Below, piece after piece: positions 1-64,000 of a DNA stretch of 64,000 nt. Source of the DNA: Rhodanobacter glycinis (GTDB lineage Bacteria > Pseudomonadota > Gammaproteobacteria > Xanthomonadales > Rhodanobacteraceae). Below the pieces are notes generated by a model that saw only the letters and a list, made by a program, of their open reading frames with translations, had not been told where the DNA came from and did not search any database. The number at the start of each line of letters is the position of its first letter. Position 1 is the stretch's first letter. Made by a program: the position numbers and the translations under genes. The stretch is taken from contig NZ_FOSR01000005.1 of assembly GCF_900114325.1 (NCBI RefSeq), positions 186,001 through 250,000 on the forward strand, read 5' to 3'.

Positions 1-303
1 GGTGGGCAGGATGTCGAGCGTGGTCACGTCGCCGGAAAGCGCCGGGATGTCGCGCTTGAAGTCGGCATGCAAGCGCACCGGGATGCCGTCGGCCACCTGC
101 AAGGTGCCGTCGATCGAATGGAAGGTCATGCCGGTGTAGCTGTTGTTCTGGATGCGCAGGACCAGGTGCCATTGCCCGTCGGGGCGCACGCTCATCTGCT
201 GGATGGTGACGGTGGGCGGAAACACGCTCTTGCGCGGCGGTCCGCAGGCGGCCAGGCCGGCGGCCAGTGCGACAAGGGCGATGCAGCGAAGCAGTCGTTT
301 CAT
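1..303 (-). CDS. Putative lipoprotein, LEA14/WHy-like (partial, 3' end outside window)
   Basis: The reading frame starts with ATG at 303 on the reverse strand and runs off the window edge without a stop, giving 101 residues of the N-terminal part. It begins MKRLLRC, continues as a hydrophobic stretch and reaches a lipobox-like LAAC near residue 20, so it is probably a lipid-anchored envelope protein. After the lipobox, the pattern PPTVTIQQMSV...LVLRIQNNSY...IDGTLQVADGIPV is what is expected of LEA14/WHy beta-sandwich lipoproteins (basic N-term, 'LRIQN' in place of LRVxNPN). That family assignment is inference. It is transcribed away from the SET-domain gene. Confidence 0.7.
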   Translation of the reverse strand, partial: MKRLLRCIALVALAAGLAACGPPRKSVFPPTVTIQQMSVRPDGQWHLVLRIQNNSYTGMTFHSIDGTLQVADGIPVRLHADFKRDIPALSGDVTTLDILPT

Positions 304-435
304 GGATAGGCCTCAAACGATTGTTTGAATCTTGGCGGGAGCCGCGGCGCGCGTCAATGCCGGGAACGTGGACGGTTCCCATCCGGACGGGCTGCGGGCA
401 TGATGCTAGGTCCCTCTCAGTCAGCGTTGAACACC

Positions 436-903
436 ATGACCCGTCGCATCGCCGCCCGTCGCTCGCCCATCCACGGCAATGGCGTTTTCGCCGTCGCCCC
501 GATCAGGAAGGGCGAGGAAGTCATCGAGTACAAGGGCACGCTGATGACCCACGACGAAGCCGACGAGATGTACGGCGACGGCGGCGAAACCGGCCACACC
601 TTCCTGTTCACGCTGAACGAGCACTACCTGATCGACGCCAACCGCAAGGGCAATACCGCGCGCTGGATCAACCACAGCTGCGCGCCGAACTGCCGCGCGC
701 TGGTCGAGGAAAGCACCAGCGGCGACCCGCGCAAGGACAAGGTGGTGATCGAGGCGATCCGTGCAATCAAGCCGGGCGAGGAGCTCACCTACGACTACGG
801 CATCACCTTGGACGTGCCGCACACGGCGCGGTTGAAAAAGCTGTGGAAGTGCCTGTGCGGCGCGCCGAACTGCACGGGTACGCTGCTCAAGCCCAAGCGT
901 TAG
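436..903 (+). CDS. SET-domain protein (probable lysine methyltransferase)
   Basis: This 155-residue protein is almost entirely a SET domain. GNGVFA lies near the N-terminus (residues about 14-19), the S-adenosylmethionine/substrate motif is NHSCAPN in the middle, and ELTYDYG follows towards the C-terminus. A post-SET-like cysteine cluster (CLCGAPNCTG) closes the protein. SET proteins transfer methyl groups from SAM to protein lysines; the bacterial substrate is unknown here. I chose ATG 436 because the domain begins right after it; an upstream TTG at 325 would add 37 low-complexity residues. No signal peptide is visible, so it is probably cytoplasmic. It is a single gene between oppositely transcribed neighbours. 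Confidence 0.85.
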   Translation: MTRRIAARRSPIHGNGVFAVAPIRKGEEVIEYKGTLMTHDEADEMYGDGGETGHTFLFTLNEHYLIDANRKGNTARWINHSCAPNCRALVEESTSGDPRKDKVVIEAIRAIKPGEELTYDYGITLDVPHTARLKKLWKCLCGAPNCTGTLLKPKR

Positions 904-962
904 CTGCAAGGCCGTGCGTCACGGCACGGCCGCAAGCGGTACCCTGGCTTGCGTGGCCGGCA

Positions 963-1808
963 TCATCGGCTGCTGTCAGCGTGAGGCGTTCCGCTGGCTG
1001 GCGCATGGAGGGCGGGCGCACTGGTTTTCTGCAGCGTGCCGATCGTCACCGTGCCGTACCACTGGGCATCCCGTGCGGCAAAGTAATTGCGCGGATCCAG
1101 CAGCGCCGGATCGTAAGTGCCGCAGCCTTCCCGGGGTACTTCCATGCCGCCCAGGAACAGCGATATGCCATTGCAGTTCGGTCGATCCAGTGGCGTTGCG
1201 GCAACCGTCCGGATACCGAAGTCGAAACCGGTATGCGAGCCGGTAACCCCGCGCCTGGCGTCCAGCAGCGCCTGTTTCATCCGCGGCTTGGCGATAGCGT
1301 CGCCATAGGTGCGCGAAAGCGCCTCCAGCTGCGTTCTTGCCGCGTCGGCCTGTGCGCCGGAAAGGCTGTTGCAGACCGCATCACGGGCGCGTACGAAGGT
1401 GGGGTAGTGCCGCTCGGATGCAAGCGTCATCCAGGCGCATGCCATGACGGGATCCCTGGCAACGCCGCGGCCGTTCATATACATCATGCCGATGCTCAAT
1501 TGCGACAGCTTGTCGGCGTAGCGTGCGCCGTACTTGAAGTACTTCAACGCCTTGGCGTAATTGCCTGCAAACAGGTTGCGCATGCCGGCGAACTGGCCGA
1601 ACAGGTCTGGATGTCCCCAGGTGGAAGCATGATCCATGGCATCGAGAACGCCCTGGAGTTTGGGGGTGACGCGTGGCGGCGGCACGCTACCCGCATGGGC
1701 GATGGGCGCAGGCGGCGAGGTGGTGTCGGCCGGGTCGGCGTGAGCCGGAATGGCCGTTGCAGGCAGCAGCAGGCACATTGTCGCGGCAAGCAGGATGGAC
1801 TGCCTCAT
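963..1808 (-). CDS. Secreted Sel1-repeat (TPR-like) protein
   Basis: The ATG at 1808 opens a clear signal peptide (MRQSILLAATMCLLLPATAIPAHA is the region; cleavage is expected after AHA at about residue 24), which is why I prefer it to the upstream ATG at 1856. The central part holds Sel1-like repeat signatures: A..YFKYGARYADKLSQLSIGMMY followed by NGRGVARDPVMACAWMTLA. These repeats form alpha-solenoids for protein-protein contacts. The C-terminal third has several cysteines (CNSL, CNGI, CGTYD) that could form disulphides in the periplasm. No enzymatic motif is seen. It lies downstream of glpK in the same direction, 121 nt away, and need not share its function. Confidence 0.75.
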   Translation of the reverse strand: MRQSILLAATMCLLLPATAIPAHADPADTTSPPAPIAHAGSVPPPRVTPKLQGVLDAMDHASTWGHPDLFGQFAGMRNLFAGNYAKALKYFKYGARYADKLSQLSIGMMYMNGRGVARDPVMACAWMTLASERHYPTFVRARDAVCNSLSGAQADAARTQLEALSRTYGDAIAKPRMKQALLDARRGVTGSHTGFDFGIRTVAATPLDRPNCNGISLFLGGMEVPREGCGTYDPALLDPRNYFAARDAQWYGTVTIGTLQKTSAPALHAPASGTPHADSSR

Positions 1809-1928
1809 GGCCTTGTTTCTCCCTTGTTCGGAACGTGAGCTCCGCACCCGGCGCACTGGCGGAGCAGGTGATCGATCATCGCATATCCCCCAGGCGGACA
1901 GCGATGCGCCAGCCGGATGCTGCCGCTT

Positions 1929-3497
<1,569 letters not shown>

Positions 3498-3518
3498 TCA
3501 CCGATTGCCGTCGGATGG

Positions 3519-5033
3519 TCACGACATGCACGCCTCGGCCTTCGCGAGATCGGCCTGTTCGAGATAGGCCTTGAGTCGCGCCACGTCGTCGTCGCCAACC
3601 TGCAGGCCGAGTTTGCTGCGGCGCCAGAGCACATCGGTGGTGTCGATGGCCCACTCCTGCTCGCGCAGGTAATCCACCTCGGCCTGGTACAGGTCGGCGC
3701 CGAAACACGGGCCAAGCTCGTCGAGATTGCGCGCCTTGCCGAGAATCTGCGCGCTACGGGTGCCGTAGCTGTGTGCCAGGCGCCATGCCAGCGCTGGCGG
3801 CAACCATGGATGGGCTTGCTGCAGTTCGCGCTGATACCCGTCGATATCGTGGCGTTCGCCGCCGGGCAGCGGATGGCCCTTGGCCGTCCACGCCGCTGAC
3901 GTCACCGGCAGCAGGGGTGACAGGCGATCCAGCGCTTCCTCGGCCAGTTTGCGCGCCGTGGTCAGCTTGCCGCCGAACACGTTGAGCAACGGCGCGCCGT
4001 GCGTGTCGAGTTCCAGCAGGTAGTCGCGACTGACTTCCGAGGCGTTGTCCTCTTCGTCTTCCAGCAAAGGGCGCACGCCGCTGTAGTTCCACACCACGTC
4101 AGCGGGGGTGATGTTGCGCTTGAAATAGCGGTTGGCGGCCTCGCACAGGTAGCGCGTTTCCACGCCGTCGATGTGCGGGGCGGCGGGGTCGGCGTGATAG
4201 TCGACGTCGGTGGTGCCGATCAGGGTGAAGTCGTGCTCGTAGGGAATGGCGAACACGATGCGCCGATCCGGCTGCTGGAAGATGTAGGCGTGGTCGTGCT
4301 CGAACAGTCGCGGCACCACGATGTGGCTGCCTTTCACCAGGCGCAACGTGTGATCGTGGCCGACGCTGGCGACCTGGTCGAGGAATTGCACGGCCCACGG
4401 GCCGGTGGCATTGACCAGGGCCCTGGCGCGCACGGAAGTGGATTCGCCCTTTGATGATTGCAGCTGGGCGTTCCAGCCATCGCCATCGCGCCGTGCGCTG
4501 ATGCAACGCGTATGCGTGAGGATGGTCGCGCCACGGTCGCGCGCATCCATCGCGTTCAGCACCACCAGCCGCGCGTCCTGCACCCAGGCATCGGAGTAGA
4601 CGAAGCCGGTGTGGAACTCGTCGCGCAACGCGGGTCCCGCCACATGCTTGCGCAGCGAGACGCGGCGCGAGCCGGGCAGGGTGCGGCGGCCACCGCCGAG
4701 GTGATCGTACAGAAACAGGCCCAGCCGGATCATCCATGCCGGACGCAGATGCGACTGGTGCGGCAGTACGAAGCGCAGCGGCCAGATGATGTGCGGCGCG
4801 GTCTTCAGCATCACCTCGCGCTCGGCCAGCGCCTTGCCGACCAGCGCGAACTCGAACTGCTCCAGGTAGCGCAGGCCGCCGTGAATGAGCTTGGTGCTGG
4901 CGCTGGAGGTATGCGCGGCCAGATCGTCGCGTTCGCACAGGCAGACCGACAGCCCGCGCCCGGCCGCATCACGCGCGATGCTGGCGCCGTTGATGCCGCC
5001 CCCGACCACCAGCAGGTCGAACTGTTCAGTCAT
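3519..5033 (-). CDS. glpD: Aerobic glycerol-3-phosphate dehydrogenase
   Basis: This FAD enzyme oxidises sn-glycerol 3-phosphate to dihydroxyacetone phosphate at the inner membrane and passes electrons to quinone. The 504-residue protein starts MTEQFDLLVVGGGINGASIA, a dinucleotide-binding fold for FAD at residues 7-25. Further family blocks are TSSASTKLIHGGLRYLE, GLFLYDHLGG, KGSHIVVPRL, TLIGTTDVDY and the C-terminal domain with RAQILG-type and DVLWRRSKLGL motifs. ATG 5033 was chosen over an upstream ORF extension (to 5204) that crosses the REP hairpin at 5139-5227. It is upstream of glpK in the same direction and probably the first gene of a glpD-glpK unit. Confidence 0.97.
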   Translation of the reverse strand: MTEQFDLLVVGGGINGASIARDAAGRGLSVCLCERDDLAAHTSSASTKLIHGGLRYLEQFEFALVGKALAEREVMLKTAPHIIWPLRFVLPHQSHLRPAWMIRLGLFLYDHLGGGRRTLPGSRRVSLRKHVAGPALRDEFHTGFVYSDAWVQDARLVVLNAMDARDRGATILTHTRCISARRDGDGWNAQLQSSKGESTSVRARALVNATGPWAVQFLDQVASVGHDHTLRLVKGSHIVVPRLFEHDHAYIFQQPDRRIVFAIPYEHDFTLIGTTDVDYHADPAAPHIDGVETRYLCEAANRYFKRNITPADVVWNYSGVRPLLEDEEDNASEVSRDYLLELDTHGAPLLNVFGGKLTTARKLAEEALDRLSPLLPVTSAAWTAKGHPLPGGERHDIDGYQRELQQAHPWLPPALAWRLAHSYGTRSAQILGKARNLDELGPCFGADLYQAEVDYLREQEWAIDTTDVLWRRSKLGLQVGDDDVARLKAYLEQADLAKAEACMS

Positions 5034-5138
5034 CGTCTGCTCCGTGGGCGGCGTCGTTGCAAACGATGGTAGCGGCAGCGGCGGTTTCCGTGGTGGAAGG
5101 GCCGGTTCGGTATCCATCCGCGATGAGCGCACAGCCTT

Positions 5139-5227
5139 CGGTAGGAGCCCGCTGGCGGGCGATGCTCTTGCTTTCCGTTTCGGGAAGCGCCAGAGCAAGA
5201 GCATCGCCCGCGAGCGGGCTCCTACCG
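5139..5227. repeat. REP-type inverted repeat pair (BIME-like), copy 1
   Basis: Two 33-34 nt arms, 5139-5172 and 5193-5227, are near-perfect inverted copies (one mismatch seen) separated by about 20 nt. The outer ends read GGTAGGAGCCCGCTGGCGGG and the complement, the head typical of REP elements in Pseudomonas and Xanthomonadales, each of which folds by itself (AGCCCGCTGGCGGGC). The pair lies between glpD and the EF-G-like gene, both reverse, so it could also protect mRNA ends or terminate transcription. Related copies lie at 24356-24433 and 60719-60799. Confidence 0.85.
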
Positions 5228-5246
5228 GTCGCTCTCGCCGCGGGTA

Positions 5247-7286
5247 TCAATCTTCGTCGGCGCGTGGTCGCCATGCCTCGCTCAGCTGTTTCTGCACCGG
5301 GGCCGGCACCGGCTCGTAGTGGCTGAGGTCGAGGCTGTAGCGGCCGCGGCCGCCGGTCATGGATTTCAGTTCGGTGGCGTAGTCGATGAGTTCGGCCAGC
5401 GGCGCCTGGGCCTTGAGCAGCAGCTCGCCGCCGTGTTGCGCATCGGTGCCCAGGATGCGCGCGCGTTTGCCGGCCAGGCCGCCAGTGACGTCGCCCACGC
5501 TGGTTTCGGGAATCGATACCTCCATGTCCACGATGGGTTCGAGCACGATCGGCCGCGCCTTGACCACCGCGTCGAGGAAGGCCTTGCGGCCGGCGCTGAC
5601 GAAGGCGACTTCCTTCGAGTCCACCGGGTGGTGCTTGCCGTCGTACACCGTCACGCGCAGGTCCTGCATCGGATAGCCGGCCACCGCGCCGGCATCCATC
5701 GCCTGGCGCACGCCCTTCTCGACGGAGGGCAGGAACTGGCCGGGAATCACGCCGCCCTTCACCGCGTCGACGAACTCGAAGCCGGTACCGCGCTCCAGCG
5801 GTTCCACGCGCAGGAACACTTCGCCGAACTGGCCGGCACCACCGGTCTGCTTCTTGTGGCGGTAATGGCCTTCGGCCTGGCTGGCGATGGTCTCGCGGTA
5901 GGCGATGCGCGGCGGGTGCGTGGTCACCTCCACGCCGTAGCGCTCCTTCATGCGCTCCAGCACGGTTTTCAGGTGCAGGTCGGACAGGCCGCGCACCACC
6001 GTCTCGTTGAGTTCCTTGTGATGTTCCACGCGCAGGCAGGGGTCTTCCTCGGACAGCCGCAGCAGCGCCAGCGACAGCTTTTGTTCCTGGCCTTTATGCT
6101 TCGGTTCCAGGGCCAGGCCGAACATCGGCTGCGGGAAGCGCAGCGGGGCCAGGTGGATGCGGTCCTCATCGTGCGAGTCGTGCAGCACCGCGTCGAAGTG
6201 GATGTCTTCCACCTTGGCCACGGCAGCGATATCGCCCGGAATCGCGTGCTCGATCTCTTCGTGCGCCTTCGCGTTCATGCGGAACAGATGGCCCACCTTG
6301 AACGGCTTGTGCACGTCGTCGACGAACAGTTGCGAGTCGCGCCGCACCGTGCCTTGCCAGACCCGGAAAATGCCGAGCTTGCCCACGAATGGATCGTTGA
6401 TGATCTTGAACACGTCGGCGATGACGTGATCGTCGGCCGCGCCGCTGACGGCGATCGGGGTGTTGTCTGCGTTCCGGAACGGTGGTGCATTGCCTTCGCC
6501 GGGATGCGGCAGCATGCGCTCGATCAGCTCCAGCAATTCGGCCACGCCGGTGCCGTTGCGCGCGCTGAGGAAACAGATCGGCACCAGATGGCCTTCGCGC
6601 AGGCATTGCTCGAACGCGTCGTGCAATTGCCTGGGGCCGAGTGCGGATTCACCCTTGTCGAGATAGGCGCCCATCGTCGCCTCGTCGATCTCCACCACCT
6701 GGTCGAGGATCTGCTGGTGCGCCTCGGCCAGCGTGGAGAAATCGGTGGCGCCGCTGGTGTGGAAGAAGCAGTCGAGTACCCGCTTGCCGCCTTGCGCGGG
6801 CAGGTTTACCGGCAGGCATTCGGCACCGAACGCTTCGCGCAGCTTTTCCACCAGCGTGCCAAGCCGGGCGCCTTCGAAGTCGATCTTGTTCACCACCAGC
6901 ACGCGCGCCAGCCCGCGTTCGCGCGCATGTTCCATCATGCGTCGCGTGCCGTGCTCGATGCCGTTGATGGCATTCACCACCACCATCGCGGTCTCCACCG
7001 CGGCAAGCGCGGACAGCGTGCCGCCGCGGAAATCGTGGTAGCCGGCGGTGTCGATCAGATTGATGTGGCAGCCGCCGTGGTCGATGCCGGCGATGCAACT
7101 GTCGATGGAGTGGCCGCGTGCCTTCTCCTGCGCGTCGGTATCCGACTGGGTGGTGCCGCGCTCGATCGAGCCCTGCACCTGGATCGTGCCTCCGGCGTGC
7201 AGCAAGGCTTCGAACAGCGTGGTCTTGCCGGTGCCGGAATGGCCGGTCATGGCGATGTTGCGGATGCTTTCCGTGGTGTACGACAC
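5247..7286 (-). CDS. Elongation factor G-like GTPase (second EF-G type)
   Basis: This 679-residue translational GTPase has the domain order of EF-G. Its G1 loop is GHSGTGKTT (residues 15-23), unlike the AHxDAGKTT of the housekeeping EF-G, G3 is DTAGYHDF and G4 is NKID. Domains II to V follow, with the domain IV block HKKQTGGAGQFGEVFLRVEP. The GHSGTGKTT form marks the EF-G-like paralogue family, whose role is not the main translocation step; some members act in recycling or are uncharacterised. I place the start at GTG 7286 because AGAGGAGGG lies 7 nt upstream and the G domain begins right after; the longer ORF to 7373 has no family similarity. It sits apart from any str operon (no rpsL, rpsG or tufA), which supports the paralogue call. 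Confidence 0.9.
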   Translation of the reverse strand: MSYTTESIRNIAMTGHSGTGKTTLFEALLHAGGTIQVQGSIERGTTQSDTDAQEKARGHSIDSCIAGIDHGGCHINLIDTAGYHDFRGGTLSALAAVETAMVVVNAINGIEHGTRRMMEHARERGLARVLVVNKIDFEGARLGTLVEKLREAFGAECLPVNLPAQGGKRVLDCFFHTSGATDFSTLAEAHQQILDQVVEIDEATMGAYLDKGESALGPRQLHDAFEQCLREGHLVPICFLSARNGTGVAELLELIERMLPHPGEGNAPPFRNADNTPIAVSGAADDHVIADVFKIINDPFVGKLGIFRVWQGTVRRDSQLFVDDVHKPFKVGHLFRMNAKAHEEIEHAIPGDIAAVAKVEDIHFDAVLHDSHDEDRIHLAPLRFPQPMFGLALEPKHKGQEQKLSLALLRLSEEDPCLRVEHHKELNETVVRGLSDLHLKTVLERMKERYGVEVTTHPPRIAYRETIASQAEGHYRHKKQTGGAGQFGEVFLRVEPLERGTGFEFVDAVKGGVIPGQFLPSVEKGVRQAMDAGAVAGYPMQDLRVTVYDGKHHPVDSKEVAFVSAGRKAFLDAVVKARPIVLEPIVDMEVSIPETSVGDVTGGLAGKRARILGTDAQHGGELLLKAQAPLAELIDYATELKSMTGGRGRYSLDLSHYEPVPAPVQKQLSEAWRPRADED

Positions 7287-7728
7287 GATGCGACCCTCCT
7301 CTGGAACGGGTTTTCCGGAGCGCGGGGTCGTGTCGGCATGATCGGCGCCGCACGAGGCCGCGCGTGGCGGCAACCGGCCTGCGAACAGGCTTCTGCATGG
7401 CGGGCCGTCATGGTCGTCCGGGGCGCGGGACGCGAGGGGCGGTCATGGCGGGATACGGCGTCAGACACTGTCTTCGCGCCGTCTGCATAGACTTGTGCCA
7501 TCGACGGGCCCGGTCAAGCTGCACTGCGGGGCGGAACCCGGGCGGGTATGCCATGGTCTGTGATAGCGCGGACCATGGGCGCCGCATTCGGCGCACCACC
7601 GGACATGACGAGGACGAGTCATCGAACACCCCGACCAGGTCGAACATCACCGCTGGGCTTCGCCAGCCGCAGACGCCACGCGCGGGCTGGCGCCGCTGGA
7701 CGGCGACACCCGCGCGCTGCTGCACGAG
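7287..7728. other. Divergent intergenic region with an 8-bp-arm inverted repeat
   Basis: No convincing gene is present between the reverse EF-G-like gene and the forward proline-rich protein. The main structure is CCATGGTC at 7551-7558 facing GACCATGG at 7571-7578, a perfect inverted repeat with a 12 nt loop and no T-run. It could be an operator or an RNA hairpin ahead of the downstream gene. The reading frame of the downstream protein is open back to 7609 but shows no ATG or GTG, so part of this stretch may be coding. Confidence 0.5.
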
Positions 7729-8592
7729 TTGCGCTGGCGCGAGCCGCCGCGCGACCGCCGCCGCCTGTGGGGCGTGCTGGCGCTCACGGTGCTGCTGCAT
7801 GCACTGTTCGGTGCGTTGACCTGGTACGAGATGCGGCCGCATGCCTTGCCGGCGACCTCTGTGCGGGCAGACGACGTGTTGCAGGTGCGGTTCATCACCA
7901 GCGCACCTGCACCTTCGCCCACGGCGGTACCGCCTCCGCCGGCGTTGCCCGCGCTGGGGTCACCCGCGTCGAAAGCCCGGCCGCCGGCCCGCGTCACCCG
8001 CGAACCGCTCGACAAGCATGCGATGACCGTCAGCCTGCCCGCCGCCTCGCCGCCGCAGTTGTACCGGCCCGACGGCGCGGTGCGCGTGGCACCGGCCACG
8101 GCGGCCAGCGCGGCGATCCCAGCCTATCGATCCGGCGTGCTGCAAGGTGGCGACAAACAGATATTGCGACACGATGCCGGCGACAAGTACCGCGGCACGG
8201 ACACGCGTTTCGCACAGTACTTTCCGCCACCGGGCGAAAGCTCGGTGGATACCGCGCTGCGCAAGGTCATCGAAAAGACCACCAAGACCGGCACCATCCA
8301 CCTGCCCAAGGGCGTGCGTATCCACTGTTCCACGGTGTTGTTCATCCTGCCGGCCGGTTGTGGCGGCGATCCGCCCGCGCCGCCGCCGCCCAACGACGGC
8401 GATGAACGCCTGAGCATGGCACCCGCGCCGTTGACCAAATCGCCACACGCACCCAAGCCACCCAGTGTCGATCAGTGCATCGCGATCTACCGTGCCAACA
8501 AGCCGCTGCCCTACGGTTGCCCAGTGGATACCCCCAGTCGTGCGGTGGACGCCCAGATGCGCGAACGCGAGCGTCAATCGTCCGGTCATTAG
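7729..8592 (+). CDS. Proline-rich transmembrane protein, paralogue 1 of a tandem pair
   Basis: The 287-residue protein has a short basic N-terminus, one membrane segment (residues about 14-33), a proline/alanine-rich periplasmic linker and a C-terminal module near residues 155-215 with TRF..Y..P.GESSVDTALR, then HLPKGVRIHC. The same module ends the next protein, so the two are paralogues. The topology resembles TonB-like or envelope-spanning proteins, but no TonB C-terminal domain is seen and I do not recognise the module. Start is uncertain: TTG 7729 is used, with the frame open to 7609 but without ATG/GTG; a rarer start further upstream is possible because LAPLDGDTRALLHEL reads like real protein. 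Similar proteins in Xanthomonadaceae are, as I recall, named 'transmembrane repetitive protein'. Confidence 0.7.
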   Translation: MRWREPPRDRRRLWGVLALTVLLHALFGALTWYEMRPHALPATSVRADDVLQVRFITSAPAPSPTAVPPPPALPALGSPASKARPPARVTREPLDKHAMTVSLPAASPPQLYRPDGAVRVAPATAASAAIPAYRSGVLQGGDKQILRHDAGDKYRGTDTRFAQYFPPPGESSVDTALRKVIEKTTKTGTIHLPKGVRIHCSTVLFILPAGCGGDPPAPPPPNDGDERLSMAPAPLTKSPHAPKPPSVDQCIAIYRANKPLPYGCPVDTPSRAVDAQMRERERQSSGH

Positions 8593-8607
8593 GACGCCTC
8601 TGATTTT

Positions 8608-9031
8608 GCCCGTCATCCCGGCGAAAGCTCACTGCTGTCCGGAATAATTTTGAACCCTGTGGTTCCGCATGACTTGTACCGATACCGCACCCTCGCTCGT
8701 CATTCCGGCGCAGGCCGGAGGCGCCTTTCAACAGACGGCTGTCTGGTCATCCAGTAGCCGTATGGCTTGGACAGGCGTGATCGCTACTGGATCCCGGCCT
8801 GCGCCGGGATGACGAGCCGGAGAGGTGGTCGCTGCCAGAAATGGAGTCGTCCCCTTGTTGCATCTCGCGCAAGCGGCGCGGGTAGTCACTCTTGAAGGAC
8901 ATCCCAGGAATATTTCGGACAGCAGTGAGCGAAAGCTTGGATCCAGTGACTGTAATCTCTTGAATGCAAGGACGCTGGATTCCAGCTTGACCGGCCCTTC
9001 GGCCGTTGAGAGCCGCTGGAATGACAAGCAA
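8608..9031. repeat. Cluster of family B repeats (GTCATCCCGGCGAAAGCCGGGAT type)
   Basis: The 518 nt between the two paralogues hold no gene but a run of repeat copies. A degenerate copy starts at 8608. A well-formed nested palindrome spans 8695-8817: the outer arms read GCTCGTCATTCCGGCGCAGG and its counterpart ending in CCGGGATGACGAGC, and the inner arms are ATCCAGTAGC (8749-8758) and GCTACTGGAT (8783-8792). A third, decayed copy with GGATCCAGTGAC and GCTGGATTCCAGC covers 8938-9031. Other copies of family B lie at 19521-19607 and 42112-42140. The array could have been laid down when the two paralogues were duplicated or afterwards. Confidence 0.75.
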
Positions 9032-9110
9032 GAAGCTGATGGTTCAGATCCTCACTTGGATACGTGGCGCGGGCACAAGAAATCCCGCCGCGCCCGCTAC
9101 ACTGCGCTGC

Positions 9111-11120
9111 ATGCCGCTGCCGCCTCTGCGCCAATCTGACTGGCCGCCCGCCCGCGTGACGATCGAATCGCCGCGCGAGGCGGCGCTGCGGGCGATCGTC
9201 TACCGCAACCAGCTGCGCGAGAAGCCGCGCGAACGCGGGTTGCGCATCGCGGGTCTGGTCGGCACGTTGCTGGTGCACCTGATCTTCCTGTTCGGTGCCA
9301 TCCTCGGCCCGGCTTACCAACCCGATGCGTTGCCGTCCGAACCGCTGGGTGTGCTGCATGTGCGCCTGATCGACAACAAACCCGAACCGCCGCCCCCGCC
9401 GCCGGTGCGCGGCACGCCGCCGAAGCGGCACGGACCGGTCCATCACGGACACGTGGCGCAGGCCACCCCGGCGCACCGCGTCACACCCGCGCGCCGGCAG
9501 AGTGCGATGACGGCCCCGTCGGCCCAGCCGCTGCCCGCGGTGCCGGCGCCACCGATCGATCGTCCAGTGATTGCGGTGAAACCGGTGCCGAGTGCGCCGG
9601 CGCCGAAAATCGTCGCCGCGCCCTTGCCGCCGGTAAGCGTGCCCAAGCCCGCCCCGGCCCCGGCGCCGCAGTTGCAGCCCATCGCGGTCAGTCCGCCGCC
9701 GCCCGCCGTCACCTTGCAGGCGCCCCAGGCGATCAAGCCGGTCCCGCCGCGCTTCCAGCCCGAGCCGGTGCGCAAGGCGCAAGCCGAAGGTACGCGGGCG
9801 ATGCCGCCACCGCCATCGTTGGCGATGCCGGCGCTGCCTGCGCAATCGGCTCCGACCATCCAGGCGCCTGCCATCGCCATGGACAAGGTCGTGCCGACTA
9901 TCGCCACGCCGCCGGCCGTGACGGCGGTGACCCGCGCTGACGTATCCGCTGCGCCGCCGGCGCCGGAGATGGAAGCCGTGCCGTTGTCCGCGCCGGCTGC
10001 GCCCACGGTGAATCTGCAATCGACGCTGAAGGAGCCGAGTCCGGTCGTCGCACGCGAGCAGCCGCAGATCCAGTCGCCAACCATCCATGTGGCGCCGGCC
10101 CAGCTTGCCGCCGTGCCGCTGCCCCCGGCCGAAGCGGCCCCGGCTACGCCGCGCGTGCAGGCGCCTTCGGTCACCTTCCTGCCGTCGGTGGTGCCGCCGG
10201 CCCAGTTGGCGATCCAGCCGCCGGTGGCGAAGGTCGACATCACGCCGGCCAAGCTGCCGACGCCCGCAGCCGAGCTGGCGCCCGCGTCGAAGGCCGCCAC
10301 CGAAGCTCCGTCCAAGTCGGCGCCGACACCTGCGACGACACCCGAGATGGCTGCTGCGCCAACCGCGCAGAAGACCTCGGAATCCTCATCGCCGGCTCCG
10401 GCGGGACAGGATGTCAGCAGCGCGCCCGATGCCACGCCGCAAGGCAGCGACACCGCCACGCCGGGTCAACCGCAGGGCACGACGCGGACGGTGCCGCCGT
10501 CCGCCACCACGCGGGCCGGCGATCTCGCCTCGACCACGGCGGGGCAGGGCCACGTGACCGGTTCGCAGGGCCACGGCATGCAAGGCAGTCCCGACGGCAC
10601 CTACATCCAGTTGTTGCCGCATGGCGACACCAAGATCATGCATCACCGCACCACCGGCATTCACTACCAGCCCACCCGTTTCGACAAGTACTGGACGCCC
10701 GAGGGCGAAAGCTCGATCGACACCGCCTTGCGCCATGCGGTGGAGAAGACCACCGTCAGCCACACCTTCCACCTGCCGCGCGGTGTGCGCGTCAAATGCG
10801 TGGCGATGCCGCTATTGCCGGTGCTGATGCTCGGCTGCGGCAATCCCGATCCACCGGCGGCGCCGCTGAATTCGAAAATCTACAAGAAGCTCAACCAGCC
10901 CACGCTCAACAGTTCGATTCCGAAGATCGCGCCGCCCGCCAGCACCGTCGCGCCACCCGCACCGGTGCAGTTGAACAATCGCGTGCAGTGTGCCGAAGCG
11001 CGTGTCGCCGGTGGCCCACTTCCGCCTGGCTGCGATACCGAGCTGACGCCGAAGCGGCCGGTGAGCCTGCCGGCAAGCTCCGGCAGTTCGTGGGTGCCGG
11101 CCAGCGACCAGTTTCATTAG
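9111..11120 (+). CDS. Proline-rich transmembrane protein, paralogue 2 (long linker)
   Basis: This 669-residue protein has the same plan as its upstream neighbour: cytoplasmic N-terminus, one membrane segment (about residues 44-65, IAGLVGTLLVHLIFLFGAIL), then about 420 residues extremely rich in Pro, Ala and Val, and a C-terminal module with TRFDKYWTPEGESSIDTALR (about residues 522-541) and HLPRGVRVKC. The module matches paralogue 1 closely and holds the same single Cys after the basic GVR turn. The linker is long enough to span a periplasm. ATG 9111 was chosen because it opens a plausible N-terminal domain (RVTIESPREAALRAIVYRNQL), whereas the upstream ORF part runs through repeat DNA. Function unknown. 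Confidence 0.8.
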   Translation: MPLPPLRQSDWPPARVTIESPREAALRAIVYRNQLREKPRERGLRIAGLVGTLLVHLIFLFGAILGPAYQPDALPSEPLGVLHVRLIDNKPEPPPPPPVRGTPPKRHGPVHHGHVAQATPAHRVTPARRQSAMTAPSAQPLPAVPAPPIDRPVIAVKPVPSAPAPKIVAAPLPPVSVPKPAPAPAPQLQPIAVSPPPPAVTLQAPQAIKPVPPRFQPEPVRKAQAEGTRAMPPPPSLAMPALPAQSAPTIQAPAIAMDKVVPTIATPPAVTAVTRADVSAAPPAPEMEAVPLSAPAAPTVNLQSTLKEPSPVVAREQPQIQSPTIHVAPAQLAAVPLPPAEAAPATPRVQAPSVTFLPSVVPPAQLAIQPPVAKVDITPAKLPTPAAELAPASKAATEAPSKSAPTPATTPEMAAAPTAQKTSESSSPAPAGQDVSSAPDATPQGSDTATPGQPQGTTRTVPPSATTRAGDLASTTAGQGHVTGSQGHGMQGSPDGTYIQLLPHGDTKIMHHRTTGIHYQPTRFDKYWTPEGESSIDTALRHAVEKTTVSHTFHLPRGVRVKCVAMPLLPVLMLGCGNPDPPAAPLNSKIYKKLNQPTLNSSIPKIAPPASTVAPPAPVQLNNRVQCAEARVAGGPLPPGCDTELTPKRPVSLPASSGSSWVPASDQFH

Positions 11121-11374
11121 AGCCTGTTCGACATCTTTCCGTGGTGAGCGCATGCCCTTGCGTCGGAACGATTCCGATCACGATGCTTTGCGGGCCATTC
11201 GAATGCCGTGCTCAGGGCATCGCCTGCGAGCAGGCTATGCGCGAATGGCGGTTTCGAGGTCGTGCCCCAACGCCGATTCTTTCGCGCTTGAGGCGGCGCT
11301 GTGATCGCATGGATTTATTCCGGACAGCGGTGGGCTTGTGCCGGAATGAGTTGCCGCAGCCATGACCGCGCGAA
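11121..11374. other. Intergenic with decayed REP-like fragment
   Basis: There is no gene here. The stop of the proline-rich gene is followed directly by a 17 nt motif (11119-11135) that recurs with two changes directly after the stop of the lipoprotein gene at 60665-60681. A fragment GGGCATCGCCTGCGAGCAGG at about 11217-11236 resembles half of the REP hairpins at 5139-5227. Confidence 0.45.
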
Positions 11375-13648
11375 TCACAGCAAGCGCAACAGTTCCTTCA
11401 TCAGCGGCAGCCGCCGTACGCGCACGGCGCTGACGCGGAAGACCGCGTTGGCGAGGGCGGGGGCGGCGCTGGGCATGGCCAGGAAACTGGCGCCGGTGGG
11501 TGGGCGGTTGTCGCCGGGGACGGTGATCACTTCCACGTCGTCGGGCAACTGCGCCATGCTGGCCAGTGGGTAGTCCTTCCAGTCGTGCTGCTGGGGCTGG
11601 CCGTTCTTGAAGGTGATGGCCAGGTTGAGCGCGGTGCCGAGCGCGTCGAGCGTGGCGCCGGCGATCTGGCCTTCCAGGCCCTTGGGATTGATGACGCGGC
11701 CGACGTCCACCGCGCACACGGCGCGTTCGATGCCCAGCGTGTTGCCCTTGAGCGAGACTTCGACCGCGTGCGCCACGTAGGCGCCGCCGATGTGCCAGCA
11801 GGCGATGCCGAGGCCGTTGACGCTGCGCAGCCAGTTCTGCTTCCAGTCGATGCGATCGGCGACCAGCGACAACACGTTGCGCAGCCGGCCGATGTCCAGC
11901 GTGCCGCCGCCTTGCAGCGGAACCTGCCGCGCTTCACCAAGCAGGCGCAGCTTGGTGTCCAGCGGGTTTTCGCGCAGCAGGTGGGCCAGTTCGTCGATGA
12001 AGCTTTCCACCGCGAAGGCGTTGGTGAGTTGCGGCATGCCGCGGTGCGGGCCGCGCGGCAGCGCGCTGGCCAGGTTGTACCAATCGCTGCGGTAGTTGGG
12101 GACGAGGCCGGCGGGAATCTGGCCGGCTTCCAGTTCGCTCGTCCACAGCCGGTCGTCCGGTACGCCGCGGCCCACAAGCGCGGAGGCGCTGGCGAGCTTC
12201 TGGTCCCAGGCGATGACGTGGCGATGGTGGTCGATGACGGCACTGATGCGGTGTGTGCTGGCCGGGCGATACCAGTCGTGCGACATGTCCTCGTCGCGCG
12301 TCCACAACAGGCGCACCGGCTTGTTGACGGACTTGGCCACGATCACCGCTTCGGCCACGTAGTCGTGGTCGAGCCGGCGGCCGTAACCACCGCCGACGCG
12401 CGGCACGTTGATCTCGATCTGGTCGGGTGTGAGGCCGGTGAGTGATTGCACCACGGCCCACGCGCGCTGCGGTGCCTGGGTGGGCACGATCAGGTGGGCG
12501 TGGTCCTTGTCGATGCGCGCCATGCAGCACATCGTCTCGGCGGTGGCGTGGGCCAGCCACGGCTGGTGATAGGTGGCTTCCAGCCGGCGCGCGGCATGCT
12601 TGCCGGCCTTGTCCACGTCGCCGTCGTCGCGTACGCGGGTAGTCGGCGGTGTCTTGTCGGCAGAGGCCTTGCTGTCGAGCAGGGCAGCGGCTTGTTGCTC
12701 CAGCGCGGCGCTGCTTTCGCTGCCGCTGGGGCCGGGCTGCCATTCGATCTTGAGTTGGCGGCGGCCTTGCAGCGCGGCCCAGGTGCTGTCGGCAACCACG
12801 GCCACGGCCGGGGCGATCGGCGTCTGGCCCGGTGGGCGTTTCGGATCGGGCTTGAGCTGCACCACCTTCTGCACGCCTTTCACGGCCAAGGTAGCAGTGG
12901 TGTCGATGCTCTTGAGTTGGCCGTCGCGCCAGGGGCAGTGCGCGAGCACCGCGACCACCGCGTCGCCGAAGTGGTGGTCGAGCGTGTACGGGGTTTGTCC
13001 GGCGACGATGCGGCGTGCGTCGACGTCGCCGGCGGGTTGGCCGATCAGCGTGTAGCGGTCGGGCGTCTTCGGTGCCGGCGGGTTTTTCGGCGGGCTGATC
13101 TGCGCGGCGGCGGTGGCCAGCGCGCCATAACCGACGCGGCGACCGTCCGGTGCGATCACCATGCCTTTCTCGCAACGCAGGCGGTCGGCGGACACACCGA
13201 GCGTCTGGGCGCCGGCCTGCAGCAGCAGCCAGCGCGCGAGCGCGCCGGCCTGGCGCAGGTCGTTCCAGGCGGCGGGAATCGAGCTGCCGGTACCGCCGAG
13301 TTGGTGGCCATAGGTCCAGCTCGGTGCGCCGTTGTTGTTGGTCACGCCGAGGCCGAGCGACACCACGCTGACGCGGCTCCAGTCGGCATCGAGTTCGTCG
13401 GCGATGATGCGCGGCAGCGAGGTGGCCACGCCGGTGCCGGTGTCGGGATCGCGTGCGCCGATCACCACGTTGCCATCGGTGTCGATGCGCACATAGGTGC
13501 CCATGCCGTACAGCGTGTCGCCCAGGAACCCCGGGGGAATCGGTGCGTCGGCCATGGCGGCGAACGGTACGCCCACCACCAGCGCGCCGGCAGCGCCGGC
13601 CAGCACCTTGAGGAAGCCGCGGCGCGAAAGTGCGATCTGCTCGCTCAT
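11375..13648 (-). CDS. Molybdopterin-binding oxidoreductase, isoquinoline 1-oxidoreductase beta-like (active-site Glu not seen)
   Basis: This 757-residue protein belongs to the xanthine-oxidase-type molybdenum enzymes, in the periplasmic, twin-arginine-exported IorB branch. It starts SRRGFLKVLAGAAGALVVG (residues 9-27), a Tat signal. Family blocks follow: GMGTYVRIDTDGNVVIGARDPDTGTGVATSLPRI in the usual place, YHQPWLAHATAETMC, PTQAPQRA, GGGYGRRLDHDYVAEAV, WTRDEDMSHDWYRP and GPHRGMPQLTNAFAVESFIDELA. Near the C-terminus, where family members carry a GVGE block with the catalytic Glu, this protein reads PPTGASFLAMPSAAPALANA, with no Glu. The start ATG 13648 overlaps the stop of the small subunit gene by 4 nt, a translationally coupled pair. 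Substrate unknown; activity is doubtful. Confidence 0.85.
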   Translation of the reverse strand: MSEQIALSRRGFLKVLAGAAGALVVGVPFAAMADAPIPPGFLGDTLYGMGTYVRIDTDGNVVIGARDPDTGTGVATSLPRIIADELDADWSRVSVVSLGLGVTNNNGAPSWTYGHQLGGTGSSIPAAWNDLRQAGALARWLLLQAGAQTLGVSADRLRCEKGMVIAPDGRRVGYGALATAAAQISPPKNPPAPKTPDRYTLIGQPAGDVDARRIVAGQTPYTLDHHFGDAVVAVLAHCPWRDGQLKSIDTTATLAVKGVQKVVQLKPDPKRPPGQTPIAPAVAVVADSTWAALQGRRQLKIEWQPGPSGSESSAALEQQAAALLDSKASADKTPPTTRVRDDGDVDKAGKHAARRLEATYHQPWLAHATAETMCCMARIDKDHAHLIVPTQAPQRAWAVVQSLTGLTPDQIEINVPRVGGGYGRRLDHDYVAEAVIVAKSVNKPVRLLWTRDEDMSHDWYRPASTHRISAVIDHHRHVIAWDQKLASASALVGRGVPDDRLWTSELEAGQIPAGLVPNYRSDWYNLASALPRGPHRGMPQLTNAFAVESFIDELAHLLRENPLDTKLRLLGEARQVPLQGGGTLDIGRLRNVLSLVADRIDWKQNWLRSVNGLGIACWHIGGAYVAHAVEVSLKGNTLGIERAVCAVDVGRVINPKGLEGQIAGATLDALGTALNLAITFKNGQPQQHDWKDYPLASMAQLPDDVEVITVPGDNRPPTGASFLAMPSAAPALANAVFRVSAVRVRRLPLMKELLRLL

Positions 13649-14178
13649 GCCTTGGCTCCCTTCATCGCCGCGGCCGCACGCTTGATCGCACGGCGCACGC
13701 GCGTCTGGCAGCCGCAGCGGCACAGGTTGGGCAAGGTGTCGATATCGCTGTCGCTGGGGTCGCGATGGCGGTGCAGCAAGTCCATCGAGGCGATCAGCCA
13801 GCCGGAGGTGCAATAGCCGCAGCCGATCGCGTCCTCGTCGACAAAGGCTTGCTGCAGCGGATGCAGCGAACCATCGGCCTGGGCCAGGCCTTCCACCGTG
13901 GTGATCGGGTGGCCGGTCAGCTTGTGCATGGGCAGGGTGATGGCCGAGCGTGCCTTGCCGTTGACCAGCACCAGGTCGGCGCCACCTTCGCCATGCTCGC
14001 CGCCGTAGCGGGTGCCATCCAGTTTCAGCACGTCGCGCAGGTACCACAGCAGCGGCATGTCCGGGTCGCCGGTGTGGTGGAAATGCTCGCCGTTGATCTG
14101 CACGTCGATGCCCGCGCGTGCCGGCTCGGGCGTGACGTTGCCGGGGTCAGCGTGCGGCGGAACATGGGCTTGCAGCAT
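13645..14178 (-). CDS. [2Fe-2S] subunit of IorA type lacking the N-terminal cluster cysteines
   Basis: The 177-residue protein is the electron-transfer partner of the molybdenum subunit downstream. The family carries two [2Fe-2S] clusters: a plant-ferredoxin type held by C-x4-C-G-x-C and a fourth Cys, and a C-terminal helical type. Here the C-terminal ligands are intact (C120, C123, C153, C155), in GCGYCTSG and NLCRCG. In the ferredoxin-like part the sequence is YGGEHGEGGAD (residues 58-68), so the three expected cysteines are Gly, Gly and Asp, and the expected fourth position near residue 79 is also not Cys. AAGGAG lies 10 nt upstream of ATG 14178. The gene overlaps the next by ATGA. No cytochrome c subunit follows. 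Confidence 0.85.
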   Translation of the reverse strand: MLQAHVPPHADPGNVTPEPARAGIDVQINGEHFHHTGDPDMPLLWYLRDVLKLDGTRYGGEHGEGGADLVLVNGKARSAITLPMHKLTGHPITTVEGLAQADGSLHPLQQAFVDEDAIGCGYCTSGWLIASMDLLHRHRDPSDSDIDTLPNLCRCGCQTRVRRAIKRAAAAMKGAKA

Positions 14179-14230
14179 CGGATCACGTCTCCTTGGACCT
14201 ATCTGCGCATTGTGGCATCGCAGCGCCCGT

Positions 14231-15550
14231 TTAGGGCTGGTCGCGGCTGAACAGACGACGCCAGACGAAGTACACCGGTGCGCCGGCGGCGATGATCAGC
14301 AGGCCGATGCCGGTGTTGCGCGGGCTGTCGTGCAGGCTTTGCGCCACTACCAGCGCCACCGTGGCGATGAACAGCAGCGGCAGCCACGGATAGCCCGGCA
14401 CGCGGAAACTCACCGTGTCGTCGCGGTGCCGGCGGTACCAGAACAGCGTGGCCACGCCGACCGCGCAGGCCAGCCAGTCGCCGAAGGTAGCGTAATCCAG
14501 CAACTGCCCGTAGCTGCCCGACACCGCCAGCAGGATGGCCCAGCCGGAAAGCAGCAGCAGCGCCACGTTCGGCGTGCGGTAACGCGGATGCAGGCGGCCG
14601 ACTGAGCGGAAGAACAGCCCGTCCTCGCCCATCACCTGCAGCACGCGCGCGCCGGCCACCAGGGTGATGTTGCAGAAACCCAGCGTGGAAATGGCGATGC
14701 CCAGCGCGATCAGTCGCGCGCCGATCGGGCCGAACACCCGCTGCATCACCTCGGCCGCAGGCGTGGTGCTGGCGGCCAGCCCGGCATGGCCGAGCACCGC
14801 CAGATAGGCCACGTTGACCAGTGCATAGGCGGCGATCACGCCAAGCATGCCCAACACCAATGCACGGGGCAGCGTGCGTTGCGGCTCGCGCACTTCGCCG
14901 GCCAGGTTGTTGAGGTAGGTGAAGCCGGAATAGGCGAACAGCACCGGCAAGGCCGCGCCCATGAAGCCTACGTGCGCGCGGGCCGGATCGGGCGCCAGCA
15001 CATGGCCGCCACCAGCTCCGGCCAGGAACAGCCCGCACGCCACCAGTACCGCCACCGCCAGCAATTTCAGCACGGTGAACAGGTTCTGCACCTGCACGCC
15101 CAGGCGCAGGCCGAACAGGTTGATGCCGGCCACGAACACCAGCGCGGCTACGGTCAGCGGCAATGTGGCCGACGCCGGCAGGCCGAACACCGCCGCCGCA
15201 TAGCTGGCAAAGATTGTCGCCACCGCCGCGCTGGAACCGGAGTAGATCACCAGCAGCATGGTCCAGCCGAACAGGAAGCCGGCCAGTGGCCCGAACGCCT
15301 CGCGCAGGTATACATAGCTGCCGCCGGCCTGCGGCCGGCGCGCGCCCAGTTCCGCGTAGCACAGCGCGCCGATCAGGGTCAGTACGCCCGCGCCCACCCA
15401 CATCAGCAGCAGCGTGACGCTGGAACCGGTGCGCTGCGCCACGATGTACGGGTTGAGGAAGATACCGCCGCCAATGATGCCGCCGATCACGATCAGCGCG
15501 GCATCCCACAGGCGCAAGCGGCGGACGTAGCCGGGGTTGGGATCGGACAT
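14231..15550 (-). CDS. APC-family amino acid permease
   Basis: The 439-residue integral membrane protein has about twelve hydrophobic segments and the APC signature at the first helix, ALIVIGGIIGGGIFLNPYIVA, where the unwound GxGIF-type loop binds the substrate backbone. YAELGARRPQAGGSYVYLREAFG after the third helix is also typical of the LAT-like/YfnA-like branch. It imports or exchanges amino acids by proton or amino-acid coupling; specificity cannot be read from sequence. ATG 15550 (MSDPNPGYVRRLRLWDA) starts a normal APC N-terminus. Two strong hairpins lie upstream at 15593-15659. The stop is 52 nt before the IorA-like gene's start in the same direction. Confidence 0.9.
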   Translation of the reverse strand: MSDPNPGYVRRLRLWDAALIVIGGIIGGGIFLNPYIVAQRTGSSVTLLLMWVGAGVLTLIGALCYAELGARRPQAGGSYVYLREAFGPLAGFLFGWTMLLVIYSGSSAAVATIFASYAAAVFGLPASATLPLTVAALVFVAGINLFGLRLGVQVQNLFTVLKLLAVAVLVACGLFLAGAGGGHVLAPDPARAHVGFMGAALPVLFAYSGFTYLNNLAGEVREPQRTLPRALVLGMLGVIAAYALVNVAYLAVLGHAGLAASTTPAAEVMQRVFGPIGARLIALGIAISTLGFCNITLVAGARVLQVMGEDGLFFRSVGRLHPRYRTPNVALLLLSGWAILLAVSGSYGQLLDYATFGDWLACAVGVATLFWYRRHRDDTVSFRVPGYPWLPLLFIATVALVVAQSLHDSPRNTGIGLLIIAAGAPVYFVWRRLFSRDQP

Positions 15551-15592
15551 GGGGCCATGCATTGGCAAAGGATGCGGAAGCATGGCGGCAGG

Positions 15593-15622
15593 GCGCCTCG
15601 CCGGCAAGCGTCGGCGAGGCGC
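15593..15622. terminator. Hairpin with T-rich tail (possible terminator)
   Basis: GCGCCTCGCCG at 15593-15603 pairs perfectly with CGGCGAGGCGC at 15612-15622 across an 8 nt loop and is followed on the plus strand by TGTTTTGC. No plus-strand gene ends here, so on the minus strand it would act as an unstructured-tail hairpin in the leader of the permease rather than as a classic terminator. Confidence 0.4.
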
Positions 15623-15628
15623 TGTTTT

Positions 15629-15659
15629 GCACATCCCGGCGCGAGGCGTCGGGATGTGC
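15629..15659. terminator. Second perfect hairpin after the S53 peptidase gene
   Basis: GCACATCCCG at 15629-15638 pairs with CGGGATGTGC at 15650-15659 over an 11 nt loop. It begins 10 nt past the stop of the peptidase gene on the minus strand. There is no T-run in that direction (A-rich instead), so it may stabilise the 3' end or attenuate read-through into the permease gene. Confidence 0.45.
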
Positions 15660-15668
15660 GTGCGTCGA

Positions 15669-17588
15669 TCAGAATCCGCCCTTCAGGAACAGTGCGAGGT
15701 TGGCCACGTCCAGCGTGCCGATGCCGGCGCCGGGCGTGTAGTGCGGTTTGCCCTCGTAGAACCAGTTGTCGCCGGCACGCACGGCGTGGAACGGCGACCA
15801 TGCGCCGTAGCCGAACACGTTCTGCAACAGGTACACCTGCGGATTCCAGAAGCCCACGCGATGCCCGGAACTCTGCGTCAGCAGGGCGCTGATGCCGTTG
15901 AGCTGCGGCGCCACGAAGCTGGTACCGCCTTCGGAAATGATGCCGCCGTCTGAACTGGAGACCACGATGTAGCCGGTCTGCGGATCGGCATTTAGCGAGA
16001 TGTCGGGTACGTTGCGGCCGCGAAAATGCGCCGGCAGCTTCAGATACGTATACGGACCGCTGGCGGGGTCGTTGTAGACCAGCGTCTGCTTCGGCTGGCT
16101 GCGCCGGATGCCCTGAGTGAACGCCTGGTAGAACGGCGTGTGCCAGTACACGCTGACGCCGCCACCGCCGCCCACCGAGTACAGGTACTGGTGCCAGCCG
16201 CCATCAGTCGGTTCGTTGGCATCGAGGTAGGTTTCCAGGTAATCCCAGCCCCACACGCTTTCCTTCGCGATCGTGGCGGTGGGGCCGCCGGTGACGCTGA
16301 AGCTGTAGGGCACGGTGGTGCCGCCGGCGGCGGTGATGTACGGGTCGGAGGCGGGCGAATCCACCGTCAGGGGCGCGTTGAACTGGCCCGGGCCACCGCC
16401 GAAGCCGAGTCCGCGCACGGTGTCGTAGGCACCGGAGTCGCCGGAGGCGGCGAACACCGATTGCCCTTGCGCGGCGGCTTCCATCAGCACTTCGTCGAAG
16501 GCCACCAGGTCGCCGACGTCGGTAGTGTCGGTATCGCTGGCGCCGTTCACGTTGAGGGCGGCGAAGTTGTAGATCTCCGGGCCGCCCCAACTGGTGGAAA
16601 TACTGTCGGCGGTGTTGTCCGAGACGGCTTGCGCGAAGGCGTCGATGAAGCCGTTGCCCGCGTTCGGCGCGTCGTAGACGACGATGTTCGCATCGGGCGC
16701 CAGGCCGCCGGCCTGTTCCACGTCCAGCGCGGTTTCGCCGCTGCCGCCGTCGATCGCGCCACCGCCATCCACATGCACCTGGGTGATGCGGTTCGGCTTG
16801 GTGGTCAGGCCGATGTCGTTCCAGTAGGCGGTGGCATCGGCCGGATCGAAGTTGGACAGGGTGACGATGGCCACCGTCGAGCCCTTGCCGGTGATGCCAT
16901 GCTGGTACAGCGGGTTGATGTGGTAGAAATCGGCGACGTCGCCCACGGTGTAGCTGCCCGGGATGCCGGTGGCGGTGGGGTTGCCGGTCTTGGCGGTGCG
17001 CAGCATCGGCAGCACGGTGTGCTGGCCGGACAGCGGCAGGGTACGGATGCGGTGCGACTGGAACGTACGCTGCGTATCGAGCCCGGTGGTGGTGGCGATC
17101 AGGTTGGCGATGTCCGCCGGAAATGCCGGCTGCGCGACTGGGCGGCGGAATGACCGTCCGCCGCTGCGCGACGCGTAATCGTGGATGGACGTACGGAAGG
17201 CCGTTTCGAACTGGCGCAGCGTGCCGGTGGTGCGGATGGCCAGGTGGTTCGCCATCACCGTGCTGGCCAGGCCTTGCTGGCGCAGCCACGCCTGCACCCT
17301 GGCGATATCCGTGGCGCTGGCGCCGTATTGGCTGGCGAACTGGCGGGTGCTCAGGAATTGCTGGAAATGCGGACTGCCCGGGGTCACGGTGTCGCGAATG
17401 TACTGCGCCAGCGCATCGCGGTTGCGCAGTTTCAGGACCAGGGTGACGTGCGCCGATTGGCTGGCGTTGGCCGCGCCCATGTCGACGCTGGCCTGCATCT
17501 GCGGGGCGGCCGCCGCCGTGGCGGAAAAGCCTGCGAGTGCCAGCGCCATCGAGCAGGCGAGGCTGCGGGGGTGAAGACGGGTGGACAT
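15669..17588 (-). CDS. Secreted S53 (sedolisin/pseudomonalisin) serine-carboxyl peptidase
   Basis: This is a 639-residue preproenzyme of the acid-acting sedolisin family, exported and self-processed. It has a signal peptide (residues 1 to about 28, ending in ATAAAA), then a pro-S53 domain of roughly 170 residues with RDALAQYIRDTVTPGSPHFQQFL and QFETAFRTSIHDY. The catalytic domain has GETALDVEQAGGLAP (Glu near 284, Asp near 288) and the Ser in GGTSFVAPQLNGI near 557, with a GYIVVSSSDGG-type block and the C-terminal calcium-site region PHYTPGAGIGTLDVANLALF. The start at 17588 was chosen because it opens the signal peptide. It probably digests extracellular protein at low pH. Confidence 0.93.
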   Translation of the reverse strand: MSTRLHPRSLACSMALALAGFSATAAAAPQMQASVDMGAANASQSAHVTLVLKLRNRDALAQYIRDTVTPGSPHFQQFLSTRQFASQYGASATDIARVQAWLRQQGLASTVMANHLAIRTTGTLRQFETAFRTSIHDYASRSGGRSFRRPVAQPAFPADIANLIATTTGLDTQRTFQSHRIRTLPLSGQHTVLPMLRTAKTGNPTATGIPGSYTVGDVADFYHINPLYQHGITGKGSTVAIVTLSNFDPADATAYWNDIGLTTKPNRITQVHVDGGGAIDGGSGETALDVEQAGGLAPDANIVVYDAPNAGNGFIDAFAQAVSDNTADSISTSWGGPEIYNFAALNVNGASDTDTTDVGDLVAFDEVLMEAAAQGQSVFAASGDSGAYDTVRGLGFGGGPGQFNAPLTVDSPASDPYITAAGGTTVPYSFSVTGGPTATIAKESVWGWDYLETYLDANEPTDGGWHQYLYSVGGGGGVSVYWHTPFYQAFTQGIRRSQPKQTLVYNDPASGPYTYLKLPAHFRGRNVPDISLNADPQTGYIVVSSSDGGIISEGGTSFVAPQLNGISALLTQSSGHRVGFWNPQVYLLQNVFGYGAWSPFHAVRAGDNWFYEGKPHYTPGAGIGTLDVANLALFLKGGF

Positions 17589-17907
17589 GATCGGGATTCC
17601 TTGAGTTGACGAGGTATCGCTGGCCATCCATGCGGCGCGTGCGTCGGCATGCCGACGACGGATCGTCGCGGCCAGAGTGTGTGAGTGCTCTTTCTCTTTC
17701 CCCGTCGGCGTGCAGGCCCCCCGAGCATCTGCAATGCCGACACCTCGACGTTAGCCCGGGCCGCGAGACGCTACCGGTTCCCATGTCGCAGTTTTTCGCG
17801 CCGGGGCGGCCCTGCGGCGAGGGCTGGGCCCGTTCGCTACAATAGGCAGTTTGGTGCCGCGGCAAGCTGTGCGCGGCAACCTGCCTTTCCATCCAAAAGC
17901 CATCGCC
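17589..17907. other. Divergent intergenic region between S53 peptidase and fumarase
   Basis: This 319 nt stretch holds no gene. It contains the promoters of both flanking genes. A TACAAT hexamer at 17840-17845 is a good -10 candidate for fumarase with a leader of about 55 nt, though I see no strong -35 at 17 nt spacing. A short self-complementary GGCATGCCGACGACGG region lies near 17648. Confidence 0.5.
17840..17845 (+). promoter_or_regulatory. Candidate -10 box of the fumarase promoter
   Basis: TACAAT matches five of six positions of the sigma-70 -10 consensus and lies 62 nt ahead of the fumarase ATG. The -35 region is weak, so an activator may help; this is a low-confidence prediction from sequence only. 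Confidence 0.35.
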
Positions 17908-19428
17908 ATGACAGCCATCAAGCAAGCCGACCTGATCCAGTCCGTCGCGGACGCCCTGCAGTACATCAGCTACTACCACCCGGTCGATTACATCAAGAGC
18001 CTCGCCGCTGCGTATGAGCGTGAGGAATCGCCGGCGGCGAAAGACGCGATGGCGCAGATCCTGATCAACTCGCGCATGGCGGCCGAGGGCCACCGGCCGC
18101 TGTGCCAGGACACCGGCATCGTCACCGTGTTCCTGAAGATCGGCATGAACGTACGCTGGGACGACGCCACCATGGGCGTGGAGGACATGGCCAACGAAGG
18201 CGTGCGCCGCGCCTATCTCGATCCGGACAACAAATTGCGCGCCAGCGTGCTGGCCGATCCGGCCGGCAAGCGCGTCAACACCAGGGACAACACGCCGTCG
18301 GTAGTGAATGTGTCGGTGGTGCCGGGCGACACCGTGGAAGTGATCGTGGCGGCCAAGGGCGGCGGCTCGGAGGCGAAGTCGAAATTCGTCATGCTCAATC
18401 CGTCCGATTCCATTGTCGATTGGGTGTTGAAGACCGTGCCGACCATGGGCGCCGGCTGGTGCCCGCCCGGCATGCTCGGCATCGGCATCGGTGGCACTGC
18501 CGAGAAGGCGATGCTGATGGCGAAGGAAGCGCTGATGGAGTCGATCGACATCCAGGAGCTGATCGCCCGCGGTCCGGCCAATCGTGCCGAGGAACTGCGC
18601 ATCGAGTTGTTCGAGAAGGTCAACGCGCTGGGTATCGGCGCGCAGGGCCTGGGCGGCCTTACCACCGTGCTCGACGTCAAGGTGAGGGATTACCCCACCC
18701 ACGCGGCCAACCTGCCGGTGGCGATGATTCCGAACTGCGCCGCCACGCGCCACGCGCACTTCGTGCTCGACGGCAGCGGCCCGGTGACGCTGGATCCGCC
18801 GTCGCTGGACGACTGGCCCAAGCTCACCTACAGCCCGCAGAACGCGCGCCGGGTGAACCTGGACACCATCACCAAGGAAGAAGTCGCCAGCTTCAAGCCG
18901 GGCGAGGTGGTGTTGCTCAACGGCAAGCTGCTGACTGGCCGCGACGCCGCGCACAAGCGCATCGTCGGCATGCTTGATCGCGGCGAGCCGTTGCCGGTCG
19001 ATTTCAAGGGCCGCTTCATCTATTACGTCGGCCCGGTCGATCCGGTGCGCGAGGAAGTGGTCGGCCCGGCCGGCCCCACCACCGCCACGCGCATGGACAA
19101 GTTCACCGAACAGGTGCTGGCGCAGACCGGCCTGCTCGGCATGGTTGGCAAGGCCGAGCGCGGTCCGGCCGCGATCGAGGCGATCAGGAAGCACCAGTCG
19201 GTCTATCTGATGGCCGTAGGCGGCGCCGCCTACCTGGTGTCCAAGGCGATCAAATCCTCGAAAGTGCTGGCTTTCGAGGACCTGGGCATGGAAGCGATCT
19301 ACGAGTTCGAGGTGAAGGACATGCCGGTGACCGTGGCGGTGGACAGCGCCGGCACCTCGGTGCACCAGACCGGCCCGAAGGAATGGCGCACGAAGATCGG
19401 CAAGATTCCCCTCGCTGTTATCGAATAA
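17908..19428 (+). CDS. fumA: Class I fumarate hydratase ([4Fe-4S], iron-sulfur fumarase)
   Basis: The 506-residue enzyme hydrates fumarate to L-malate in the TCA cycle and is oxygen sensitive because of its [4Fe-4S] cluster. The three cluster cysteines of the family are present: C66 in LCQDTG, C185 in WCPPGM and C277 in NCAATRH. Both alpha-like and beta-like halves are fused: VVAAKGGGSEAKSK and GIGIGGTAEKAMLMAKEALME in the first, LLNGKLLTGRDAAHKRI and GPTTATRMDKFTEQVL in the second. ATG 17908 (MTAIKQADLIQSVADALQY) is the normal start. It is monocistronic and followed by repeats. Confidence 0.96.
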   Translation: MTAIKQADLIQSVADALQYISYYHPVDYIKSLAAAYEREESPAAKDAMAQILINSRMAAEGHRPLCQDTGIVTVFLKIGMNVRWDDATMGVEDMANEGVRRAYLDPDNKLRASVLADPAGKRVNTRDNTPSVVNVSVVPGDTVEVIVAAKGGGSEAKSKFVMLNPSDSIVDWVLKTVPTMGAGWCPPGMLGIGIGGTAEKAMLMAKEALMESIDIQELIARGPANRAEELRIELFEKVNALGIGAQGLGGLTTVLDVKVRDYPTHAANLPVAMIPNCAATRHAHFVLDGSGPVTLDPPSLDDWPKLTYSPQNARRVNLDTITKEEVASFKPGEVVLLNGKLLTGRDAAHKRIVGMLDRGEPLPVDFKGRFIYYVGPVDPVREEVVGPAGPTTATRMDKFTEQVLAQTGLLGMVGKAERGPAAIEAIRKHQSVYLMAVGGAAYLVSKAIKSSKVLAFEDLGMEAIYEFEVKDMPVTVAVDSAGTSVHQTGPKEWRTKIGKIPLAVIE

Positions 19429-19454
19429 AAGCCTGCGCATGGCGCACGCCTTCG

Positions 19455-19492
19455 CCTCCTCCCCTGCAGGCAGGGGAGGATTGAGGAGGGGT
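19455..19492. repeat. Family A repeat, copy A1 (left arm of pair 1)
   Basis: CCTCCTCCCCTGC faces GCAGGGGAGG and is followed by ATTGAGGAGGGG, the layout shared by all family A copies (stem, then a GGGGTGAGGGG-like tail). It lies 27 nt after fumarase and could terminate its transcript. It faces copy A2 at 19635, with a family B palindrome in between. Confidence 0.75.
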
Positions 19493-19520
19493 CAACCACC
19501 CTCGCGCAACGCGTGTATCC

Positions 19521-19607
19521 CGTCATCCCGGCGAAAGCCGGGATCCAGTGCCTTTGCGCTTGGAAATGGCCTGAAGTCACTGGATTCCGGCTTTCGCTGG
19601 AATGACG
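19521..19607. repeat. Family B palindromic repeat, complete copy
   Basis: Two 30 nt arms, 19521-19550 and 19578-19607, are inverted copies with a few mismatches; the left arm starts CGTCATCCCGGCGAAAGCCG and reaches GGGATCCAGTG. Each arm has its own inner hairpin. The central 27 nt are unrelated to the arms. It sits inside family A pair 1, so one family has inserted beside or into the other. Confidence 0.85.
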
Positions 19608-19634
19608 ATAGGGACAGGGTCCTCGCAAGATTGG

Positions 19635-19673
19635 CCCCTCACCCCAGCCCTTTCCCCGGAGCGGAGAGGGAGT
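19635..19673. repeat. Family A repeat, copy A2 (right arm of pair 1)
   Basis: The sequence starts CCCCTCACCCCAGCCCTTTC and ends in GGAGAGGGAGT, the reverse orientation of A1. It matches A4 (22879-22918) and A9 (52156-52193) almost base for base, including the terminal GGGAGT. It is 13 nt upstream of the palindromic operator-like site of lysAC. Confidence 0.8.
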
Positions 19674-19685
19674 GCTCTAAAAGAT

Positions 19686-19701
19686 GGACATCTAGACGTC
19701 C
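19686..19701. promoter_or_regulatory. 16-bp palindrome resembling tandem Met boxes, upstream of lysAC
   Basis: GGACATCTAGACGTCC is a palindrome with a single mispaired position. Read as two 8-mers it matches the MetJ box AGACGTCT at 6 and 7 of 8 positions. It lies 86 nt ahead of the lysAC start, where an operator for the aspartate-family pathway would make sense. It is followed by a small hairpin, ATGCC (19704-19708) with GGCAT (19714-19718) around GAAAA. Whether this lineage has a MetJ-like regulator is not known to me, and an RNA leader is the alternative. Confidence 0.45.
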
Positions 19702-19786
19702 AAATGCCGAAAAGGCATATCCCGTTGCATTTCGGCTGCTGCGGCGCAACACTGGGGGATCCATTCCCAACCACTGACTCAAGCCC

Positions 19787-22402
19787 GTGACCTCGAATGC
19801 CCTTGCGCCGCTTTCCGCCGGCGCACCCTGGATCGTGATGAAGTTCGGCGGCACCAGTGTCGCCACCCTGCCGCGCTGGCAGAACATCATGGAGCTGGCT
19901 GCCTCCCGTCGTGCCGAAGGCGCGCGCGTGGTGATCGTCGTCTCCGCGCTGTCCGGCATCACCGATGCGCTCAAACAACTGTGCGCACAGGGCGACAAGG
20001 GCAAACGCATCGAATCCGCGCGGGCCATCGAGCAGCGCCATTACGAGTTGCTGGACCATATGGGACTGGCCGTGCCGGCCACCTTGGAGGCTCGCCTCAA
20101 GGATTTGCTGGCGCTGGCCGAGACCGGTTCGGCGAAGCTGGGCGAACTGGCCTGGCAGGCGCAGGTGCAGGCGCACGGCGAGCTGCTTTCCAGCACGCTG
20201 GGCGCGGCCTTCCTCACCCATAGCGGCTTGCCCACGCAGTGGGTGGACGCGCGCGACTGCCTGTCCGCCATCGCGCTGCCCAACCAGAACGAGCGCACCA
20301 AGCTGCTTTCGGCGATGGTCGAGACCAAGCCCGATCCGGCACTCAGTGACCGCCTCGCTGCGCTGGGCGACGTGTTCATCACCCAGGGTTTCATCGCCCG
20401 CGAGAGCGAAGGACGCACGGTGCTGCTCGGTCGCGGCGGCTCGGATACCTCGGCGTCCTACTTCGGCGCCTTGCTGCGGGCGCTGCGGGTGGAGATCTGG
20501 ACCGACGTGGCCGGCATGTTCACCGCCAATCCGCGCCAGGTATCCGGTGCGCGGCTGCTGCAGAAACTGGATTACGAGGAGGCCCAGGAAATCGCCTCCA
20601 CCGGCGCCAAGGTGCTGCATCCGCGTTGCCTGTCGCCATTGCGCGAGTCGCGCGTGCCGCTGCTGGTGAAGGACACTAACCGGCCCGAGCTGGAAGGCAC
20701 GGTGATCGGCCCGCAGGTGCGCGAGCACGCGCCCAGCGTCAAGGCGGTCAGCGCGCGCAAGGGCATCACCCTGATCTCGATGGAATCGGTGGGCATGTGG
20801 CAGCAGGTCGGCTTCCTGGCCGACGTGTTCGCGCAGTTCAAGCAGCACGGCCTGTCGGTGGACCTGATCGGTTCGGCCGAAACCAACGTCACCGTGTCGC
20901 TCGATCCCACCGAAAACCTGCTCGATTCCGACGCCATTGCGGCCCTGGCCGGCGACCTGGCCAAGGTGTGCCGGGTCAAGGTGATCGCGCCGTGCGCGGC
21001 GATCACCCTGGTCGGGCGCGGCATGCGTTCGATGCTGCATACCTTGTCCAGCGTGCTGGCCGAGTTCGACCAGTTGCGCGTGCACCTGATCTCGCAGTCG
21101 TCCAACAACCTCAACCTCACCTTCGTGGTGGACGAGGATGTGGTCGACACGCTGATCCCGCATCTGCACGAATTGCTGATTTCCGCCGGTGCACTGCGCA
21201 CCGACGACAGCGCGCTGTTCGGGCCTAGCTGGCAGAGTCTGTACGGCAGCGGCGACGTGGTCCCGTCGACTGCGTGGTGGCGTGACGGTGCGCAGCGCCA
21301 GCGCCTGCTCGACATCGCCGCCGAAGCCACGCCGCGCTATGTCTACCACCTGCCGACGGTGTGCAGGCAGGCGCGGGCACTGAAGTCGCTGGGCGCGGTC
21401 GATCGCGTGCACTACGCGGTGAAGGCAAACACGCATCCGGCGATCCTGCGTGCCCTGGTGGACGAAGGCTTCGCCTTTGAATGCGTGTCGCCGGGCGAGC
21501 TGGATGCGGTGACGGCGGTGGTGCCGGAAAGCGTGCCGCTGTTGTTCACGCCCAACTTCGCCTCGCGCGGGGATTTCGAGCGTGGGCTGGCCACGCGCGC
21601 CACCATCACGCTGGATGCGTTGCATCCGATCGAGCACTGGGGCGAACTGTTCCGTGGTCGCGAAATTTCCTTGCGGGTCGACCTCGGCCGCGGCCTGGGT
21701 CATCACGAAAAGGTTCGCACCGGTGGCAGCGGCAGCAAGTTCGGCCTGCCGATCGAGCAGCTTGACAGCTTTCTGCGCCACGCCGACGCGCATGGCGTGA
21801 TCGTGCGTGGCCTGCACGCGCACCTGGGCTCGGGCGTGCTCGATGCCAACCATTGGGGCGAGGTCTATGGTCAGCTCGCCAGTCTGGCCGAGCGCATCGG
21901 CAGCATCGCCTTCCTCAATATCGGTGGTGGACTTGGCGTGCCATCGCACCCGGGCGAGTCCAGCCTGGACATCGGCGAACTGGACGCGGTGCTGCGCCAG
22001 GTCAAGGCGGCCTATCCGCACTACCAGTTGTGGATGGAACCGGGCCGCTACCTGGTGGCCGATGCCGGCGTGCTGCTGACCCACGTCACCCAGACCAAGG
22101 GCAAGGGCAGTTGGCGTTATCTGGGTGTGGACACCGGCATGAATAGCCTGATCCGCCCCGCGCTGTACGACGCCTGGCACGAAATCGCCAATCTCACCCG
22201 TCTCGACGAGCCGGCCACCGCGTTGTTCCAGGTGGTGGGACCGATCTGCGAAAGCGGCGACGTGCTGGGCAGCGACCGCCGCCTGCCGGAGCCGCAGGAA
22301 GGCGACGTGATCCTGGTCGCCCAGGCCGGTGCCTACGGCAAGGTGATGTCCTCGCCGTACAACCTGCGTGGTGATACCGAGGAAATCGTGCTGGACGACT
22401 GA
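19787..22402 (+). CDS. lysAC: Bifunctional aspartate kinase / diaminopimelate decarboxylase
   Basis: This 871-residue fusion carries the first and last steps of lysine synthesis. The N-terminal aspartate kinase phosphorylates aspartate (KFGGTS at residues 19-24, GGSDTSA, ARLLQKLDYEEAQEIASTGAKVLHPR in place) and ends in two ACT regulatory domains (about 320-470). The C-terminal half is a PLP-dependent decarboxylase that converts meso-diaminopimelate to L-lysine: the Schiff-base lysine is K546 in HYAVKAN, followed by ECVSPGEL, GSGSKFGLP, HLGSGV, NIGGGLG, EPGRYLV and the substrate Cys in GPICESGD. The start is GTG 19787, because an internal ATG would remove part of the kinase strand. The fusion is characteristic of Xanthomonadales. 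Confidence 0.95.
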   Translation: MTSNALAPLSAGAPWIVMKFGGTSVATLPRWQNIMELAASRRAEGARVVIVVSALSGITDALKQLCAQGDKGKRIESARAIEQRHYELLDHMGLAVPATLEARLKDLLALAETGSAKLGELAWQAQVQAHGELLSSTLGAAFLTHSGLPTQWVDARDCLSAIALPNQNERTKLLSAMVETKPDPALSDRLAALGDVFITQGFIARESEGRTVLLGRGGSDTSASYFGALLRALRVEIWTDVAGMFTANPRQVSGARLLQKLDYEEAQEIASTGAKVLHPRCLSPLRESRVPLLVKDTNRPELEGTVIGPQVREHAPSVKAVSARKGITLISMESVGMWQQVGFLADVFAQFKQHGLSVDLIGSAETNVTVSLDPTENLLDSDAIAALAGDLAKVCRVKVIAPCAAITLVGRGMRSMLHTLSSVLAEFDQLRVHLISQSSNNLNLTFVVDEDVVDTLIPHLHELLISAGALRTDDSALFGPSWQSLYGSGDVVPSTAWWRDGAQRQRLLDIAAEATPRYVYHLPTVCRQARALKSLGAVDRVHYAVKANTHPAILRALVDEGFAFECVSPGELDAVTAVVPESVPLLFTPNFASRGDFERGLATRATITLDALHPIEHWGELFRGREISLRVDLGRGLGHHEKVRTGGSGSKFGLPIEQLDSFLRHADAHGVIVRGLHAHLGSGVLDANHWGEVYGQLASLAERIGSIAFLNIGGGLGVPSHPGESSLDIGELDAVLRQVKAAYPHYQLWMEPGRYLVADAGVLLTHVTQTKGKGSWRYLGVDTGMNSLIRPALYDAWHEIANLTRLDEPATALFQVVGPICESGDVLGSDRRLPEPQEGDVILVAQAGAYGKVMSSPYNLRGDTEEIVLDD

Positions 22403-22406
22403 GCCC

Positions 22407-22504
22407 GCGATTTTCTCCCTCTCCCCTCTGGGACGCGGGGAAGGGCCATGGATGGCCCTGCTCTGAGGAGCGAGGAAGAGGGTTGGGGTGAGGGGCGGGT
22501 GCTC
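22407..22504. repeat. Family A repeat, copy A3 (left arm of pair 2, expanded)
   Basis: The copy starts TTTCTCCCTCTCCCCTCTGG and ends AGAGGGTTGGGGTGAGGGGC, with a longer loop than other copies that itself contains GGGCCATGGATGGCCC. It directly follows the lysAC stop and faces copy A4 across the DUF559 pseudogene. The tail GGGTGCTCGC after it is shared with copy A8. Confidence 0.75.
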
Positions 22505-22538
22505 GCAACGGAGTAACCAAGAAAGCGAGGCTTCAAGG

Positions 22539-22919
22539 ATGAAGCGCCTGAACGTGGAGCGGGCACGAGATTTACGGGTGAGTCAGACGAATGCCGAGCA
22601 GCGTCTCTGGCACCACCTGCGCAACCGTCGCCTGCAAGGTTGAAAATTCCGCCGCCAGCAAGAAATCGACCGCTACATCGCCGATTTTGTCTGTCCGGAT
22701 GCGGGCTTGATCGTTGAACTGGACGGCAGCCAGCATGACGAACAGGTGGCATATGACGAGGCGCGCACCCGAAAGCTGCACACCATGGACTACCGAGTGC
22801 TGCGTTTCTGGGACAATGAAGCACTGACTAATATCGAGGGCGTGCTCGAGGTGATTCTGGAGGCCTTGGCAAGTCCGGCCCCTCACCCCAGCCCTCTCCC
22901 CGGAGGGGAGAGGGAGTAG
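22539..22919 (+). pseudogene. DUF559 (Vsr-like endonuclease fold) gene with an in-frame stop
   Basis: The frame from ATG 22539 reads as a DUF559 protein: NAEQRLWHHLRNRRL, then a TGA at 22641-22643, then KFRRQQEIDRYIADFVCPDA, VELDGSQH (the ELDG..H catalytic-type motif) and YRVLRFWDNEAL. Intact members of this family read G-F or G-W before KFRRQ at this point, so a sense codon mutated to TGA. About 127 codons in all, normal for the family. The last 15 codons and the TAG stop are supplied by family A repeat A4, so the protein end PAPHPSPLPGGERE is repeat-encoded. DUF559 proteins resemble very-short-patch-repair endonucleases; the cellular role is not established. Confidence 0.85.
22879..22918. 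repeat. Family A repeat, copy A4 (right arm of pair 2)
   Basis: It starts CCCCTCACCCCAGCCCTCTC and ends GGAGGGGAGAGGGAGT, inverted relative to A3. It overlaps and closes the DUF559 reading frame. The murL start lies 26 nt further on. Confidence 0.85.
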
Positions 22920-22944
22920 GGCATGCGGAGTATCGAGAGTGACA

Positions 22945-24342
22945 ATGACCATCCAACCGCGCCTGACCCAGGTGTTTCGTTTCCTGCATGCACGCTACGC
23001 CGATGGCGTGGCCGAGCTGGCTTACGCCTTCGACGACGGCGAGCCGCTGGTGGAACGCATCCGCTTTCCGAACGCGCCGGCTGTGCCGGCTGCGCGGCAG
23101 GGGGCGTTCGATGCCGCGCTGAAACTGCTGCACCTGGTCGCCGGCGTCAGCTATTACAAGGCCGGCGTGCCACCGAAGATCGAGCTGGCCGACGGTCCGC
23201 TGGACGGCGCCACGGCCCATCTGGTCGAGGCGCTCTACTTGCACGGTCTGGCCGAGTTCGCTTATCGCAACGGCCTTGACCTGCGTGGCCGCATCAATTT
23301 CCCGCGAAGCACAATATCTTCCTCTCTCCTCCGGGGAGAGGGTCGGGGTGAGGGGTCAACCTCGCCGGGCGTTGAAAAGAACGCGGCCCCGGTTCTGGGC
23401 CTGCCCAAGCGCACCCTCGTCCCCATCGGCGGCGGCAAGGATTCCCTCGTCGCAGTGGAGGCGATCAAAGCCATCGGCGGCGAAGCCACGGCGGTATGGA
23501 TCGGCAATTCGCCGCTGATCGCTGCCTGCGCCGAGCGCACCGGCCTGCCCATGCTGAACATCCAGCGCGAGCTGGCACCGGAATTGTTCGAGCTGAACCG
23601 GCTGGGCGCGTGGAACGGACATATCCCGGTGACGGCGGTGAATTCGGCGATTCTTGCCGTGGCCGCGATTCTGTACGGCTACGACTCCATCACCTTCGCC
23701 AACGAGCGCTCCGCTTCGGCCGCCACGCTGGAGTACGAAGGCCAGCAGGTGAATCACCAGTGGAGCAAGGGCTACGCGTTCGAGCAACTGCTGGGCGATT
23801 GGCTGCACTCGCACGTGGCCGCCGACCTCGATTACTGCTCGCTGCTGCGGCCGTACTCGGAGCTGGCGATCACCCGCGCGTTCGCCAGGTTGACGCCATA
23901 CTTCGACGCGTTCTCCAGCTGCAACCGCAACTTCCGCATCCTCGGCCCGAAGCCTGCTGACCGCTGGTGCGGCCAATGCCCGAAATGCCACTTCGTGTTC
24001 CTGGCGCTGGCGCCGTTCCTGCCCAAGCCGCGGCTGTTGTCGATCTTCGGTCGCAACCTGCTGGATGACGAATCGCAGGCCGCCGGTTTCGACGCGTTGC
24101 TGGAATACCAGGACCACAAGCCGTTCGAATGCGTGGGCGAGGGTGCCGAGGCGCGTGCGGCCATGTACACGCTGAGCCAGCGGCCGGAATGGCAGGAAGA
24201 CGCATTGGTCGCACGCTTCCGTGACGAGATCCTGCCGCAGCTCGATGCCGCGCAGCTGGCGCTGGAACCGTGGCTGGAGCCGTCTGCCGAACATCGCGTG
24301 CCGGCACGGTTGCAGGCGGCGCTCAAGGCCATCGACGCATGA
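22945..24342 (+). CDS. murL: UDP-MurNAc-L-Ala-L-Glu epimerase MurL, with an in-frame repeat insertion
   Basis: MurL turns UDP-MurNAc-L-Ala-L-Glu into the D-Glu form using ATP, replacing glutamate racemase; it was described in Xanthomonas with MurD2. The 465-residue protein carries a PP-loop-like motif VPIGGGKDSLVAVEAIK (about 160), WIGNSP, GHIPVTAVNSAILAVAAILYG, FANERSAS, EGQQVNHQWSKGYAFE, and the Cys pair in RWCGQCPKCHFVF. Between GRINFP and LGLPKRTLVPIGGG the frame runs through family A copy A5, adding about 25 residues (about 122-148) rich in Ser, Gly and Arg. Start ATG 22945 is preferred to GTG 22939 two codons upstream. murD2 follows after a REP pair. Confidence 0.9.
   Translation: MTIQPRLTQVFRFLHARYADGVAELAYAFDDGEPLVERIRFPNAPAVPAARQGAFDAALKLLHLVAGVSYYKAGVPPKIELADGPLDGATAHLVEALYLHGLAEFAYRNGLDLRGRINFPRSTISSSLLRGEGRGEGSTSPGVEKNAAPVLGLPKRTLVPIGGGKDSLVAVEAIKAIGGEATAVWIGNSPLIAACAERTGLPMLNIQRELAPELFELNRLGAWNGHIPVTAVNSAILAVAAILYGYDSITFANERSASAATLEYEGQQVNHQWSKGYAFEQLLGDWLHSHVAADLDYCSLLRPYSELAITRAFARLTPYFDAFSSCNRNFRILGPKPADRWCGQCPKCHFVFLALAPFLPKPRLLSIFGRNLLDDESQAAGFDALLEYQDHKPFECVGEGAEARAAMYTLSQRPEWQEDALVARFRDEILPQLDAAQLALEPWLEPSAEHRVPARLQAALKAIDA
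23321..23355. repeat. Family A repeat, copy A5, inside murL
   Basis: CCTCTCTCCTCCGGGGAGAG followed by GGTCGGGGTGAGGGG is the family A unit. It lies wholly within the murL coding region and keeps the reading frame, encoding SLLRGEGRGEG. It has no facing partner within murL. Confidence 0.85.
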
Positions 24343-24355
24343 GCGTATCTGTCTG

Positions 24356-24433
24356 TACGAGCGCACCCTGTGCGCGATGCTCTTGCACGGTTATCGAGGC
24401 AAAAAGCCATCGCGCACAGGGTGCGCTCCTACG
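24356..24433. repeat. REP-type inverted repeat pair, copy 2
   Basis: Perfect 21 nt arms at 24359-24379 (starting GAGCGCACCCTGTGCGCGAT) and 24408-24428 face each other across 28 nt, ending in CTCCTACGG as other REPs do. The pair fills the 105 nt between murL and murD2 and could act as a partial terminator or as an mRNA stabiliser for the upstream gene. Confidence 0.85.
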
Positions 24434-24447
24434 GGTGAGGCGGGTCG

Positions 24448-25821
24448 ATGCGCATCACTGAACTGGCGGGTCGACGTATCGCTGTCTGGGGCTTCGGTCG
24501 TGAGGGGCGTGCAGCGATCCGCGCGATTCACCAGCGGCTTCCGGAGCTGCCGCTGGCACTCTATTGTCGCGAAGACGAGGTCGCCGCTGCGCGCGACTTC
24601 GATCCCGCGCTCACGGTCTACGGCCACGAGCCGGAAGCGGTGGCGCTGTCGGCCTATGACGTGGTGGTGAAATCGCCGGGCATTTCCGCTTACAAACCCG
24701 CTATCGTTACCGCGCAGGCACAGGGCACTGCGTTCACTTCCGGCACCGCGCTGTGGTTCGCGGAAAACCCGGATGCACGCGTGATCGCGATCACCGGCAC
24801 CAAGGGCAAAAGCACCACCACTGCCTTCGTTGCGCATCTGGCGCGCTCGCTTGGCGTGCGCACGGCGTTGGCCGGCAATATCGGCCTGCCGCTGCTGGAG
24901 TTGCAGGGCCAAAACGCGGAGTTGTGGGCGGTGGAATTGTCCAGTTTCCAGACCGGCGAAGCCGGTCCGCTGGAATTGGGCGTGGTCACCAGCCTGTACG
25001 AGGAACATCTCGATTGGCACGGCTCGCGCGAACGCTACGTGGCCGACAAGCTAAAGCTCGCCGACGTGTCTCGCACGCTGCTGGTCAACGGCCTGCAGCC
25101 GACGCTGCTCGCGCACACCGCGGCGCACTCGCATCGGCTGCTGTTCGGCACGCCTGAGGGCTGGCACGTGGCCGACGGTGCGATCCGTCGTGGCGAAGAG
25201 GTCGTGTTCGATCTTGCATCGATGGCGGCGCCCGGCCTGCACAATGCCCTGAACGCCTGCGCCGCGCTGGCTGCGCTGGAAACCATGGGTTTCGACGCCG
25301 TGAAGGCTGCGCCCGCGCTGGCGACCTTCCAGGCGTTGCCGCACCGCCTGCAGTCGCTGGGCGAGCGCGACGGGGTGAGCTGGATCAACGACTCGATCAG
25401 CACCACCCCGCAAGCCACGCTGGCCGCGCTGGACAGCTTGGGCGAACGCGAAGTCACGGTGATCGTGGGTGGCCATGATCGCGGGCTGGACTGGTCGGAT
25501 TTCGTGCGGGCGACGAAGAATCGCGCGCACCTGCGCATCGTCGCCCAGGGCGCCAACGGCCCGCGCATCGCGCAGGCGTTGCGACAGGCGAAAACCGAAT
25601 TGCCCCTGGGCGAAGCCGAGGATTTCACCGACGCGGTGGCGATGGCCCGCATCGTCACCCCGGAAGGCGGCGTGGTGCTGCTGTCACCCGGCGCGCCCAG
25701 CTTCGACCAGTTCAAGGACTACGCCGCGCGCGGCCGCCGTTTCGCCGAGCTGGCGGGGTTCGATCCGGCCGCTATCACCAGCATCGACGGCATGGGCATC
25801 GAAGGCGCTTCCCAACAGTAA
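24448..25821 (+). CDS. murD2: UDP-MurNAc-L-Ala--L-glutamate ligase MurD2
   Basis: This 457-residue Mur ligase joins L-Glu, rather than D-Glu, to UDP-MurNAc-L-Ala; MurL then epimerises the product. Visible are the N-terminal Rossmann-like WGFGREGRAA (about 14-23), the ATP loop ITGTKGKSTTT (about 115-125), GNIGLPLLEL, ELSSFQTGE, the SLYEEHLDWHGS block and the C-terminal VIVGGHDRGLDWSDF and LLSPGAPSFDQF. The MurD family signature is clear; the L-Glu assignment rests on adjacency to murL, since the canonical dcw-cluster murD is not in this window. ATG 24448 is the only sensible start. Nonsense of a MurD duplicate is unlikely, as all motifs are intact. Confidence 0.88.
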   Translation: MRITELAGRRIAVWGFGREGRAAIRAIHQRLPELPLALYCREDEVAAARDFDPALTVYGHEPEAVALSAYDVVVKSPGISAYKPAIVTAQAQGTAFTSGTALWFAENPDARVIAITGTKGKSTTTAFVAHLARSLGVRTALAGNIGLPLLELQGQNAELWAVELSSFQTGEAGPLELGVVTSLYEEHLDWHGSRERYVADKLKLADVSRTLLVNGLQPTLLAHTAAHSHRLLFGTPEGWHVADGAIRRGEEVVFDLASMAAPGLHNALNACAALAALETMGFDAVKAAPALATFQALPHRLQSLGERDGVSWINDSISTTPQATLAALDSLGEREVTVIVGGHDRGLDWSDFVRATKNRAHLRIVAQGANGPRIAQALRQAKTELPLGEAEDFTDAVAMARIVTPEGGVVLLSPGAPSFDQFKDYAARGRRFAELAGFDPAAITSIDGMGIEGASQQ

Positions 25822-25968
25822 CCGTCGCCCCGATCCGCCTGGGATCGGCCGCGTTCGGACTGTTTTTCGGGTTGCGAGTACCCAAATCGGTCTCCGTTAA
25901 TGGGTCGGTGAACGGGAAGTCGTCTTCCACGCTCGACCTGACTGGCTTTCACCGCGAGCACCCGCGTC

Positions 25969-26204
25969 ATGGCAGCCACGGTCAATGCGTCGATCGCCGA
26001 GCGTCCGCAGCGCAGCCACATCGGTGCCATCGATGTGGTGGTTTACTCGATGGACGCCAAGAATGTGGTCACCATGGCCGGCTCCATGCCGTAGAGGAGA
26101 CGCCGAAAGCACTGACCGTCGCGCAGATCAACGCGGCGATTCGCAAGCATCTGGACCCGAAGAAGCTGGTGATGGTGAAGGCGGGGACATTCGCGGACGA
26201 GTGA
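25969..26204 (+). pseudogene. Internally deleted remnant of an M16 (pitrilysin/insulinase) peptidase
   Basis: From 25969 one frame encodes a stretch that resembles the beginning of an M16 C-terminal half (SHIGAIDVVVYSMDAKNVVT, then MAGSMP) and stops at TAG 26092-26094. A few bases later another frame continues as EETPKALTVAQINAAIRKHL and DPKKLVMVKAGTFADE, the exact type of ending found at the C-terminus of M16 zinc peptidases, and stops at TGA 26202-26204. The central several hundred residues are gone and the two ends are out of frame. The zinc motif HxxEH is absent. It must be a fossil of a larger gene. Confidence 0.6.
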
Positions 26205-26234
26205 TTCCGCTGCGCGTTGCCTGACGCAAAACCG

Positions 26235-26266
26235 AAGGCCGCTGTCCGGAAGGATGGCGGCCTTTC
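26235..26266 (+). terminator. Rho-independent terminator after the M16 remnant
   Basis: AAGGCCGC at 26235-26242 pairs with GCGGCCTT at 26257-26264, followed by TCTCGT; the T-run is short. It is 31 nt past the end of the peptidase remnant, as if it were the terminator of the lost intact gene. Confidence 0.6.
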
Positions 26267-26492
26267 TCGTGCGCGATGATGTGGCGGGTCATGGTCGTGC
26301 AAGCCACGGCGGCGGTTGTCGTGCGGTTCATTCCGCAGCTCCCGGATGCGGGTTGTCCGTCCACCCGTTAACCGGGTGTGGAGTCGTCAGGTCGGCGCGG
26401 GGACCGCAGGTTCACGGCGGGGCCGCCACGCTGTCAGCACCCCCAACAGCACGGTCATCGATACACGCCGTGCGTTCCCACAAGGAGATGCC

Positions 26493-26831
26493 ATGACTAC
26501 CGCACCCCGTTTCCTTTCCGCGTCCACTCTTTCCGGCGATGCCATCAAGAATCCCCAGGGCGATTCGCTGGGCGACCTGAAGGACATCATGATCGAGACC
26601 TCCACCGGCAAGGTGGCTTATGCGGTGTTGTCGTACGGCGGCATCCTGGGCATGGGCGACAAGCTGTTTGCCGTGCCGTGGGAATCGCTGGCGATCGATG
26701 GCGAAAACAAGTGCCTGATCCTCAACGTCAGCAAGGAACGCCTGAAGGATGCACCCGGTTTCGACAAGGATCGCTGGCCGAATTTCGCCGACCCGGCTTT
26801 CGCCGACCAGTTGCGCGGCTATTACCGTTGA
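26493..26831 (+). CDS. PRC-barrel domain protein
   Basis: The 112-residue protein is a single PRC-barrel: LSASTLSGDAIKNPQGDSLG and DLKDIMIETSTGKVAYAVLS with YGGILGMGDKLFAVPWESL, the beta-barrel that also closes RimM and photosynthetic reaction centre H subunits. Stand-alone members are common in proteobacteria and are linked to stress or envelope physiology, with unknown partners. AAGGAG sits 7 nt ahead of ATG 26493, which decides the start against a longer ORF from 26316. No signal peptide. It precedes a small membrane protein gene in the same direction by 116 nt. Confidence 0.88.
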   Translation: MTTAPRFLSASTLSGDAIKNPQGDSLGDLKDIMIETSTGKVAYAVLSYGGILGMGDKLFAVPWESLAIDGENKCLILNVSKERLKDAPGFDKDRWPNFADPAFADQLRGYYR

Positions 26832-26837
26832 AGTGAC

Positions 26838-26859
26838 GCTGGCGCGGATCCGCGCCAGC
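26838..26859. terminator. Perfect 22-nt palindrome after the PRC-barrel gene
   Basis: The sequence GCTGGCGCGGATCCGCGCCA plus GC is self-complementary throughout and is followed by TCTTC. It starts 6 nt after the stop of the PRC-barrel gene and may end or slow its transcription, though the T-run is weak. Confidence 0.5.
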
Positions 26860-26947
26860 TCTTCACGCGCCGATGAGGGCGGATCGACTGCAATGTGGCA
26901 CACCTCGGCGCGCCGATCTGGCGCGTCGACTTGCACAGGAGCCATCG

Positions 26948-27124
26948 ATGTCTTCCTTCGCCATCTACCTGATCGGCATCATCATCGTGATCGGCGGCCT
27001 CGCCTACATCGCCGTATTGGCCCATGTACCCAACCAGTGGATCGTGGGTGGCGTGGTGGTGTTGCTCGGCCTGGGCATCCTGGGCGCGGTCACCAAGACC
27101 CGCCGCAAGGATCCGCCGGAGTGA
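26948..27124 (+). CDS. Small two-helix membrane protein (58 residues)
   Basis: ATG 26948 has an AGGAG box 7-8 nt upstream and opens a 58-residue protein with two hydrophobic helices: about residues 4-25 (FAIYLIGIIIVIGGLAYIAV) and 31-48 (WIVGGVVVLLGLGILGAV), then a charged tail TKTRRKDPPE. The loop LAHVPNQ between them would face the periplasm if the Lys/Arg-rich tail is cytoplasmic. I do not recognise a named family. It lies in a short unit with the PRC-barrel gene and ends before a strong terminator. Confidence 0.75.
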   Translation: MSSFAIYLIGIIIVIGGLAYIAVLAHVPNQWIVGGVVVLLGLGILGAVTKTRRKDPPE

Positions 27125-27150
27125 CTGGTGATCGCGTCGAATGACTGATC

Positions 27151-27185
27151 AACCCATGGGGCCGCGCGGCCCCATGGGTTTTCCA
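27151..27185. terminator. Perfect bidirectional terminator
   Basis: The 30 nt 27151-27180 is a perfect palindrome that starts AACCCATGGGGCCGC, with an A-start on one side and TTTTCC on the other. It lies between the forward small membrane gene and the reverse UbiB-like gene and can serve both. Confidence 0.85.
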
Positions 27186-27196
27186 CCTTTCAGGCT

Positions 27197-28882
27197 TCAG
27201 CCCGTTTCCCGATCCGCCGCGCGCTCCACCTTGCTGTCGCGCCGCAGTGCGTTGAGCAGCAGGCTGCCGCCGAGAACCACGGCCACGGCCAGAAAAATCA
27301 CCGCGAGGTAAGGCAGGCCGAACCAGCGGCCGCTGTCTGCCGTGCCCTTCACCAGTGCCGCGCCCACCACCAGCGCCGCGATGATGATGCCGCTGGCCAC
27401 GCGATTGGCGATCTTCTGCATGCTTTCCATCATGCGCGACTCTTCCAGCCCGTCGATGCGTACGCGCAGGCGGTTCTCCGCCAGCGTGCGCAGGATCGCC
27501 GCCATGTGCTGCGGCGTGTGTCGCGCCAGTTCCTGCATGTCCAGCCATTCGCTGGCCAGGTTGGCTGGTGACATCGAGCTGATGGCTTGCTGGCGCAAGA
27601 CCTGCTGCAGGTGTTGCTCCACCAGCGCGCGCACATCGAGGTTCGGATCCAGCGCATCGGTGACCGCTTCCAGGTTGAGCAGGGTCTTGCCCAGAATGCT
27701 CATCTCCGGCGGTGGACGCAGTCCGCAGGCCGCACCGATGCGGGCCAGTTCCAGCACCAGCCGCCCTTCGGAGAAGCCGCGTTTGGCGCCCTGGAATCCC
27801 ACATAGCTGGATACCAGCTGGTCGAGCTGTCGCCGATAGGTGCCATGCTGGAAATCCTCCAGCTGGGTGCCCATCGCCTCGCTGATCTCGCCGACCTGGT
27901 CGGCATTGCCGCCGATCGCGCCCAGCAGCAGCTTGAGCAGGTTGCGGCGGGTGCGCGGGGTCAGTCGCGCGACCATGCCCAGATCGAACAGCGCCAGCCG
28001 CCGGTCGTCCATCAACAGCACGTTGCCCGGGTGCGGGTCGGCATGCACCAGACCGTGCACGAACACTTGGTCGAGATAGGCGCGCATCAGCTCGGCCGCT
28101 TCGGCACCCATCGGCTGCTCGATCCGCCGCACCGGTGGTATGTGAGTCACCTTGACCCCGTGCACGCGATCCATGGTCAGCACGCGGGTGGTGGTGAAAC
28201 CCTCCACCGGCTGCGGCACGTACAGCCGCGGATAACATTCCAGATTGGCCGCGAAGCATCGCAGGTTGTCCGCTTCCAGCTCGAAGTCGATCTCGTTGGC
28301 GAGGCTGTGGCGCAGCTCGCTGACCCAGTCGACGAAGCCGTAGCGACGACCCATCTCGGTCATCCGCTCGGCCGCACCGGCCAGCTTGTCCAGGATCGCC
28401 AGGTCCTCGCGCAGGGTCTGCGCGATGTGCGGCCGCTGCACCTTGACCACCACCGCACGGCCATCGCGCAGCGTCGCGGCATGCACCTGCGCCATCGAGC
28501 CGGTCGCCAGCGGTTCGTCATCGAAGCTGCTGAACAAGGTGGTGATGCGCGCGTCCAGTTCTTCCTCGATCACCGCGCGCACGGCCGCGACCGGCACCGG
28601 CGTCACATCGTCCTGCATGCGCTCCAGCGCACTCATGTAGGCCGGCGGCACCATGTCCGGGCGGGTCGACAGCGCCTGGCCGATCTTGATGAAGGTGGGG
28701 CCGAGCGCTTCTAGGTCATTGACGAACTGTTCGGGCCGGCCTGCGGGAACCTGGTCGGCCTGGTCCGCCAGGGTGCTTTCCTGCACATCAAGATCAAGCC
28801 CGTCGAACAATCCGGCCTTGCGATAGCGCAGCAGGAACGCGCCGATCTGCGCGTAGCGGGAAAGGCTGCCGTAGTCACTCAT
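27197..28882 (-). CDS. ABC1/AarF/UbiB-family atypical kinase
   Basis: The 561-residue protein belongs to the UbiB/ABC1 family, which supports ubiquinone synthesis and lipid handling through an unusual ATPase/kinase fold. Seen in order: the KxGQ block FIKIGQALSTRPD in the N-terminal part, ATGSMAQVHAATLRDGRAVV with VVKVQRP for the A-rich loop and VAIK-type lysine, HGLVHADPHPGNVLL (catalytic loop) and ALFDLGMV (DFG-equivalent), and two C-terminal membrane helices (GIIIAALVVGAALV and LAVIFLAVAVVLGGSLLL). Length and membrane tail fit UbiB-type members. The short upstream ORF part MGIPR is discarded in favour of ATG 28882. No other ubiquinone genes are nearby, so ubiB identity is not certain. Confidence 0.88.
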   Translation of the reverse strand: MSDYGSLSRYAQIGAFLLRYRKAGLFDGLDLDVQESTLADQADQVPAGRPEQFVNDLEALGPTFIKIGQALSTRPDMVPPAYMSALERMQDDVTPVPVAAVRAVIEEELDARITTLFSSFDDEPLATGSMAQVHAATLRDGRAVVVKVQRPHIAQTLREDLAILDKLAGAAERMTEMGRRYGFVDWVSELRHSLANEIDFELEADNLRCFAANLECYPRLYVPQPVEGFTTTRVLTMDRVHGVKVTHIPPVRRIEQPMGAEAAELMRAYLDQVFVHGLVHADPHPGNVLLMDDRRLALFDLGMVARLTPRTRRNLLKLLLGAIGGNADQVGEISEAMGTQLEDFQHGTYRRQLDQLVSSYVGFQGAKRGFSEGRLVLELARIGAACGLRPPPEMSILGKTLLNLEAVTDALDPNLDVRALVEQHLQQVLRQQAISSMSPANLASEWLDMQELARHTPQHMAAILRTLAENRLRVRIDGLEESRMMESMQKIANRVASGIIIAALVVGAALVKGTADSGRWFGLPYLAVIFLAVAVVLGGSLLLNALRRDSKVERAADRETG

Positions 28883-28982
28883 GCGTGGGATCCCCATCCG
28901 GTCGAGTCCGGTACGTTGGACGATCCTGACGGTTGTTGCGGCAATGCCGCGTCAAGACCCGGGTCTTGACGCGGTGGGGCCA

Positions 28983-29720
28983 TCATTCGCTGGCCGGCAC
29001 CTTTGTGTTGAAGCCCGCCGCCTCCAGTTCACGGGCGGCCGCTTCCATGTCGTGGCGCATGGCGGGGCTGGACAGGAAATCGCGCCCGAGTGCCTGGCCC
29101 AGCACGCGGCCGGCGAAGATGTCCTGCGGCGTGTGCACGCCACGCACGACCCGGCGCCAACCCACTTCCCGCGCGTAGCGGTCAAGCGCCGCCGCGCGCT
29201 GCGGGAGCAGGTGGCCGAGCAGCAGCGCGAATACGGTCGCCCGCGTGCTGTGTCCGCTGGGGTAGCCGTAATCGCGGTTCTTCCAGTCGGCGGCATCGCC
29301 TTCCGGGTCCCACTGGCACGAGTTGACCGGGCACGGTCGCTCGCGATGCCAGGTTTGCTTGGCTTCGTTCTTGGCGCGGTTGGTTTCCTTCTTCACTTCG
29401 GCAAACAGGGCGGCGGTGGCGGGCAGCCGCTGTGCGGTGAAGTCCGGACCCAGCACGGCCGCGAACGAGAACACGCCGAATTTTTCTTCCTGCTTCGCAC
29501 GCGTGGCCTGTGCGGCGGTCCGTGTGGTGTAGGCCTCGAAGGTGACGGTGCGGTCGGCGGCGTCTTCGGCGGTTCCCAATGCCGAGGGTGCCGGCAGCAC
29601 CGCGACGGAGGCGTGCAACTGGGCGTCGCTGAGGTAAGGCCTGGTCGTGTGCGCGTGGCCGATGTTCAGCATCGCCAGACCAAGCACGGCAACACATGCG
29701 CGGGCGGAATTCAGGGTCAT
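28983..29720 (-). CDS. Class A nonspecific acid phosphatase (PAP2 family), secreted
   Basis: The 245-residue periplasmic enzyme removes phosphate from many phosphomonoesters. A signal peptide (residues 1 to about 23, ending GHAHT) is followed by the three PAP2 motifs: K-x6-RP as KQTWHRERPC, PSGH as YPSGHSTRA, and SR-x5-H-x3-D-like as RRVVRGVHTPQDI. The ordering and PFxxLGxDFTAxxLP-like block (VLGPDFTAQRLP) fit PhoN/PhoC proteins. ATG 29720 has GGAG 7 nt upstream; the next ATG at 29738 is also possible. It lies immediately downstream of the TonB receptor, whose stop is at 29740-29742, so the two are almost certainly cotranscribed. Confidence 0.92.
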   Translation of the reverse strand: MTLNSARACVAVLGLAMLNIGHAHTTRPYLSDAQLHASVAVLPAPSALGTAEDAADRTVTFEAYTTRTAAQATRAKQEEKFGVFSFAAVLGPDFTAQRLPATAALFAEVKKETNRAKNEAKQTWHRERPCPVNSCQWDPEGDAADWKNRDYGYPSGHSTRATVFALLLGHLLPQRAAALDRYAREVGWRRVVRGVHTPQDIFAGRVLGQALGRDFLSSPAMRHDMEAAARELEAAGFNTKVPASE

Positions 29721-29739
29721 GCGGGTGCTCCGGTGCATG

Positions 29740-32034
29740 TCAGAGTGCCAGCGACACGGAGGCGAACCAGCTCCGTCCGGGCAGCACGAGGTAGTAGGTG
29801 TCGCCCTTCTTCACCGAGTCGGCGACCTGTTGCCTGGCATCGAACAGGTTCTCCACCTGCAGCTTCAGCTTGTAGCTCTTGATGAACGAGCCGGTGAGGT
29901 TCTGGCCGTAGCCTAGGCTGAGCGCGGCACGCCAGAAGCCGCCGCTGTTGCTGGTGGCGGTGACCGAGGTCGCTTCGTCGGGATTGAAGTCGCCGTTGTA
30001 GACCTTCTGTGCGCCGATGTATTTGCCGGCCAGCGCGGCGAAGAAGCCGCCCTGCGCGTAATTCACGCCCAGTGCCGCGGTGCTGTCGGGGATGTTGGGA
30101 ATGTCCAGGCTGGAGCGCTTGAAGCGCGCATCGAGCAGCGAGCCGTTGGCGAACACGCTCACCCCGCTGCCGACGTAGTAGGTGGCTTCCGCTTCAACGC
30201 CGTGCATGCGTGCACCCTTGGCGGTGGCGTAGATGTCGTCGTGGGTGACCGGGTCGACCGCGCTGAGCGGGTAGTGGTTGTAGTCGATGAAGAAGACGTC
30301 GGCGTCGGCGTTGAAGCGGTCGGTCTTGTATACCGTGCCGAACTGGTAGTTCATCGTCTGCTGGGGACGTGCGCGGTTGAGGCGCGGGTCGGGCACGTAG
30401 AACTGGTTGAGGTTCGGCGCGAGGAAACCCTGTGCCGCCTGTCCGTAGATGCTCCAGTCGTTGCCGAGGCGGTAGTTGGCGCTGAGGTAGCCCAGCGTCT
30501 TGCGCCAGGTCTGGTGGTACTTCAATGGCAGCTTGGTGCCCTGGTTGTACGGCGTGTCGATGTAACGGGTAAAGGCGACGTTCTTCACGCCGGGCGTGAT
30601 GGTCAGCGCCTCGCTGGCCTGCCAGGCGTATTCGGCGTACAGCTGGGTGGTGCGCAAGCGATCATTCATCGTGTACTTGTAGGGCGCGTAGGGATTGCTT
30701 TCGCCGGGCATGATGTCGATCGCGCCACCACGGCCATAGTCCACCGCCACGCTGGAGCGGTCGTTGGAGGTGTATTCAAACCAGCCACCGACGCGGAGCT
30801 GGCCATGATCGTCGGTATGCGCCAGGTTGAACGTGTCGCCCCAGGCACGGTAGTTGTTGACCTTGTAATAGCCGCCCATCGCCGTCTTCGAACTCTTGGT
30901 GCCGACGTAGGCGCTTTCGTGGCTGCCATTGGTGTAGGCATAGGTGTACAGCTTGTTGTCGAGCTGCCAGGTTTCGGTGAGGTCGCTGCGGACGCCCAGG
31001 TATTCCATGTCGGTGTTCTTGTCCTGGTAGTTGTAGCAGTCGCAATCGGTGCTGGTCGGGTCGGTGTTCAGCCCGAAGTTGCGGCCCAGCGTGTCGATCT
31101 GCTGCTGGGTCAACTTGCCCTTGTCCGGCTTGTTGAAGTGGATCGTGTTGTAGTTGCTGAGGAAGGTGATCTCGGTGCGTTCGCCAACCGGCTGCACATA
31201 TTTCAGGTAACCGGTGGTGCGCCGCATCGGCGAATGCGTGTTCGCGGTGTCGGTGTCGTTGTATTGCACGCTGGCGATCAGCTTGCCGCCGTTGAGGCTG
31301 TCGATGCGCCCGGTATCGAGCTCCAGGTGGGTCAGCGAAGTGCCATAGCTGCCAACGCTGTAGGTCGGGATGAACGAGAACGTATCGCGCGCATCCTTCG
31401 AGCGCAGCGCCACGGTGCCGCCGAACGTCGCTGCGCCCAACGTGCTGGCACTGCCGGGACCACGGTCGACGCTGATCTCGCCGATCATCTTGGCCGGGAA
31501 GTAGCTGCTGGTGTGGTGGCTGAAATCGTTGGTGTCGCCGAACGGAATGCCGTCATAGCTGACGTTGTACTGGTTGTCGCTGAAGCCGCGCAGGGTCATC
31601 TGCTTGGATTCGCCCAGCCCCGGTCCGGCCGGACTGATGTTGCTCACGGCCGGTGCAATGTTGGCGATGCTGGCGTAGTCGGCGGTGGGCGCCGAGTAGT
31701 TGTTGATGTAGTCCAGGCCGATCACCGACTGCGGTTGCGTCGCGTCCAGCTCACTTTGCACCGGGGCCTGGGTGATCGCGGAGGCGGTGATGGCGCGCAC
31801 CTCCACTTCCTCCAGTTGCTTCGTGTTGGTGATGTTCGCCGAGCTGCTGCTCGGCATCGCCGTGCCTGGCTGGCCATTCGTGGTTGCGGCATTGGCCACG
31901 CCGGCAAACGACAGCGATGTGGCACACCAGAATGCCATGCGACGGGATTGTCGGATGGCCACGACCAGCGGGCGCCTGGAAAAACGCGCACGGCCAATGG
32001 CACGGCCTGTCAGCATGCATGACGTCATGATCAT
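29740..32034 (-). CDS. TonB-dependent outer-membrane receptor
   Basis: This 764-residue receptor has a long N-terminal signal region (ending in about residue 49, VANAA), a TonB-box-like EEVEVRAITASAI, a plug (about 90-220) with LRGFSDNQYNVSYDGIPFGD and DRGPGSASTLGAATFGGTV, and a beta-barrel that ends in the aromatic strand SWFASVSLAL, as OM proteins do. It imports a bulky ligand with TonB energy. The cotranscribed acid phosphatase suggests the ligand may be a phosphorylated organic compound, an inference from context only. Alternative starts at the second Met (32028) or further in would change only the signal region. Confidence 0.9.
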   Translation of the reverse strand: MIMTSCMLTGRAIGRARFSRRPLVVAIRQSRRMAFWCATSLSFAGVANAATTNGQPGTAMPSSSSANITNTKQLEEVEVRAITASAITQAPVQSELDATQPQSVIGLDYINNYSAPTADYASIANIAPAVSNISPAGPGLGESKQMTLRGFSDNQYNVSYDGIPFGDTNDFSHHTSSYFPAKMIGEISVDRGPGSASTLGAATFGGTVALRSKDARDTFSFIPTYSVGSYGTSLTHLELDTGRIDSLNGGKLIASVQYNDTDTANTHSPMRRTTGYLKYVQPVGERTEITFLSNYNTIHFNKPDKGKLTQQQIDTLGRNFGLNTDPTSTDCDCYNYQDKNTDMEYLGVRSDLTETWQLDNKLYTYAYTNGSHESAYVGTKSSKTAMGGYYKVNNYRAWGDTFNLAHTDDHGQLRVGGWFEYTSNDRSSVAVDYGRGGAIDIMPGESNPYAPYKYTMNDRLRTTQLYAEYAWQASEALTITPGVKNVAFTRYIDTPYNQGTKLPLKYHQTWRKTLGYLSANYRLGNDWSIYGQAAQGFLAPNLNQFYVPDPRLNRARPQQTMNYQFGTVYKTDRFNADADVFFIDYNHYPLSAVDPVTHDDIYATAKGARMHGVEAEATYYVGSGVSVFANGSLLDARFKRSSLDIPNIPDSTAALGVNYAQGGFFAALAGKYIGAQKVYNGDFNPDEATSVTATSNSGGFWRAALSLGYGQNLTGSFIKSYKLKLQVENLFDARQQVADSVKKGDTYYLVLPGRSWFASVSLAL

Positions 32035-32301
32035 AGTGTCCCGGGGCGAAGCGAGGAGGAAAGCCGTCGAGAGTAGGGGGGCTTTTTGACTTTTTTGTTG
32101 CGCTGGGGATGCAGGGAAAAGTCATGCATCGATGGAAGTCCGCGCCATGGCGAGCGGGCTGCCAGCGGCGGGCCCGGGATGAGCGGTCGTGGCATGGGCG
32201 CTGGATCGGCCGGATGGCTTTCGCCGCACGCTCGATCTCGGTTTCGTCACGCAACAGGTCGCACGATGCTGCTGCTCTTTCCGGTGCACGGAGTTCGAGA
32301 C

Positions 32302-33069
32302 ATGTTTGATCCGAAGAGTTTTCGAATCGATGGTCAGGTGGCGGTGATCACCGGCGCCGGCGCGGGAATTGGTCGCGCCATTGCCGAAACTTTCGGCGCC
32401 GCGGGTGCCGCGGTGGTGGTCAGCGACCGCGACGTGGATGCGGCGAAGTCGGTGGCCGAGGCCATCGTGACGGCGGGTGGCAAGGCGGCAAGCATGCCTT
32501 GTGATGTAACGAAGGAAGAGGATCTGGCCGCGCTGGTCAGCGGTACGGTGACGAAGTTCGGCAAGCTCACCATCCTGGTCAGCAATGCCGGCGGTGGCGG
32601 CCCGAAACCGTTCGACATGCCGATGGCGGAGTTTCGCCGGGCGTTCGATCTCAACGTGTTTTCGCTGTTCCGTCTGGCGCAACTGGTCGCGCCGGAGATG
32701 GCGAAGGCCGGCGGCGGGGCGATCCTGGCGATCACCTCGATGGCGGGCGAGAACAAGAACAAGCGCATGGCGTCGTACAGCGCATCGAAAGCGGCAACGA
32801 ATCACCTGATTCACAACATCGCATTCGATCTGGGCCCGATGGGCATCCGCATCAACGGCATCGCGCCGGGCGCCACGCGTACGGCAGCGCTGGAGTCGGT
32901 GCTGAACGACGATATCGAGAAGGCGATGCTGATGCACACGCCGATCCATCGGCTTGGCGAGCCGCAGGACATGGCGAACGCCGCGCTGTTCCTGTGCTCA
33001 CCCGCGGCGGGCTGGGTCAGCGGGCAGATCCTGACGGTGTCGGGTGGTGGCGTGCAGGAACTGGATTGA
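32302..33069 (+). CDS. hdhA: Short-chain dehydrogenase, 7-alpha-hydroxysteroid dehydrogenase-like
   Basis: This 255-residue SDR has the NAD(P) loop TGAGAGIGRAIAE (about 18-30), NAG in VSNAGGGGPKPFDMP, the catalytic Ser in ITSMAGENKN and YSASK for Tyr and Lys. Several blocks match, as I recall it, the E. coli 7-alpha-hydroxysteroid dehydrogenase closely: GGGGPKPFDMPMAEFRRA, FSLFRLAQLVAPEMAKAGGG, IRINGIAPGATRTAALESV and the C-terminus SGQILTVSGGGVQELD. Steroid use in this soil-type organism is unproven and the true substrate could be another hydroxy compound. ATG 32302 is the normal SDR start. Confidence 0.85.
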   Translation: MFDPKSFRIDGQVAVITGAGAGIGRAIAETFGAAGAAVVVSDRDVDAAKSVAEAIVTAGGKAASMPCDVTKEEDLAALVSGTVTKFGKLTILVSNAGGGGPKPFDMPMAEFRRAFDLNVFSLFRLAQLVAPEMAKAGGGAILAITSMAGENKNKRMASYSASKAATNHLIHNIAFDLGPMGIRINGIAPGATRTAALESVLNDDIEKAMLMHTPIHRLGEPQDMANAALFLCSPAAGWVSGQILTVSGGGVQELD

Positions 33070-33170
33070 GTTGCCGGCTGTGCAGTGGCTGATCGACGTG
33101 GTCATTGGCCGGACTCGTCGTTCGGCCGGGGGAGAAATGACAGTCAGTCATGATCGCCATTTCGGTGCCG

Positions 33171-33605
33171 TCAGCGACCATACGAGGCGGCGGCTTCATT
33201 CACGCGCTTGTCGTCGTCGAGACGGATATGCACGCGCAGCCAGCTGGCGAACTCGGCCTCGGACAGGCTGCCTTCGGCGAGGGCGACGTAGTGTGGATAC
33301 AGATCGAGATCGTCTGCATCCAGAACGGCATCGTTGAGCATGATGAAGGTTTCGCAGGTCACCGCGGCCGTGCGCTTGTTGCCATCGACGAAAGGGTGAT
33401 TCCGGGCCAGGCCGAAGGCGAGGCTGGCAGCGAGATCGGCGAGGTCGGGCGGTGGATCGCCGTAGCTATGCAATTGTTGTGGGCGTGCCAGCGCCGAATC
33501 CAGCAGGCTTTCGTCGCGCACGCCGGTGCCGCCACCATGTTCGGCGAGTTGGCGCTCATGGATGGCGATGGCGAGCGGCCGTTCGATCCAGATGATCATG
33601 GTCAT
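33171..33605 (-). CDS. doc: Doc-type toxin (Fic fold, death-on-curing family)
   Basis: The 144-residue protein carries the Doc core HPFVDGNKRTA (about residue 70), with the K instead of G that marks Doc kinases rather than AMPylating Fic enzymes. IHERQLAEHGGGTGVRDESLLDSALARPQ at the N-terminus is the standard Doc opening. Doc phosphorylates and inactivates EF-Tu. It follows the AbrB-like antitoxin gene without gap: the antitoxin TAG at 33609-33611 abuts GTG 33606-33608, with ATG 33605 right behind. The pair forms a type II toxin-antitoxin unit. Flanking context (hdhA, M13 peptidase) has no other mobile gene. Confidence 0.92.
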   Translation of the reverse strand: MTMIIWIERPLAIAIHERQLAEHGGGTGVRDESLLDSALARPQQLHSYGDPPPDLADLAASLAFGLARNHPFVDGNKRTAAVTCETFIMLNDAVLDADDLDLYPHYVALAEGSLSEAEFASWLRVHIRLDDDKRVNEAAASYGR

Positions 33606-33608
33606 CAC

Positions 33609-33830
33609 CTACTGCGCCAGTTTGTGCAGAAGCGTACGTCGCTTGCGCATGACCTCCTCGGCCACTTCCATCTGCTTGGCCAGGGTGGGGTCGTAGGTGG
33701 TGAGGCGGATGCCGTCGGGGGTTTCCAGTGCGAACAGTTCGTCGCCTTTTTCCAGGCGCAGGCGGGCCAGCAGCTCGCGCGGCAGGATGACCCCGGCGGA
33801 GTTGCCGATGGTGGTGATCTTGAGTTTCAT
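33609..33830 (-). CDS. AbrB/MazE-type antitoxin of the Doc unit
   Basis: This 73-residue protein opens with the swapped-hairpin AbrB domain: MKLKITTIGNSAGVILPREL, LARLRLEKGDELFALETPDG. The C-terminal half (TLAKQMEVAEEVMRKRRTLL) is a charged helix that would bind and block the toxin. GGAGG lies 6 nt ahead of ATG 33830, so the longer ORF from TTG 33842 is not used. The N-terminal domain would bind the palindromic operator at 33851-33866 to autorepress the unit. Pairing of an AbrB-type antitoxin with Doc is known but less common than Phd-Doc. Confidence 0.9.
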   Translation of the reverse strand: MKLKITTIGNSAGVILPRELLARLRLEKGDELFALETPDGIRLTTYDPTLAKQMEVAEEVMRKRRTLLHKLAQ

Positions 33831-33850
33831 GGTGGCCTCCAACGGATTGT

Positions 33851-33866
33851 TATAACGTATGTTATA
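33851..33866. promoter_or_regulatory. Inverted-repeat operator of the toxin-antitoxin unit
   Basis: TATAACGTATGTTATA contains TATAAC and GTTATA as a perfect inverted repeat with a 4 nt spacer, AT-rich against the GC-rich background. It is 20 nt upstream of the antitoxin ATG, on the position of a -10 box, and would let the antitoxin block its own promoter. Confidence 0.7.
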
Positions 33867-33956
33867 CGTCGATGCCGAGCCAAGTGCAATGCATCCCGGA
33901 TGCCTTGGTGGAGTGGCGGGCCAGCTTCATGGGCGTTACCGGGCGAGCCCAAAAAC

Positions 33957-33992
33957 AAGGGGCCGCATTCGCATGCGGCCCCTTGGTCTTTT
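33957..33992. terminator. Terminator of the M13 peptidase gene
   Basis: AAGGGGCCGC at 33957-33966 pairs with GCGGCCCCTT at 33975-33984. On the minus strand the hairpin is followed by TTGTTTTTGGG, a good T-run, 17 nt past the peptidase stop. On the plus strand the tail is GGTCTTTT, so it may work both ways. Confidence 0.85.
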
Positions 33993-34008
33993 CAGTGCGT
34001 GAATCGGC

Positions 34009-36072
34009 TTACCAGATCTTCACGCGCTGATCGGGCTTCAGATACAGCTTCTGGCCCGGCTTCACCTTGAACGCGGGGTACCACGCGTCGAGGTTGCGCA
34101 CGGTCAGCGCGCGGAACTGCGCGGGCGCGTGCACGTCGGTGCTGAGGCGCTGGCGCAGCGCGGCATCGCGGATCTTCGAACGCCAGGCCTGGCCGAAGGC
34201 GAGGAAAAAGCGTTGGTCGCCGGTAAGGCCGTCGATCACCGGCGCCGGCTTGCCGTCCAGCGACTTGTGATAGGCGATGTAGGCGATGGTGAGGCCGGAA
34301 ACGTCGGCGATGTCCTCGCCCAGGGTCAGCTCGCCGTTGACGTGCACGCCGGGCAGCGCTTCGTACTGGTCGAACTGCTTGGCCAACTGCTGGGTGGCCG
34401 CCTTGAAGTGGGCCAGGTCGGCCGGCGTCCACCAGTTCTCCATTTTGCCTGGCGCATCGAACTCGGAACCGGTGTTGTCGAAGCTGTGGCTGATCTCGTG
34501 GCCGATGATGGCGCCGATGGCACCGTAGTTGGCGGCGGCGTCGGACTTCGGATCGAAGAACGGCGGTTGCAGGATCGCGGCGGGGAAGTTCAGCGCGTTC
34601 TGCAGCGGCAGGTTCACCGCGTTGACCGTCTGCGGCGTCATCCACCATTCGCCACGATCCACCGGCTGGCCGAGCTTGGCCTTCTGGTGTTCGTATTCGA
34701 ACTTCACTGCGCGCAGGTGGTTGCCGAGCGGATCATCGGGCTTGATCTCCAGCGAGGCGTAGTTGCGCCAGGTTTCCGGATAGCCCACGCCAACCTTCAG
34801 CGTGGTGAGCTTTTCCTTGGCCCTGGCGCGCGTGGCCGGAGTCATCCAGCTCAGCGTGTCGATGCGTTCACCGAACGCGGCGATCAGGTTCTGCACCAGC
34901 TGCTGCACTTCGGCCTTGGACGAGGCGGGGAAGTATTTCTTCACGTACAGCTCGCCCACGGCATCGCCGAGGTCGGTGTTGGTGGCGCCCACGGCAAGCT
35001 TCCAGCGCGGCTGCTGTTGCGGCGTGCCCTGCAGGTTCTTGCCGTAGAAGTCGAAGCTGAGGTCGGCAAAGGCCTTGGGCAGCAGCGGCGCCCCGGCGTT
35101 GATGGTGTGGAAGGTCAGCAGGTCCTTCCAGGCGTCCAGCGGCTCGCTGGCCACCAGCGCGGACAGGCCGGTGATGGCGCTGGGCTGCCACACGTCGATC
35201 TGTTTCTGATCGCTGAGGCCGGCGGCGGCGAAGTAGGCGGTCCAGTTCAGGCCTGGCGCCTTCTTGGCGAAATCGGCCATGTTCCACAGGTTGTTCGCCT
35301 TGTGCACGTTCTCGCTGTCGAGCAGGCTTTCCTGCGCCTTGGCGATCTTCGTCTCCAGGTCGAGGATGGTCTTGGCCTTGGCGTCCGCATCCTTGATGCC
35401 GGCCTGCTTCAGCAGCGCCACGACATAGGTCTGGTACTTGCCGCGGGCCTCGACCATGTGCGGGTCGGTGGACAGGTAATAGTCGCGGCTGGGCATGCCC
35501 AGGCCGCCTTGCAGCAGGTAGGCGACGTGCTGCGACGGATCTTCCAGGCCCTGCGTGACGAACAGGCCGAACAGGTGCTGGGTGTGGAAGTGGGTGGCGT
35601 TGATCGGATCGACGTCGGCGCGCAGACGGCTGCCCAGCACGCGGGCCAGATCGTTCTTCGAGTCGATGTCGTGGATGGCCGACAGCTCGTGCTTGAGCGG
35701 CTTCAGGCCCAGCTTCTCGATGTTCGCCTCGTTCATGTACGCGGCGTAATAGTCGGCGATCTTGCGCTCGTTGCTGCCCGGGGCGGCGTGGTCGCCGCGC
35801 GTGCTGCGAATCAGGTCGGCGGTGTGCTTCTCGGTCTGCTCGTAGATCTTGAGAAAGGTGCCGGTGCTGGAGCGATCATCGGGGATCTTCGCCGTCTTCA
35901 GCCAGTCGCCGTTGGCGTAGTCGAAGAAATTGTCACCCGGCTTTACCGCGTGGTCGATGCCGGACAGATCGATGCCGATATTGCCCTGCTGCGCAGGCGT
36001 GGCCGCCCAGACCGAGGAACCACAAAGCGCGGCGGCGACAGCCGCGGCCAGAATCCATCGTGTGCGTTGCAT
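34009..36072 (-). CDS. pepO: M13-family (neprilysin/PepO) zinc metallopeptidase, secreted
   Basis: The 687-residue exported peptidase cleaves oligopeptides in the periplasm or outside. A signal peptide (MQRTRWILAAAVAAALCGSS..) is followed by the M13 N-terminal domain (PGDNFFDYANGDWLKTAKIP) and the catalytic domain. The zinc site is HEISHSFD (H525, E526, H529) with the third ligand Glu in GEDIADVSGL; the usual ENxAD reads EDIAD here, keeping Glu and Asp. Substrate-binding NAVN in TVNAVNLPLQNALNFPAA and the C-terminal VKIW are family features. ATG 36072 was selected as the signal-peptide start over an ORF reaching 36108. Confidence 0.93.
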   Translation of the reverse strand: MQRTRWILAAAVAAALCGSSVWAATPAQQGNIGIDLSGIDHAVKPGDNFFDYANGDWLKTAKIPDDRSSTGTFLKIYEQTEKHTADLIRSTRGDHAAPGSNERKIADYYAAYMNEANIEKLGLKPLKHELSAIHDIDSKNDLARVLGSRLRADVDPINATHFHTQHLFGLFVTQGLEDPSQHVAYLLQGGLGMPSRDYYLSTDPHMVEARGKYQTYVVALLKQAGIKDADAKAKTILDLETKIAKAQESLLDSENVHKANNLWNMADFAKKAPGLNWTAYFAAAGLSDQKQIDVWQPSAITGLSALVASEPLDAWKDLLTFHTINAGAPLLPKAFADLSFDFYGKNLQGTPQQQPRWKLAVGATNTDLGDAVGELYVKKYFPASSKAEVQQLVQNLIAAFGERIDTLSWMTPATRARAKEKLTTLKVGVGYPETWRNYASLEIKPDDPLGNHLRAVKFEYEHQKAKLGQPVDRGEWWMTPQTVNAVNLPLQNALNFPAAILQPPFFDPKSDAAANYGAIGAIIGHEISHSFDNTGSEFDAPGKMENWWTPADLAHFKAATQQLAKQFDQYEALPGVHVNGELTLGEDIADVSGLTIAYIAYHKSLDGKPAPVIDGLTGDQRFFLAFGQAWRSKIRDAALRQRLSTDVHAPAQFRALTVRNLDAWYPAFKVKPGQKLYLKPDQRVKIW

Positions 36073-36313
36073 GTGAGTCACCTCGTGAACTTGGGAGGCT
36101 CGCGTCACATGGCAACGCGAGCGACAGGAAAAAGTCGCGCAAGCATGCCACCAGGACGCGCGAAGGGCACGCCGCGACGCGGAAAGCGTTCACGTTGCCG
36201 CGAGGGGGACTTCGCTCGTGTACCCGGCTCGGGCCGCTTTTCCAAGGCGGGTTGTCGGAAGCCAGGATGGCGTGCCGGCGGGGACGAGGCCGTCCGTGGC
36301 CCCGACGCCGGGA

Positions 36314-38089
36314 TCAATGCCCGTGATCGTCTTTCCTGTCGTCTTTCCCGTGCGGCTCGGCCTTGCGCTGTGGCTGTGGACGGGCGGAAGGGCGTGCGTT
36401 TTCGTGGCGGACCGGCGCGGCCTGCTCGCGCACGACGGGGCGCACGGGTTCCGGCCTCGGTTCGGCGCGGAACGATTGGGCCGCGGGGTGTGGACGCTCC
36501 ATCACCGGGGCGGGCCGCTGCGGGGCGCGCGGCAGGGAGTGCGTCGCTTCCGGCATCGCCCGTGGCGCGGTATGACGGACTGGCGGCTCGCGCGGCGCGA
36601 CTGGCACGGTGGTGTGGCTGTTCACCACCCGCGGCATGGGTTGCAGGTGTCCGCGGGTGGGCCCGGTCACCGGGCGCGCATGAGCGGTCGTCACGGCAGG
36701 GCGCATGTCGTAGCTGCCGCGTGTGGTCGGCAGCCTGGCGGCCTCCGGCCTTGGCGCGATCGCTCGCTGGCGCGCGGAGGATTCCGCTGGACGGGTGGCG
36801 ACGGCGTCGCTGCGCGGGCCTGGCACATGACTTCCACGCGCGCCAAAGTCGGGCATGCTCATCGGCTTGTGCGCAACTTGCGTCGGCGTGCGGGCGATGG
36901 CGGCGCGGGGCTCGCCCGGCTTCATCGCGAACGCTTGCGCGTTGGCTTCGCCGCGGTTGTCGATGCGTCGATTGTCGATGCGGCGGTTGTCGTTGTGCTG
37001 ATTGTTGTTGATCGTGGTGTTGCGCTGGTTGTTGCTGTTGACGTTGCTGTGGTTATAGATGACGTTGCGGCTGTTGTTGATGTTGTTGGTGACGTAATGG
37101 TTCACCACGGTGGTGGAACGCGAGATGTAGGTGGTGTTGTTGTGGATCACCGCCGGGCGTTGCCAGTCACCGTAGTGGCCGCCGCGCTCGCCATCGCGTC
37201 CGCGCGCACCCCAGTTCATGCCCCAGCTTTGCCAACCGTAGTTCGAGCGGGCCTCATCGTGATGGTGTTCGAGCAGCGCGCCTACCAGGATGCCCACGCC
37301 AAAGCTCACGGCGCCGACGGTCACCATCTGGCCCGTGCTGTATTCGCGCGGACGCTCATAGACGTAACCGGGGTAGCTGGGCAGCTCTTCGCCGTACACG
37401 GTTTGTGCGTCGTACTGCGGCACGTAGACGGTATCGGGCTGGGCCGGCTGAATCTCGATGATCTGCTCGGGCGCGGGGACCACGGCCGGGCCGTTGTAGA
37501 CGGGATAGCTGTTGTCGCCACTGACGTTGTCGACCGGTTGCACAGGCTCGGCCTGGGTGACGACGCGCATCTGCGCCGAGCTGCGCAAGCTGCCGTGTTG
37601 CGTGGCGCGCCGGCGCATGACCTGGATCGCGTTCATCACGTCGGTGGGGTCGTTGACGTAGGCTTCGCCCAGCGCCGTCGTCCAGTCGATGTTCCTGGCC
37701 ATCTGGTCGAGCACGGAGGGAAACGCGGTGAGGCCCTTCACGCTCGGGTCCCACGGTTGCTGGGCAATCGCGGTCTGCAGGTCGGCGCCTTTCAGGTTCG
37801 GATTCTGCACCAGCACGTTGTCGGCACGGGTGATCTGGTCGGGATAGGTCGAGCCGGCCAGTACCTGAGCGATCAACTTGTCCGGGAACAGCGCGATGGG
37901 CGCGACCATCTGATAGAGCTGGTCGGCACTGGGCGGTGTGTATGGCGTGGCAGCCGGTGCCGCGGTCGAGCTCGATGCGGCCGGTTGAGCGGGAGAGGAT
38001 GGCTGGTTGCTGTTGCATCCGACCATTGCCACGACGCTGGCACAGAGCAGTGTGCCGGCGGTCTTGCGTATCCAGGGTTGGCGGTTCAC
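36314..38089 (-). CDS. DUF3300 lipoprotein with Asn/His/Arg-rich tail
   Basis: The 591-residue protein has a lipoprotein signal ending MVGC (Cys about residue 24) and the DUF3300 domain at about 45-250: DQLYQMVAPIALFPDKLIAQ, VLAGSTYPDQI, QQPWDPSVKGLTAFPSVLDQ, and NDPTDVMNAIQVMRRRA. The rest is low complexity: a GVGILVGALLEHHHDEA segment, then Asn-rich repeats (NNINNSRNVIYNHSNVN) and a long Pro/Arg/Ala tail ending DRKDDHGH. GTG 38089 has GGGAG 6 nt upstream and directly opens the signal peptide, so I use it rather than the ORF start at 38170. The domain has no known function. Confidence 0.85.
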   Translation of the reverse strand: MNRQPWIRKTAGTLLCASVVAMVGCNSNQPSSPAQPAASSSTAAPAATPYTPPSADQLYQMVAPIALFPDKLIAQVLAGSTYPDQITRADNVLVQNPNLKGADLQTAIAQQPWDPSVKGLTAFPSVLDQMARNIDWTTALGEAYVNDPTDVMNAIQVMRRRATQHGSLRSSAQMRVVTQAEPVQPVDNVSGDNSYPVYNGPAVVPAPEQIIEIQPAQPDTVYVPQYDAQTVYGEELPSYPGYVYERPREYSTGQMVTVGAVSFGVGILVGALLEHHHDEARSNYGWQSWGMNWGARGRDGERGGHYGDWQRPAVIHNNTTYISRSTTVVNHYVTNNINNSRNVIYNHSNVNSNNQRNTTINNNQHNDNRRIDNRRIDNRGEANAQAFAMKPGEPRAAIARTPTQVAHKPMSMPDFGARGSHVPGPRSDAVATRPAESSARQRAIAPRPEAARLPTTRGSYDMRPAVTTAHARPVTGPTRGHLQPMPRVVNSHTTVPVAPREPPVRHTAPRAMPEATHSLPRAPQRPAPVMERPHPAAQSFRAEPRPEPVRPVVREQAAPVRHENARPSARPQPQRKAEPHGKDDRKDDHGH

Positions 38090-38321
38090 GGGTGTCTCCC
38101 GCACTGCGATTGAGTGGTGCAGTCCGTGGTCGACAGAGTCGTGCAACGGCTGCCGCATGCCTGCTGACATGGGGTAGCAGGCGCGCTCAGTATCCGGCGA
38201 CGAATTGAACGGCGGCTGTCGAATTCAAGGGCGGCCACGGTGCCGCGCGCGGCGGCGTGGTGACCGTTCAGCAGCCTGGCAAAAAGGCGTTAAGGCAGGC
38301 TTGCGCGGTCCTGTCGGAAAC

Positions 38322-41300
38322 CTATTTCTCGATGCGGTAATTGAAGCTGGCGCGGCTGAAATCGGTGGCGTTCTCGGCCTCGAAATTCCAGCGGTGGCTG
38401 AGGCGGAAGCGCAGCGTGATGACCTGGCCCGGGTCGAACAGGCCGACGCCGTAGCTGAGGTACAGCCGCGGCGACAGGTACTTGCCGACGGTGAAGGCGG
38501 CGCTGCCACCCAGCGCATCGCTGCTGGACACGCCCATGTCCAGGCCGGTCTTCGCACCGATGCTCTTGGCCAGCAGGTCGCCGGTGGCCGAGCCCAGTGC
38601 CTGTGCGGCGGCGCCAACCATGTTGCCTTCGCCACCCTTCACCTGCGACAGCGGCTTGCCGGTGACCAGGTAGGACAGGGCATCGGACTGTTCCATCACC
38701 GGGTTGGAGAACACCGTAAGCACGGGACGCCGTGCGGTGCCGGTGATCAGCAGGCCGACTTCCTGGCCCTCGTCGATGGTGGCGTTCGGGTTGAGCTTGC
38801 GCACGGCCTTGATGTTGAGGCCGGGGTTGTCCACGGGCGTGCTGGCGAACAGCAGCTGGCCGCGCTCGATGTGCAGGTTCTGGCCGTAGGCCTTGTAGGT
38901 GCCGCTCACGCTGACCTGGCCCTGGCCGGTGGTGGCGCGGCCCGGGCGGTCGTTGACGGTGAGTACGCCGCCAAGGCGACCATTCAAGCCCATTCCGACC
39001 ACATGCGTGCGATGGCCAAGATCCACTTTCACCGAGGCGGTGATCGGCACCGGCGAGCTGGCCGTGGGTTGCTGCGGCTGGTCCACGATCACCACGTCGG
39101 GCGAGGCCTGGCTGGCACCGCCGCCGGGCAGCTTCTCCACGTTCACGTCGGCACTGTCGATGCTGACGCCGCCGCCGACGTTGATGCCGGCGGCATCCTG
39201 CTTCACCACCAGGTCGGGCGAGATCACCACCTTGGCGGCGGGGATGTCGGCGGCGGTGAAGCGACTGCCCTTGAGGGTGATCGAGGTAGGTGCCGCGGCA
39301 CCTATGCCGGTGGTGCCGGCGACGGTGAGCGTGCCTTCGCCGGACTGCACGCTGCCGTCGATACGAAACTGCTTCGCATCGGTGGTCTGCACCGTCATGT
39401 GGCCCTTGACCAGCTTGAGCCCGGCATCGGGCACTTCCGCCGCGAAGCCGTCGAGCGTGGCGTTGCCGGTGATCGCGGGTTGCGCCAGCGTGCCGCCAAG
39501 CTGGAAGCTGCCATCCAGCTTGCCCTTCACGTCGGCGACGGTATCGGTGAGCAGTTCGACGAAACCGAGCTGGTTGAGGTGAAGCTCGATCTGGCCCCCC
39601 AGTGCCTGCTGCTTCCCGGTGATGTTTATCTGGCCATCCAGACGGCCATCACCATCCAGCTTCGCATGTGCCTGGATTTGCTGCGAGGCAGGCGCCAGCG
39701 TGGCATTCACGGCGAGATCGTCGTAGCTCAACAACGGTTGGCTTGGATGATCGGTATAGGTGATGCTGCCGTGCGCGGAAGTAATGCTGGCGTTGCCGCT
39801 GAGTGCGCCGGCGGCATTGCGGTGCAGCTTGCCGTTGCCGTCCAGTTTGCCATCGGCGCGCATCGGCACATTGGCGATGCCTGCGGCATCCACCAGCAGC
39901 GCCAAAGGCAGTGCATGCAGGCGGTAGCTGGCGTCGAGATTGCCACCCTTGTCCTGCTTCGCGGCCACGCAAAGCAGGGGATCGCCGGCGGTCAGACACA
40001 ACTCGGACAGGCTTGCCGCGCCATCGTTCCAGGCCAGGCGCGCCGGTTGCTGCAGGCGCCATTCGGGCATGCCCTGCGGGCGCAGGTTGAGCGTGGACAG
40101 CGTGCCGTTCCACGCCGAGCCTTTCAGGCCGCCGCGCAGGATCAGTTGTGCGGAAAGTTGCTGGCCTTGCGCGTCGAGCTTCAACTGATGCGTGGCCTGG
40201 CTGCCTTCAGCCAGCAGATTCACCTTCTGGAAGGCCAGGCCGCCGGCCTGCACGCTGGTCGTATCCAGCTCCAGCTTGCCGGCGGGATGGCTGATGTCGG
40301 GCACGCCGACTACCAACAGCAACTGGTCGGCTTTCTGCTGTTGCCACACCAGCGACTTGCCGCGCACGTGGCCATTGACGCTCAGCGAAGGCCACAAGCC
40401 CTGCACGCGGAAACCGCCGTCGAGCTGGCCACCGGAAGCCGGCAACCAGTCGCCGAGCGAAGCGACCGAGAGCGTCAGCTGGATGTCGTTGCGGTTGCCC
40501 GGCTTCGCGTCGATCTGCACGTGGCTTTGGCCGGCATTCAAGGCCAGCTTGCCGTCGACCACCTTGCTCGGCGACAGGTGCAGCTTGCCGCTGCCCTCCA
40601 CCTTGCGCTGGCGCAATTCGCCGACGAGCTTGTGCAGGTCGAGCGTGGCCTCGGGACCTTGCGGTGTCAGCGTGCCCTGGCTGTCCAGCGCCAGATCCAG
40701 CGCGCCGTTCCAGCCGGCGAACAACTGGCCGGGATCGAGCTTCTGCGCGCTGGCCTTGACGTTCCATGCCAGTGCCGGCTGCAGGGTCAGCGTGCCGCTG
40801 GCATCGAGGCCGCCTTGCGCCTGCTTGAGTTGCAGCGTGTGCAGGGTGACGAGTTTCGGCGTGCCGTCCAGGTTCAGCGCCAGCTTGGCGAGCTTGCCCG
40901 GCGGTCCGATGTCCACGTCGCCTTCGGCATGGTATTGCTCGGCGCTGCCATGCGCGGTGAGGCTGCCGTGGCTGGCCAGCGCCTGGCCGACCAGTTCCGC
41001 CGGCAATTGCAGGTTTTTCCATGTGATGGCGAGGTTGCCACTCATCGGCTTCGCGTCGAGCTGCAGTGTGCCACTGACGTTGAGCGTGCCGGGAACCTGT
41101 GGCGAGGACAACTGCACCTGCTGCAGTTGCAGGGTTTTGTAGTCGCTGTCGAAATGCGCGCTCAACGGTTGCAGGCGCACCGTGTAATGGTTGAGGTCGA
41201 GCTGGCCGTTCAACGTGCCGCCGAGCTTGTCGCCGCTGCCGCTGAGGTGTGCTGCCAGCGTCTGCAGCGAGCTGGCGCCGAGCAGTGGCTTGGGGTCGAA

Positions 41301-42068
41301 GGACGGCAGGTCCAGCTTGGCCGTCCACGGCCATTGGCTGGATTGGGTGAGGTCCAGCGTGAGCGCGGCGGTGGTGGGCTTGGTCAGGGCGATTTGTGCA
41401 TGTGCTTGCTTGCCGTCGCTGGTGGCGGTCAGCGTACCGGCGTATTCGGTGTCACCCACGCGCCAGGCAAAGCCGGCCTTGCCGTCACCCTTGTAGCGCC
41501 GGCCAACGGCAAGCTGGCCCACCAGTTCGGCGTGGCCGTCGGGCGCCTGCAGTCCGAGCTGTTTCACCGCGATGCCGGCGTTGGTCCAGCTCGCAGCAAG
41601 ATCAAGTTGGTTGGCGGCAAACAGCGGTTGCCTGCCCTGGCTGATTTTCGCGTTGGCGACGTGCACGCGATCCAGCACCAGCGCAATCGGCGGCTTCAGC
41701 GAAAAGCCGCCGGAACTGGGCGGTGTTTCTTCGCTCGCCTTGGGCAGCGCCACATCGACGCCATCCACGTCGAGATTGATCACATGCAGCCGTTTGCCCA
41801 GCAGCGGCCAGAAGCGCCATTCGAGATGCGCTTTCGCCAGCATCACCACCGTGCCGTTGCCGTCGTCGTAATGCACGCCGGACACATCCAGCGGACCGAG
41901 CAGGCGGCCCTGCGCATGATTCACCGTCAACGCACCATGCATCGCACCTTGTGCCCGCGCCAGCGCAAAACGCAGCCCCGCGCCGGTGTCCAGCAACCAC
42001 CACAGCAGCACCGTCACGAGCAGCAGCAACGCGGCGAAGGCGATGGCGATGCGCTTGAGCCACTTCAT
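38322..42068 (-). CDS. tamB: Translocation and assembly module subunit TamB
   Basis: TamB is the inner-membrane-anchored, periplasm-spanning partner of TamA; it supports outer-membrane protein and lipid traffic. The 1248-residue length is like E. coli TamB. A single membrane anchor (WLKRIAIAFAALLLLVTVLLWWLL) starts the protein, followed by long beta-helical repeats (LDLAASWTNAGIAVKQLGLQ, GNLAITWKNLQLPAEL etc.) and the DUF490 C-terminal domain with GTYKAYGQNLHIERGQLLF, VDNPGLNIKAVR and the last strand FNYRIEK. tamA lies upstream at 42532-44310 in the same direction, separated by 463 nt of repeat DNA, so the usual tight tamA-tamB coupling is broken. Confidence 0.93.
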   Translation of the reverse strand: MKWLKRIAIAFAALLLLVTVLLWWLLDTGAGLRFALARAQGAMHGALTVNHAQGRLLGPLDVSGVHYDDGNGTVVMLAKAHLEWRFWPLLGKRLHVINLDVDGVDVALPKASEETPPSSGGFSLKPPIALVLDRVHVANAKISQGRQPLFAANQLDLAASWTNAGIAVKQLGLQAPDGHAELVGQLAVGRRYKGDGKAGFAWRVGDTEYAGTLTATSDGKQAHAQIALTKPTTAALTLDLTQSSQWPWTAKLDLPSFDPKPLLGASSLQTLAAHLSGSGDKLGGTLNGQLDLNHYTVRLQPLSAHFDSDYKTLQLQQVQLSSPQVPGTLNVSGTLQLDAKPMSGNLAITWKNLQLPAELVGQALASHGSLTAHGSAEQYHAEGDVDIGPPGKLAKLALNLDGTPKLVTLHTLQLKQAQGGLDASGTLTLQPALAWNVKASAQKLDPGQLFAGWNGALDLALDSQGTLTPQGPEATLDLHKLVGELRQRKVEGSGKLHLSPSKVVDGKLALNAGQSHVQIDAKPGNRNDIQLTLSVASLGDWLPASGGQLDGGFRVQGLWPSLSVNGHVRGKSLVWQQQKADQLLLVVGVPDISHPAGKLELDTTSVQAGGLAFQKVNLLAEGSQATHQLKLDAQGQQLSAQLILRGGLKGSAWNGTLSTLNLRPQGMPEWRLQQPARLAWNDGAASLSELCLTAGDPLLCVAAKQDKGGNLDASYRLHALPLALLVDAAGIANVPMRADGKLDGNGKLHRNAAGALSGNASITSAHGSITYTDHPSQPLLSYDDLAVNATLAPASQQIQAHAKLDGDGRLDGQINITGKQQALGGQIELHLNQLGFVELLTDTVADVKGKLDGSFQLGGTLAQPAITGNATLDGFAAEVPDAGLKLVKGHMTVQTTDAKQFRIDGSVQSGEGTLTVAGTTGIGAAAPTSITLKGSRFTAADIPAAKVVISPDLVVKQDAAGINVGGGVSIDSADVNVEKLPGGGASQASPDVVIVDQPQQPTASSPVPITASVKVDLGHRTHVVGMGLNGRLGGVLTVNDRPGRATTGQGQVSVSGTYKAYGQNLHIERGQLLFASTPVDNPGLNIKAVRKLNPNATIDEGQEVGLLITGTARRPVLTVFSNPVMEQSDALSYLVTGKPLSQVKGGEGNMVGAAAQALGSATGDLLAKSIGAKTGLDMGVSSSDALGGSAAFTVGKYLSPRLYLSYGVGLFDPGQVITLRFRLSHRWNFEAENATDFSRASFNYRIEK

Positions 42069-42531
42069 GCGTGGGCTTCCATGGGAGGAGCGTGCTTCGC
42101 ACGAGTATTCGACTGGATTCCGGCCTGCGCCGGAATGACGGTGAGGGGTGTGGTGCGTGAATCGAGATTGGAGCGGTTCGGCTGCACGGAGAAAAGCTGG
42201 GAGTGGCAGCTGACGGCAGCCCCTCTCTTGCCTCGGTTATCGGTGACGGCGCGGTGTGGCCGTCGGTGTAACAAGAGGAGCCGCGCCATTTCCAAAAAAC
42301 CTTGACCGTCAAGGCTTGTAGGGTCGGCGGGTTCCATCAGGCCATTTCTCTGGGTTACTTCTCTTGACTCCGGGCATCCTGCCCTTCGCCCTTCGGGCCA
42401 GTTTCGCTGTTTGCTACCGCTCCAGGCGGTAGCGTGGGCCAGCAAAGAAAGGTGGCTCGCTGGCCGGCAGGGCAGCGAAAGCCCGCCGCAGGCGAGCAAT
42501 CTAGCGTCCACGCCAAAGCCAGCAAAACAAG
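42069..42531. repeat. Repeat-filled gap between tamA and tamB
   Basis: No gene is present. A half copy of family B (ACTGGATTCCGGCCTGCGCC then GGAATGACG) lies at 42112-42140 and continues into GGTGAGGGG, a family A-like tail. At 42330-42530 lies a different unit: TTTCTCTGGGTTACTTCTCT (42343-42362), a perfect hairpin GCTACCGC (42413-42420)/GCGGTAGC (42426-42433), then GGCCAGCAAAGAAAGGTGGC. I have seen units of this kind in related genomes and treat it as a third repeat family. Confidence 0.65.
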
Positions 42532-44310
42532 TCATAAATCCGGCCCGATCACGATATGCAACTCCACCCCATGCCGATTCCTGTCATGGATCGGCGTGCC
42601 CAGGTCAACCCGGATCAACCCTACCGGTGAGCGCCAGCGCAAACCCAGGCCAGTACCGACCTTCGGCCGATAGTCGAAGCCGTCGAAGGCGTTGCCGGCA
42701 TCGACGAAGGCGGCAATGCCCCAGTTGCGGGTGAAGTAGTGCTCCACCGTGGCGCTGGTCACCAGCAGGTTGTGGCCGCCGATCACGCGGCCGTAGCTGT
42801 TCTTCGGACCGATGGTCTGGAAGCCGTAGCCGCGCACCGAGCGGTCGCCGCCGGCGAAGTAGCGCAGTTGTGGTGGCAGCGCCGCGAAGTCGCTGGTCCA
42901 GGTGGTGCCGATGGCGCCACGCAGGATCAACCGGTCGCGCCGGGTAAAGGCCTGGATCCATTTTGCGTCGGCAGTCACCTGGCTGAAGCGGGCACTGGAG
43001 AGCAGGGTGCCGGCGGTGCTGCGCGCGTACAGGCTGAGTGACCAGCCATGGCGCACGAAATCCGGATTGTCCGCGTGCTTGCGGGTGAGCGAGGCTTCGG
43101 CGAACACCAGCTTGCTGCGGCCGTGCTCGACGCCGGGTGCGTTGTCCGGTTCGTTGCCTTGCTTGCCCACGGTGAAGGTGCCGATCAGCGCGTGCACGCC
43201 CAGCGTGCGCACCCAGCCATGCCATTGCCGGGTTTCGTTGCCAACCAGTTCCAGCGTGCGTGATTGCGAGGTGTCGGTATTGGCGTCGCGGTAATTGGCG
43301 CCGAAGTTGTAGCTGCGCTGATTCGGCCCGGGCATCGGAATGGAGTAGAGCGTGGACAGCGTCTTCAGCCGCTGCGCCACCACGATCTCGTTCTTCCATT
43401 TGTGGCCGCGATTGTTGACCCAGCGCCGCTCGACGCCGCCACGCAGGCCGAAGCCGGTATCCGTGCCGAAGAACGGGCCGCCGGTGTAGACGGTGCGCTT
43501 GGCCGGCGCCAGCTGCACGTTGACGTCCACGGTACCGTGCTTCGCCGTGTCCACGTCGGGCAGCACGTTGACCACCGAGAAATAATCGGCGCCGTTCAAG
43601 GCCTGCTGCAACGTGAGCAACTGGTTCTGCGAGAAATAGTCACCGGACTTGAACGGCACGTAGCGTTGCAGGAAACCTTTGCGGAATTGCGAGCCCTCGA
43701 AGTGCACGCTGCCGTAGTGATAGCGCGTGCCTGCTTCCCAGGCCAGCTTCACCACGGCGCTGCGCTCGGCACGATTCACTTCCACCCGGTGCACCTTCAG
43801 TTTGGCATCGAGGAAACCGTCGGCGGTAAGCGCGCCGCTGAGCGCATCGCGATCGGCATCGTAGGTGGCGTCGTCCAGGCGCTGGCCTTTGAGGCGTTCG
43901 ATCTTGTGTGCTGCATGGCGGATCGAGGGAATCGCCAGCGCGGTCTTGTCGAGCTGGATGTCCACGGCGGTCACCCTGACTGGCTCGCCCGGCTTCACGT
44001 GCAAGGTGACCTGCCAGTCCTTGCCGACGCGCTTCAGGTCGGCGGTGACGGTGGCGTCGTAATACCCATACGGTTGCAGCGCTTTGCTCGCCTGGTCGGG
44101 CGCTCGCTCGTAGAGTCGACGAACCTGGGCGTCGCTGACCTCGCGCGTGGCGTATTGCGAGAGATCCACGCCGGCAACCACGGCGCCCTTCAGCGGATCC
44201 TCGACACCATCCACCACCAGCAACACGCCCGCGTGCGCGAACAGCGGAAGCAGCAGGAGCAGGGCAAGGCCCCAACGGGCGAGACCCGGGCGTCGGGAAC
44301 GGCGGCGCAT
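42532..44310 (-). CDS. tamA: Translocation and assembly module subunit TamA (Omp85/BamA family)
   Basis: The 592-residue outer-membrane protein has a signal peptide (ending AHA, about residue 27), three POTRA domains (about 28-265, including RELYERAPDQASKALQPYGYYDATV-type sequence) and a 16-strand barrel with the Omp85 signatures FFGTDTGFGLRGGVERRWVN, FAGGDRSVRGYGFQTIGP and a VIGGHNLLVTSATVEHYFT block; the lock motif VRGYGF is intact. It ends in GVELHIVIGPDL, as barrels end in an aromatic or hydrophobic last strand. It makes a complex with TamB. The start ATG 44310 gives a normal signal peptide. Confidence 0.93.
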   Translation of the reverse strand: MRRRSRRPGLARWGLALLLLLPLFAHAGVLLVVDGVEDPLKGAVVAGVDLSQYATREVSDAQVRRLYERAPDQASKALQPYGYYDATVTADLKRVGKDWQVTLHVKPGEPVRVTAVDIQLDKTALAIPSIRHAAHKIERLKGQRLDDATYDADRDALSGALTADGFLDAKLKVHRVEVNRAERSAVVKLAWEAGTRYHYGSVHFEGSQFRKGFLQRYVPFKSGDYFSQNQLLTLQQALNGADYFSVVNVLPDVDTAKHGTVDVNVQLAPAKRTVYTGGPFFGTDTGFGLRGGVERRWVNNRGHKWKNEIVVAQRLKTLSTLYSIPMPGPNQRSYNFGANYRDANTDTSQSRTLELVGNETRQWHGWVRTLGVHALIGTFTVGKQGNEPDNAPGVEHGRSKLVFAEASLTRKHADNPDFVRHGWSLSLYARSTAGTLLSSARFSQVTADAKWIQAFTRRDRLILRGAIGTTWTSDFAALPPQLRYFAGGDRSVRGYGFQTIGPKNSYGRVIGGHNLLVTSATVEHYFTRNWGIAAFVDAGNAFDGFDYRPKVGTGLGLRWRSPVGLIRVDLGTPIHDRNRHGVELHIVIGPDL

Positions 44311-44402
44311 GTGAGGGGATCCGTCCTCATTCGGGGGTGTGGGCAGGCGTAGCTTACCCCAGCGTTCGTTGGGTTCTTATGAAAGCAGGTGCGGCCGATG
44401 GC

Positions 44403-47000
44403 TCAGCCGGCTGCATCGCCCGAGCGATGTGCGATCCACGCACCGATCACCGCCGAGAAATAGGGGATCGACTGCGCGGCCAGGATGAAGATCCACAGCT
44501 CGCCCTCGATGTAGCGCGTGCCGAAGCCCTTGATCATGCCGATGATGCACAACACCAGCGCGCAGGCCATCAGGCCTTCTTCGCGTACGGGGGCAAACGC
44601 GGCGAGGCTGCTCTCGCCGAGGCGACGGCTCTTCGCCGTCACCACGAACGAGGTCTTTTCGCGAGTCAGTCCGTGCAGGATGCCGCGCGCGATGGCGTGC
44701 GACAGGCCCATGCTGGCCAGCGAGGCCATCAGCGTGTCGTACCAGCCGCAGGGGACGCGAGCCCGGTACAGCACGATGCCGAAGATCGCCTTGGCGAAGA
44801 AGAAACCGATCACCGGAATCAGGAACAGCTGCATCGGCAGGCTGAACAGATTCGGGAACGCCACCATGCCGGCGGTCCAGAAGATCGCCATCAGGGTGAA
44901 GATCAGGTGCAGCGCATCGGCGAACCAGCTGAACCAGCCGGTGAGGAAGTGGAAACGCTGGCCGGCGGTGAGCGGGCCCTTTTGCGTCATCCAGTTCCAG
45001 CGGCCCTTGAGGATCTGCATCGCACCGAATGCCCAGCGATAGCGCTGGCTCTTGTACGCCTTGAAGTCGGCCGGGGTCAGGCCCTTGCCCATCAGCTCGT
45101 CGACGTAGACCAGCTCGTAGCCGGCATGCATCAGCCGCAGGCCCAGCTCGGCATCCTCGCAGATGGTCCATTCCGACCAGCCGCCGGTGCCTTCCAGCGC
45201 ACTGCGCCGGACCATGGTCATGGTGCCGTGCTGGATGATCGCGTTGCGCTCGTTGCGATGGTGCATGCCGATGCGGAAGAAGCCGTCGAACTCCCACGCG
45301 GTCATGCGGCGGAAGCGGTTGTGCTCGAAATCGCGGTGCGCCTGCGGGCACTGCACCACGGCCACCTTGGGGTCGTGGAAGTGGCCGGTGAGGGCGGCCA
45401 GCCAGTCGGGGCGCACCACGTAGTCTGCATCGATCACCGCTACCACGTCGGCCTCGGGCGCGGTTTCCTTCAGGCCGAAGTTCAACGCGCCGGCCTTGAA
45501 GCCCGGCCACGGTTCCAGGTGGAAGAAGCGGAAGCGCTTGCCCAGCTTCTCGCAGTACTCCTTCACCGGACCCCATACCGCCGGGTCCTTGGTGTTGTTG
45601 TCGATCACCAGCACTTCGTAGTTGGCGTAATCCAGCTCGGCCAGTGAATCCAGGGTGAGCTGGACCATCTCCGGCGGCTCGTTGTAGCAGGCCAGATGGA
45701 TGGATACGAACGGCTGCTTCTCCGGCGCATCCGGTCGCAACATGCCGGCGTGGCGAATCCACTCGCGCCGCCACAGCACCTCGGTGAACTCGAAGCCGTT
45801 GATCAGCAGGATGGCCAGGATCGCCAGCTGGGCCGGGAACAGCAGCACCAGCATGGTCCAGTCGATCCAGTCGAGGTAGAAGTTGAACGGCAGCGTGGCC
45901 GACCACACGATCAGCGTGCAGGCCAGCTGGATCAGTCCGCAGAAGAACAGTCGCCCGGTCAGCTTGAAGCGCGCGAAGCGCCGCGCGAACCACAGCATCG
46001 GTAGCAGTGCCAGCAGGCTGGCGGCCAGCGCCTTCCACGGCCAGCCGGTGTCCTCGGTGACCGGTCCGGTGAACGGGAACTTCAACTGGCGGTCGGCGGT
46101 GAACATGCCCCAGTACGCTTCGGTGCGGCCCGAGAGCTGCTCCTTCCACGGCTGGTCGAACGCCTCCATCACGTAGTAGTCGATGTGGTCGCGCTTGGCC
46201 ACGTTGAACCACTGGCGCAGGAAGATCGCCTCGTTGGATACGGAGGGCTCGGCGTATTCGTGGCGGTCGCCGTTCGACGGCCAGCCGATCTCGCCCACCA
46301 CGATCGGCTTGTACGGGTACAGCTGACGCAGGTGCTGGTAGCTGCCCAGCGCGGCGCCGATGGCGTCCTTGCGCGGGATGCCGTTCCAGTACGGGAACAG
46401 GTGCACGGTGATGAAGTCGACATGGCTGACCAGCTCCGGGTATTTCACCCAGATATAGTCCGGCTCGGCCACCGACACCGGCTGGCGGATCGCCGCGCGC
46501 ACGCGGTCGACATAGGCCATCAGCTGCGCCGGCGGGATGTCGTTGCGGAACAGCACCTCGTTGCCGACGATCACCCGGGTGATCGTTTTCGGATAGCGCC
46601 GCGCCATCGCGATCAGCGCCTCGATCTCCTTCTCGTTGTTCTCCAACCGCGTGTCGATCCAGGCACCGGCCAGCACGTGCAGGCCTTCCTTGTGCGCCAG
46701 CCGCACCACCTGCGGGTTCTGCAGCATGGAGTAGGTGCGGATGTTGTCGCTGTACTTGTGCAGCAGGTGCAGGTCGCCGGCGATCTGCTTGTCGCTGGGA
46801 AAGTCGTTCTGCAGCGGGTTCTGGTAGCGCTGGAACAGCGACACCGCGAAGCCGTTGATGGGGCCGTGCCAGTCTTCCGGGCCGTGCGGCAGGTTGCTCC
46901 ACCACCACAAACCGATATTCATGGCGGCCACCACCAATGCCAGCAGGATGGCCGTAAACAGCGAGGGTCGACGTGGCGGATTGGAGGGTGTGGCGCTCAA
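44403..47000 (-). CDS. ndvB: GH17-GT2 fusion: beta-(1,3)-glucan synthase of the NdvB type
   Basis: The 865-residue membrane protein joins an N-terminal periplasmic glycoside hydrolase family 17 domain (about 45-330) to a family 2 glycosyltransferase (about 430-830). GH17 residues: acid/base Glu in VGNEVLFR (near 147) and nucleophile Glu in VVGEIGWPSNGD (near 237). GT2 residues: HLACYNEPPEM, VVAVIDADYVV (near 524), TICEDAELGLRL and QRYRWAFG (near 652), with 7-8 membrane helices in all. Such fusions polymerise and transglycosylate cyclic or linear beta-1,3-glucan in Pseudomonas and rhizobia. No partner gene is adjacent. Short intergenic stretches of 92 and 217 nt separate it from tamA and dps. 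Confidence 0.88.
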   Translation of the reverse strand: MSATPSNPPRRPSLFTAILLALVVAAMNIGLWWWSNLPHGPEDWHGPINGFAVSLFQRYQNPLQNDFPSDKQIAGDLHLLHKYSDNIRTYSMLQNPQVVRLAHKEGLHVLAGAWIDTRLENNEKEIEALIAMARRYPKTITRVIVGNEVLFRNDIPPAQLMAYVDRVRAAIRQPVSVAEPDYIWVKYPELVSHVDFITVHLFPYWNGIPRKDAIGAALGSYQHLRQLYPYKPIVVGEIGWPSNGDRHEYAEPSVSNEAIFLRQWFNVAKRDHIDYYVMEAFDQPWKEQLSGRTEAYWGMFTADRQLKFPFTGPVTEDTGWPWKALAASLLALLPMLWFARRFARFKLTGRLFFCGLIQLACTLIVWSATLPFNFYLDWIDWTMLVLLFPAQLAILAILLINGFEFTEVLWRREWIRHAGMLRPDAPEKQPFVSIHLACYNEPPEMVQLTLDSLAELDYANYEVLVIDNNTKDPAVWGPVKEYCEKLGKRFRFFHLEPWPGFKAGALNFGLKETAPEADVVAVIDADYVVRPDWLAALTGHFHDPKVAVVQCPQAHRDFEHNRFRRMTAWEFDGFFRIGMHHRNERNAIIQHGTMTMVRRSALEGTGGWSEWTICEDAELGLRLMHAGYELVYVDELMGKGLTPADFKAYKSQRYRWAFGAMQILKGRWNWMTQKGPLTAGQRFHFLTGWFSWFADALHLIFTLMAIFWTAGMVAFPNLFSLPMQLFLIPVIGFFFAKAIFGIVLYRARVPCGWYDTLMASLASMGLSHAIARGILHGLTREKTSFVVTAKSRRLGESSLAAFAPVREEGLMACALVLCIIGMIKGFGTRYIEGELWIFILAAQSIPYFSAVIGAWIAHRSGDAAG

Positions 47001-47217
47001 GGAAATTCCCGTGGGTGCCTCTCCCGAGGCAGGCGTAGCCCGGCGAGCTTAACCAATCGGTGGTTGTCCGCTCAATAAAACGTGGGAAATGCAGTCAGCG
47101 CTAGGTCAGGGGCTGGCAACCCGGGGAGGGTGAAGTCGTGCCGGCAGGCCCCTGTCCGGGCGACGCGCCCATGCGCCTGGACGGCGGCGAGGGCGCGTCG
47201 CAAACCGGCTGGTCAGC

Positions 47218-47685
47218 TCATTTCAGCAACGAACGCAGCATCCAGGCGGTCTTCTCGTGCTCCTTCAGGCGGCCGGTGACCATGTCGGCAGTGCCTTCGT
47301 CGCCGGCCTTGTCGGCCGCCTTGATCGTGTCGCGCGCGGTGGCGGCGGCGATCTCGTGGCCTTCGACCAGCTGGTTCACCATTTCCTTCCATTCCGGCAC
47401 GCCGGACTCTTCCTTGATCGAGGTGAGCTTGCCGAACTGGCTGTAGGAGCCGGGGGCGAACACGTCCAGCGTGCGGATGCGCTCGGCCACTTCATCGGCG
47501 GCCAGCCACAGTTCGTTGTATTGGGTCTCGAACATGGCGTGCAGGCTGTTGAACTGCGGGCCGGTCACGTTCCAGTGGAAGCTGTGCGTCTTCAGGTACA
47601 GCGAATAGGTGTCGGCCAGCAGCTTGGACAGGTGCTTGGCCACCACCTCGCGGTCTTTCTTGGCGATGCCGATGTTCAGGGCCAT
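47218..47685 (-). CDS. dps: DNA-protecting Dps-family ferritin
   Basis: The 155-residue protein forms a 12-mer that binds DNA and oxidises iron with H2O2. The ferroxidase ligands are visible in [19 protein letters not shown] and [16 protein letters not shown] (His, His, Asp, Glu order). The N-terminal segment [19 protein letters not shown] is Dps-typical. AAGGAG lies 7 nt ahead of ATG 47685, which decides the start; an extended ORF to 47736 has no RBS. It is divergent from hrpA. An OxyR-like half site lies upstream at 47784-47798, so peroxide control is plausible. Confidence 0.93.
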
Positions 47686-47783
47686 GGGTTGCTCCTTGTG
47701 GGTATCGATGGGAGAACGTTTCGTCGCCATGGACATTAGCGGCTCGCCCGGTGACGGGGAAATGAATCTTTGCGATGCCGCTG

Positions 47784-47798
47784 ATAGTCACCGGCTAT
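47784..47798. promoter_or_regulatory. OxyR-like half site (ATAG-N7-CTAT) between dps and hrpA
   Basis: ATAG at 47784-47787 and CTAT at 47795-47798 have the exact 7 nt spacing of one OxyR half site. A second, adjacent half site is only partial (CGAT at 47773-47776, spaced by 7). It lies 99 nt upstream of the dps ATG, at a distance where OxyR activates. The same site overlaps the hrpA leader. Confidence 0.5.
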
Positions 47799-47811
47799 CA
47801 TGTCGGGCTGC

Positions 47812-50800
47812 ATGAATACGAAGCCCGACGCCAACGCCCGAACCGCCACCGATCCCCGCCTGCGCGAGATGCGTCGGGCGCTTGATGGCGTGTGCAGTCG
47901 CGACTTCGGACGCCTGCTGGGGCGGTGGCGCGGGCTGTCGAAGCGCCCCGACGACGCCAGGCTGGCGGCGCTGGGTATCGATATCGAGGCTTCCGCGGCC
48001 AAGCGCCGCGCGCGGGTCGAGGCGAAGCCGGCGATCCGGCTGGACGAATCGCTGCCGATCACTGCGCGTGCCGACGACATCGTCAAGCTGATCCGCGAGC
48101 ACCAGGTCGTGGTGATCGCCGGCGAGACCGGTTCGGGCAAGACCACCCAATTGCCCAAGCTGTGCCTGGCCGCCGGTCGCGGCGAAGCCGGTCTGATCGG
48201 TTGCACCCAGCCACGCCGCTTGGCTGCACGTTCGGTGGCACGCCGGGTGGCCGAGGAGCTGGGCACCCAGTTGGGCGAGCAGGTGGGTTTCCAGGTGCGC
48301 TTCACCGATCAGGTGAGCGAGCGCACGCTGGTGAAGTTCATGACCGACGGCATCCTGCTGGCCGAGACGCAGGGTGATCCGTGGTTGTCGGCCTACGACA
48401 CGATCATCATAGACGAAGCGCACGAGCGCAGCCTCAACATCGACTTCCTGCTCGGCTATCTGAAACGGCTGGCGTTGAAGCGGCCGGAGCTGAAGATCAT
48501 CGTCACCTCGGCCACGATCGACACCGCGCGTTTCGCCGAGCATTTCGGCGACGCGCCGGTGGTGTCGGTGGAAGGGCGGGCGTATCCGGTGGAGTTGCGC
48601 TGGCGACCGGTGGATGGGCCGGCGACGCCGGGAGGCGAGGTGGTGTCCGCGCCCGCGAAGGGCGGTCGCGGGCAGGGTGCGTCATCGCGGCAGGGCATGC
48701 AGCAGGGCAGCGCCGAACACGTGGCTGCCGTGCTCGACGAGATCATCGCCGACCGCAGCCTGGGCCATGGCCCGGGTGACGTGCTGGTGTTCCTGCCCGG
48801 CGAGCGCGAGATCCGCGACGCGCATCTGCTGCTGTCGCGCCGGCAATACCGCGAGACGGAAATCCTGCCGCTGTACGCGCGACTGTCCGCCAGCGAACAG
48901 GATCGCGTGTTCAAGCCCGGTCCGAAGCGGCGCGTGGTGCTGGCCACCAACGTCGCCGAGACCTCGCTCACCGTGCCGCGCATCCGTTACGTGGTCGACA
49001 CCGGCAGCGCGCGCGTCAAGCGTTACAGCCAGCGCAGCCAGATCGAGCGGCTGCACGTGGAGTCGGTGTCGCAAGCCGCGGCGGATCAGCGCAAGGGCCG
49101 CTGCGGTCGCATCGGCCCGGGCATCTGCTATCGCTTGTACGACGAGGCCGACTTCGACGCGAGGCCCGAATTTTCCGATCCCGAGCTGCTGCGTTCCTCG
49201 CTGGCCAACGTGATCCTGCGCATGCTGGCGCTGAAGCTGGGCGAGGTCGACGGCTTTCCGTTCCTCGACGCGCCCGATCCGCGCGTGGTGGCGGATGGCT
49301 ACCGGCGCCTGGCGGAAATCATGGCGATCGACGAGCAGCGCGTGCTCACGCCGATCGGGCGCATGCTGGCGCGGTTGCCGATCGACGTGCAGCTTGCGCG
49401 CATGCTGGTGGAAGCGGAAAAGCTGGGAGCGCTGCGCGAACTGCTGGTAGTGGTGGCTTTCCTCAGCATCCAGGACCCGCGCGAGCGCCCGGCCGACGCC
49501 CGCCAGCAAGCCGATGCCGCGCATGCCGCTTTCGCCGATCCGAAGTCCGATTTCGCGGGTGTGCTGAACCTGTGGCGCGATTATCACGCCGCGCACGAGG
49601 AGTTCACCCAGTCGAAGTTGCGTGACTGGTGCTCACGCCACTTTCTCAGCTTCATGCGCATGCGTGAGTGGCGCGAGCTGCATCGGCAACTGTTGCTGGT
49701 GGTGAAGGAGTTGGGGTGGTCGAGCTCTGCTCCCTCTTCATCGCGGGGCGGTGATGCTGTTTCTCCCTCTCCCCTGCGGCGAGAGGGCCGGGGTGAGGGG
49801 CCACGCTCGCGAAGCGCTGGCAGGAACAAGCGTGCTTCGCATGAGCGCTCTGGCAAGCACCCGCCCCTCACCTCAATCCTCTCCCCAACGGGGAGAGGAG
49901 GCGAAGGCGAAGAGCGCGTTGTTGATCAACAGGCTGCGGCGGACCACCTCTTCGAGACGATCCACCGCTCACTCTTGGCCGGCCTGCCGACCCAGGTCGG
50001 CCGCAAGGACGAGCGCGGCGTCTACCAGGGCACGCGCGAGCGCAAGTTCCAGGTGTTCCCCGGTTCGGCCTTGTCGAAAGTGCCGCCGAACTGGATCTTC
50101 TCCGCACAGATCCTCGACGTGGGCGGCAAGGTCTGGGGCATGGCCAATGCGCGGGTCGAGCCGGTGTGGGTCGAGCAACAGGCGGCGCACCTGCTGCGCA
50201 TGTCGTGCCGCGATGCGCACTGGTCGAAAAAGCGCGGCTGCGTGGTGGCCTACGAGCAGGTCAGCCTGTTCGGTTTGACCCTGGTCGAACGCCGGCCGGT
50301 GACATTCCAGAAACAGGACCCCGCGCTGGCGCATGACATCTTCCTGCGCGAAGCGCTGGCGCGTGGCGATATCGATTCAAAGGCCGATTTCGTGCGCGCC
50401 AACCAGCGCGTGCTGGAGGATGCCCGCGGCATCGAGGCGAAGCAGCGTCGCGAGGGTTTGATTCGCCACGAGGACGAACTGGTCGATTTCTTCCGCGGCA
50501 AGTTGCCGGAGGACATTGCCAGCAGTCGCGGGCTGGATGCGTGGTATCGCAGTGCACGTCCCGCCGAGCAGGCCGCGCTGCGCTGGTCGCTGGACGACGT
50601 GATGGCGGGTGGCGCCGGGCTCGATCCGAAGGCTTTCCCGGCGATGCTGGACATCCAGCCGGCAGGCAACAAGGTGACGGCGCAGCGCTATCGCCTCGAA
50701 TACCGTTTCGTGCCTGGCGACGAGGCCGATGGCGTCACCTTGCACCTGCCGCTGGCGATGCTCAATGCGCTGCCAGCGGCGCGTTGCGAATGGCTGGTGC

Positions 50801-51993
50801 CGGGCTTGCTGGCCGACAAGGTGGCCGAGCTGATCCGCGGCCTGCCCAAGGCGCTGCGCCGCAACTTCGTGCCCGCGCCGGATTTCGCGCGGGCTTTCGC
50901 CGAGGCAGAGGCGTCGCGCGACGAGCCGCTGACCAAGGCGCTGGCCACGTTCCTGAAGCGTGCCACCGGCGTGGATATCGAGGCGGGCGAATTTGCCGCC
51001 GTCGAGCTGGCGCCGCATTTCCGCATGCGTTTCCGCCTGCATGACGACAATGGCCGTACGCTGGCGGCGGGTCGCGATCTGGCCGCCTTGCGTGCGCAAT
51101 GGGAAGGCCAGGCGCGCGAGGCGTTCTCGCGCAAGACCGACGTGGAGCTGACGCGCGAAGACGTGGCCAGCTGGGATTTCGAGGAGATTCCGCGCGACGT
51201 GCGTTCGTCCGGTGGCCTGCTGGCTTTCCCCGCGCTGGTCGATCTCGGCGAGACGGTAGCGCTGCGCGTGTTCGAGCGCCGCGACGAGGCGGCCGAGGCG
51301 CATGTCGCCGGCGTGCTGCGCCTGTTGCGCAATGCGCTGGCCAGCGACCTGAAGCAGGCGCGCCGACGCTTGCCGATCGGCAACCCGCTGGCGCTGAAGT
51401 ACGCGCCGCTGGGTGGCGTGGATGGCCTGCGCGAAGACCTGGTCGAAGGCGGCGTTGCCGACATGATGGCGCGGCTCGATCTCGATGTGCGCACGGCTGG
51501 CGCGTTCGAAGCCTTGCATGCGCAGGCCTCGCGCGAACTGTTCGGCGCTGCGGTGGAGCGGCTGAAACTGGCCGAGCCGATCATCGAAGCGCAAGCCGAA
51601 TTGAAGCCATGGCTGGAACCTCCGCTGATCGGCTTTGCCCGCGCCAGCTATGACGACTTGCGCGAACAGCTCGACGTATTGCTCGCGCCGGGCCTGCTGC
51701 GCGAATTGCCGCCGGCGCGGCTGGCGCACCTGCCGCGCTACCTCAAGGCCATGCGCTTGCGTGCCGAGCGCCTGCGCCAGGATCCGGCGAAAGACCAGCA
51801 GCGCATGCTGCAGGTCATGCCGTACTGGCGTGAGTATCTGCAGCACCGCGCCGCCGGTGACGAAGGCCTGGATGAACTGCGCTGGCTGATCGAGGAATGG
51901 CGCGTGTCGCTGTTCGCGCAGGAACTGAAGACCGCCGAGCCGGTGTCCGCGAAGCGTCTGGCAAAAGCCAGCGCTCTTATAAAACCAGCCTAG
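47812..51993 (+). CDS. hrpA: DEAH-box RNA helicase HrpA with in-frame repeat insertion
   Basis: HrpA is an ATP-dependent RNA helicase that rescues stalled ribosomes and processes mRNA. The 1393-residue protein carries GETGSGKTTQLPK (Walker A), IIIDEAHERSLNIDFLL, VTSATIDTARFAEHF and QRKGRCGRIGPGICYRLY, followed by the HA2, OB-fold and DUF3418 parts. Between KELGW and AADHLFETIHRSLLAGL the frame runs through two facing family A copies (49761-49900), adding about 65 residues (roughly 638-703) of SSSAPSSSRGG...RREGRGEG...SPTGRGGEG type. ATG 47812 is used; ATG 47800 would add four residues. Expected length without insertion is about 1325. Confidence 0.93.
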   Translation: MNTKPDANARTATDPRLREMRRALDGVCSRDFGRLLGRWRGLSKRPDDARLAALGIDIEASAAKRRARVEAKPAIRLDESLPITARADDIVKLIREHQVVVIAGETGSGKTTQLPKLCLAAGRGEAGLIGCTQPRRLAARSVARRVAEELGTQLGEQVGFQVRFTDQVSERTLVKFMTDGILLAETQGDPWLSAYDTIIIDEAHERSLNIDFLLGYLKRLALKRPELKIIVTSATIDTARFAEHFGDAPVVSVEGRAYPVELRWRPVDGPATPGGEVVSAPAKGGRGQGASSRQGMQQGSAEHVAAVLDEIIADRSLGHGPGDVLVFLPGEREIRDAHLLLSRRQYRETEILPLYARLSASEQDRVFKPGPKRRVVLATNVAETSLTVPRIRYVVDTGSARVKRYSQRSQIERLHVESVSQAAADQRKGRCGRIGPGICYRLYDEADFDARPEFSDPELLRSSLANVILRMLALKLGEVDGFPFLDAPDPRVVADGYRRLAEIMAIDEQRVLTPIGRMLARLPIDVQLARMLVEAEKLGALRELLVVVAFLSIQDPRERPADARQQADAAHAAFADPKSDFAGVLNLWRDYHAAHEEFTQSKLRDWCSRHFLSFMRMREWRELHRQLLLVVKELGWSSSAPSSSRGGDAVSPSPLRREGRGEGPRSRSAGRNKRASHERSGKHPPLTSILSPTGRGGEGEERVVDQQAAADHLFETIHRSLLAGLPTQVGRKDERGVYQGTRERKFQVFPGSALSKVPPNWIFSAQILDVGGKVWGMANARVEPVWVEQQAAHLLRMSCRDAHWSKKRGCVVAYEQVSLFGLTLVERRPVTFQKQDPALAHDIFLREALARGDIDSKADFVRANQRVLEDARGIEAKQRREGLIRHEDELVDFFRGKLPEDIASSRGLDAWYRSARPAEQAALRWSLDDVMAGGAGLDPKAFPAMLDIQPAGNKVTAQRYRLEYRFVPGDEADGVTLHLPLAMLNALPAARCEWLVPGLLADKVAELIRGLPKALRRNFVPAPDFARAFAEAEASRDEPLTKALATFLKRATGVDIEAGEFAAVELAPHFRMRFRLHDDNGRTLAAGRDLAALRAQWEGQAREAFSRKTDVELTREDVASWDFEEIPRDVRSSGGLLAFPALVDLGETVALRVFERRDEAAEAHVAGVLRLLRNALASDLKQARRRLPIGNPLALKYAPLGGVDGLREDLVEGGVADMMARLDLDVRTAGAFEALHAQASRELFGAAVERLKLAEPIIEAQAELKPWLEPPLIGFARASYDDLREQLDVLLAPGLLRELPPARLAHLPRYLKAMRLRAERLRQDPAKDQQRMLQVMPYWREYLQHRAAGDEGLDELRWLIEEWRVSLFAQELKTAEPVSAKRLAKASALIKPA
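49761..49800. repeat. Family A repeat, copy A6, inside hrpA
   Basis: The unit begins TCTCCCTCTCCCCTGCGGCG and ends GAGAGGGCCGGGGTGAGGGG. It lies in the hrpA frame and encodes SPSPLRREGRGEG. It faces A7 at 49863 across a 62 nt spacer. Confidence 0.87.
49863..49900. repeat. Family A repeat, copy A7, inside hrpA
   Basis: The copy begins GCCCCTCACCTCAATCCTCT and ends CCCCAACGGGGAGAGGAGGC, inverted relative to A6, and is read in frame as PLTSILSPTGRGGEG. A6 and A7 with spacer make one pair; hrpA remains open. Confidence 0.87.
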
Positions 51994-52057
51994 CCGAAGC
52001 CTCTTCGCACAAGTTGCGGCAGGCTTGCCCGATCGCGAACCCGTCCGGCCCGATTGC

Positions 52058-52094
52058 CTCCTCTCCCCTTCGGGGAGAGGATTGAGGTGAGGGG
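52058..52094. repeat. Family A repeat, copy A8 (left arm of the pair after hrpA)
   Basis: TCCTCTCCCCTTCGGGGAGA plus GGATTGAGGTGAGGGG is the canonical layout. It is followed by GTGGGTGCTCGCGACAGCC, close to the flank of A3. It lies about 65 nt after the hrpA stop and may also terminate that transcript. Confidence 0.85.
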
Positions 52095-52155
52095 TGGGTG
52101 CTCGCGACAGCCTCAAATCGAAGCGTGCCCTGAAACAAGGCTTCCGCGAGGTTGG

Positions 52156-52193
52156 CCCCTCACCCCAGCCCTCTCCCCGGAGGGGAGAGGGAG
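52156..52193. repeat. Family A repeat, copy A9 (right arm of the pair after hrpA)
   Basis: CCCCTCACCCCAGCCCTCTC and GGAGGGGAGAGGGAGT match copies A2 and A4 nearly base for base. It ends 13 nt before the stop of the reverse small-protein gene. Spacer between A8 and A9 is 61 nt, the same as in the hrpA pair. Confidence 0.87.
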
Positions 52194-52206
52194 TAAACCT
52201 CGCCAC

Positions 52207-52686
52207 TCAATTCGCCGGCTGCACCCGCGCACTGGTGTTGTAGCCCTTCACCTTCAGCAGCCAGCCACCGAGCAGGCCGGGCTTGATGGTGACTGCCGGT
52301 GCATCGAGCGTCCTTCCGGTGTTGAGCGAACTGTCGTCCGCCACGCGCCAGCGCTGGCCGTTGGCCAGCACCAGTACGGCGCCGGGTTGCCAGCCGTTGA
52401 AATGGCCGGCGATGTGGCTTTCCACCGTGGCGTGCGCGGGGGCGGCATGCGTGGCTGCGGTGGCAGTGGGAGCGGCCGACGCCGGCACTGCGGCGGCGAG
52501 TTCGCTGGCGTGCGTGGACAGCCAGGTGGCGAGATAGTCCCGTTCGCCGGCGTTGAGCTTGTCCAGCCCGGCGCGCTGGTAGGCCGTCGCTCCCATTTGC
52601 TGGCGCAGCGTGTTGGTCTGCTGTGCATGCAGCGGCAGGCTTGCGGCAAGCAGCAGGGACAGGGCGAGGGCAGGGCGATACGTCAT
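52207..52686 (-). CDS. Exported protein of unknown function (159 residues)
   Basis: The N-terminus MTYRPALALSLLLAASLPLHA is a clear signal peptide. The mature part starts QQTNTLRQQMGATAYQRAGLDKLNAGERDYLATWLSTH, a helical segment that recurs in small periplasmic proteins of this group (the 'AGLDKLnaGERDyLatWL' stretch is, in my recollection, common), then an Ala/Thr/Pro linker (about 50-80) and a small beta domain: HIAGHFNGWQPGAVLVLANG, QRWRVADDSSLN, VTIKPGLLGGWLLKVKGYNT. The latter resembles SH3-like folds, without proof. It is divergent from relA. Confidence 0.8.
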   Translation of the reverse strand: MTYRPALALSLLLAASLPLHAQQTNTLRQQMGATAYQRAGLDKLNAGERDYLATWLSTHASELAAAVPASAAPTATAATHAAPAHATVESHIAGHFNGWQPGAVLVLANGQRWRVADDSSLNTGRTLDAPAVTIKPGLLGGWLLKVKGYNTSARVQPAN

Positions 52687-52786
52687 GGTGGCAACTCGTG
52701 GAGGGGGGCGTGCCGATTTTCCGCGCAAGCAGCCCTTCAGTCCAAATCCGTAGAATGGGGGCATTACTGAAGGACGAGTCCTGGGC

Positions 52787-54925
52787 ATGGCGCAAGCTCC
52801 CTCCATCGCGAAGCCGGACCTGTTGTCGTGGCATGCCCGCGCCGGGGCCGTGCCGGCCGTGTTGGCGGAGGCGCTGGAGCTGTGCCAGGCAAGCGCGGTG
52901 AACCAGCCCGAATGCGTGGACGTGCTGGACCTGCTGGCGATGCTCGGCTGCGATGCGCAGACCCAGGCGGCGGCGCTGTGGTTCGCGCTGGCGCAGGTCG
53001 AGCCGGCGCGCTGGGATGCTGTCGCATCGGCGTTGCCGGAGGACCTGCGCCGCCTGGTGGAGGGCCAGCGGGCGGCGGAGAAGGTCTGGGCGCTGCATGC
53101 GCAACGCAGTGCCGATGGCGGTTCGGAAGGCCTGCGCCGCCTGTTGCTGGCGATCATTCGCGACTTGCGCGTGGTGTTCGTGCTGCTGGCGCGCCAGTTG
53201 GCGAAGATGCGTGCCGCCGCCGCGTTGCCCGAGGACGAACGACAGGCGCTGGCGCGACTGACCCGCGATATCCACGCGCCGCTGGCCAATCGTCTCGGCA
53301 TCTGGCAGTTGAAGTGGGAGCTGGAAGACCTGGCGTTCCGCTTCCTGCAGCCGGATGTCTATCGTCGCATCGCGAAGCTGCTGGATGAACGCCGCACCGA
53401 CCGCGAAACCTTCATCCACGAGTCGCTGGACGAACTGGGCAAGGCGCTGGCGGACGCCGGTATTCGCGCCGAGCTGGCCGGTCGTCCCAAGCACATCTAT
53501 TCCATCTGGAAGAAGATGCAGAAAAAGGGGCTGGAGTTCAGCGAGCTGTACGACATCCGCGCGGTGCGCGTGCTGGTCGACAACGTGGCCGACTGTTACG
53601 CCGCACTGGGCGTGGTGCACACGTTGTGGCCACACCTGCCGCGCGAGTTCGACGATTACCTGGCACGTCCCAAGGGCAACGGTTATCGCTCGCTGCACAC
53701 TGCGGTGATCGGTCCGCGCGGCAAGACGCTGGAAGTGCAGATCCGCACCCACGACATGCATCGCGCCAACGAGCTGGGCGTGGCCGCGCACTGGCGCTAC
53801 AAGGAAGGCGGCAACGGCGACGCCGAGTTCGAGGCCAAGATCGCCTGGATGCGCAAGCTGCTGGACGCGCGCGCCGAGGATGAGAGTGGTGCGCTGGCGG
53901 CCGATCTGAAGACCGAGCTGCTGGAAGATCGCGTCTACCTGCTCACGCCCAAGGGCGAGGTGTTCGACCTGCCGCACGGCGCCACCGTGCTGGACTTCGC
54001 CTACCACGTGCACACCGAGGTGGGTCATCGCTGCCGCGGGGCGAAGGTCAATGGCCGCATCGTGCCGCTGACCTTCCAGCCGGTCAGTGGCGATCGCGTG
54101 GAAATCCTTACCGCCAAGCTGGCCGAGCCCAGCCGCGACTGGCTCTCGCCGCATCACGGCTACCTCAACACGAATCGCGCGCGGGAAAAGGCGCGCGTAT
54201 GGTTCCGGCGCAGCGCACAGGACGCCAACCTCGCCGCTGGTCGCGCCTTGTTCGAGCGCGAGCTGAAGCGCCTGGCGCTGCCCGAGGCGGACATCACGCG
54301 GCTGCCGGCGCAGTTCCATCTGAAGACGCACGACGAACTGCTGGTGGCGCTGGCGCTGGGCGAGATCACCGCCGGCCAGATCGCACGCGTCCTGCTGGAG
54401 GCCACCCAGCCGGCACCGGAAATCACCCAGTCAGCGGCGCCGGTCACTTCGCGACACCATGTGCTCGACCACACCGCGCTCAGCATCGAAGGCGTCGGCA
54501 ACCTGCTCACCACGCTGGCGCGTTGCTGCCAGCCGTTGCCCGGCGATGAAGTGCGCGGCTACATCACCAAGGGGCGCGGCGTGTCGGTGCATCGCGCCGA
54601 TTGCGCCAGCCTGGCGCGGCTGGCCCGGCGCGAACCGGACCGGGTGATCGAGGTGAGCTGGGGCCGTGCCGCAGTGCAGGCATACGAGGTGGACATCGAA
54701 TTGCGTGGCTACGAACGCAAGGGCCTGCAGAAAGACGTGGCCAGCGTCATCAGCAACGCCAGCGTGGGCATCATCGCCTCGTCCAGCCGGCTGTTCACCC
54801 GCAGCGGCGAAGTGGAGATGCGCTTCACCCTGCGCGTGCGCGACTACGAGCAACTCTCCACCTTGCTGGACCGGCTGGTGGCCTTGCCCAATATCGTGGA
54901 TGCACGGCGCATCGGTGCCCGTTGA
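52787..54925 (+). CDS. relA: GTP pyrophosphokinase RelA (synthetase-only (p)ppGpp enzyme)
   Basis: The 712-residue enzyme makes (p)ppGpp on stalled ribosomes in amino-acid starvation. The N-terminal hydrolase region has lost the HD residues (AAALWFALAQVEPARWD in place of the AAxLHDVxED block), so it cannot hydrolyse ppGpp. The synthetase domain has GRPKHIYSIWKKMQ, ELYDIRAVRVLV and the acidic EFDDYLARPKGNGYRSLHTA motif (E287 region) that marks RelA, as opposed to the RxKD of bifunctional Rel/SpoT. TGS (VYLLTPKGEVFDLPHGATVL), the zinc-finger-like region with CCQPLPGDEVRG and a C-terminal ACT domain follow. ATG 52787 has an AAGGA-like box upstream and a TAGAAT -10 candidate at 52751-52756. Confidence 0.95.
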   Translation: MAQAPSIAKPDLLSWHARAGAVPAVLAEALELCQASAVNQPECVDVLDLLAMLGCDAQTQAAALWFALAQVEPARWDAVASALPEDLRRLVEGQRAAEKVWALHAQRSADGGSEGLRRLLLAIIRDLRVVFVLLARQLAKMRAAAALPEDERQALARLTRDIHAPLANRLGIWQLKWELEDLAFRFLQPDVYRRIAKLLDERRTDRETFIHESLDELGKALADAGIRAELAGRPKHIYSIWKKMQKKGLEFSELYDIRAVRVLVDNVADCYAALGVVHTLWPHLPREFDDYLARPKGNGYRSLHTAVIGPRGKTLEVQIRTHDMHRANELGVAAHWRYKEGGNGDAEFEAKIAWMRKLLDARAEDESGALAADLKTELLEDRVYLLTPKGEVFDLPHGATVLDFAYHVHTEVGHRCRGAKVNGRIVPLTFQPVSGDRVEILTAKLAEPSRDWLSPHHGYLNTNRAREKARVWFRRSAQDANLAAGRALFERELKRLALPEADITRLPAQFHLKTHDELLVALALGEITAGQIARVLLEATQPAPEITQSAAPVTSRHHVLDHTALSIEGVGNLLTTLARCCQPLPGDEVRGYITKGRGVSVHRADCASLARLARREPDRVIEVSWGRAAVQAYEVDIELRGYERKGLQKDVASVISNASVGIIASSSRLFTRSGEVEMRFTLRVRDYEQLSTLLDRLVALPNIVDARRIGAR

Positions 54926-55092
54926 GCCACCGGCGGGGCGTCGCGGCGGAACCGATGCCCGCGGTGGCGGTCACAACGCGTGCAAGCTTCAAGGCTGGCC
55001 GGCAGTTGAACGCAGCAACCTTCGGCGCGGGCGCGCCGGCGGGGCGATGTTAAGCTCCCGTGCTTGAACCAGACGGCTTTTCAAGTGAATCC

Positions 55093-56784
55093 ATGAGCGG
55101 ACATCGCGACCCGCACGCACCCGGCCCGCAAGGCCGTACCGAACCGAAGCTGGGTGATCTCGATCATCTGGACGGCCCGCCGCCGCCCGCGCACGACGGT
55201 TTGCCGCCGTTGTCGGTGGAGCCGGAGCATCGCCGCGCCGCCGCGCCGGCGAAAAAAATGCCGCGCGAGCGTCGCCGCGGCTGGCTGGTTCCTCTGTTCG
55301 CGCTGGTGCTGCTGGCGCTGATCGTGGTGCTCTGGCTCAACCAGGGCAACCTGCGCGCACTGATTCCGCGCACCGATTTCGATGGCGTGCTGCATCGCGC
55401 CGATGTCGCCCTGCAGGAAGGGCATCTGGATGGCACCGATGGCACCAGCGCCCGTGAATTGTTCGAGGCGGCGCGTGCGCTGGAGCCGGACAATGACCGC
55501 GCACTCAACGGCCTGCACGAAGTCGGCGAGGCCGAAGTGGCACGCGCCGATGCCTCGCTGCAGGCCGGCAAACTCGACGAGGCCGATCAGGCCCTTACCG
55601 CCGCACGCGAATTGCTCGGCGGCGGCAGTGACGTGGATCGGCTGACCCAGGCACTGGCCAAGGCGCGTGGCGCCAACGGGCAGGGCGATGCGCTGATCGA
55701 ACAGGCGCAGCAGGCCTTCGCCGCCGGCAAGCTGGATGGTCCGGATGGCGCGGGCCCGTTGTACCAGCGCGCGCTGGCCAGCGGTTCCAACCATGCGGTG
55801 GCCAAGCATGGCCTCGACCAGGTCGGTGGCGCCTTGGCCGCGCAGGCGCGCAAGGCGCTGGCCGCGGGCAACCAAGCGGCGGCCAACGATCTGATCGGCC
55901 GGCTGGCTGCGCTGCTGCCGAACTATGGCGAGCTTCCGTCGTTGCGCGCGGCGCAAACGCAGCTGCGCCAGCAGTCCGATGCCGCGCTGGCCGCCGACCT
56001 GCAGCAAGGCCAGGACGCCTTGCGTGCCGGCAACATCACCGGTACCGGCGACGACACCGCGCTGGCGCACTTCAAGGCGGCGCTGGCGATCGATCCGGAC
56101 AATGCACAGGCCAAGGCCGGCCTGGGCCAGGTGGCCGCCGCGCTGGTGGTGCAGGCCAATGCCGCCATCGACGGTGGCGACAACGCGCAGGCGAAGCAAT
56201 TGCTTGACCAGGCCGCCGTATTGGCGCCGAAATCGGCCGACCTGCTGGCTGCGCGCTCGCGGCTTGGCGCGGCTCCCGCGCCCGCACCGGCGTCGGCCGA
56301 CGGTGCCGCCGATGCCGGCATGACACCCGCGCAACTCAGCCCGCAGCAGAATGCCAAGGTGGCCGAGCTGGTAAGGCGTGCGAAAGCCGCCGCGGCACAG
56401 GGCGAGATCATGGCGCCGCCGGGCGACTGCGCCTACGACCTGTACCGCAGCGCGCTGGCCATCAACGGCAATGACGCGGCGGCACGTGCCGGCCTGCAGG
56501 CCCTGCCGGCACTGGTCTCGAACCAGTTCGGGCAGGCCATGGCCGGCGGCAACCTGGGCCGTGCCGGCAACCTGCTTTCCACGCTGGACAATCTTTCGCC
56601 GGGCGATGCCAGCCTGTCGCCGTTGCGCCAGCGGCTCGCCGGCGCCTGGCTGGACCAGGCCCAGCGCCAGCTCGACAGCGGCGACCGCAGCGGTGCCGCG
56701 CAATCGCTGGAACAGGCGCGCAAGCTGGCGCCGAACCATCCGCGGGTGCAGGAGCTGACCGAACGCATGCAGGGCGGTACATGA
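55093..56784 (+). CDS. Membrane-anchored TPR protein
   Basis: The 563-residue protein has a Pro-rich cytoplasmic N-terminus (about 1-60), one membrane helix (about 65-88, WLVPLFALVLLALIVVLWL) and an extended alpha-solenoid of TPR-like units rich in Ala and Asp/Gly: ARELFEAARALEPDNDRALN, ADQALTAARELLGGGSDVD, LAHFKAALAIDPDNAQAK, AKQLLDQAAVLAPKSAD. The tail ends with AAQSLEQARKLAPNHPRVQE. It likely scaffolds proteins in the periplasm. ATG 55093 was preferred to 55060. The next gene overlaps by ATGA. No enzymatic signature. Confidence 0.85.
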   Translation: MSGHRDPHAPGPQGRTEPKLGDLDHLDGPPPPAHDGLPPLSVEPEHRRAAAPAKKMPRERRRGWLVPLFALVLLALIVVLWLNQGNLRALIPRTDFDGVLHRADVALQEGHLDGTDGTSARELFEAARALEPDNDRALNGLHEVGEAEVARADASLQAGKLDEADQALTAARELLGGGSDVDRLTQALAKARGANGQGDALIEQAQQAFAAGKLDGPDGAGPLYQRALASGSNHAVAKHGLDQVGGALAAQARKALAAGNQAAANDLIGRLAALLPNYGELPSLRAAQTQLRQQSDAALAADLQQGQDALRAGNITGTGDDTALAHFKAALAIDPDNAQAKAGLGQVAAALVVQANAAIDGGDNAQAKQLLDQAAVLAPKSADLLAARSRLGAAPAPAPASADGAADAGMTPAQLSPQQNAKVAELVRRAKAAAAQGEIMAPPGDCAYDLYRSALAINGNDAAARAGLQALPALVSNQFGQAMAGGNLGRAGNLLSTLDNLSPGDASLSPLRQRLAGAWLDQAQRQLDSGDRSGAAQSLEQARKLAPNHPRVQELTERMQGGT

Positions 56785-57632
56785 CCGTCCTGGTTTTCGG
56801 GGGCAGCAGCCAGATTGGCCATTTCCTGTTGCCGGCGTTGTGCGAACGCGGCGAACCGGTACTGGCGTTGAGCCGCCAACCGCGTGACGCGCAGGCCGGG
56901 CTGGACTGGATCGAAGGGCAACTGCCCGATGCCGTGCCGGCGGTGAAGGATGTTTCCGCCATCATCAGCTTCGGCCCGCTGCAGCCGTTCGCCGACTGGC
57001 TGGCGCAGGCCCCGCTGCCGCTGGCGCCGCGCGTGATTGCCACCAGCTCGATGAGCGCGGAGACCAAGCGCGCTTCCCCGGTGCCGGCCGAGCGTGCCAT
57101 CTCGCAGCAACTGCGCGATGGCGAAACCGCGCTGGCCGCCGCCTGCGCGCGGCATGGCTGCGCCTGGACGGTGCTGCGGCCCACCCTGATCTACGGCGCC
57201 GGACTGGACAAGAGCCTGACCCCGATCGCCCGCCGGGCCTCGCGCACGCGACTGTTTCCGCTGCCGGCCGGGCACGGCTTGCGCCAGCCGGTGCATGCCG
57301 CGGATATCGCGCTGGCCGTGCTGGCAGCGCTGGACGTGGCGTCATCGGCCGGTCGCGTGCTGTCGCTGGGCGGTGGCGAACGGTTGCCGGCGGCCGACAT
57401 GTTTGCCCGCGTGCGCCGAAGCCTGCCGGTGGCTACCGTACCGCTGCCGCTGCCGGCGTGGCTGCTGCGCGGCGCCCGGCGCGTGCTGCCCCGGCTGGCC
57501 GGTCCGATGGGGCGACTGGAATCGGACCTGGTGGCGGACAACACGGAGCTGACCCGCCTGCTTGGCGTGACGCCGCGGCCGTTCCGTCCCGATGCCGACT
57601 GCTGGCAATCGCCGCCTTCGGTTCGATCCTGA
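56781..57632 (+). CDS. NAD(P)-binding epimerase/dehydratase-like protein
   Basis: The 283-residue protein opens with a Rossmann turn LVFGGSSQIGHFLLPALCERG (G-x2-x-x-G), and has ATSSMSAETKRASPVPAERA and RPTLIYGAGLDKSLTPIARRA in the positions of NAD-dependent epimerase or atypical SDR proteins. The catalytic YxxxK is not evident, which suggests a binding or reductase-like role rather than classical epimerisation. ATG 56781 overlaps the TPR protein's stop by 4 nt, so the two genes are coupled. It is 91 nt upstream of mrcB and may be part of the same transcript. Confidence 0.8.
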   Translation: MTVLVFGGSSQIGHFLLPALCERGEPVLALSRQPRDAQAGLDWIEGQLPDAVPAVKDVSAIISFGPLQPFADWLAQAPLPLAPRVIATSSMSAETKRASPVPAERAISQQLRDGETALAAACARHGCAWTVLRPTLIYGAGLDKSLTPIARRASRTRLFPLPAGHGLRQPVHAADIALAVLAALDVASSAGRVLSLGGGERLPAADMFARVRRSLPVATVPLPLPAWLLRGARRVLPRLAGPMGRLESDLVADNTELTRLLGVTPRPFRPDADCWQSPPSVRS

Positions 57633-57723
57633 GTGATCGGCGCGACGGGGACATCGGCGTCATGCAGCCACGATTGCCACGATTTCCGCCCCGCTTCGCC
57701 CGGGTCTTGCCCGCGTCGCACGG

Positions 57724-60123
57724 GTGGCATTCATCCGCGCGCCGGGTAGGTGGTCCTATGATCGAGTTGTTGTCTCACCGGATATCCCCACGTTGGCCTT
57801 TCTGACCCGAACCCGAGCCGCCGTCCGCGCCAGCTGGCCGTGGCTGCGCGTTCCCTTCTGGATTGCCCTCGGCCTGTTCTTCGGCTTCCTGTTGCCGTAC
57901 ACGCTGGTACTCAACAAGCGCGTGCAGGATCGCTTCGAGGACTTGGTGTTCGCCGTGCCCACGCGCGTCTTCGCGCGGCCACTGCCGCTGGCGGCGGGCG
58001 AGCCGATGACATCGGCGGCGCTGAAGCTGGAGCTGACTTTCGCCGGTTACAGCGATGACGGCCACGGCGAGGTGCCGGGCAGTTGGACCAGCAAAGGCTC
58101 GACCTACGTGATTTCCTCACGCGGCTACGTCGATCCCGATGGTGGCGAGTTGCCCAAGCGCATTCGCGTGACGCTGGGCAAGGGCGATATCGCTTCGGTG
58201 CGCGACGCGGCCAGCAACAAGCCGATCAAGCTGACCCATCTCGATCCGGCACGCATCGCGACGGTGTACGGCGCCAAGCAGGTGGATCGCCGCATCGTGC
58301 ATCTGGCCGACGTGCCGCCGTTGCTGGTCAGCGGCCTACAGGCGGTGGAAGACCGCAGCTTCAAGAACAACATCGGCATCGATTTCACGGCGATCCTGCG
58401 TGCGGCCTTCGCCGATCTGCGCGCGGGGCATTCGGTGCAGGGTGCCTCGACGCTGACCCAGCAACTGGTGCGCAACCTGTTCCTGAGCCGGCGCCAGACC
58501 TTCACGCGCAAGTTCAACGAAGCGCTGATGTCGATCCTGCTGGACTTCCACTACAGCAAGGGCCGCATCCTCGAGGCTTACGTCAACGAGGTGTTCCTCG
58601 GCCAGCAGGGCAACCAGGCGGTGCACGGCTTCGCGGCGGCCTCGGAGTTCTACTTCGGTCGCCGGCTGCAGGATTTGCGTCCGCAGGAAATCGCCATGCT
58701 GGTCGGCATGGTGAAGGGGCCGAGCTACTACGATCCGCGTCGCTATCCGAAGCGTGCGCTGGCGCGTCGCAACCTGGTGCTGCAGGTGTTCGCCACCACC
58801 GGGTTGCTGACCCCGGCGCAGTCCCAGGCCGCGCAGGCGACGCCGCTGGATCTGGTCAGCAACGGCCAGTTGCCGCACAACCGCTTCCCGGCCTTCATGC
58901 AGCTGGTACGCGCGCAGATCACCAACGATTTCGACGGGGATACCTTGCGCAAGGGCGGCCTGTCGATCTACACCACACTCGATCCGGCCGCGCAGCTGTA
59001 TTCGGAGCAGGCCATCGACCAGACGATGAAGAGCCTGGGCAAGCGTGCCAACGGCGTGCAGGCGGCCGGCGTGGTCACCGACTCGCAAACCGGCAGCGTG
59101 TTGGCCGTGGTTGGCAGTCGCACGCCGGGCGACCAGGGTTTCAACCGTGCGCTGGATGCGCGGCGGCCGATCGGCTCCACCATCAAGCCGTTCGTCTACC
59201 TGGTGGCGCTGACCAATCCCTCGCGCTGGAACCTGGCGACGGCGCTGGACGACAGCCCGATCAACCTGCGCCAGCCCGACGGCACGATGTGGACGCCGCA
59301 CAACGACGACAACCAGAGCCACGGCATGGTGCCGATGGTCGATGCGTTGGCGCATTCGTGGAACCTGGCCAGCATCCGCCTCGGCATGACCGTGGGCTTG
59401 TCGCGCATCCAGGCGTTCCTGAAATCGTTCGGGCTGGATGATGTCAGTCCCGGCCCGTCGCTGCTGATCGGTGCCATCGACCTGGCCCCGATCCAGGTGG
59501 CGCAGATGTACGAATACCTTGCCTCCGACGGTCACGCCCTGCCGCTGCTGGCGGTGCGTGGCGTGGTCGATGGCCATGGCCAGACCATCAAGCGTTATGA
59601 AGTGCGCAGCGGCAAGGGCGAATACCAGGAAGCGGTGCGCCTGATCACCTGGGCAATGCAGCAGGTGGCGGTGTACGGAACGGCGCATTCCATCGGCGAC
59701 TCGGGCCTGGCGTGGCTGCACGCTGCCGGCAAGACCGGCACCAGCAACCAGATGCGCGACAGCTGGTTTGCGGGCTTCACCGGCGACCGTCTGGCGGTGT
59801 TCTGGATGGGCCGCGACGACAACAAGCCGACCACGCTGTTCGGTGCCAGTGGCGCGCTGCGCGCCTGGCGTGACCTGTTCGCCAAATTGCCCACCGAGCC
59901 GCTGTCGCCCGCGCCGGGCCAGGGCCTGCAGATGGCCTGGATCAATCCTGCCGACGGCAAGCCCACCGAGCCGCAGTGCGAAGGCGCCAAGCAGGTGCCG
60001 GTGGTCGCCGGATCGCTGCCTGCCGATACCGAAGGCTGCTTCTGGCAGCGCATCGGCAACATGTTCGGTGGCGGGTCGAATACACCGGCTCCCGCTACAC
60101 CACCCGCTTCCGGAAACCCGTGA
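57724..60123 (+). CDS. mrcB: Penicillin-binding protein 1B (bifunctional transglycosylase/transpeptidase)
   Basis: This 799-residue class A PBP polymerises and cross-links peptidoglycan. A membrane anchor (about 42-66) is followed by a UB2H-like domain (about 80-185), the GT51 domain with AVEDRSFKNNIGIDF (catalytic Glu near 209) and GASTLTQQLVRNLFLS, and the transpeptidase domain with the active Ser in RPIGSTIKPF (near 485), AHSWN (second motif) and KTGTSNQMRDSWF (near 670). The start is uncertain: GTG 57724 is used, and TTG 57793 (23 codons in) would be nearer the usual PBP1b N-terminus. The next gene starts 2 nt after its stop. Confidence 0.94.
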   Translation: MAFIRAPGRWSYDRVVVSPDIPTLAFLTRTRAAVRASWPWLRVPFWIALGLFFGFLLPYTLVLNKRVQDRFEDLVFAVPTRVFARPLPLAAGEPMTSAALKLELTFAGYSDDGHGEVPGSWTSKGSTYVISSRGYVDPDGGELPKRIRVTLGKGDIASVRDAASNKPIKLTHLDPARIATVYGAKQVDRRIVHLADVPPLLVSGLQAVEDRSFKNNIGIDFTAILRAAFADLRAGHSVQGASTLTQQLVRNLFLSRRQTFTRKFNEALMSILLDFHYSKGRILEAYVNEVFLGQQGNQAVHGFAAASEFYFGRRLQDLRPQEIAMLVGMVKGPSYYDPRRYPKRALARRNLVLQVFATTGLLTPAQSQAAQATPLDLVSNGQLPHNRFPAFMQLVRAQITNDFDGDTLRKGGLSIYTTLDPAAQLYSEQAIDQTMKSLGKRANGVQAAGVVTDSQTGSVLAVVGSRTPGDQGFNRALDARRPIGSTIKPFVYLVALTNPSRWNLATALDDSPINLRQPDGTMWTPHNDDNQSHGMVPMVDALAHSWNLASIRLGMTVGLSRIQAFLKSFGLDDVSPGPSLLIGAIDLAPIQVAQMYEYLASDGHALPLLAVRGVVDGHGQTIKRYEVRSGKGEYQEAVRLITWAMQQVAVYGTAHSIGDSGLAWLHAAGKTGTSNQMRDSWFAGFTGDRLAVFWMGRDDNKPTTLFGASGALRAWRDLFAKLPTEPLSPAPGQGLQMAWINPADGKPTEPQCEGAKQVPVVAGSLPADTEGCFWQRIGNMFGGGSNTPAPATPPASGNP

Positions 60124-60125
60124 TC

Positions 60126-60665
60126 ATGTCGAGTCGTACGCTGCGTCGATCCCTTGAATTCTTGATGGTCGCGAGCGGCACTTGCCTGCTGGCTGCGTGC
60201 GTGACACCGAGCGCGCCACACCGCGAGGCATCGGTGCCGGTGCCATCGAATGTGCAAATGGTGCAGGCGATCCGTGCGGCGGGCGCGCGCGAGCAGTCGG
60301 TGATCAATGTCGATCCGCTGCGCAGTCCCGGGGTGATGTCACTGCGCGATGCCGCGCGCAGCGATGAAGCGAGCGGCCACTATGCCGATGCCGCCAGCAA
60401 GCTCGACCAGGCGTTGAAACTCAGCGTCAATGCACCCGACCTGTTGCAGGATCGCGCCGAGGCGGCGGTCTATCTCGGCGATTACGCCACCGCCGAACGG
60501 CTGGCGCGGCAGTCATGGTCGCTCGGCCCCAAGCTCGGGCCGTTGTGCGCACGCAACTGGCAGACCGTGGTGGAACTGCGCCTGCACGCCGGCGACGCGG
60601 CCGGGGCTGCGACCGCGCGCCAACAGCTTGCGACCTGCCACAAGCCCGACGTGTCGCGTTTCTGA
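60126..60665 (+). CDS. lpoP: TPR lipoprotein, candidate LpoP-type activator of PBP1b
   Basis: The 179-residue protein starts with a lipoprotein signal (lipobox LAAC; Cys at about residue 25), then a flexible Pro/Ser-rich stretch, then two to three TPR units: RSDEASGHYADAASKLDQAL, QDRAEAAVYLGDYATAERLA, VVELRLHAGDAAGAATARQQ. This plan, and a position 2 nt behind mrcB, is that of LpoP, the TPR outer-membrane lipoprotein that activates PBP1b in Pseudomonas. The functional assignment is inference from plan and position. Two cysteines (ARNWQ region LCARN and TCHK) may form a disulphide. ATG 60126 decides the start. Confidence 0.8.
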   Translation: MSSRTLRRSLEFLMVASGTCLLAACVTPSAPHREASVPVPSNVQMVQAIRAAGAREQSVINVDPLRSPGVMSLRDAARSDEASGHYADAASKLDQALKLSVNAPDLLQDRAEAAVYLGDYATAERLARQSWSLGPKLGPLCARNWQTVVELRLHAGDAAGAATARQQLATCHKPDVSRF

Positions 60666-60718
60666 GAGCCCGTTCAACATCCTGTTCACCCCTCATCTTT
60701 TGCGAAGCAGACGCGGAC

Positions 60719-60799
60719 TTGGAGCCCGCTCGCGGGCGATGCTTTTGCGGCATGACGTCCGCAAGCCTGAAAAGCATCGCGACTGAAGCTGCTCCTGCC
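60719..60799. repeat. REP-type inverted repeat pair, copy 3 (decayed)
   Basis: GGAGCCCGCTCGCGGGCGAT with GCTTTT (60721-60746) faces AAAAGCATCGCGACTGAAGC and TGCTCCTGCC (60770-60799). The inner 12 nt pair well; the outer parts have diverged, the right arm reading GACTGAAGC instead of the GCGAGCGGG expected. It ends 100 nt upstream of the yoaA start. Confidence 0.75.
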
Positions 60800-60900
60800 G
60801 GTGGAACGTGCGCTTGTTGGGGAAAAGTCCTGGATGGGCCGCGTGGCTCGGGTGGCTGGCCTGGTTTCACGTAGCGACGCCACTCGGCGATACTTGCCGG

Positions 60901-62850
60901 ATGATCGATCATGATGATTCGGCCGACGATGCGGCAGCGTTGCTCGGCCCCGATGGCCCGTTTGCGCGCGAACTGCCCAATTTCGCACCGCGCGCCGAGC
61001 AGCAGGCGATGGCGCAGGCGGTGCAGCACGCCATCACCGAGTGCGAAACGCTGATCGCCGAAGCGGGTACCGGCACCGGCAAGACGTACGCCTATCTCGT
61101 GCCCGCCTTGCTGTCGAACCAGCGGGTGATCGTTTCCACCGGCACCAAGGCGTTGCAGGATCAGCTGTATTTCCGCGACCTGCCGCGAGTGAAGGCGGTG
61201 CTCGGCACGCGCCAGAAGACCGCACTGCTGAAAGGCCGCGCCAACTATCTGTGCCTGTACCGGCTGGACCAGACCGTGCGTGAAGGTGCGAATTTCGACA
61301 AGCCGCAGGCGGCGCAACTGGCGGCGATCCGCGCATGGTCGGCGCGCACGCGCCACGGCGACCGCATGGAGCTGGCCGAGGTGCCGGAAGAATCGCCATT
61401 GTGGCCGCGCGTCACCTCCACGCCGGAGAATTGCCTGGGCGTGGAGTGTCCGTTCTACGACGACTGCCACGTGGTGAAGGCGCGTCGCGAGGCGCTGGAA
61501 GCGGATCTGGTGGTGGTCAATCACCATCTGTTGTTTGCCGATCTGGCGCTGAAGCAGGAAGGTTTCGGCGAGATCCTGCCTGGTGCGCAGGCCTTCATTC
61601 TCGACGAGGCGCATCAGGTGCCTGAACTGGCCGGGCAGTTCTTCTCGCAAAGTGTCAGCGCGCGCCAGCTCACCGACCTGGCGCAGGATGCACTGCGCGA
61701 ATGCAGCGGTGTCACCGGCGCCATCGGTCTGCTGCTGGAGCCGGTGGAGGCCTTGCAGGATGCACTGCGTCAGCTGCGCCTGGCGATGGAGCCGCTGCCC
61801 GTGCGCGGTCCGTTCCAACTGATGGATGCGCGTGCCGACGTCCACGAAGGCCTGCACGACCTGTGCGAACTGCTGGCGGCGTTGACCGATCTGCTCGCGT
61901 CGCAGGCCGAACGCTCACGCGGCTTTGCCAATGTGCACGAGCGCGCCGCCGTGCTGGGCGAGCGGCTGGAGCGCATCACCGAAAGCGCAGGCGAGCAGGA
62001 CGTGCGCTGGTACGAACGTTTTCCGCGCGGCTTCGTGTTGTATGCCACGCCACTGGACCTGGCCGCGCCGCTGCGCGCGATGCGCGAGCGCACACAAGCC
62101 GCCTGGATCCACACCTCGGCCACCTTGTCGGTGGCCGGCAGTTTCGAGCACTTCGCGCGCCAGCTCGGGCTGGACGATCCACAGACCCTGCGCCTGGACA
62201 GCCCGTTCGACTATGCGCGGCAAGCCCTGTGCTATCTGCCTGCCGGGCTGCCCGATCCGAACGCGCGCGACTACACCGAGCGCGTGCTCGATGCCGTGTT
62301 GCCGGTGCTCGAAGCCTCGCATGGCCGCGCCTTCCTGCTGTTCACCTCGCACCGCGCGTTGCGTCGCGCCGCCGAGCTGCTGGCCGAGCGCGTGTCGTGG
62401 CCGCTGTTCGTGCAAGGCACCGCACCGCGGCATCAACTGCTGGAAGAGTTCCGCCATTCGGGCCACGGCGTGCTGCTCGGCGCCGCCAGTTTCTGGGAAG
62501 GCGTGGACGTGGCCGGCGAGGCGCTCAGCGTGGTGGTGATCGACAAGCTGCCGTTCGCCGCGCCAGATGATCCCGTGTTGCAAGCACGCCTCGAAGCGCT
62601 GGAAAGCCAGGGCATCAACCCCTTCATGGGCTGGCAGGTACCCACCGCCGCGATCGCGTTGAAGCAGGGCGCCGGCCGCTTGATCCGCGACGTGCACGAT
62701 CGCGGCGTGCTGGTGCTGTGTGACCCGCGACTATCCAGCAAAGGCTACGGCAAGCTGTTCCTCGCCAGCCTGCCGCCGATGCCGCGCACACGGGAGTTGG
62801 GGGATGTAACGGCTTTCTTTGGCAATACCCCGGCAGGTGGCCAGGCATAG
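60901..62850 (+). CDS. yoaA: YoaA/DinG-family Fe-S DNA helicase
   Basis: The 649-residue superfamily 2 helicase has EAGTGTGKTYAYL (Walker A), STGTKALQDQ, the iron-sulfur domain with LKGRANYLC and ENCLGVECPFYDDC (four Cys), VVNHHLLFADL, ILDEAHQVPEL (DEAH box) and, in the C-terminal lobe, GAASFWEGVDVAGE and GAGRLIRDVHDRGVL (motif VI). Length fits YoaA (about 640) better than DinG (716). YoaA works with the HolC subunit of DNA polymerase III in E. coli; the role here is inferred. ATG 60901 was chosen because the earlier ORF part is REP DNA. It is a single forward gene. Confidence 0.88.
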   Translation: MIDHDDSADDAAALLGPDGPFARELPNFAPRAEQQAMAQAVQHAITECETLIAEAGTGTGKTYAYLVPALLSNQRVIVSTGTKALQDQLYFRDLPRVKAVLGTRQKTALLKGRANYLCLYRLDQTVREGANFDKPQAAQLAAIRAWSARTRHGDRMELAEVPEESPLWPRVTSTPENCLGVECPFYDDCHVVKARREALEADLVVVNHHLLFADLALKQEGFGEILPGAQAFILDEAHQVPELAGQFFSQSVSARQLTDLAQDALRECSGVTGAIGLLLEPVEALQDALRQLRLAMEPLPVRGPFQLMDARADVHEGLHDLCELLAALTDLLASQAERSRGFANVHERAAVLGERLERITESAGEQDVRWYERFPRGFVLYATPLDLAAPLRAMRERTQAAWIHTSATLSVAGSFEHFARQLGLDDPQTLRLDSPFDYARQALCYLPAGLPDPNARDYTERVLDAVLPVLEASHGRAFLLFTSHRALRRAAELLAERVSWPLFVQGTAPRHQLLEEFRHSGHGVLLGAASFWEGVDVAGEALSVVVIDKLPFAAPDDPVLQARLEALESQGINPFMGWQVPTAAIALKQGAGRLIRDVHDRGVLVLCDPRLSSKGYGKLFLASLPPMPRTRELGDVTAFFGNTPAGGQA

Positions 62851-62936
62851 CCGTTCGTTGATGGCTTGAAGGGTGGTGCGCTGGCTTTGATGCAGGCGCG
62901 TGCGCTTGTCGCTATGCGTGGCAGCTTCTGCCTGTC

Positions 62937-63632
62937 TCAGGCAATGGCGGCGACAGGCAAGGGTGGCAACGCGGGTGTTTGCTGGCTCCAGGCGGCTTCC
63001 TGCATGCTCCACAGGCTTCCCACGATATGCACGAACAACAGGGTGGCTATCATGAACAACACCATGCCCGTGATTTCCACGTTGCTCGCGGCAAGTACTG
63101 CATCGGCGTCGCGGGCCTCACGAAGCATGACCGATTTGACTTGGCCAGCGATGCCGGCGAACAAGTGGGTCAACCACCACAGCAACAGGCAGGGGCCGGT
63201 TCGTACGGTGCTCCATTGTGCGGGCGAACGGCTTGCTTGCCAGACTTCTCGCATCGCGCGGTACGGCATCACTAGGTTGGCGACGGGCACGAAGAACCAG
63301 CCTACCGTCCAGCCTGGCGAGGATTCGAGCCCTTTTGCACCCAGCGCTTCCGTGTTGCTGGCGGCACGATGCAGCCAGATAAAGAACAGCACGATGTTGA
63401 GTAGCAGCAGTGCGCCGTAACCGACGTCGAGCACCATTTGCAGCCGGTTCGCGCCATGCATGCCCATCAGCAGTAGCGAAGGGTTTTCCACGGCGCCATC
63501 GCGGATCAGGCGCAACAGATGGTTGACGTAAAGATCGATGCCCATGTTGCAGACCACGATGAGACCGGTCACACAGGCAATCCCGCGCACCCAGTTGGTC
63601 AGCACGCCGAGCTGACGAAAGCTGTTGTTCAT
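62937..63632 (-). CDS. DUF4328-type multi-pass membrane protein
   Basis: The 231-residue protein has about four or five hydrophobic helices: TNWVRGIACVTGLIVVCNMG, VLDVGYGALLLLNIVLFFIW, GWTVGWFFVPVANLVMPYRA, LLLWWLTHLFAGIAGQV and ITGMVLFMIATLLFVHIVGS. The FFVPVANLVMPYRAMREVW block is the signature of DUF4328 proteins. No catalytic residues are evident; function unknown. ATG 63632 gives a short cytoplasmic N-terminus (MNNSFRQLGVLTN). It is opposite to yoaA and in the same direction as hemE, 77 nt after the hemE stop. Confidence 0.85.
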   Translation of the reverse strand: MNNSFRQLGVLTNWVRGIACVTGLIVVCNMGIDLYVNHLLRLIRDGAVENPSLLLMGMHGANRLQMVLDVGYGALLLLNIVLFFIWLHRAASNTEALGAKGLESSPGWTVGWFFVPVANLVMPYRAMREVWQASRSPAQWSTVRTGPCLLLWWLTHLFAGIAGQVKSVMLREARDADAVLAASNVEITGMVLFMIATLLFVHIVGSLWSMQEAAWSQQTPALPPLPVAAIA

Positions 63633-63709
63633 CCCCGAGTTCCCCTGTTTCTCCCGGGCGGCAGCATAGCAATTTGCCGAGGCCTGGGAGGGGGCGGATC
63701 GGGGCGGCT

Positions 63710-64000
63710 TCAGTGTTCCCGCAGCGTGCGCCCGTAGGCGTGCACTTCATTCACCAGCACCTTCATGTGCTCCGGATCGACTTCCGGGGTGATGCCGTGG
63801 CCGAGGTTGAAGACGTGGCCGGGATGGTTGCCGTAGCTGTCGAGCACGGCGCGGGCTTCGCGGCGGATCACGTCGGGCGAGGCGCGCAGCACGGTGGGGT
63901 CGAGGTTGCCTTGCAGCGCGACCTTGCCGGCGACGGCACGGCGGGCGTCGGCGAGGTTGATGGTCCAGTCCACACCCAGCGCGGCGCAGCCGCTGTCGGC
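63710..64000 (-). CDS. hemE: Uroporphyrinogen decarboxylase (C-terminal part only)
   Basis: 97 codons of the C-terminus are visible, running off the right edge. They contain [38 protein letters not shown] and [18 protein letters not shown], and end [15 protein letters not shown], all exact positions of HemE, whose NLGHGI(T/L)P and QGNLDP blocks hold substrate-binding residues. The enzyme turns uroporphyrinogen III to coproporphyrinogen III in heme synthesis. Full length would be about 350 residues. Confidence 0.95.

Follow-up and report, generated by a model that had tools for sequence, protein, structure and literature searches.

The window, a stretch of 64,000 nucleotides from Rhodanobacter glycinis (contig NZ_FOSR01000005.1, positions 186,001 to 250,000), holds a small gene of the DUF559 family between two copies of a repeat that face each other. 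The gene (22539–22919, plus strand) matches PF04480 and encodes a putative Vsr-like nuclease. Upstream lies a fusion of an amino acid kinase and a pyridoxal-dependent decarboxylase (19787–22402, plus strand; Pfam matches), which we take to be an aspartate kinase/diaminopimelate decarboxylase. The downstream neighbor (22939–24342, plus strand) has no Pfam match and is presumably MurL-like. The gap between these two genes is called site 1 here. No methyltransferase match was found among the neighbor genes scanned at site 1. The left repeat copy (22412–22510, minus strand) and the right copy (22858–22918, plus strand) both point their hairpins outward; they were identified with an nhmmer profile and in the sequence itself. 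An earlier reading of the window, made from its letters alone (the sequence-only reading), had already described facing copies of this repeat, its family A, around the gene, and the profile search agrees with it.

The core of the right copy (from approximately 22877) codes for the end of the DUF559 frame and its stop. The last 14 codons and the stop are repeat sequence (PAPHPSPLPGGERE followed by the stop); the sequence-only reading had given the last 15 codons. In the left copy, the loop is enlarged and contains a second small hairpin. This long-loop form at site 1 is also present in G007, G010, and G013, and a short form is found in G003, G004, and G006.

The DUF559 frame carries an in-frame TGA at codon 35 (22641–22643), which the sequence-only reading overlooked. 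Because of this stop, the window copy looks like a pseudogene. The part 3′ of the TGA is open from a TTG at 22707. The PF04480 match in the window is a fragment of 60.9 bits (the curated cut-off is 20.6), and the whole frame, with its one internal stop, scores 135.4 bits. Relatives at site 1 without a stop in the domain exist, for example L032, L033 (Rhodanobacter fulvus), and L083. The rest of the genome has a single further PF04480 match, which is weak and lies within a 2248-codon frame.

Another single copy of the repeat (23316–23367, minus strand; profile match), also overlooked in the sequence-only reading, is in frame inside the downstream gene, in a linker. Among orthologues of this MurL-like protein (L088–L113), several genomes encode in-frame repeat peptides in the linker, seemingly of differing repeat types, and others encode none.

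Identity of the repeat

The repeat consists of a pyrimidine stem, a loop, a purine stem, and a purine tail. Judged by eye on its sequence, it is the E. coli motif known as BoxC, the PIT element, or the triplex motif (TM). The window copies show a CCCTCTCCC-type stem, a short loop, GGGAGAGGG, and the purine tail GGGGTGAGGG, as compared by eye with the E. coli table in the accessible part of PMC4666352. According to that part, E. coli K-12 has 23 copies of the motif, and it occurs in more than 260 genomes. It has been linked there to local genome instability, with neither the mechanism nor a mobility gene being known, and the surroundings of the E. coli motifs yielded no activity that would confer mobility. 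In the same table, four of the five close pairs stand in the facing order seen here, with spans of 85–100 bp (order read from the coordinates). The sequence layout is shared with the E. coli motif, whereas the E. coli motif is reported without a nearby mobility gene and the repeat described here brackets a DUF559 nuclease gene. In a literature search that left most subscription papers outside its reach, we found no link between DUF559 or ycjD and BoxC.

The genome of the window has 30 exact BoxC cores. Two other kinds of palindrome were observed in the window. A 34-nt inverted repeat at 5139–5227, 97% complementary and starting with CGGTAGGAGC, looks like a GTAG-type REPIN, so that GTAG-type and BoxC palindromes may coexist in this genome. 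A further palindromic family of the GTCATCCCGGCGAAAGCCGGGATCCAGT type is present at 19521–19607, 8684–8719, and 42112–42154, and is probably family B of the sequence-only reading.

Bracketing of DUF559 genes in the order

We searched 61 genomes of the order of the window with PF04480 and added named loci, which resulted in 74 loci. Seven were dropped (three duplicates of the same contig and four at contig edges), leaving 67. We left out weak PF04480 matches, most of which lie in large frames, as well as two mirror-image matches on contig C44 of G007. That contig looks palindromic, with DUF559 matches at 115 (minus) and 181623 (plus) and at 58764 (minus) and 122977 (plus), and is probably an assembly artefact. 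Nine short loci and the window itself were replaced by longer stretches of the same places. The seed alignment of the repeat held one antisense row (L010), giving a few spurious antisense matches; the best strand was used.

Facing copies flank the gene at both ends in 44 of the 67 loci. Ten loci have the right copy only, two have the left copy only, and 11 have none. Of 2877 pseudo-positions obtained by shifting within these loci, none was bracketed by facing copies, and one was bracketed in any orientation; the profile was refined on the loci that were counted, and the same profile served for the control. The expectation that DUF559 genes are associated with facing family A copies, and lie nearer to them than chance would place them, is thus borne out, and the shifted positions make chance bracketing very improbable.

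The geometry is fixed. All 54 loci with a right copy have one in plus orientation, and 46 of the 48 loci with a left copy have one in minus orientation. There are 38 intact genes with a right copy. One of them stops short of the repeat core, four stop inside the repeat, and 33 continue past it, eight of these ending more than 100 bases after the core start. The reading frame enters the right copy in 37 of these 38 genes when counted from the core, and in 36 when counted from the start of the profile match. In one locus of Dyella ginsengisoli (L043, 5851–7251), the DUF559 frame passes through BoxC without a stop into a downstream gene similar to aminoacyl-tRNA synthetases, presumably EpmA-like.

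Facing pairs without a gene

The window also contains facing BoxC pairs without a gene between them. One (49760–49817, minus; 49847–49902, plus) is in frame inside a 1397-codon gene (47800–51993) that we take to be HrpA-like. A second (52055–52116, minus; 52138–52196, plus) lies just after this gene. The profile matches reproduce, within a few bases, the two pairs of the sequence-only reading (49761–49900 and 52058–52193), which did not note the in-frame position of the first. A third pair had been proposed at 19455–19673. Here the right half is a full copy (19618–19673, plus; profile), but its partner was not detected in the repeat profile search. Read by eye, the left half is a variant BoxC-like hairpin with a tail (19455–19497, minus; CCTCCCCTGC..CAGGGGAGG), and another palindrome lies between the two halves of this mixed-type pair. 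In-frame repeats such as those at 22939–24342 and 47800–51993 can be set beside the Rickettsia palindromic elements, by description only; these are palindromic repeats that lie in frame within protein genes.

The facing layout around the DUF559 gene is mostly shared by gene-less clusters. We inspected 40 loci around BoxC sites of the congeners G007 and G010, and 22 of these have at least two copies near the center. In 20 of the 22, a minus copy is followed by a plus copy (L291 and L299 differ; four sites were counted in both genomes). Of the pairs in the 1397-codon gene and its orthologues, five have a span of exactly 143 bp. In an alignment of 27 orthologues, the length of the gap at this position is always divisible by three. 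Repeats of different types occupy this place in G007 and G010, which are close relatives.

Gene-less pairs were compared over 20 to 60 kb stretches in seven congeners, and at four G007 sites with two to seven congeners each; eight G007 sites entered the comparison, and four were aligned. Many gene-less sites are common to the whole genus. At these four G007 sites, repeats are present in some congeners and absent in others, and site occupation thus differs within the genus. In the congeners compared, where the spacers are too diverged, neither a target duplication, a direction of change, nor a clean junction was found at gene-less sites.

Flanking repeats across the Pseudomonadota

We also selected 67 loci from 299 Pseudomonadota genomes. 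The program chose 27, and 40 were picked by hand from its list, so that the sample favors strong DUF559 matches. Inverted repeats between the two flanks score at least 23 at 27 of these loci; the other 40 have none reaching this score. By comparison, 335 mismatched flank pairs gave a 99th percentile of 22.3 and a top score of 28. The repeats vary by lineage in the 19 loci with inspected flanks, and the plan of a hairpin plus a tail is kept in many. At L188, L165, and L166, from some families of another class, the stem and tail of the BoxC-like unit are separated by a second, variable hairpin.

We counted two variants, T2 and T3, across 60 genomes picked by hand. Three genomes contain T2 (6, 3, and 7 copies, flanking ones included), and these are the three in which T2 was seen flanking DUF559. 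T3 occurs in ten genomes of one family only, with up to 174 copies; four genomes of this family lack it. For these two variants, the repeat type at the gene and the type found genome-wide agree. There are exceptions to this pattern for T3. G272 has 14 T3 copies and no DUF559 match. Among five T3-flanked genes with inspected flanks, the repeat is on both sides in L180 only, and upstream only in L131, L140, L176, and L177. The T3 pairs listed mostly run plus then minus, which is the opposite of the bracket.

Co-occurrence of BoxC and DUF559

An exact BoxC core, a criterion that passes over decayed and variant copies, is present in 32 of the 299 Pseudomonadota genomes. Of these 32, 26 have a strong DUF559 match (E < 1e-12), compared with 60 of the other 267 (Fisher 8e-11, which ignores phylogeny). 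When the DUF559 labels were shuffled 5000 times within families, a partial control for phylogeny, the count averaged 18.8 and never exceeded 24, against the 26 observed. At the level of families, 14 have both, three the repeat only, 12 DUF559 only, and 45 neither (Fisher 7.7e-6, again ignoring phylogeny). The six core-bearing genomes without a strong match are G078, G091 (25 copies), G144, G229, G299, and G301, and the 60 genomes noted above have a strong match and no exact core. Among the 61 relatives, a strong match is present in 22 of 23 repeat-bearing genomes and in nine of the 38 others. In G012, a congener with a single contig, only a fragment of DUF559 is present, an exact core is missing, and 60 kb gave no repeat-profile match of at least 15 bits. 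The count with the reversed pattern as a control was 0 in every row listed.

Abundant repeats could come to lie beside the gene by hitchhiking or through base composition. Some genomes are indeed rich in the repeat (220 exact cores in G035). Such an artefact has next to no chance of being the explanation, since shifted positions are never bracketed by facing copies, orientation and distance are fixed, similar flanks with different repeat sequences recur in several families of the phylum, and the reversed pattern gives 0 in every row listed.

The enzyme

Structure prediction from nine loci gave models with a mean pLDDT of 75. The best fold matches are 3hrl (NGO0050), I-Bth0305I, and Vsr, with Foldseek E values of 8.5e-5 for I-Bth0305I (3r3p) and 1.8e-3 for Vsr. 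The sequence profile matches 3hrl strongly (4.9e-39) and I-Bth0305I (3r3p) weakly (E 0.0011). The predicted models thus show a Vsr/PD-(D/E)XK-like fold of the EDxHD kind for DUF559, and the catalytic domain is homologous to that of an EDxHD homing endonuclease. Across 116 domains, with two of the 67 phylum loci left out of the count because of a stop or short length, E15 is conserved in 115, D57 in 116, and H61 in 114. Going by the name of the EDxHD family, these three residues are presumably catalytic.

I-Bth0305I and Vsr have their fold in common with DUF559, and I-Bth0305I a weak sequence similarity as well. Unlike those of I-Bth0305I and Vsr, the DUF559 gene lies outside an intron, has no methyltransferase match in the scanned site-1 neighbors, and is flanked by palindromic repeats. 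NGO0050 (3hrl) and YcjD are likewise DUF559 proteins, with no BoxC link in the published material on them as far as examined. YcjD has been placed in the PD-(D/E)XK superfamily (PMC1189080, in part). In the accessible part of PMC12907096, VsrA, a DUF559 protein of Caulobacter and a predicted mismatch-repair endonuclease, is required for a DNA-damage response in cells without a cytosine methyltransferase. In a light look for a role in defence, the best PADLOC match was 2.5e-5 (DpdF), and NCBIfam antiphage_ProA gave 1.7e-4.

The ycjD gene of E. coli

E. coli K-12 has a gene annotated as DUF559, ycjD (NC_000913.3, 1351407–1351760). Read by eye, the last codons of ycjD and its stop fall within a BoxC-like sequence that is 12 bases shorter in K-12 and whole in strain Q65. 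With the profile, the K-12 sequence at the ycjD end gives only a weak match (7.1 bits, E 0.0054). Approximately 170 bases further on there is a second, clear BoxC (29.0 bits), and the profile found no left copy at ycjD. A DNA search with the gene of another genus had matched only part of the query, at hemW among the matches listed, as if E. coli were without DUF559; ycjD overturned this.

The ycjD region was found at a coverage of at least 80% in 3362 of 5426 E. coli genomes. Both of the ycjD-less records that we opened widely have an efflux operon in its place, and the part of PMC12817139 available to us describes one E. coli site with ycjD or the eef operon as alternatives. These are alternative contents and not a filled and an empty state, and the site is thus no demonstration of insertion.

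Inheritance of the DUF559 gene

The same few chromosomal places are occupied recurrently: site 1 (22 loci), site 2 (16), site 3 (5), site 4 (4), four pairs, and singletons, with duplicates included. The gene tree follows these sites. Seven label changes are needed against a minimum of four; shuffled labels need 26.6 on average, and none of 200 shuffles was as low. The 13 rows of site 1 need two changes and so do the 11 rows of site 2. Median dN/dS values of 0.19 (site 1) and 0.16 (site 2) indicate purifying selection. Genomes with DUF559 have one to seven matches in the set of 61, and copies from one genome (for example, G010 or G014) fall in different parts of the tree and not as near-identical sets. 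The gene is broken or partial in 17 of the 67 loci.

At site 1, 30 orthologous loci contain full elements, 3′-end remnants, or gene-free gaps. Remnants of DUF559 were read by eye in G014, G012, G023, and G036. In the gap of G014 (L097), a GTAGGAGC-type palindrome lies beside the remnant, the rest of the element being lost. No clean empty site or junction was found among these 30 loci, and the gene-free gaps share no recognisable intergenic sequence. The refuting conditions set out in the sequence-only reading gave a divided answer. The closeness of gene and repeat held up; in the comparison of empty sites, the gene decays in place and the gene-less pairs turn over, with no insertion junction that can be read for them. 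Clustering by site together with decay in place argues for vertical inheritance with decay and against active transposition of the gene. As judged from these sequences, the DUF559 gene appears to be inherited vertically and not to multiply, as is expected of a RAYT-like gene. Spread on plasmids was considered and rejected, with relatives in 44 of 72,556 plasmid records, several of chromosome size.

In its full form, the model of the sequence-only reading makes the gene-bearing unit a transposable element that is active, with the short pairs as its internally deleted forms. The terminal facing repeats, the gene-less forms, and the presence of the gene at several different chromosomal sites fit such an element. 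We nevertheless consider it very improbable, because the copies cluster by site (two label changes each at sites 1 and 2) and decay in place, and the copies of one genome are spread over the tree without being near-identical.

A homing-like process deserves more weight and is still distinctly unlikely in our view. The enzyme would cut alleles that lack the cassette, repair would copy the BoxC-bounded gene in, and gene-less pairs would be former homing sites minus the gene. By sequence and fold, I-Bth0305I, a homing endonuclease of a phage intron, is among the nearest enzymes whose function is known. The site-1 remnants in four genomes, the recurrence of a few occupied sites across several genera, and the E. 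coli site with its alternative contents (PMC12817139, in part) could also be accommodated. However, the gene tree clusters by site, no clean empty allele was found, and homing by itself would not make dozens of gene-less pairs at unrelated sites.

A proposed two-part system of nuclease and repeat

The bracketing suggests that the enzyme spreads or maintains BoxC. We propose that DUF559 and BoxC form a two-part system similar to REPIN/RAYT, in which a Vsr-like nuclease takes the place of the HUH transposase, and we regard this proposal as evenly balanced between right and wrong. The DUF559 gene would be a sedentary, mostly vertically inherited gene for a nuclease of the Vsr/EDxHD fold, held between facing BoxC copies, and the dispersed gene-less facing pairs would be the units that multiply. 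The nuclease would recognise the BoxC hairpin or triplex and cut or nick at the BoxC end. BoxC pairs would then be copied, moved, or converted by repair or replication. Both the action of the enzyme on BoxC and the movement of BoxC are what we infer from the associations described above. Of the sequence-only reading, the REP/RAYT-like system with a Vsr-like nuclease is thus retained as the best model, and the gene-bearing unit as an active mobile element is not.

Several features are shared with REPIN/RAYT systems. These also combine dispersed pairs in inverted order with a vertically inherited gene, present once and close to repeats of its own type, and they have fewer repeats where the gene is absent (PMC8049555 and PMC3116915, each in part). 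The DUF559 gene is likewise flanked by its own repeat, and the same type is dispersed mostly as inverted pairs; this applies to the canonical repeat, and with exceptions to T2 and T3. The REPIN/RAYT enzyme, in contrast, is an HUH Y1 tyrosine transposase, and DUF559 is a PD-(D/E)XK/Vsr-like nuclease. By eye, no GTAG or CGTC tag was seen at the palindrome in the BoxC copies read. Because this enzyme class and the GTAG tag are absent, the system does not belong to the RAYT family.

Several observations count against the two-part system. Association alone does not establish that the enzyme acts on BoxC, and the copy in the host of the window is broken. Readthrough of the TGA or an enzyme acting from elsewhere aside, the 30 exact cores of this genome would therefore be relics today. 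No movement was observed, and the sites compared yielded neither a target duplication nor a clean insertion junction. In addition, 11 of the 67 loci of the order are unbracketed, 40 of the 67 phylum loci have no flanking inverted repeat scoring at least 23, six of the 32 core-bearing genomes lack a strong DUF559 match, 60 genomes have such a match and no exact core, T2 is rare, G272 has T3 and no DUF559 match, T3 is on both sides of only one of the five inspected genes, the order of the T3 pairs listed is mostly opposite, and ycjD has no left copy.

The enzyme might also bind or process BoxC for a purpose of the cell, such as autoregulation, the formation of transcript ends, or the repair of forks stalled at triplexes. 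BoxC would then spread by other means, and the bracket would be a pair of operators or terminators. We think this unlikely, although it is the likeliest of the alternatives. It would suit the fixed position of the right copy at the gene end, the purifying selection, and the clustering by site. The VsrA-dependent response to DNA damage in Caulobacter (PMC12907096, in part) also speaks for it, and the accessible part of PMC2869309 states that palindromes of Enterobacter 638 are often at gene ends, where they are presumed to act in termination. A cellular purpose leaves unexplained, however, why the dispersed repeat type matches the type at the gene and why gene-less clusters have the facing geometry, and PIT elements are reported in the part of PMC4666352 seen to have neither promoter nor terminator activity.

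BoxC has long been known, its spread has been unexplained, and it brackets DUF559 genes in many kinds of bacteria. In a wider form of the two-part proposal, for which the chances fall just short of even, DUF559 nucleases would be the agents that spread and renew BoxC/triplex repeats in Pseudomonadota. They would constitute a second, independently evolved REPIN-like system, with a nuclease recognising an intrastrand triplex or hairpin and with ycjD as a member. If true, this would be a nuclease-based counterpart to the transposase-based REPIN systems. The tie of BoxC to one small nuclease family offers a possible function for a widespread DUF, and, through ycjD, a testable agent in a laboratory organism.
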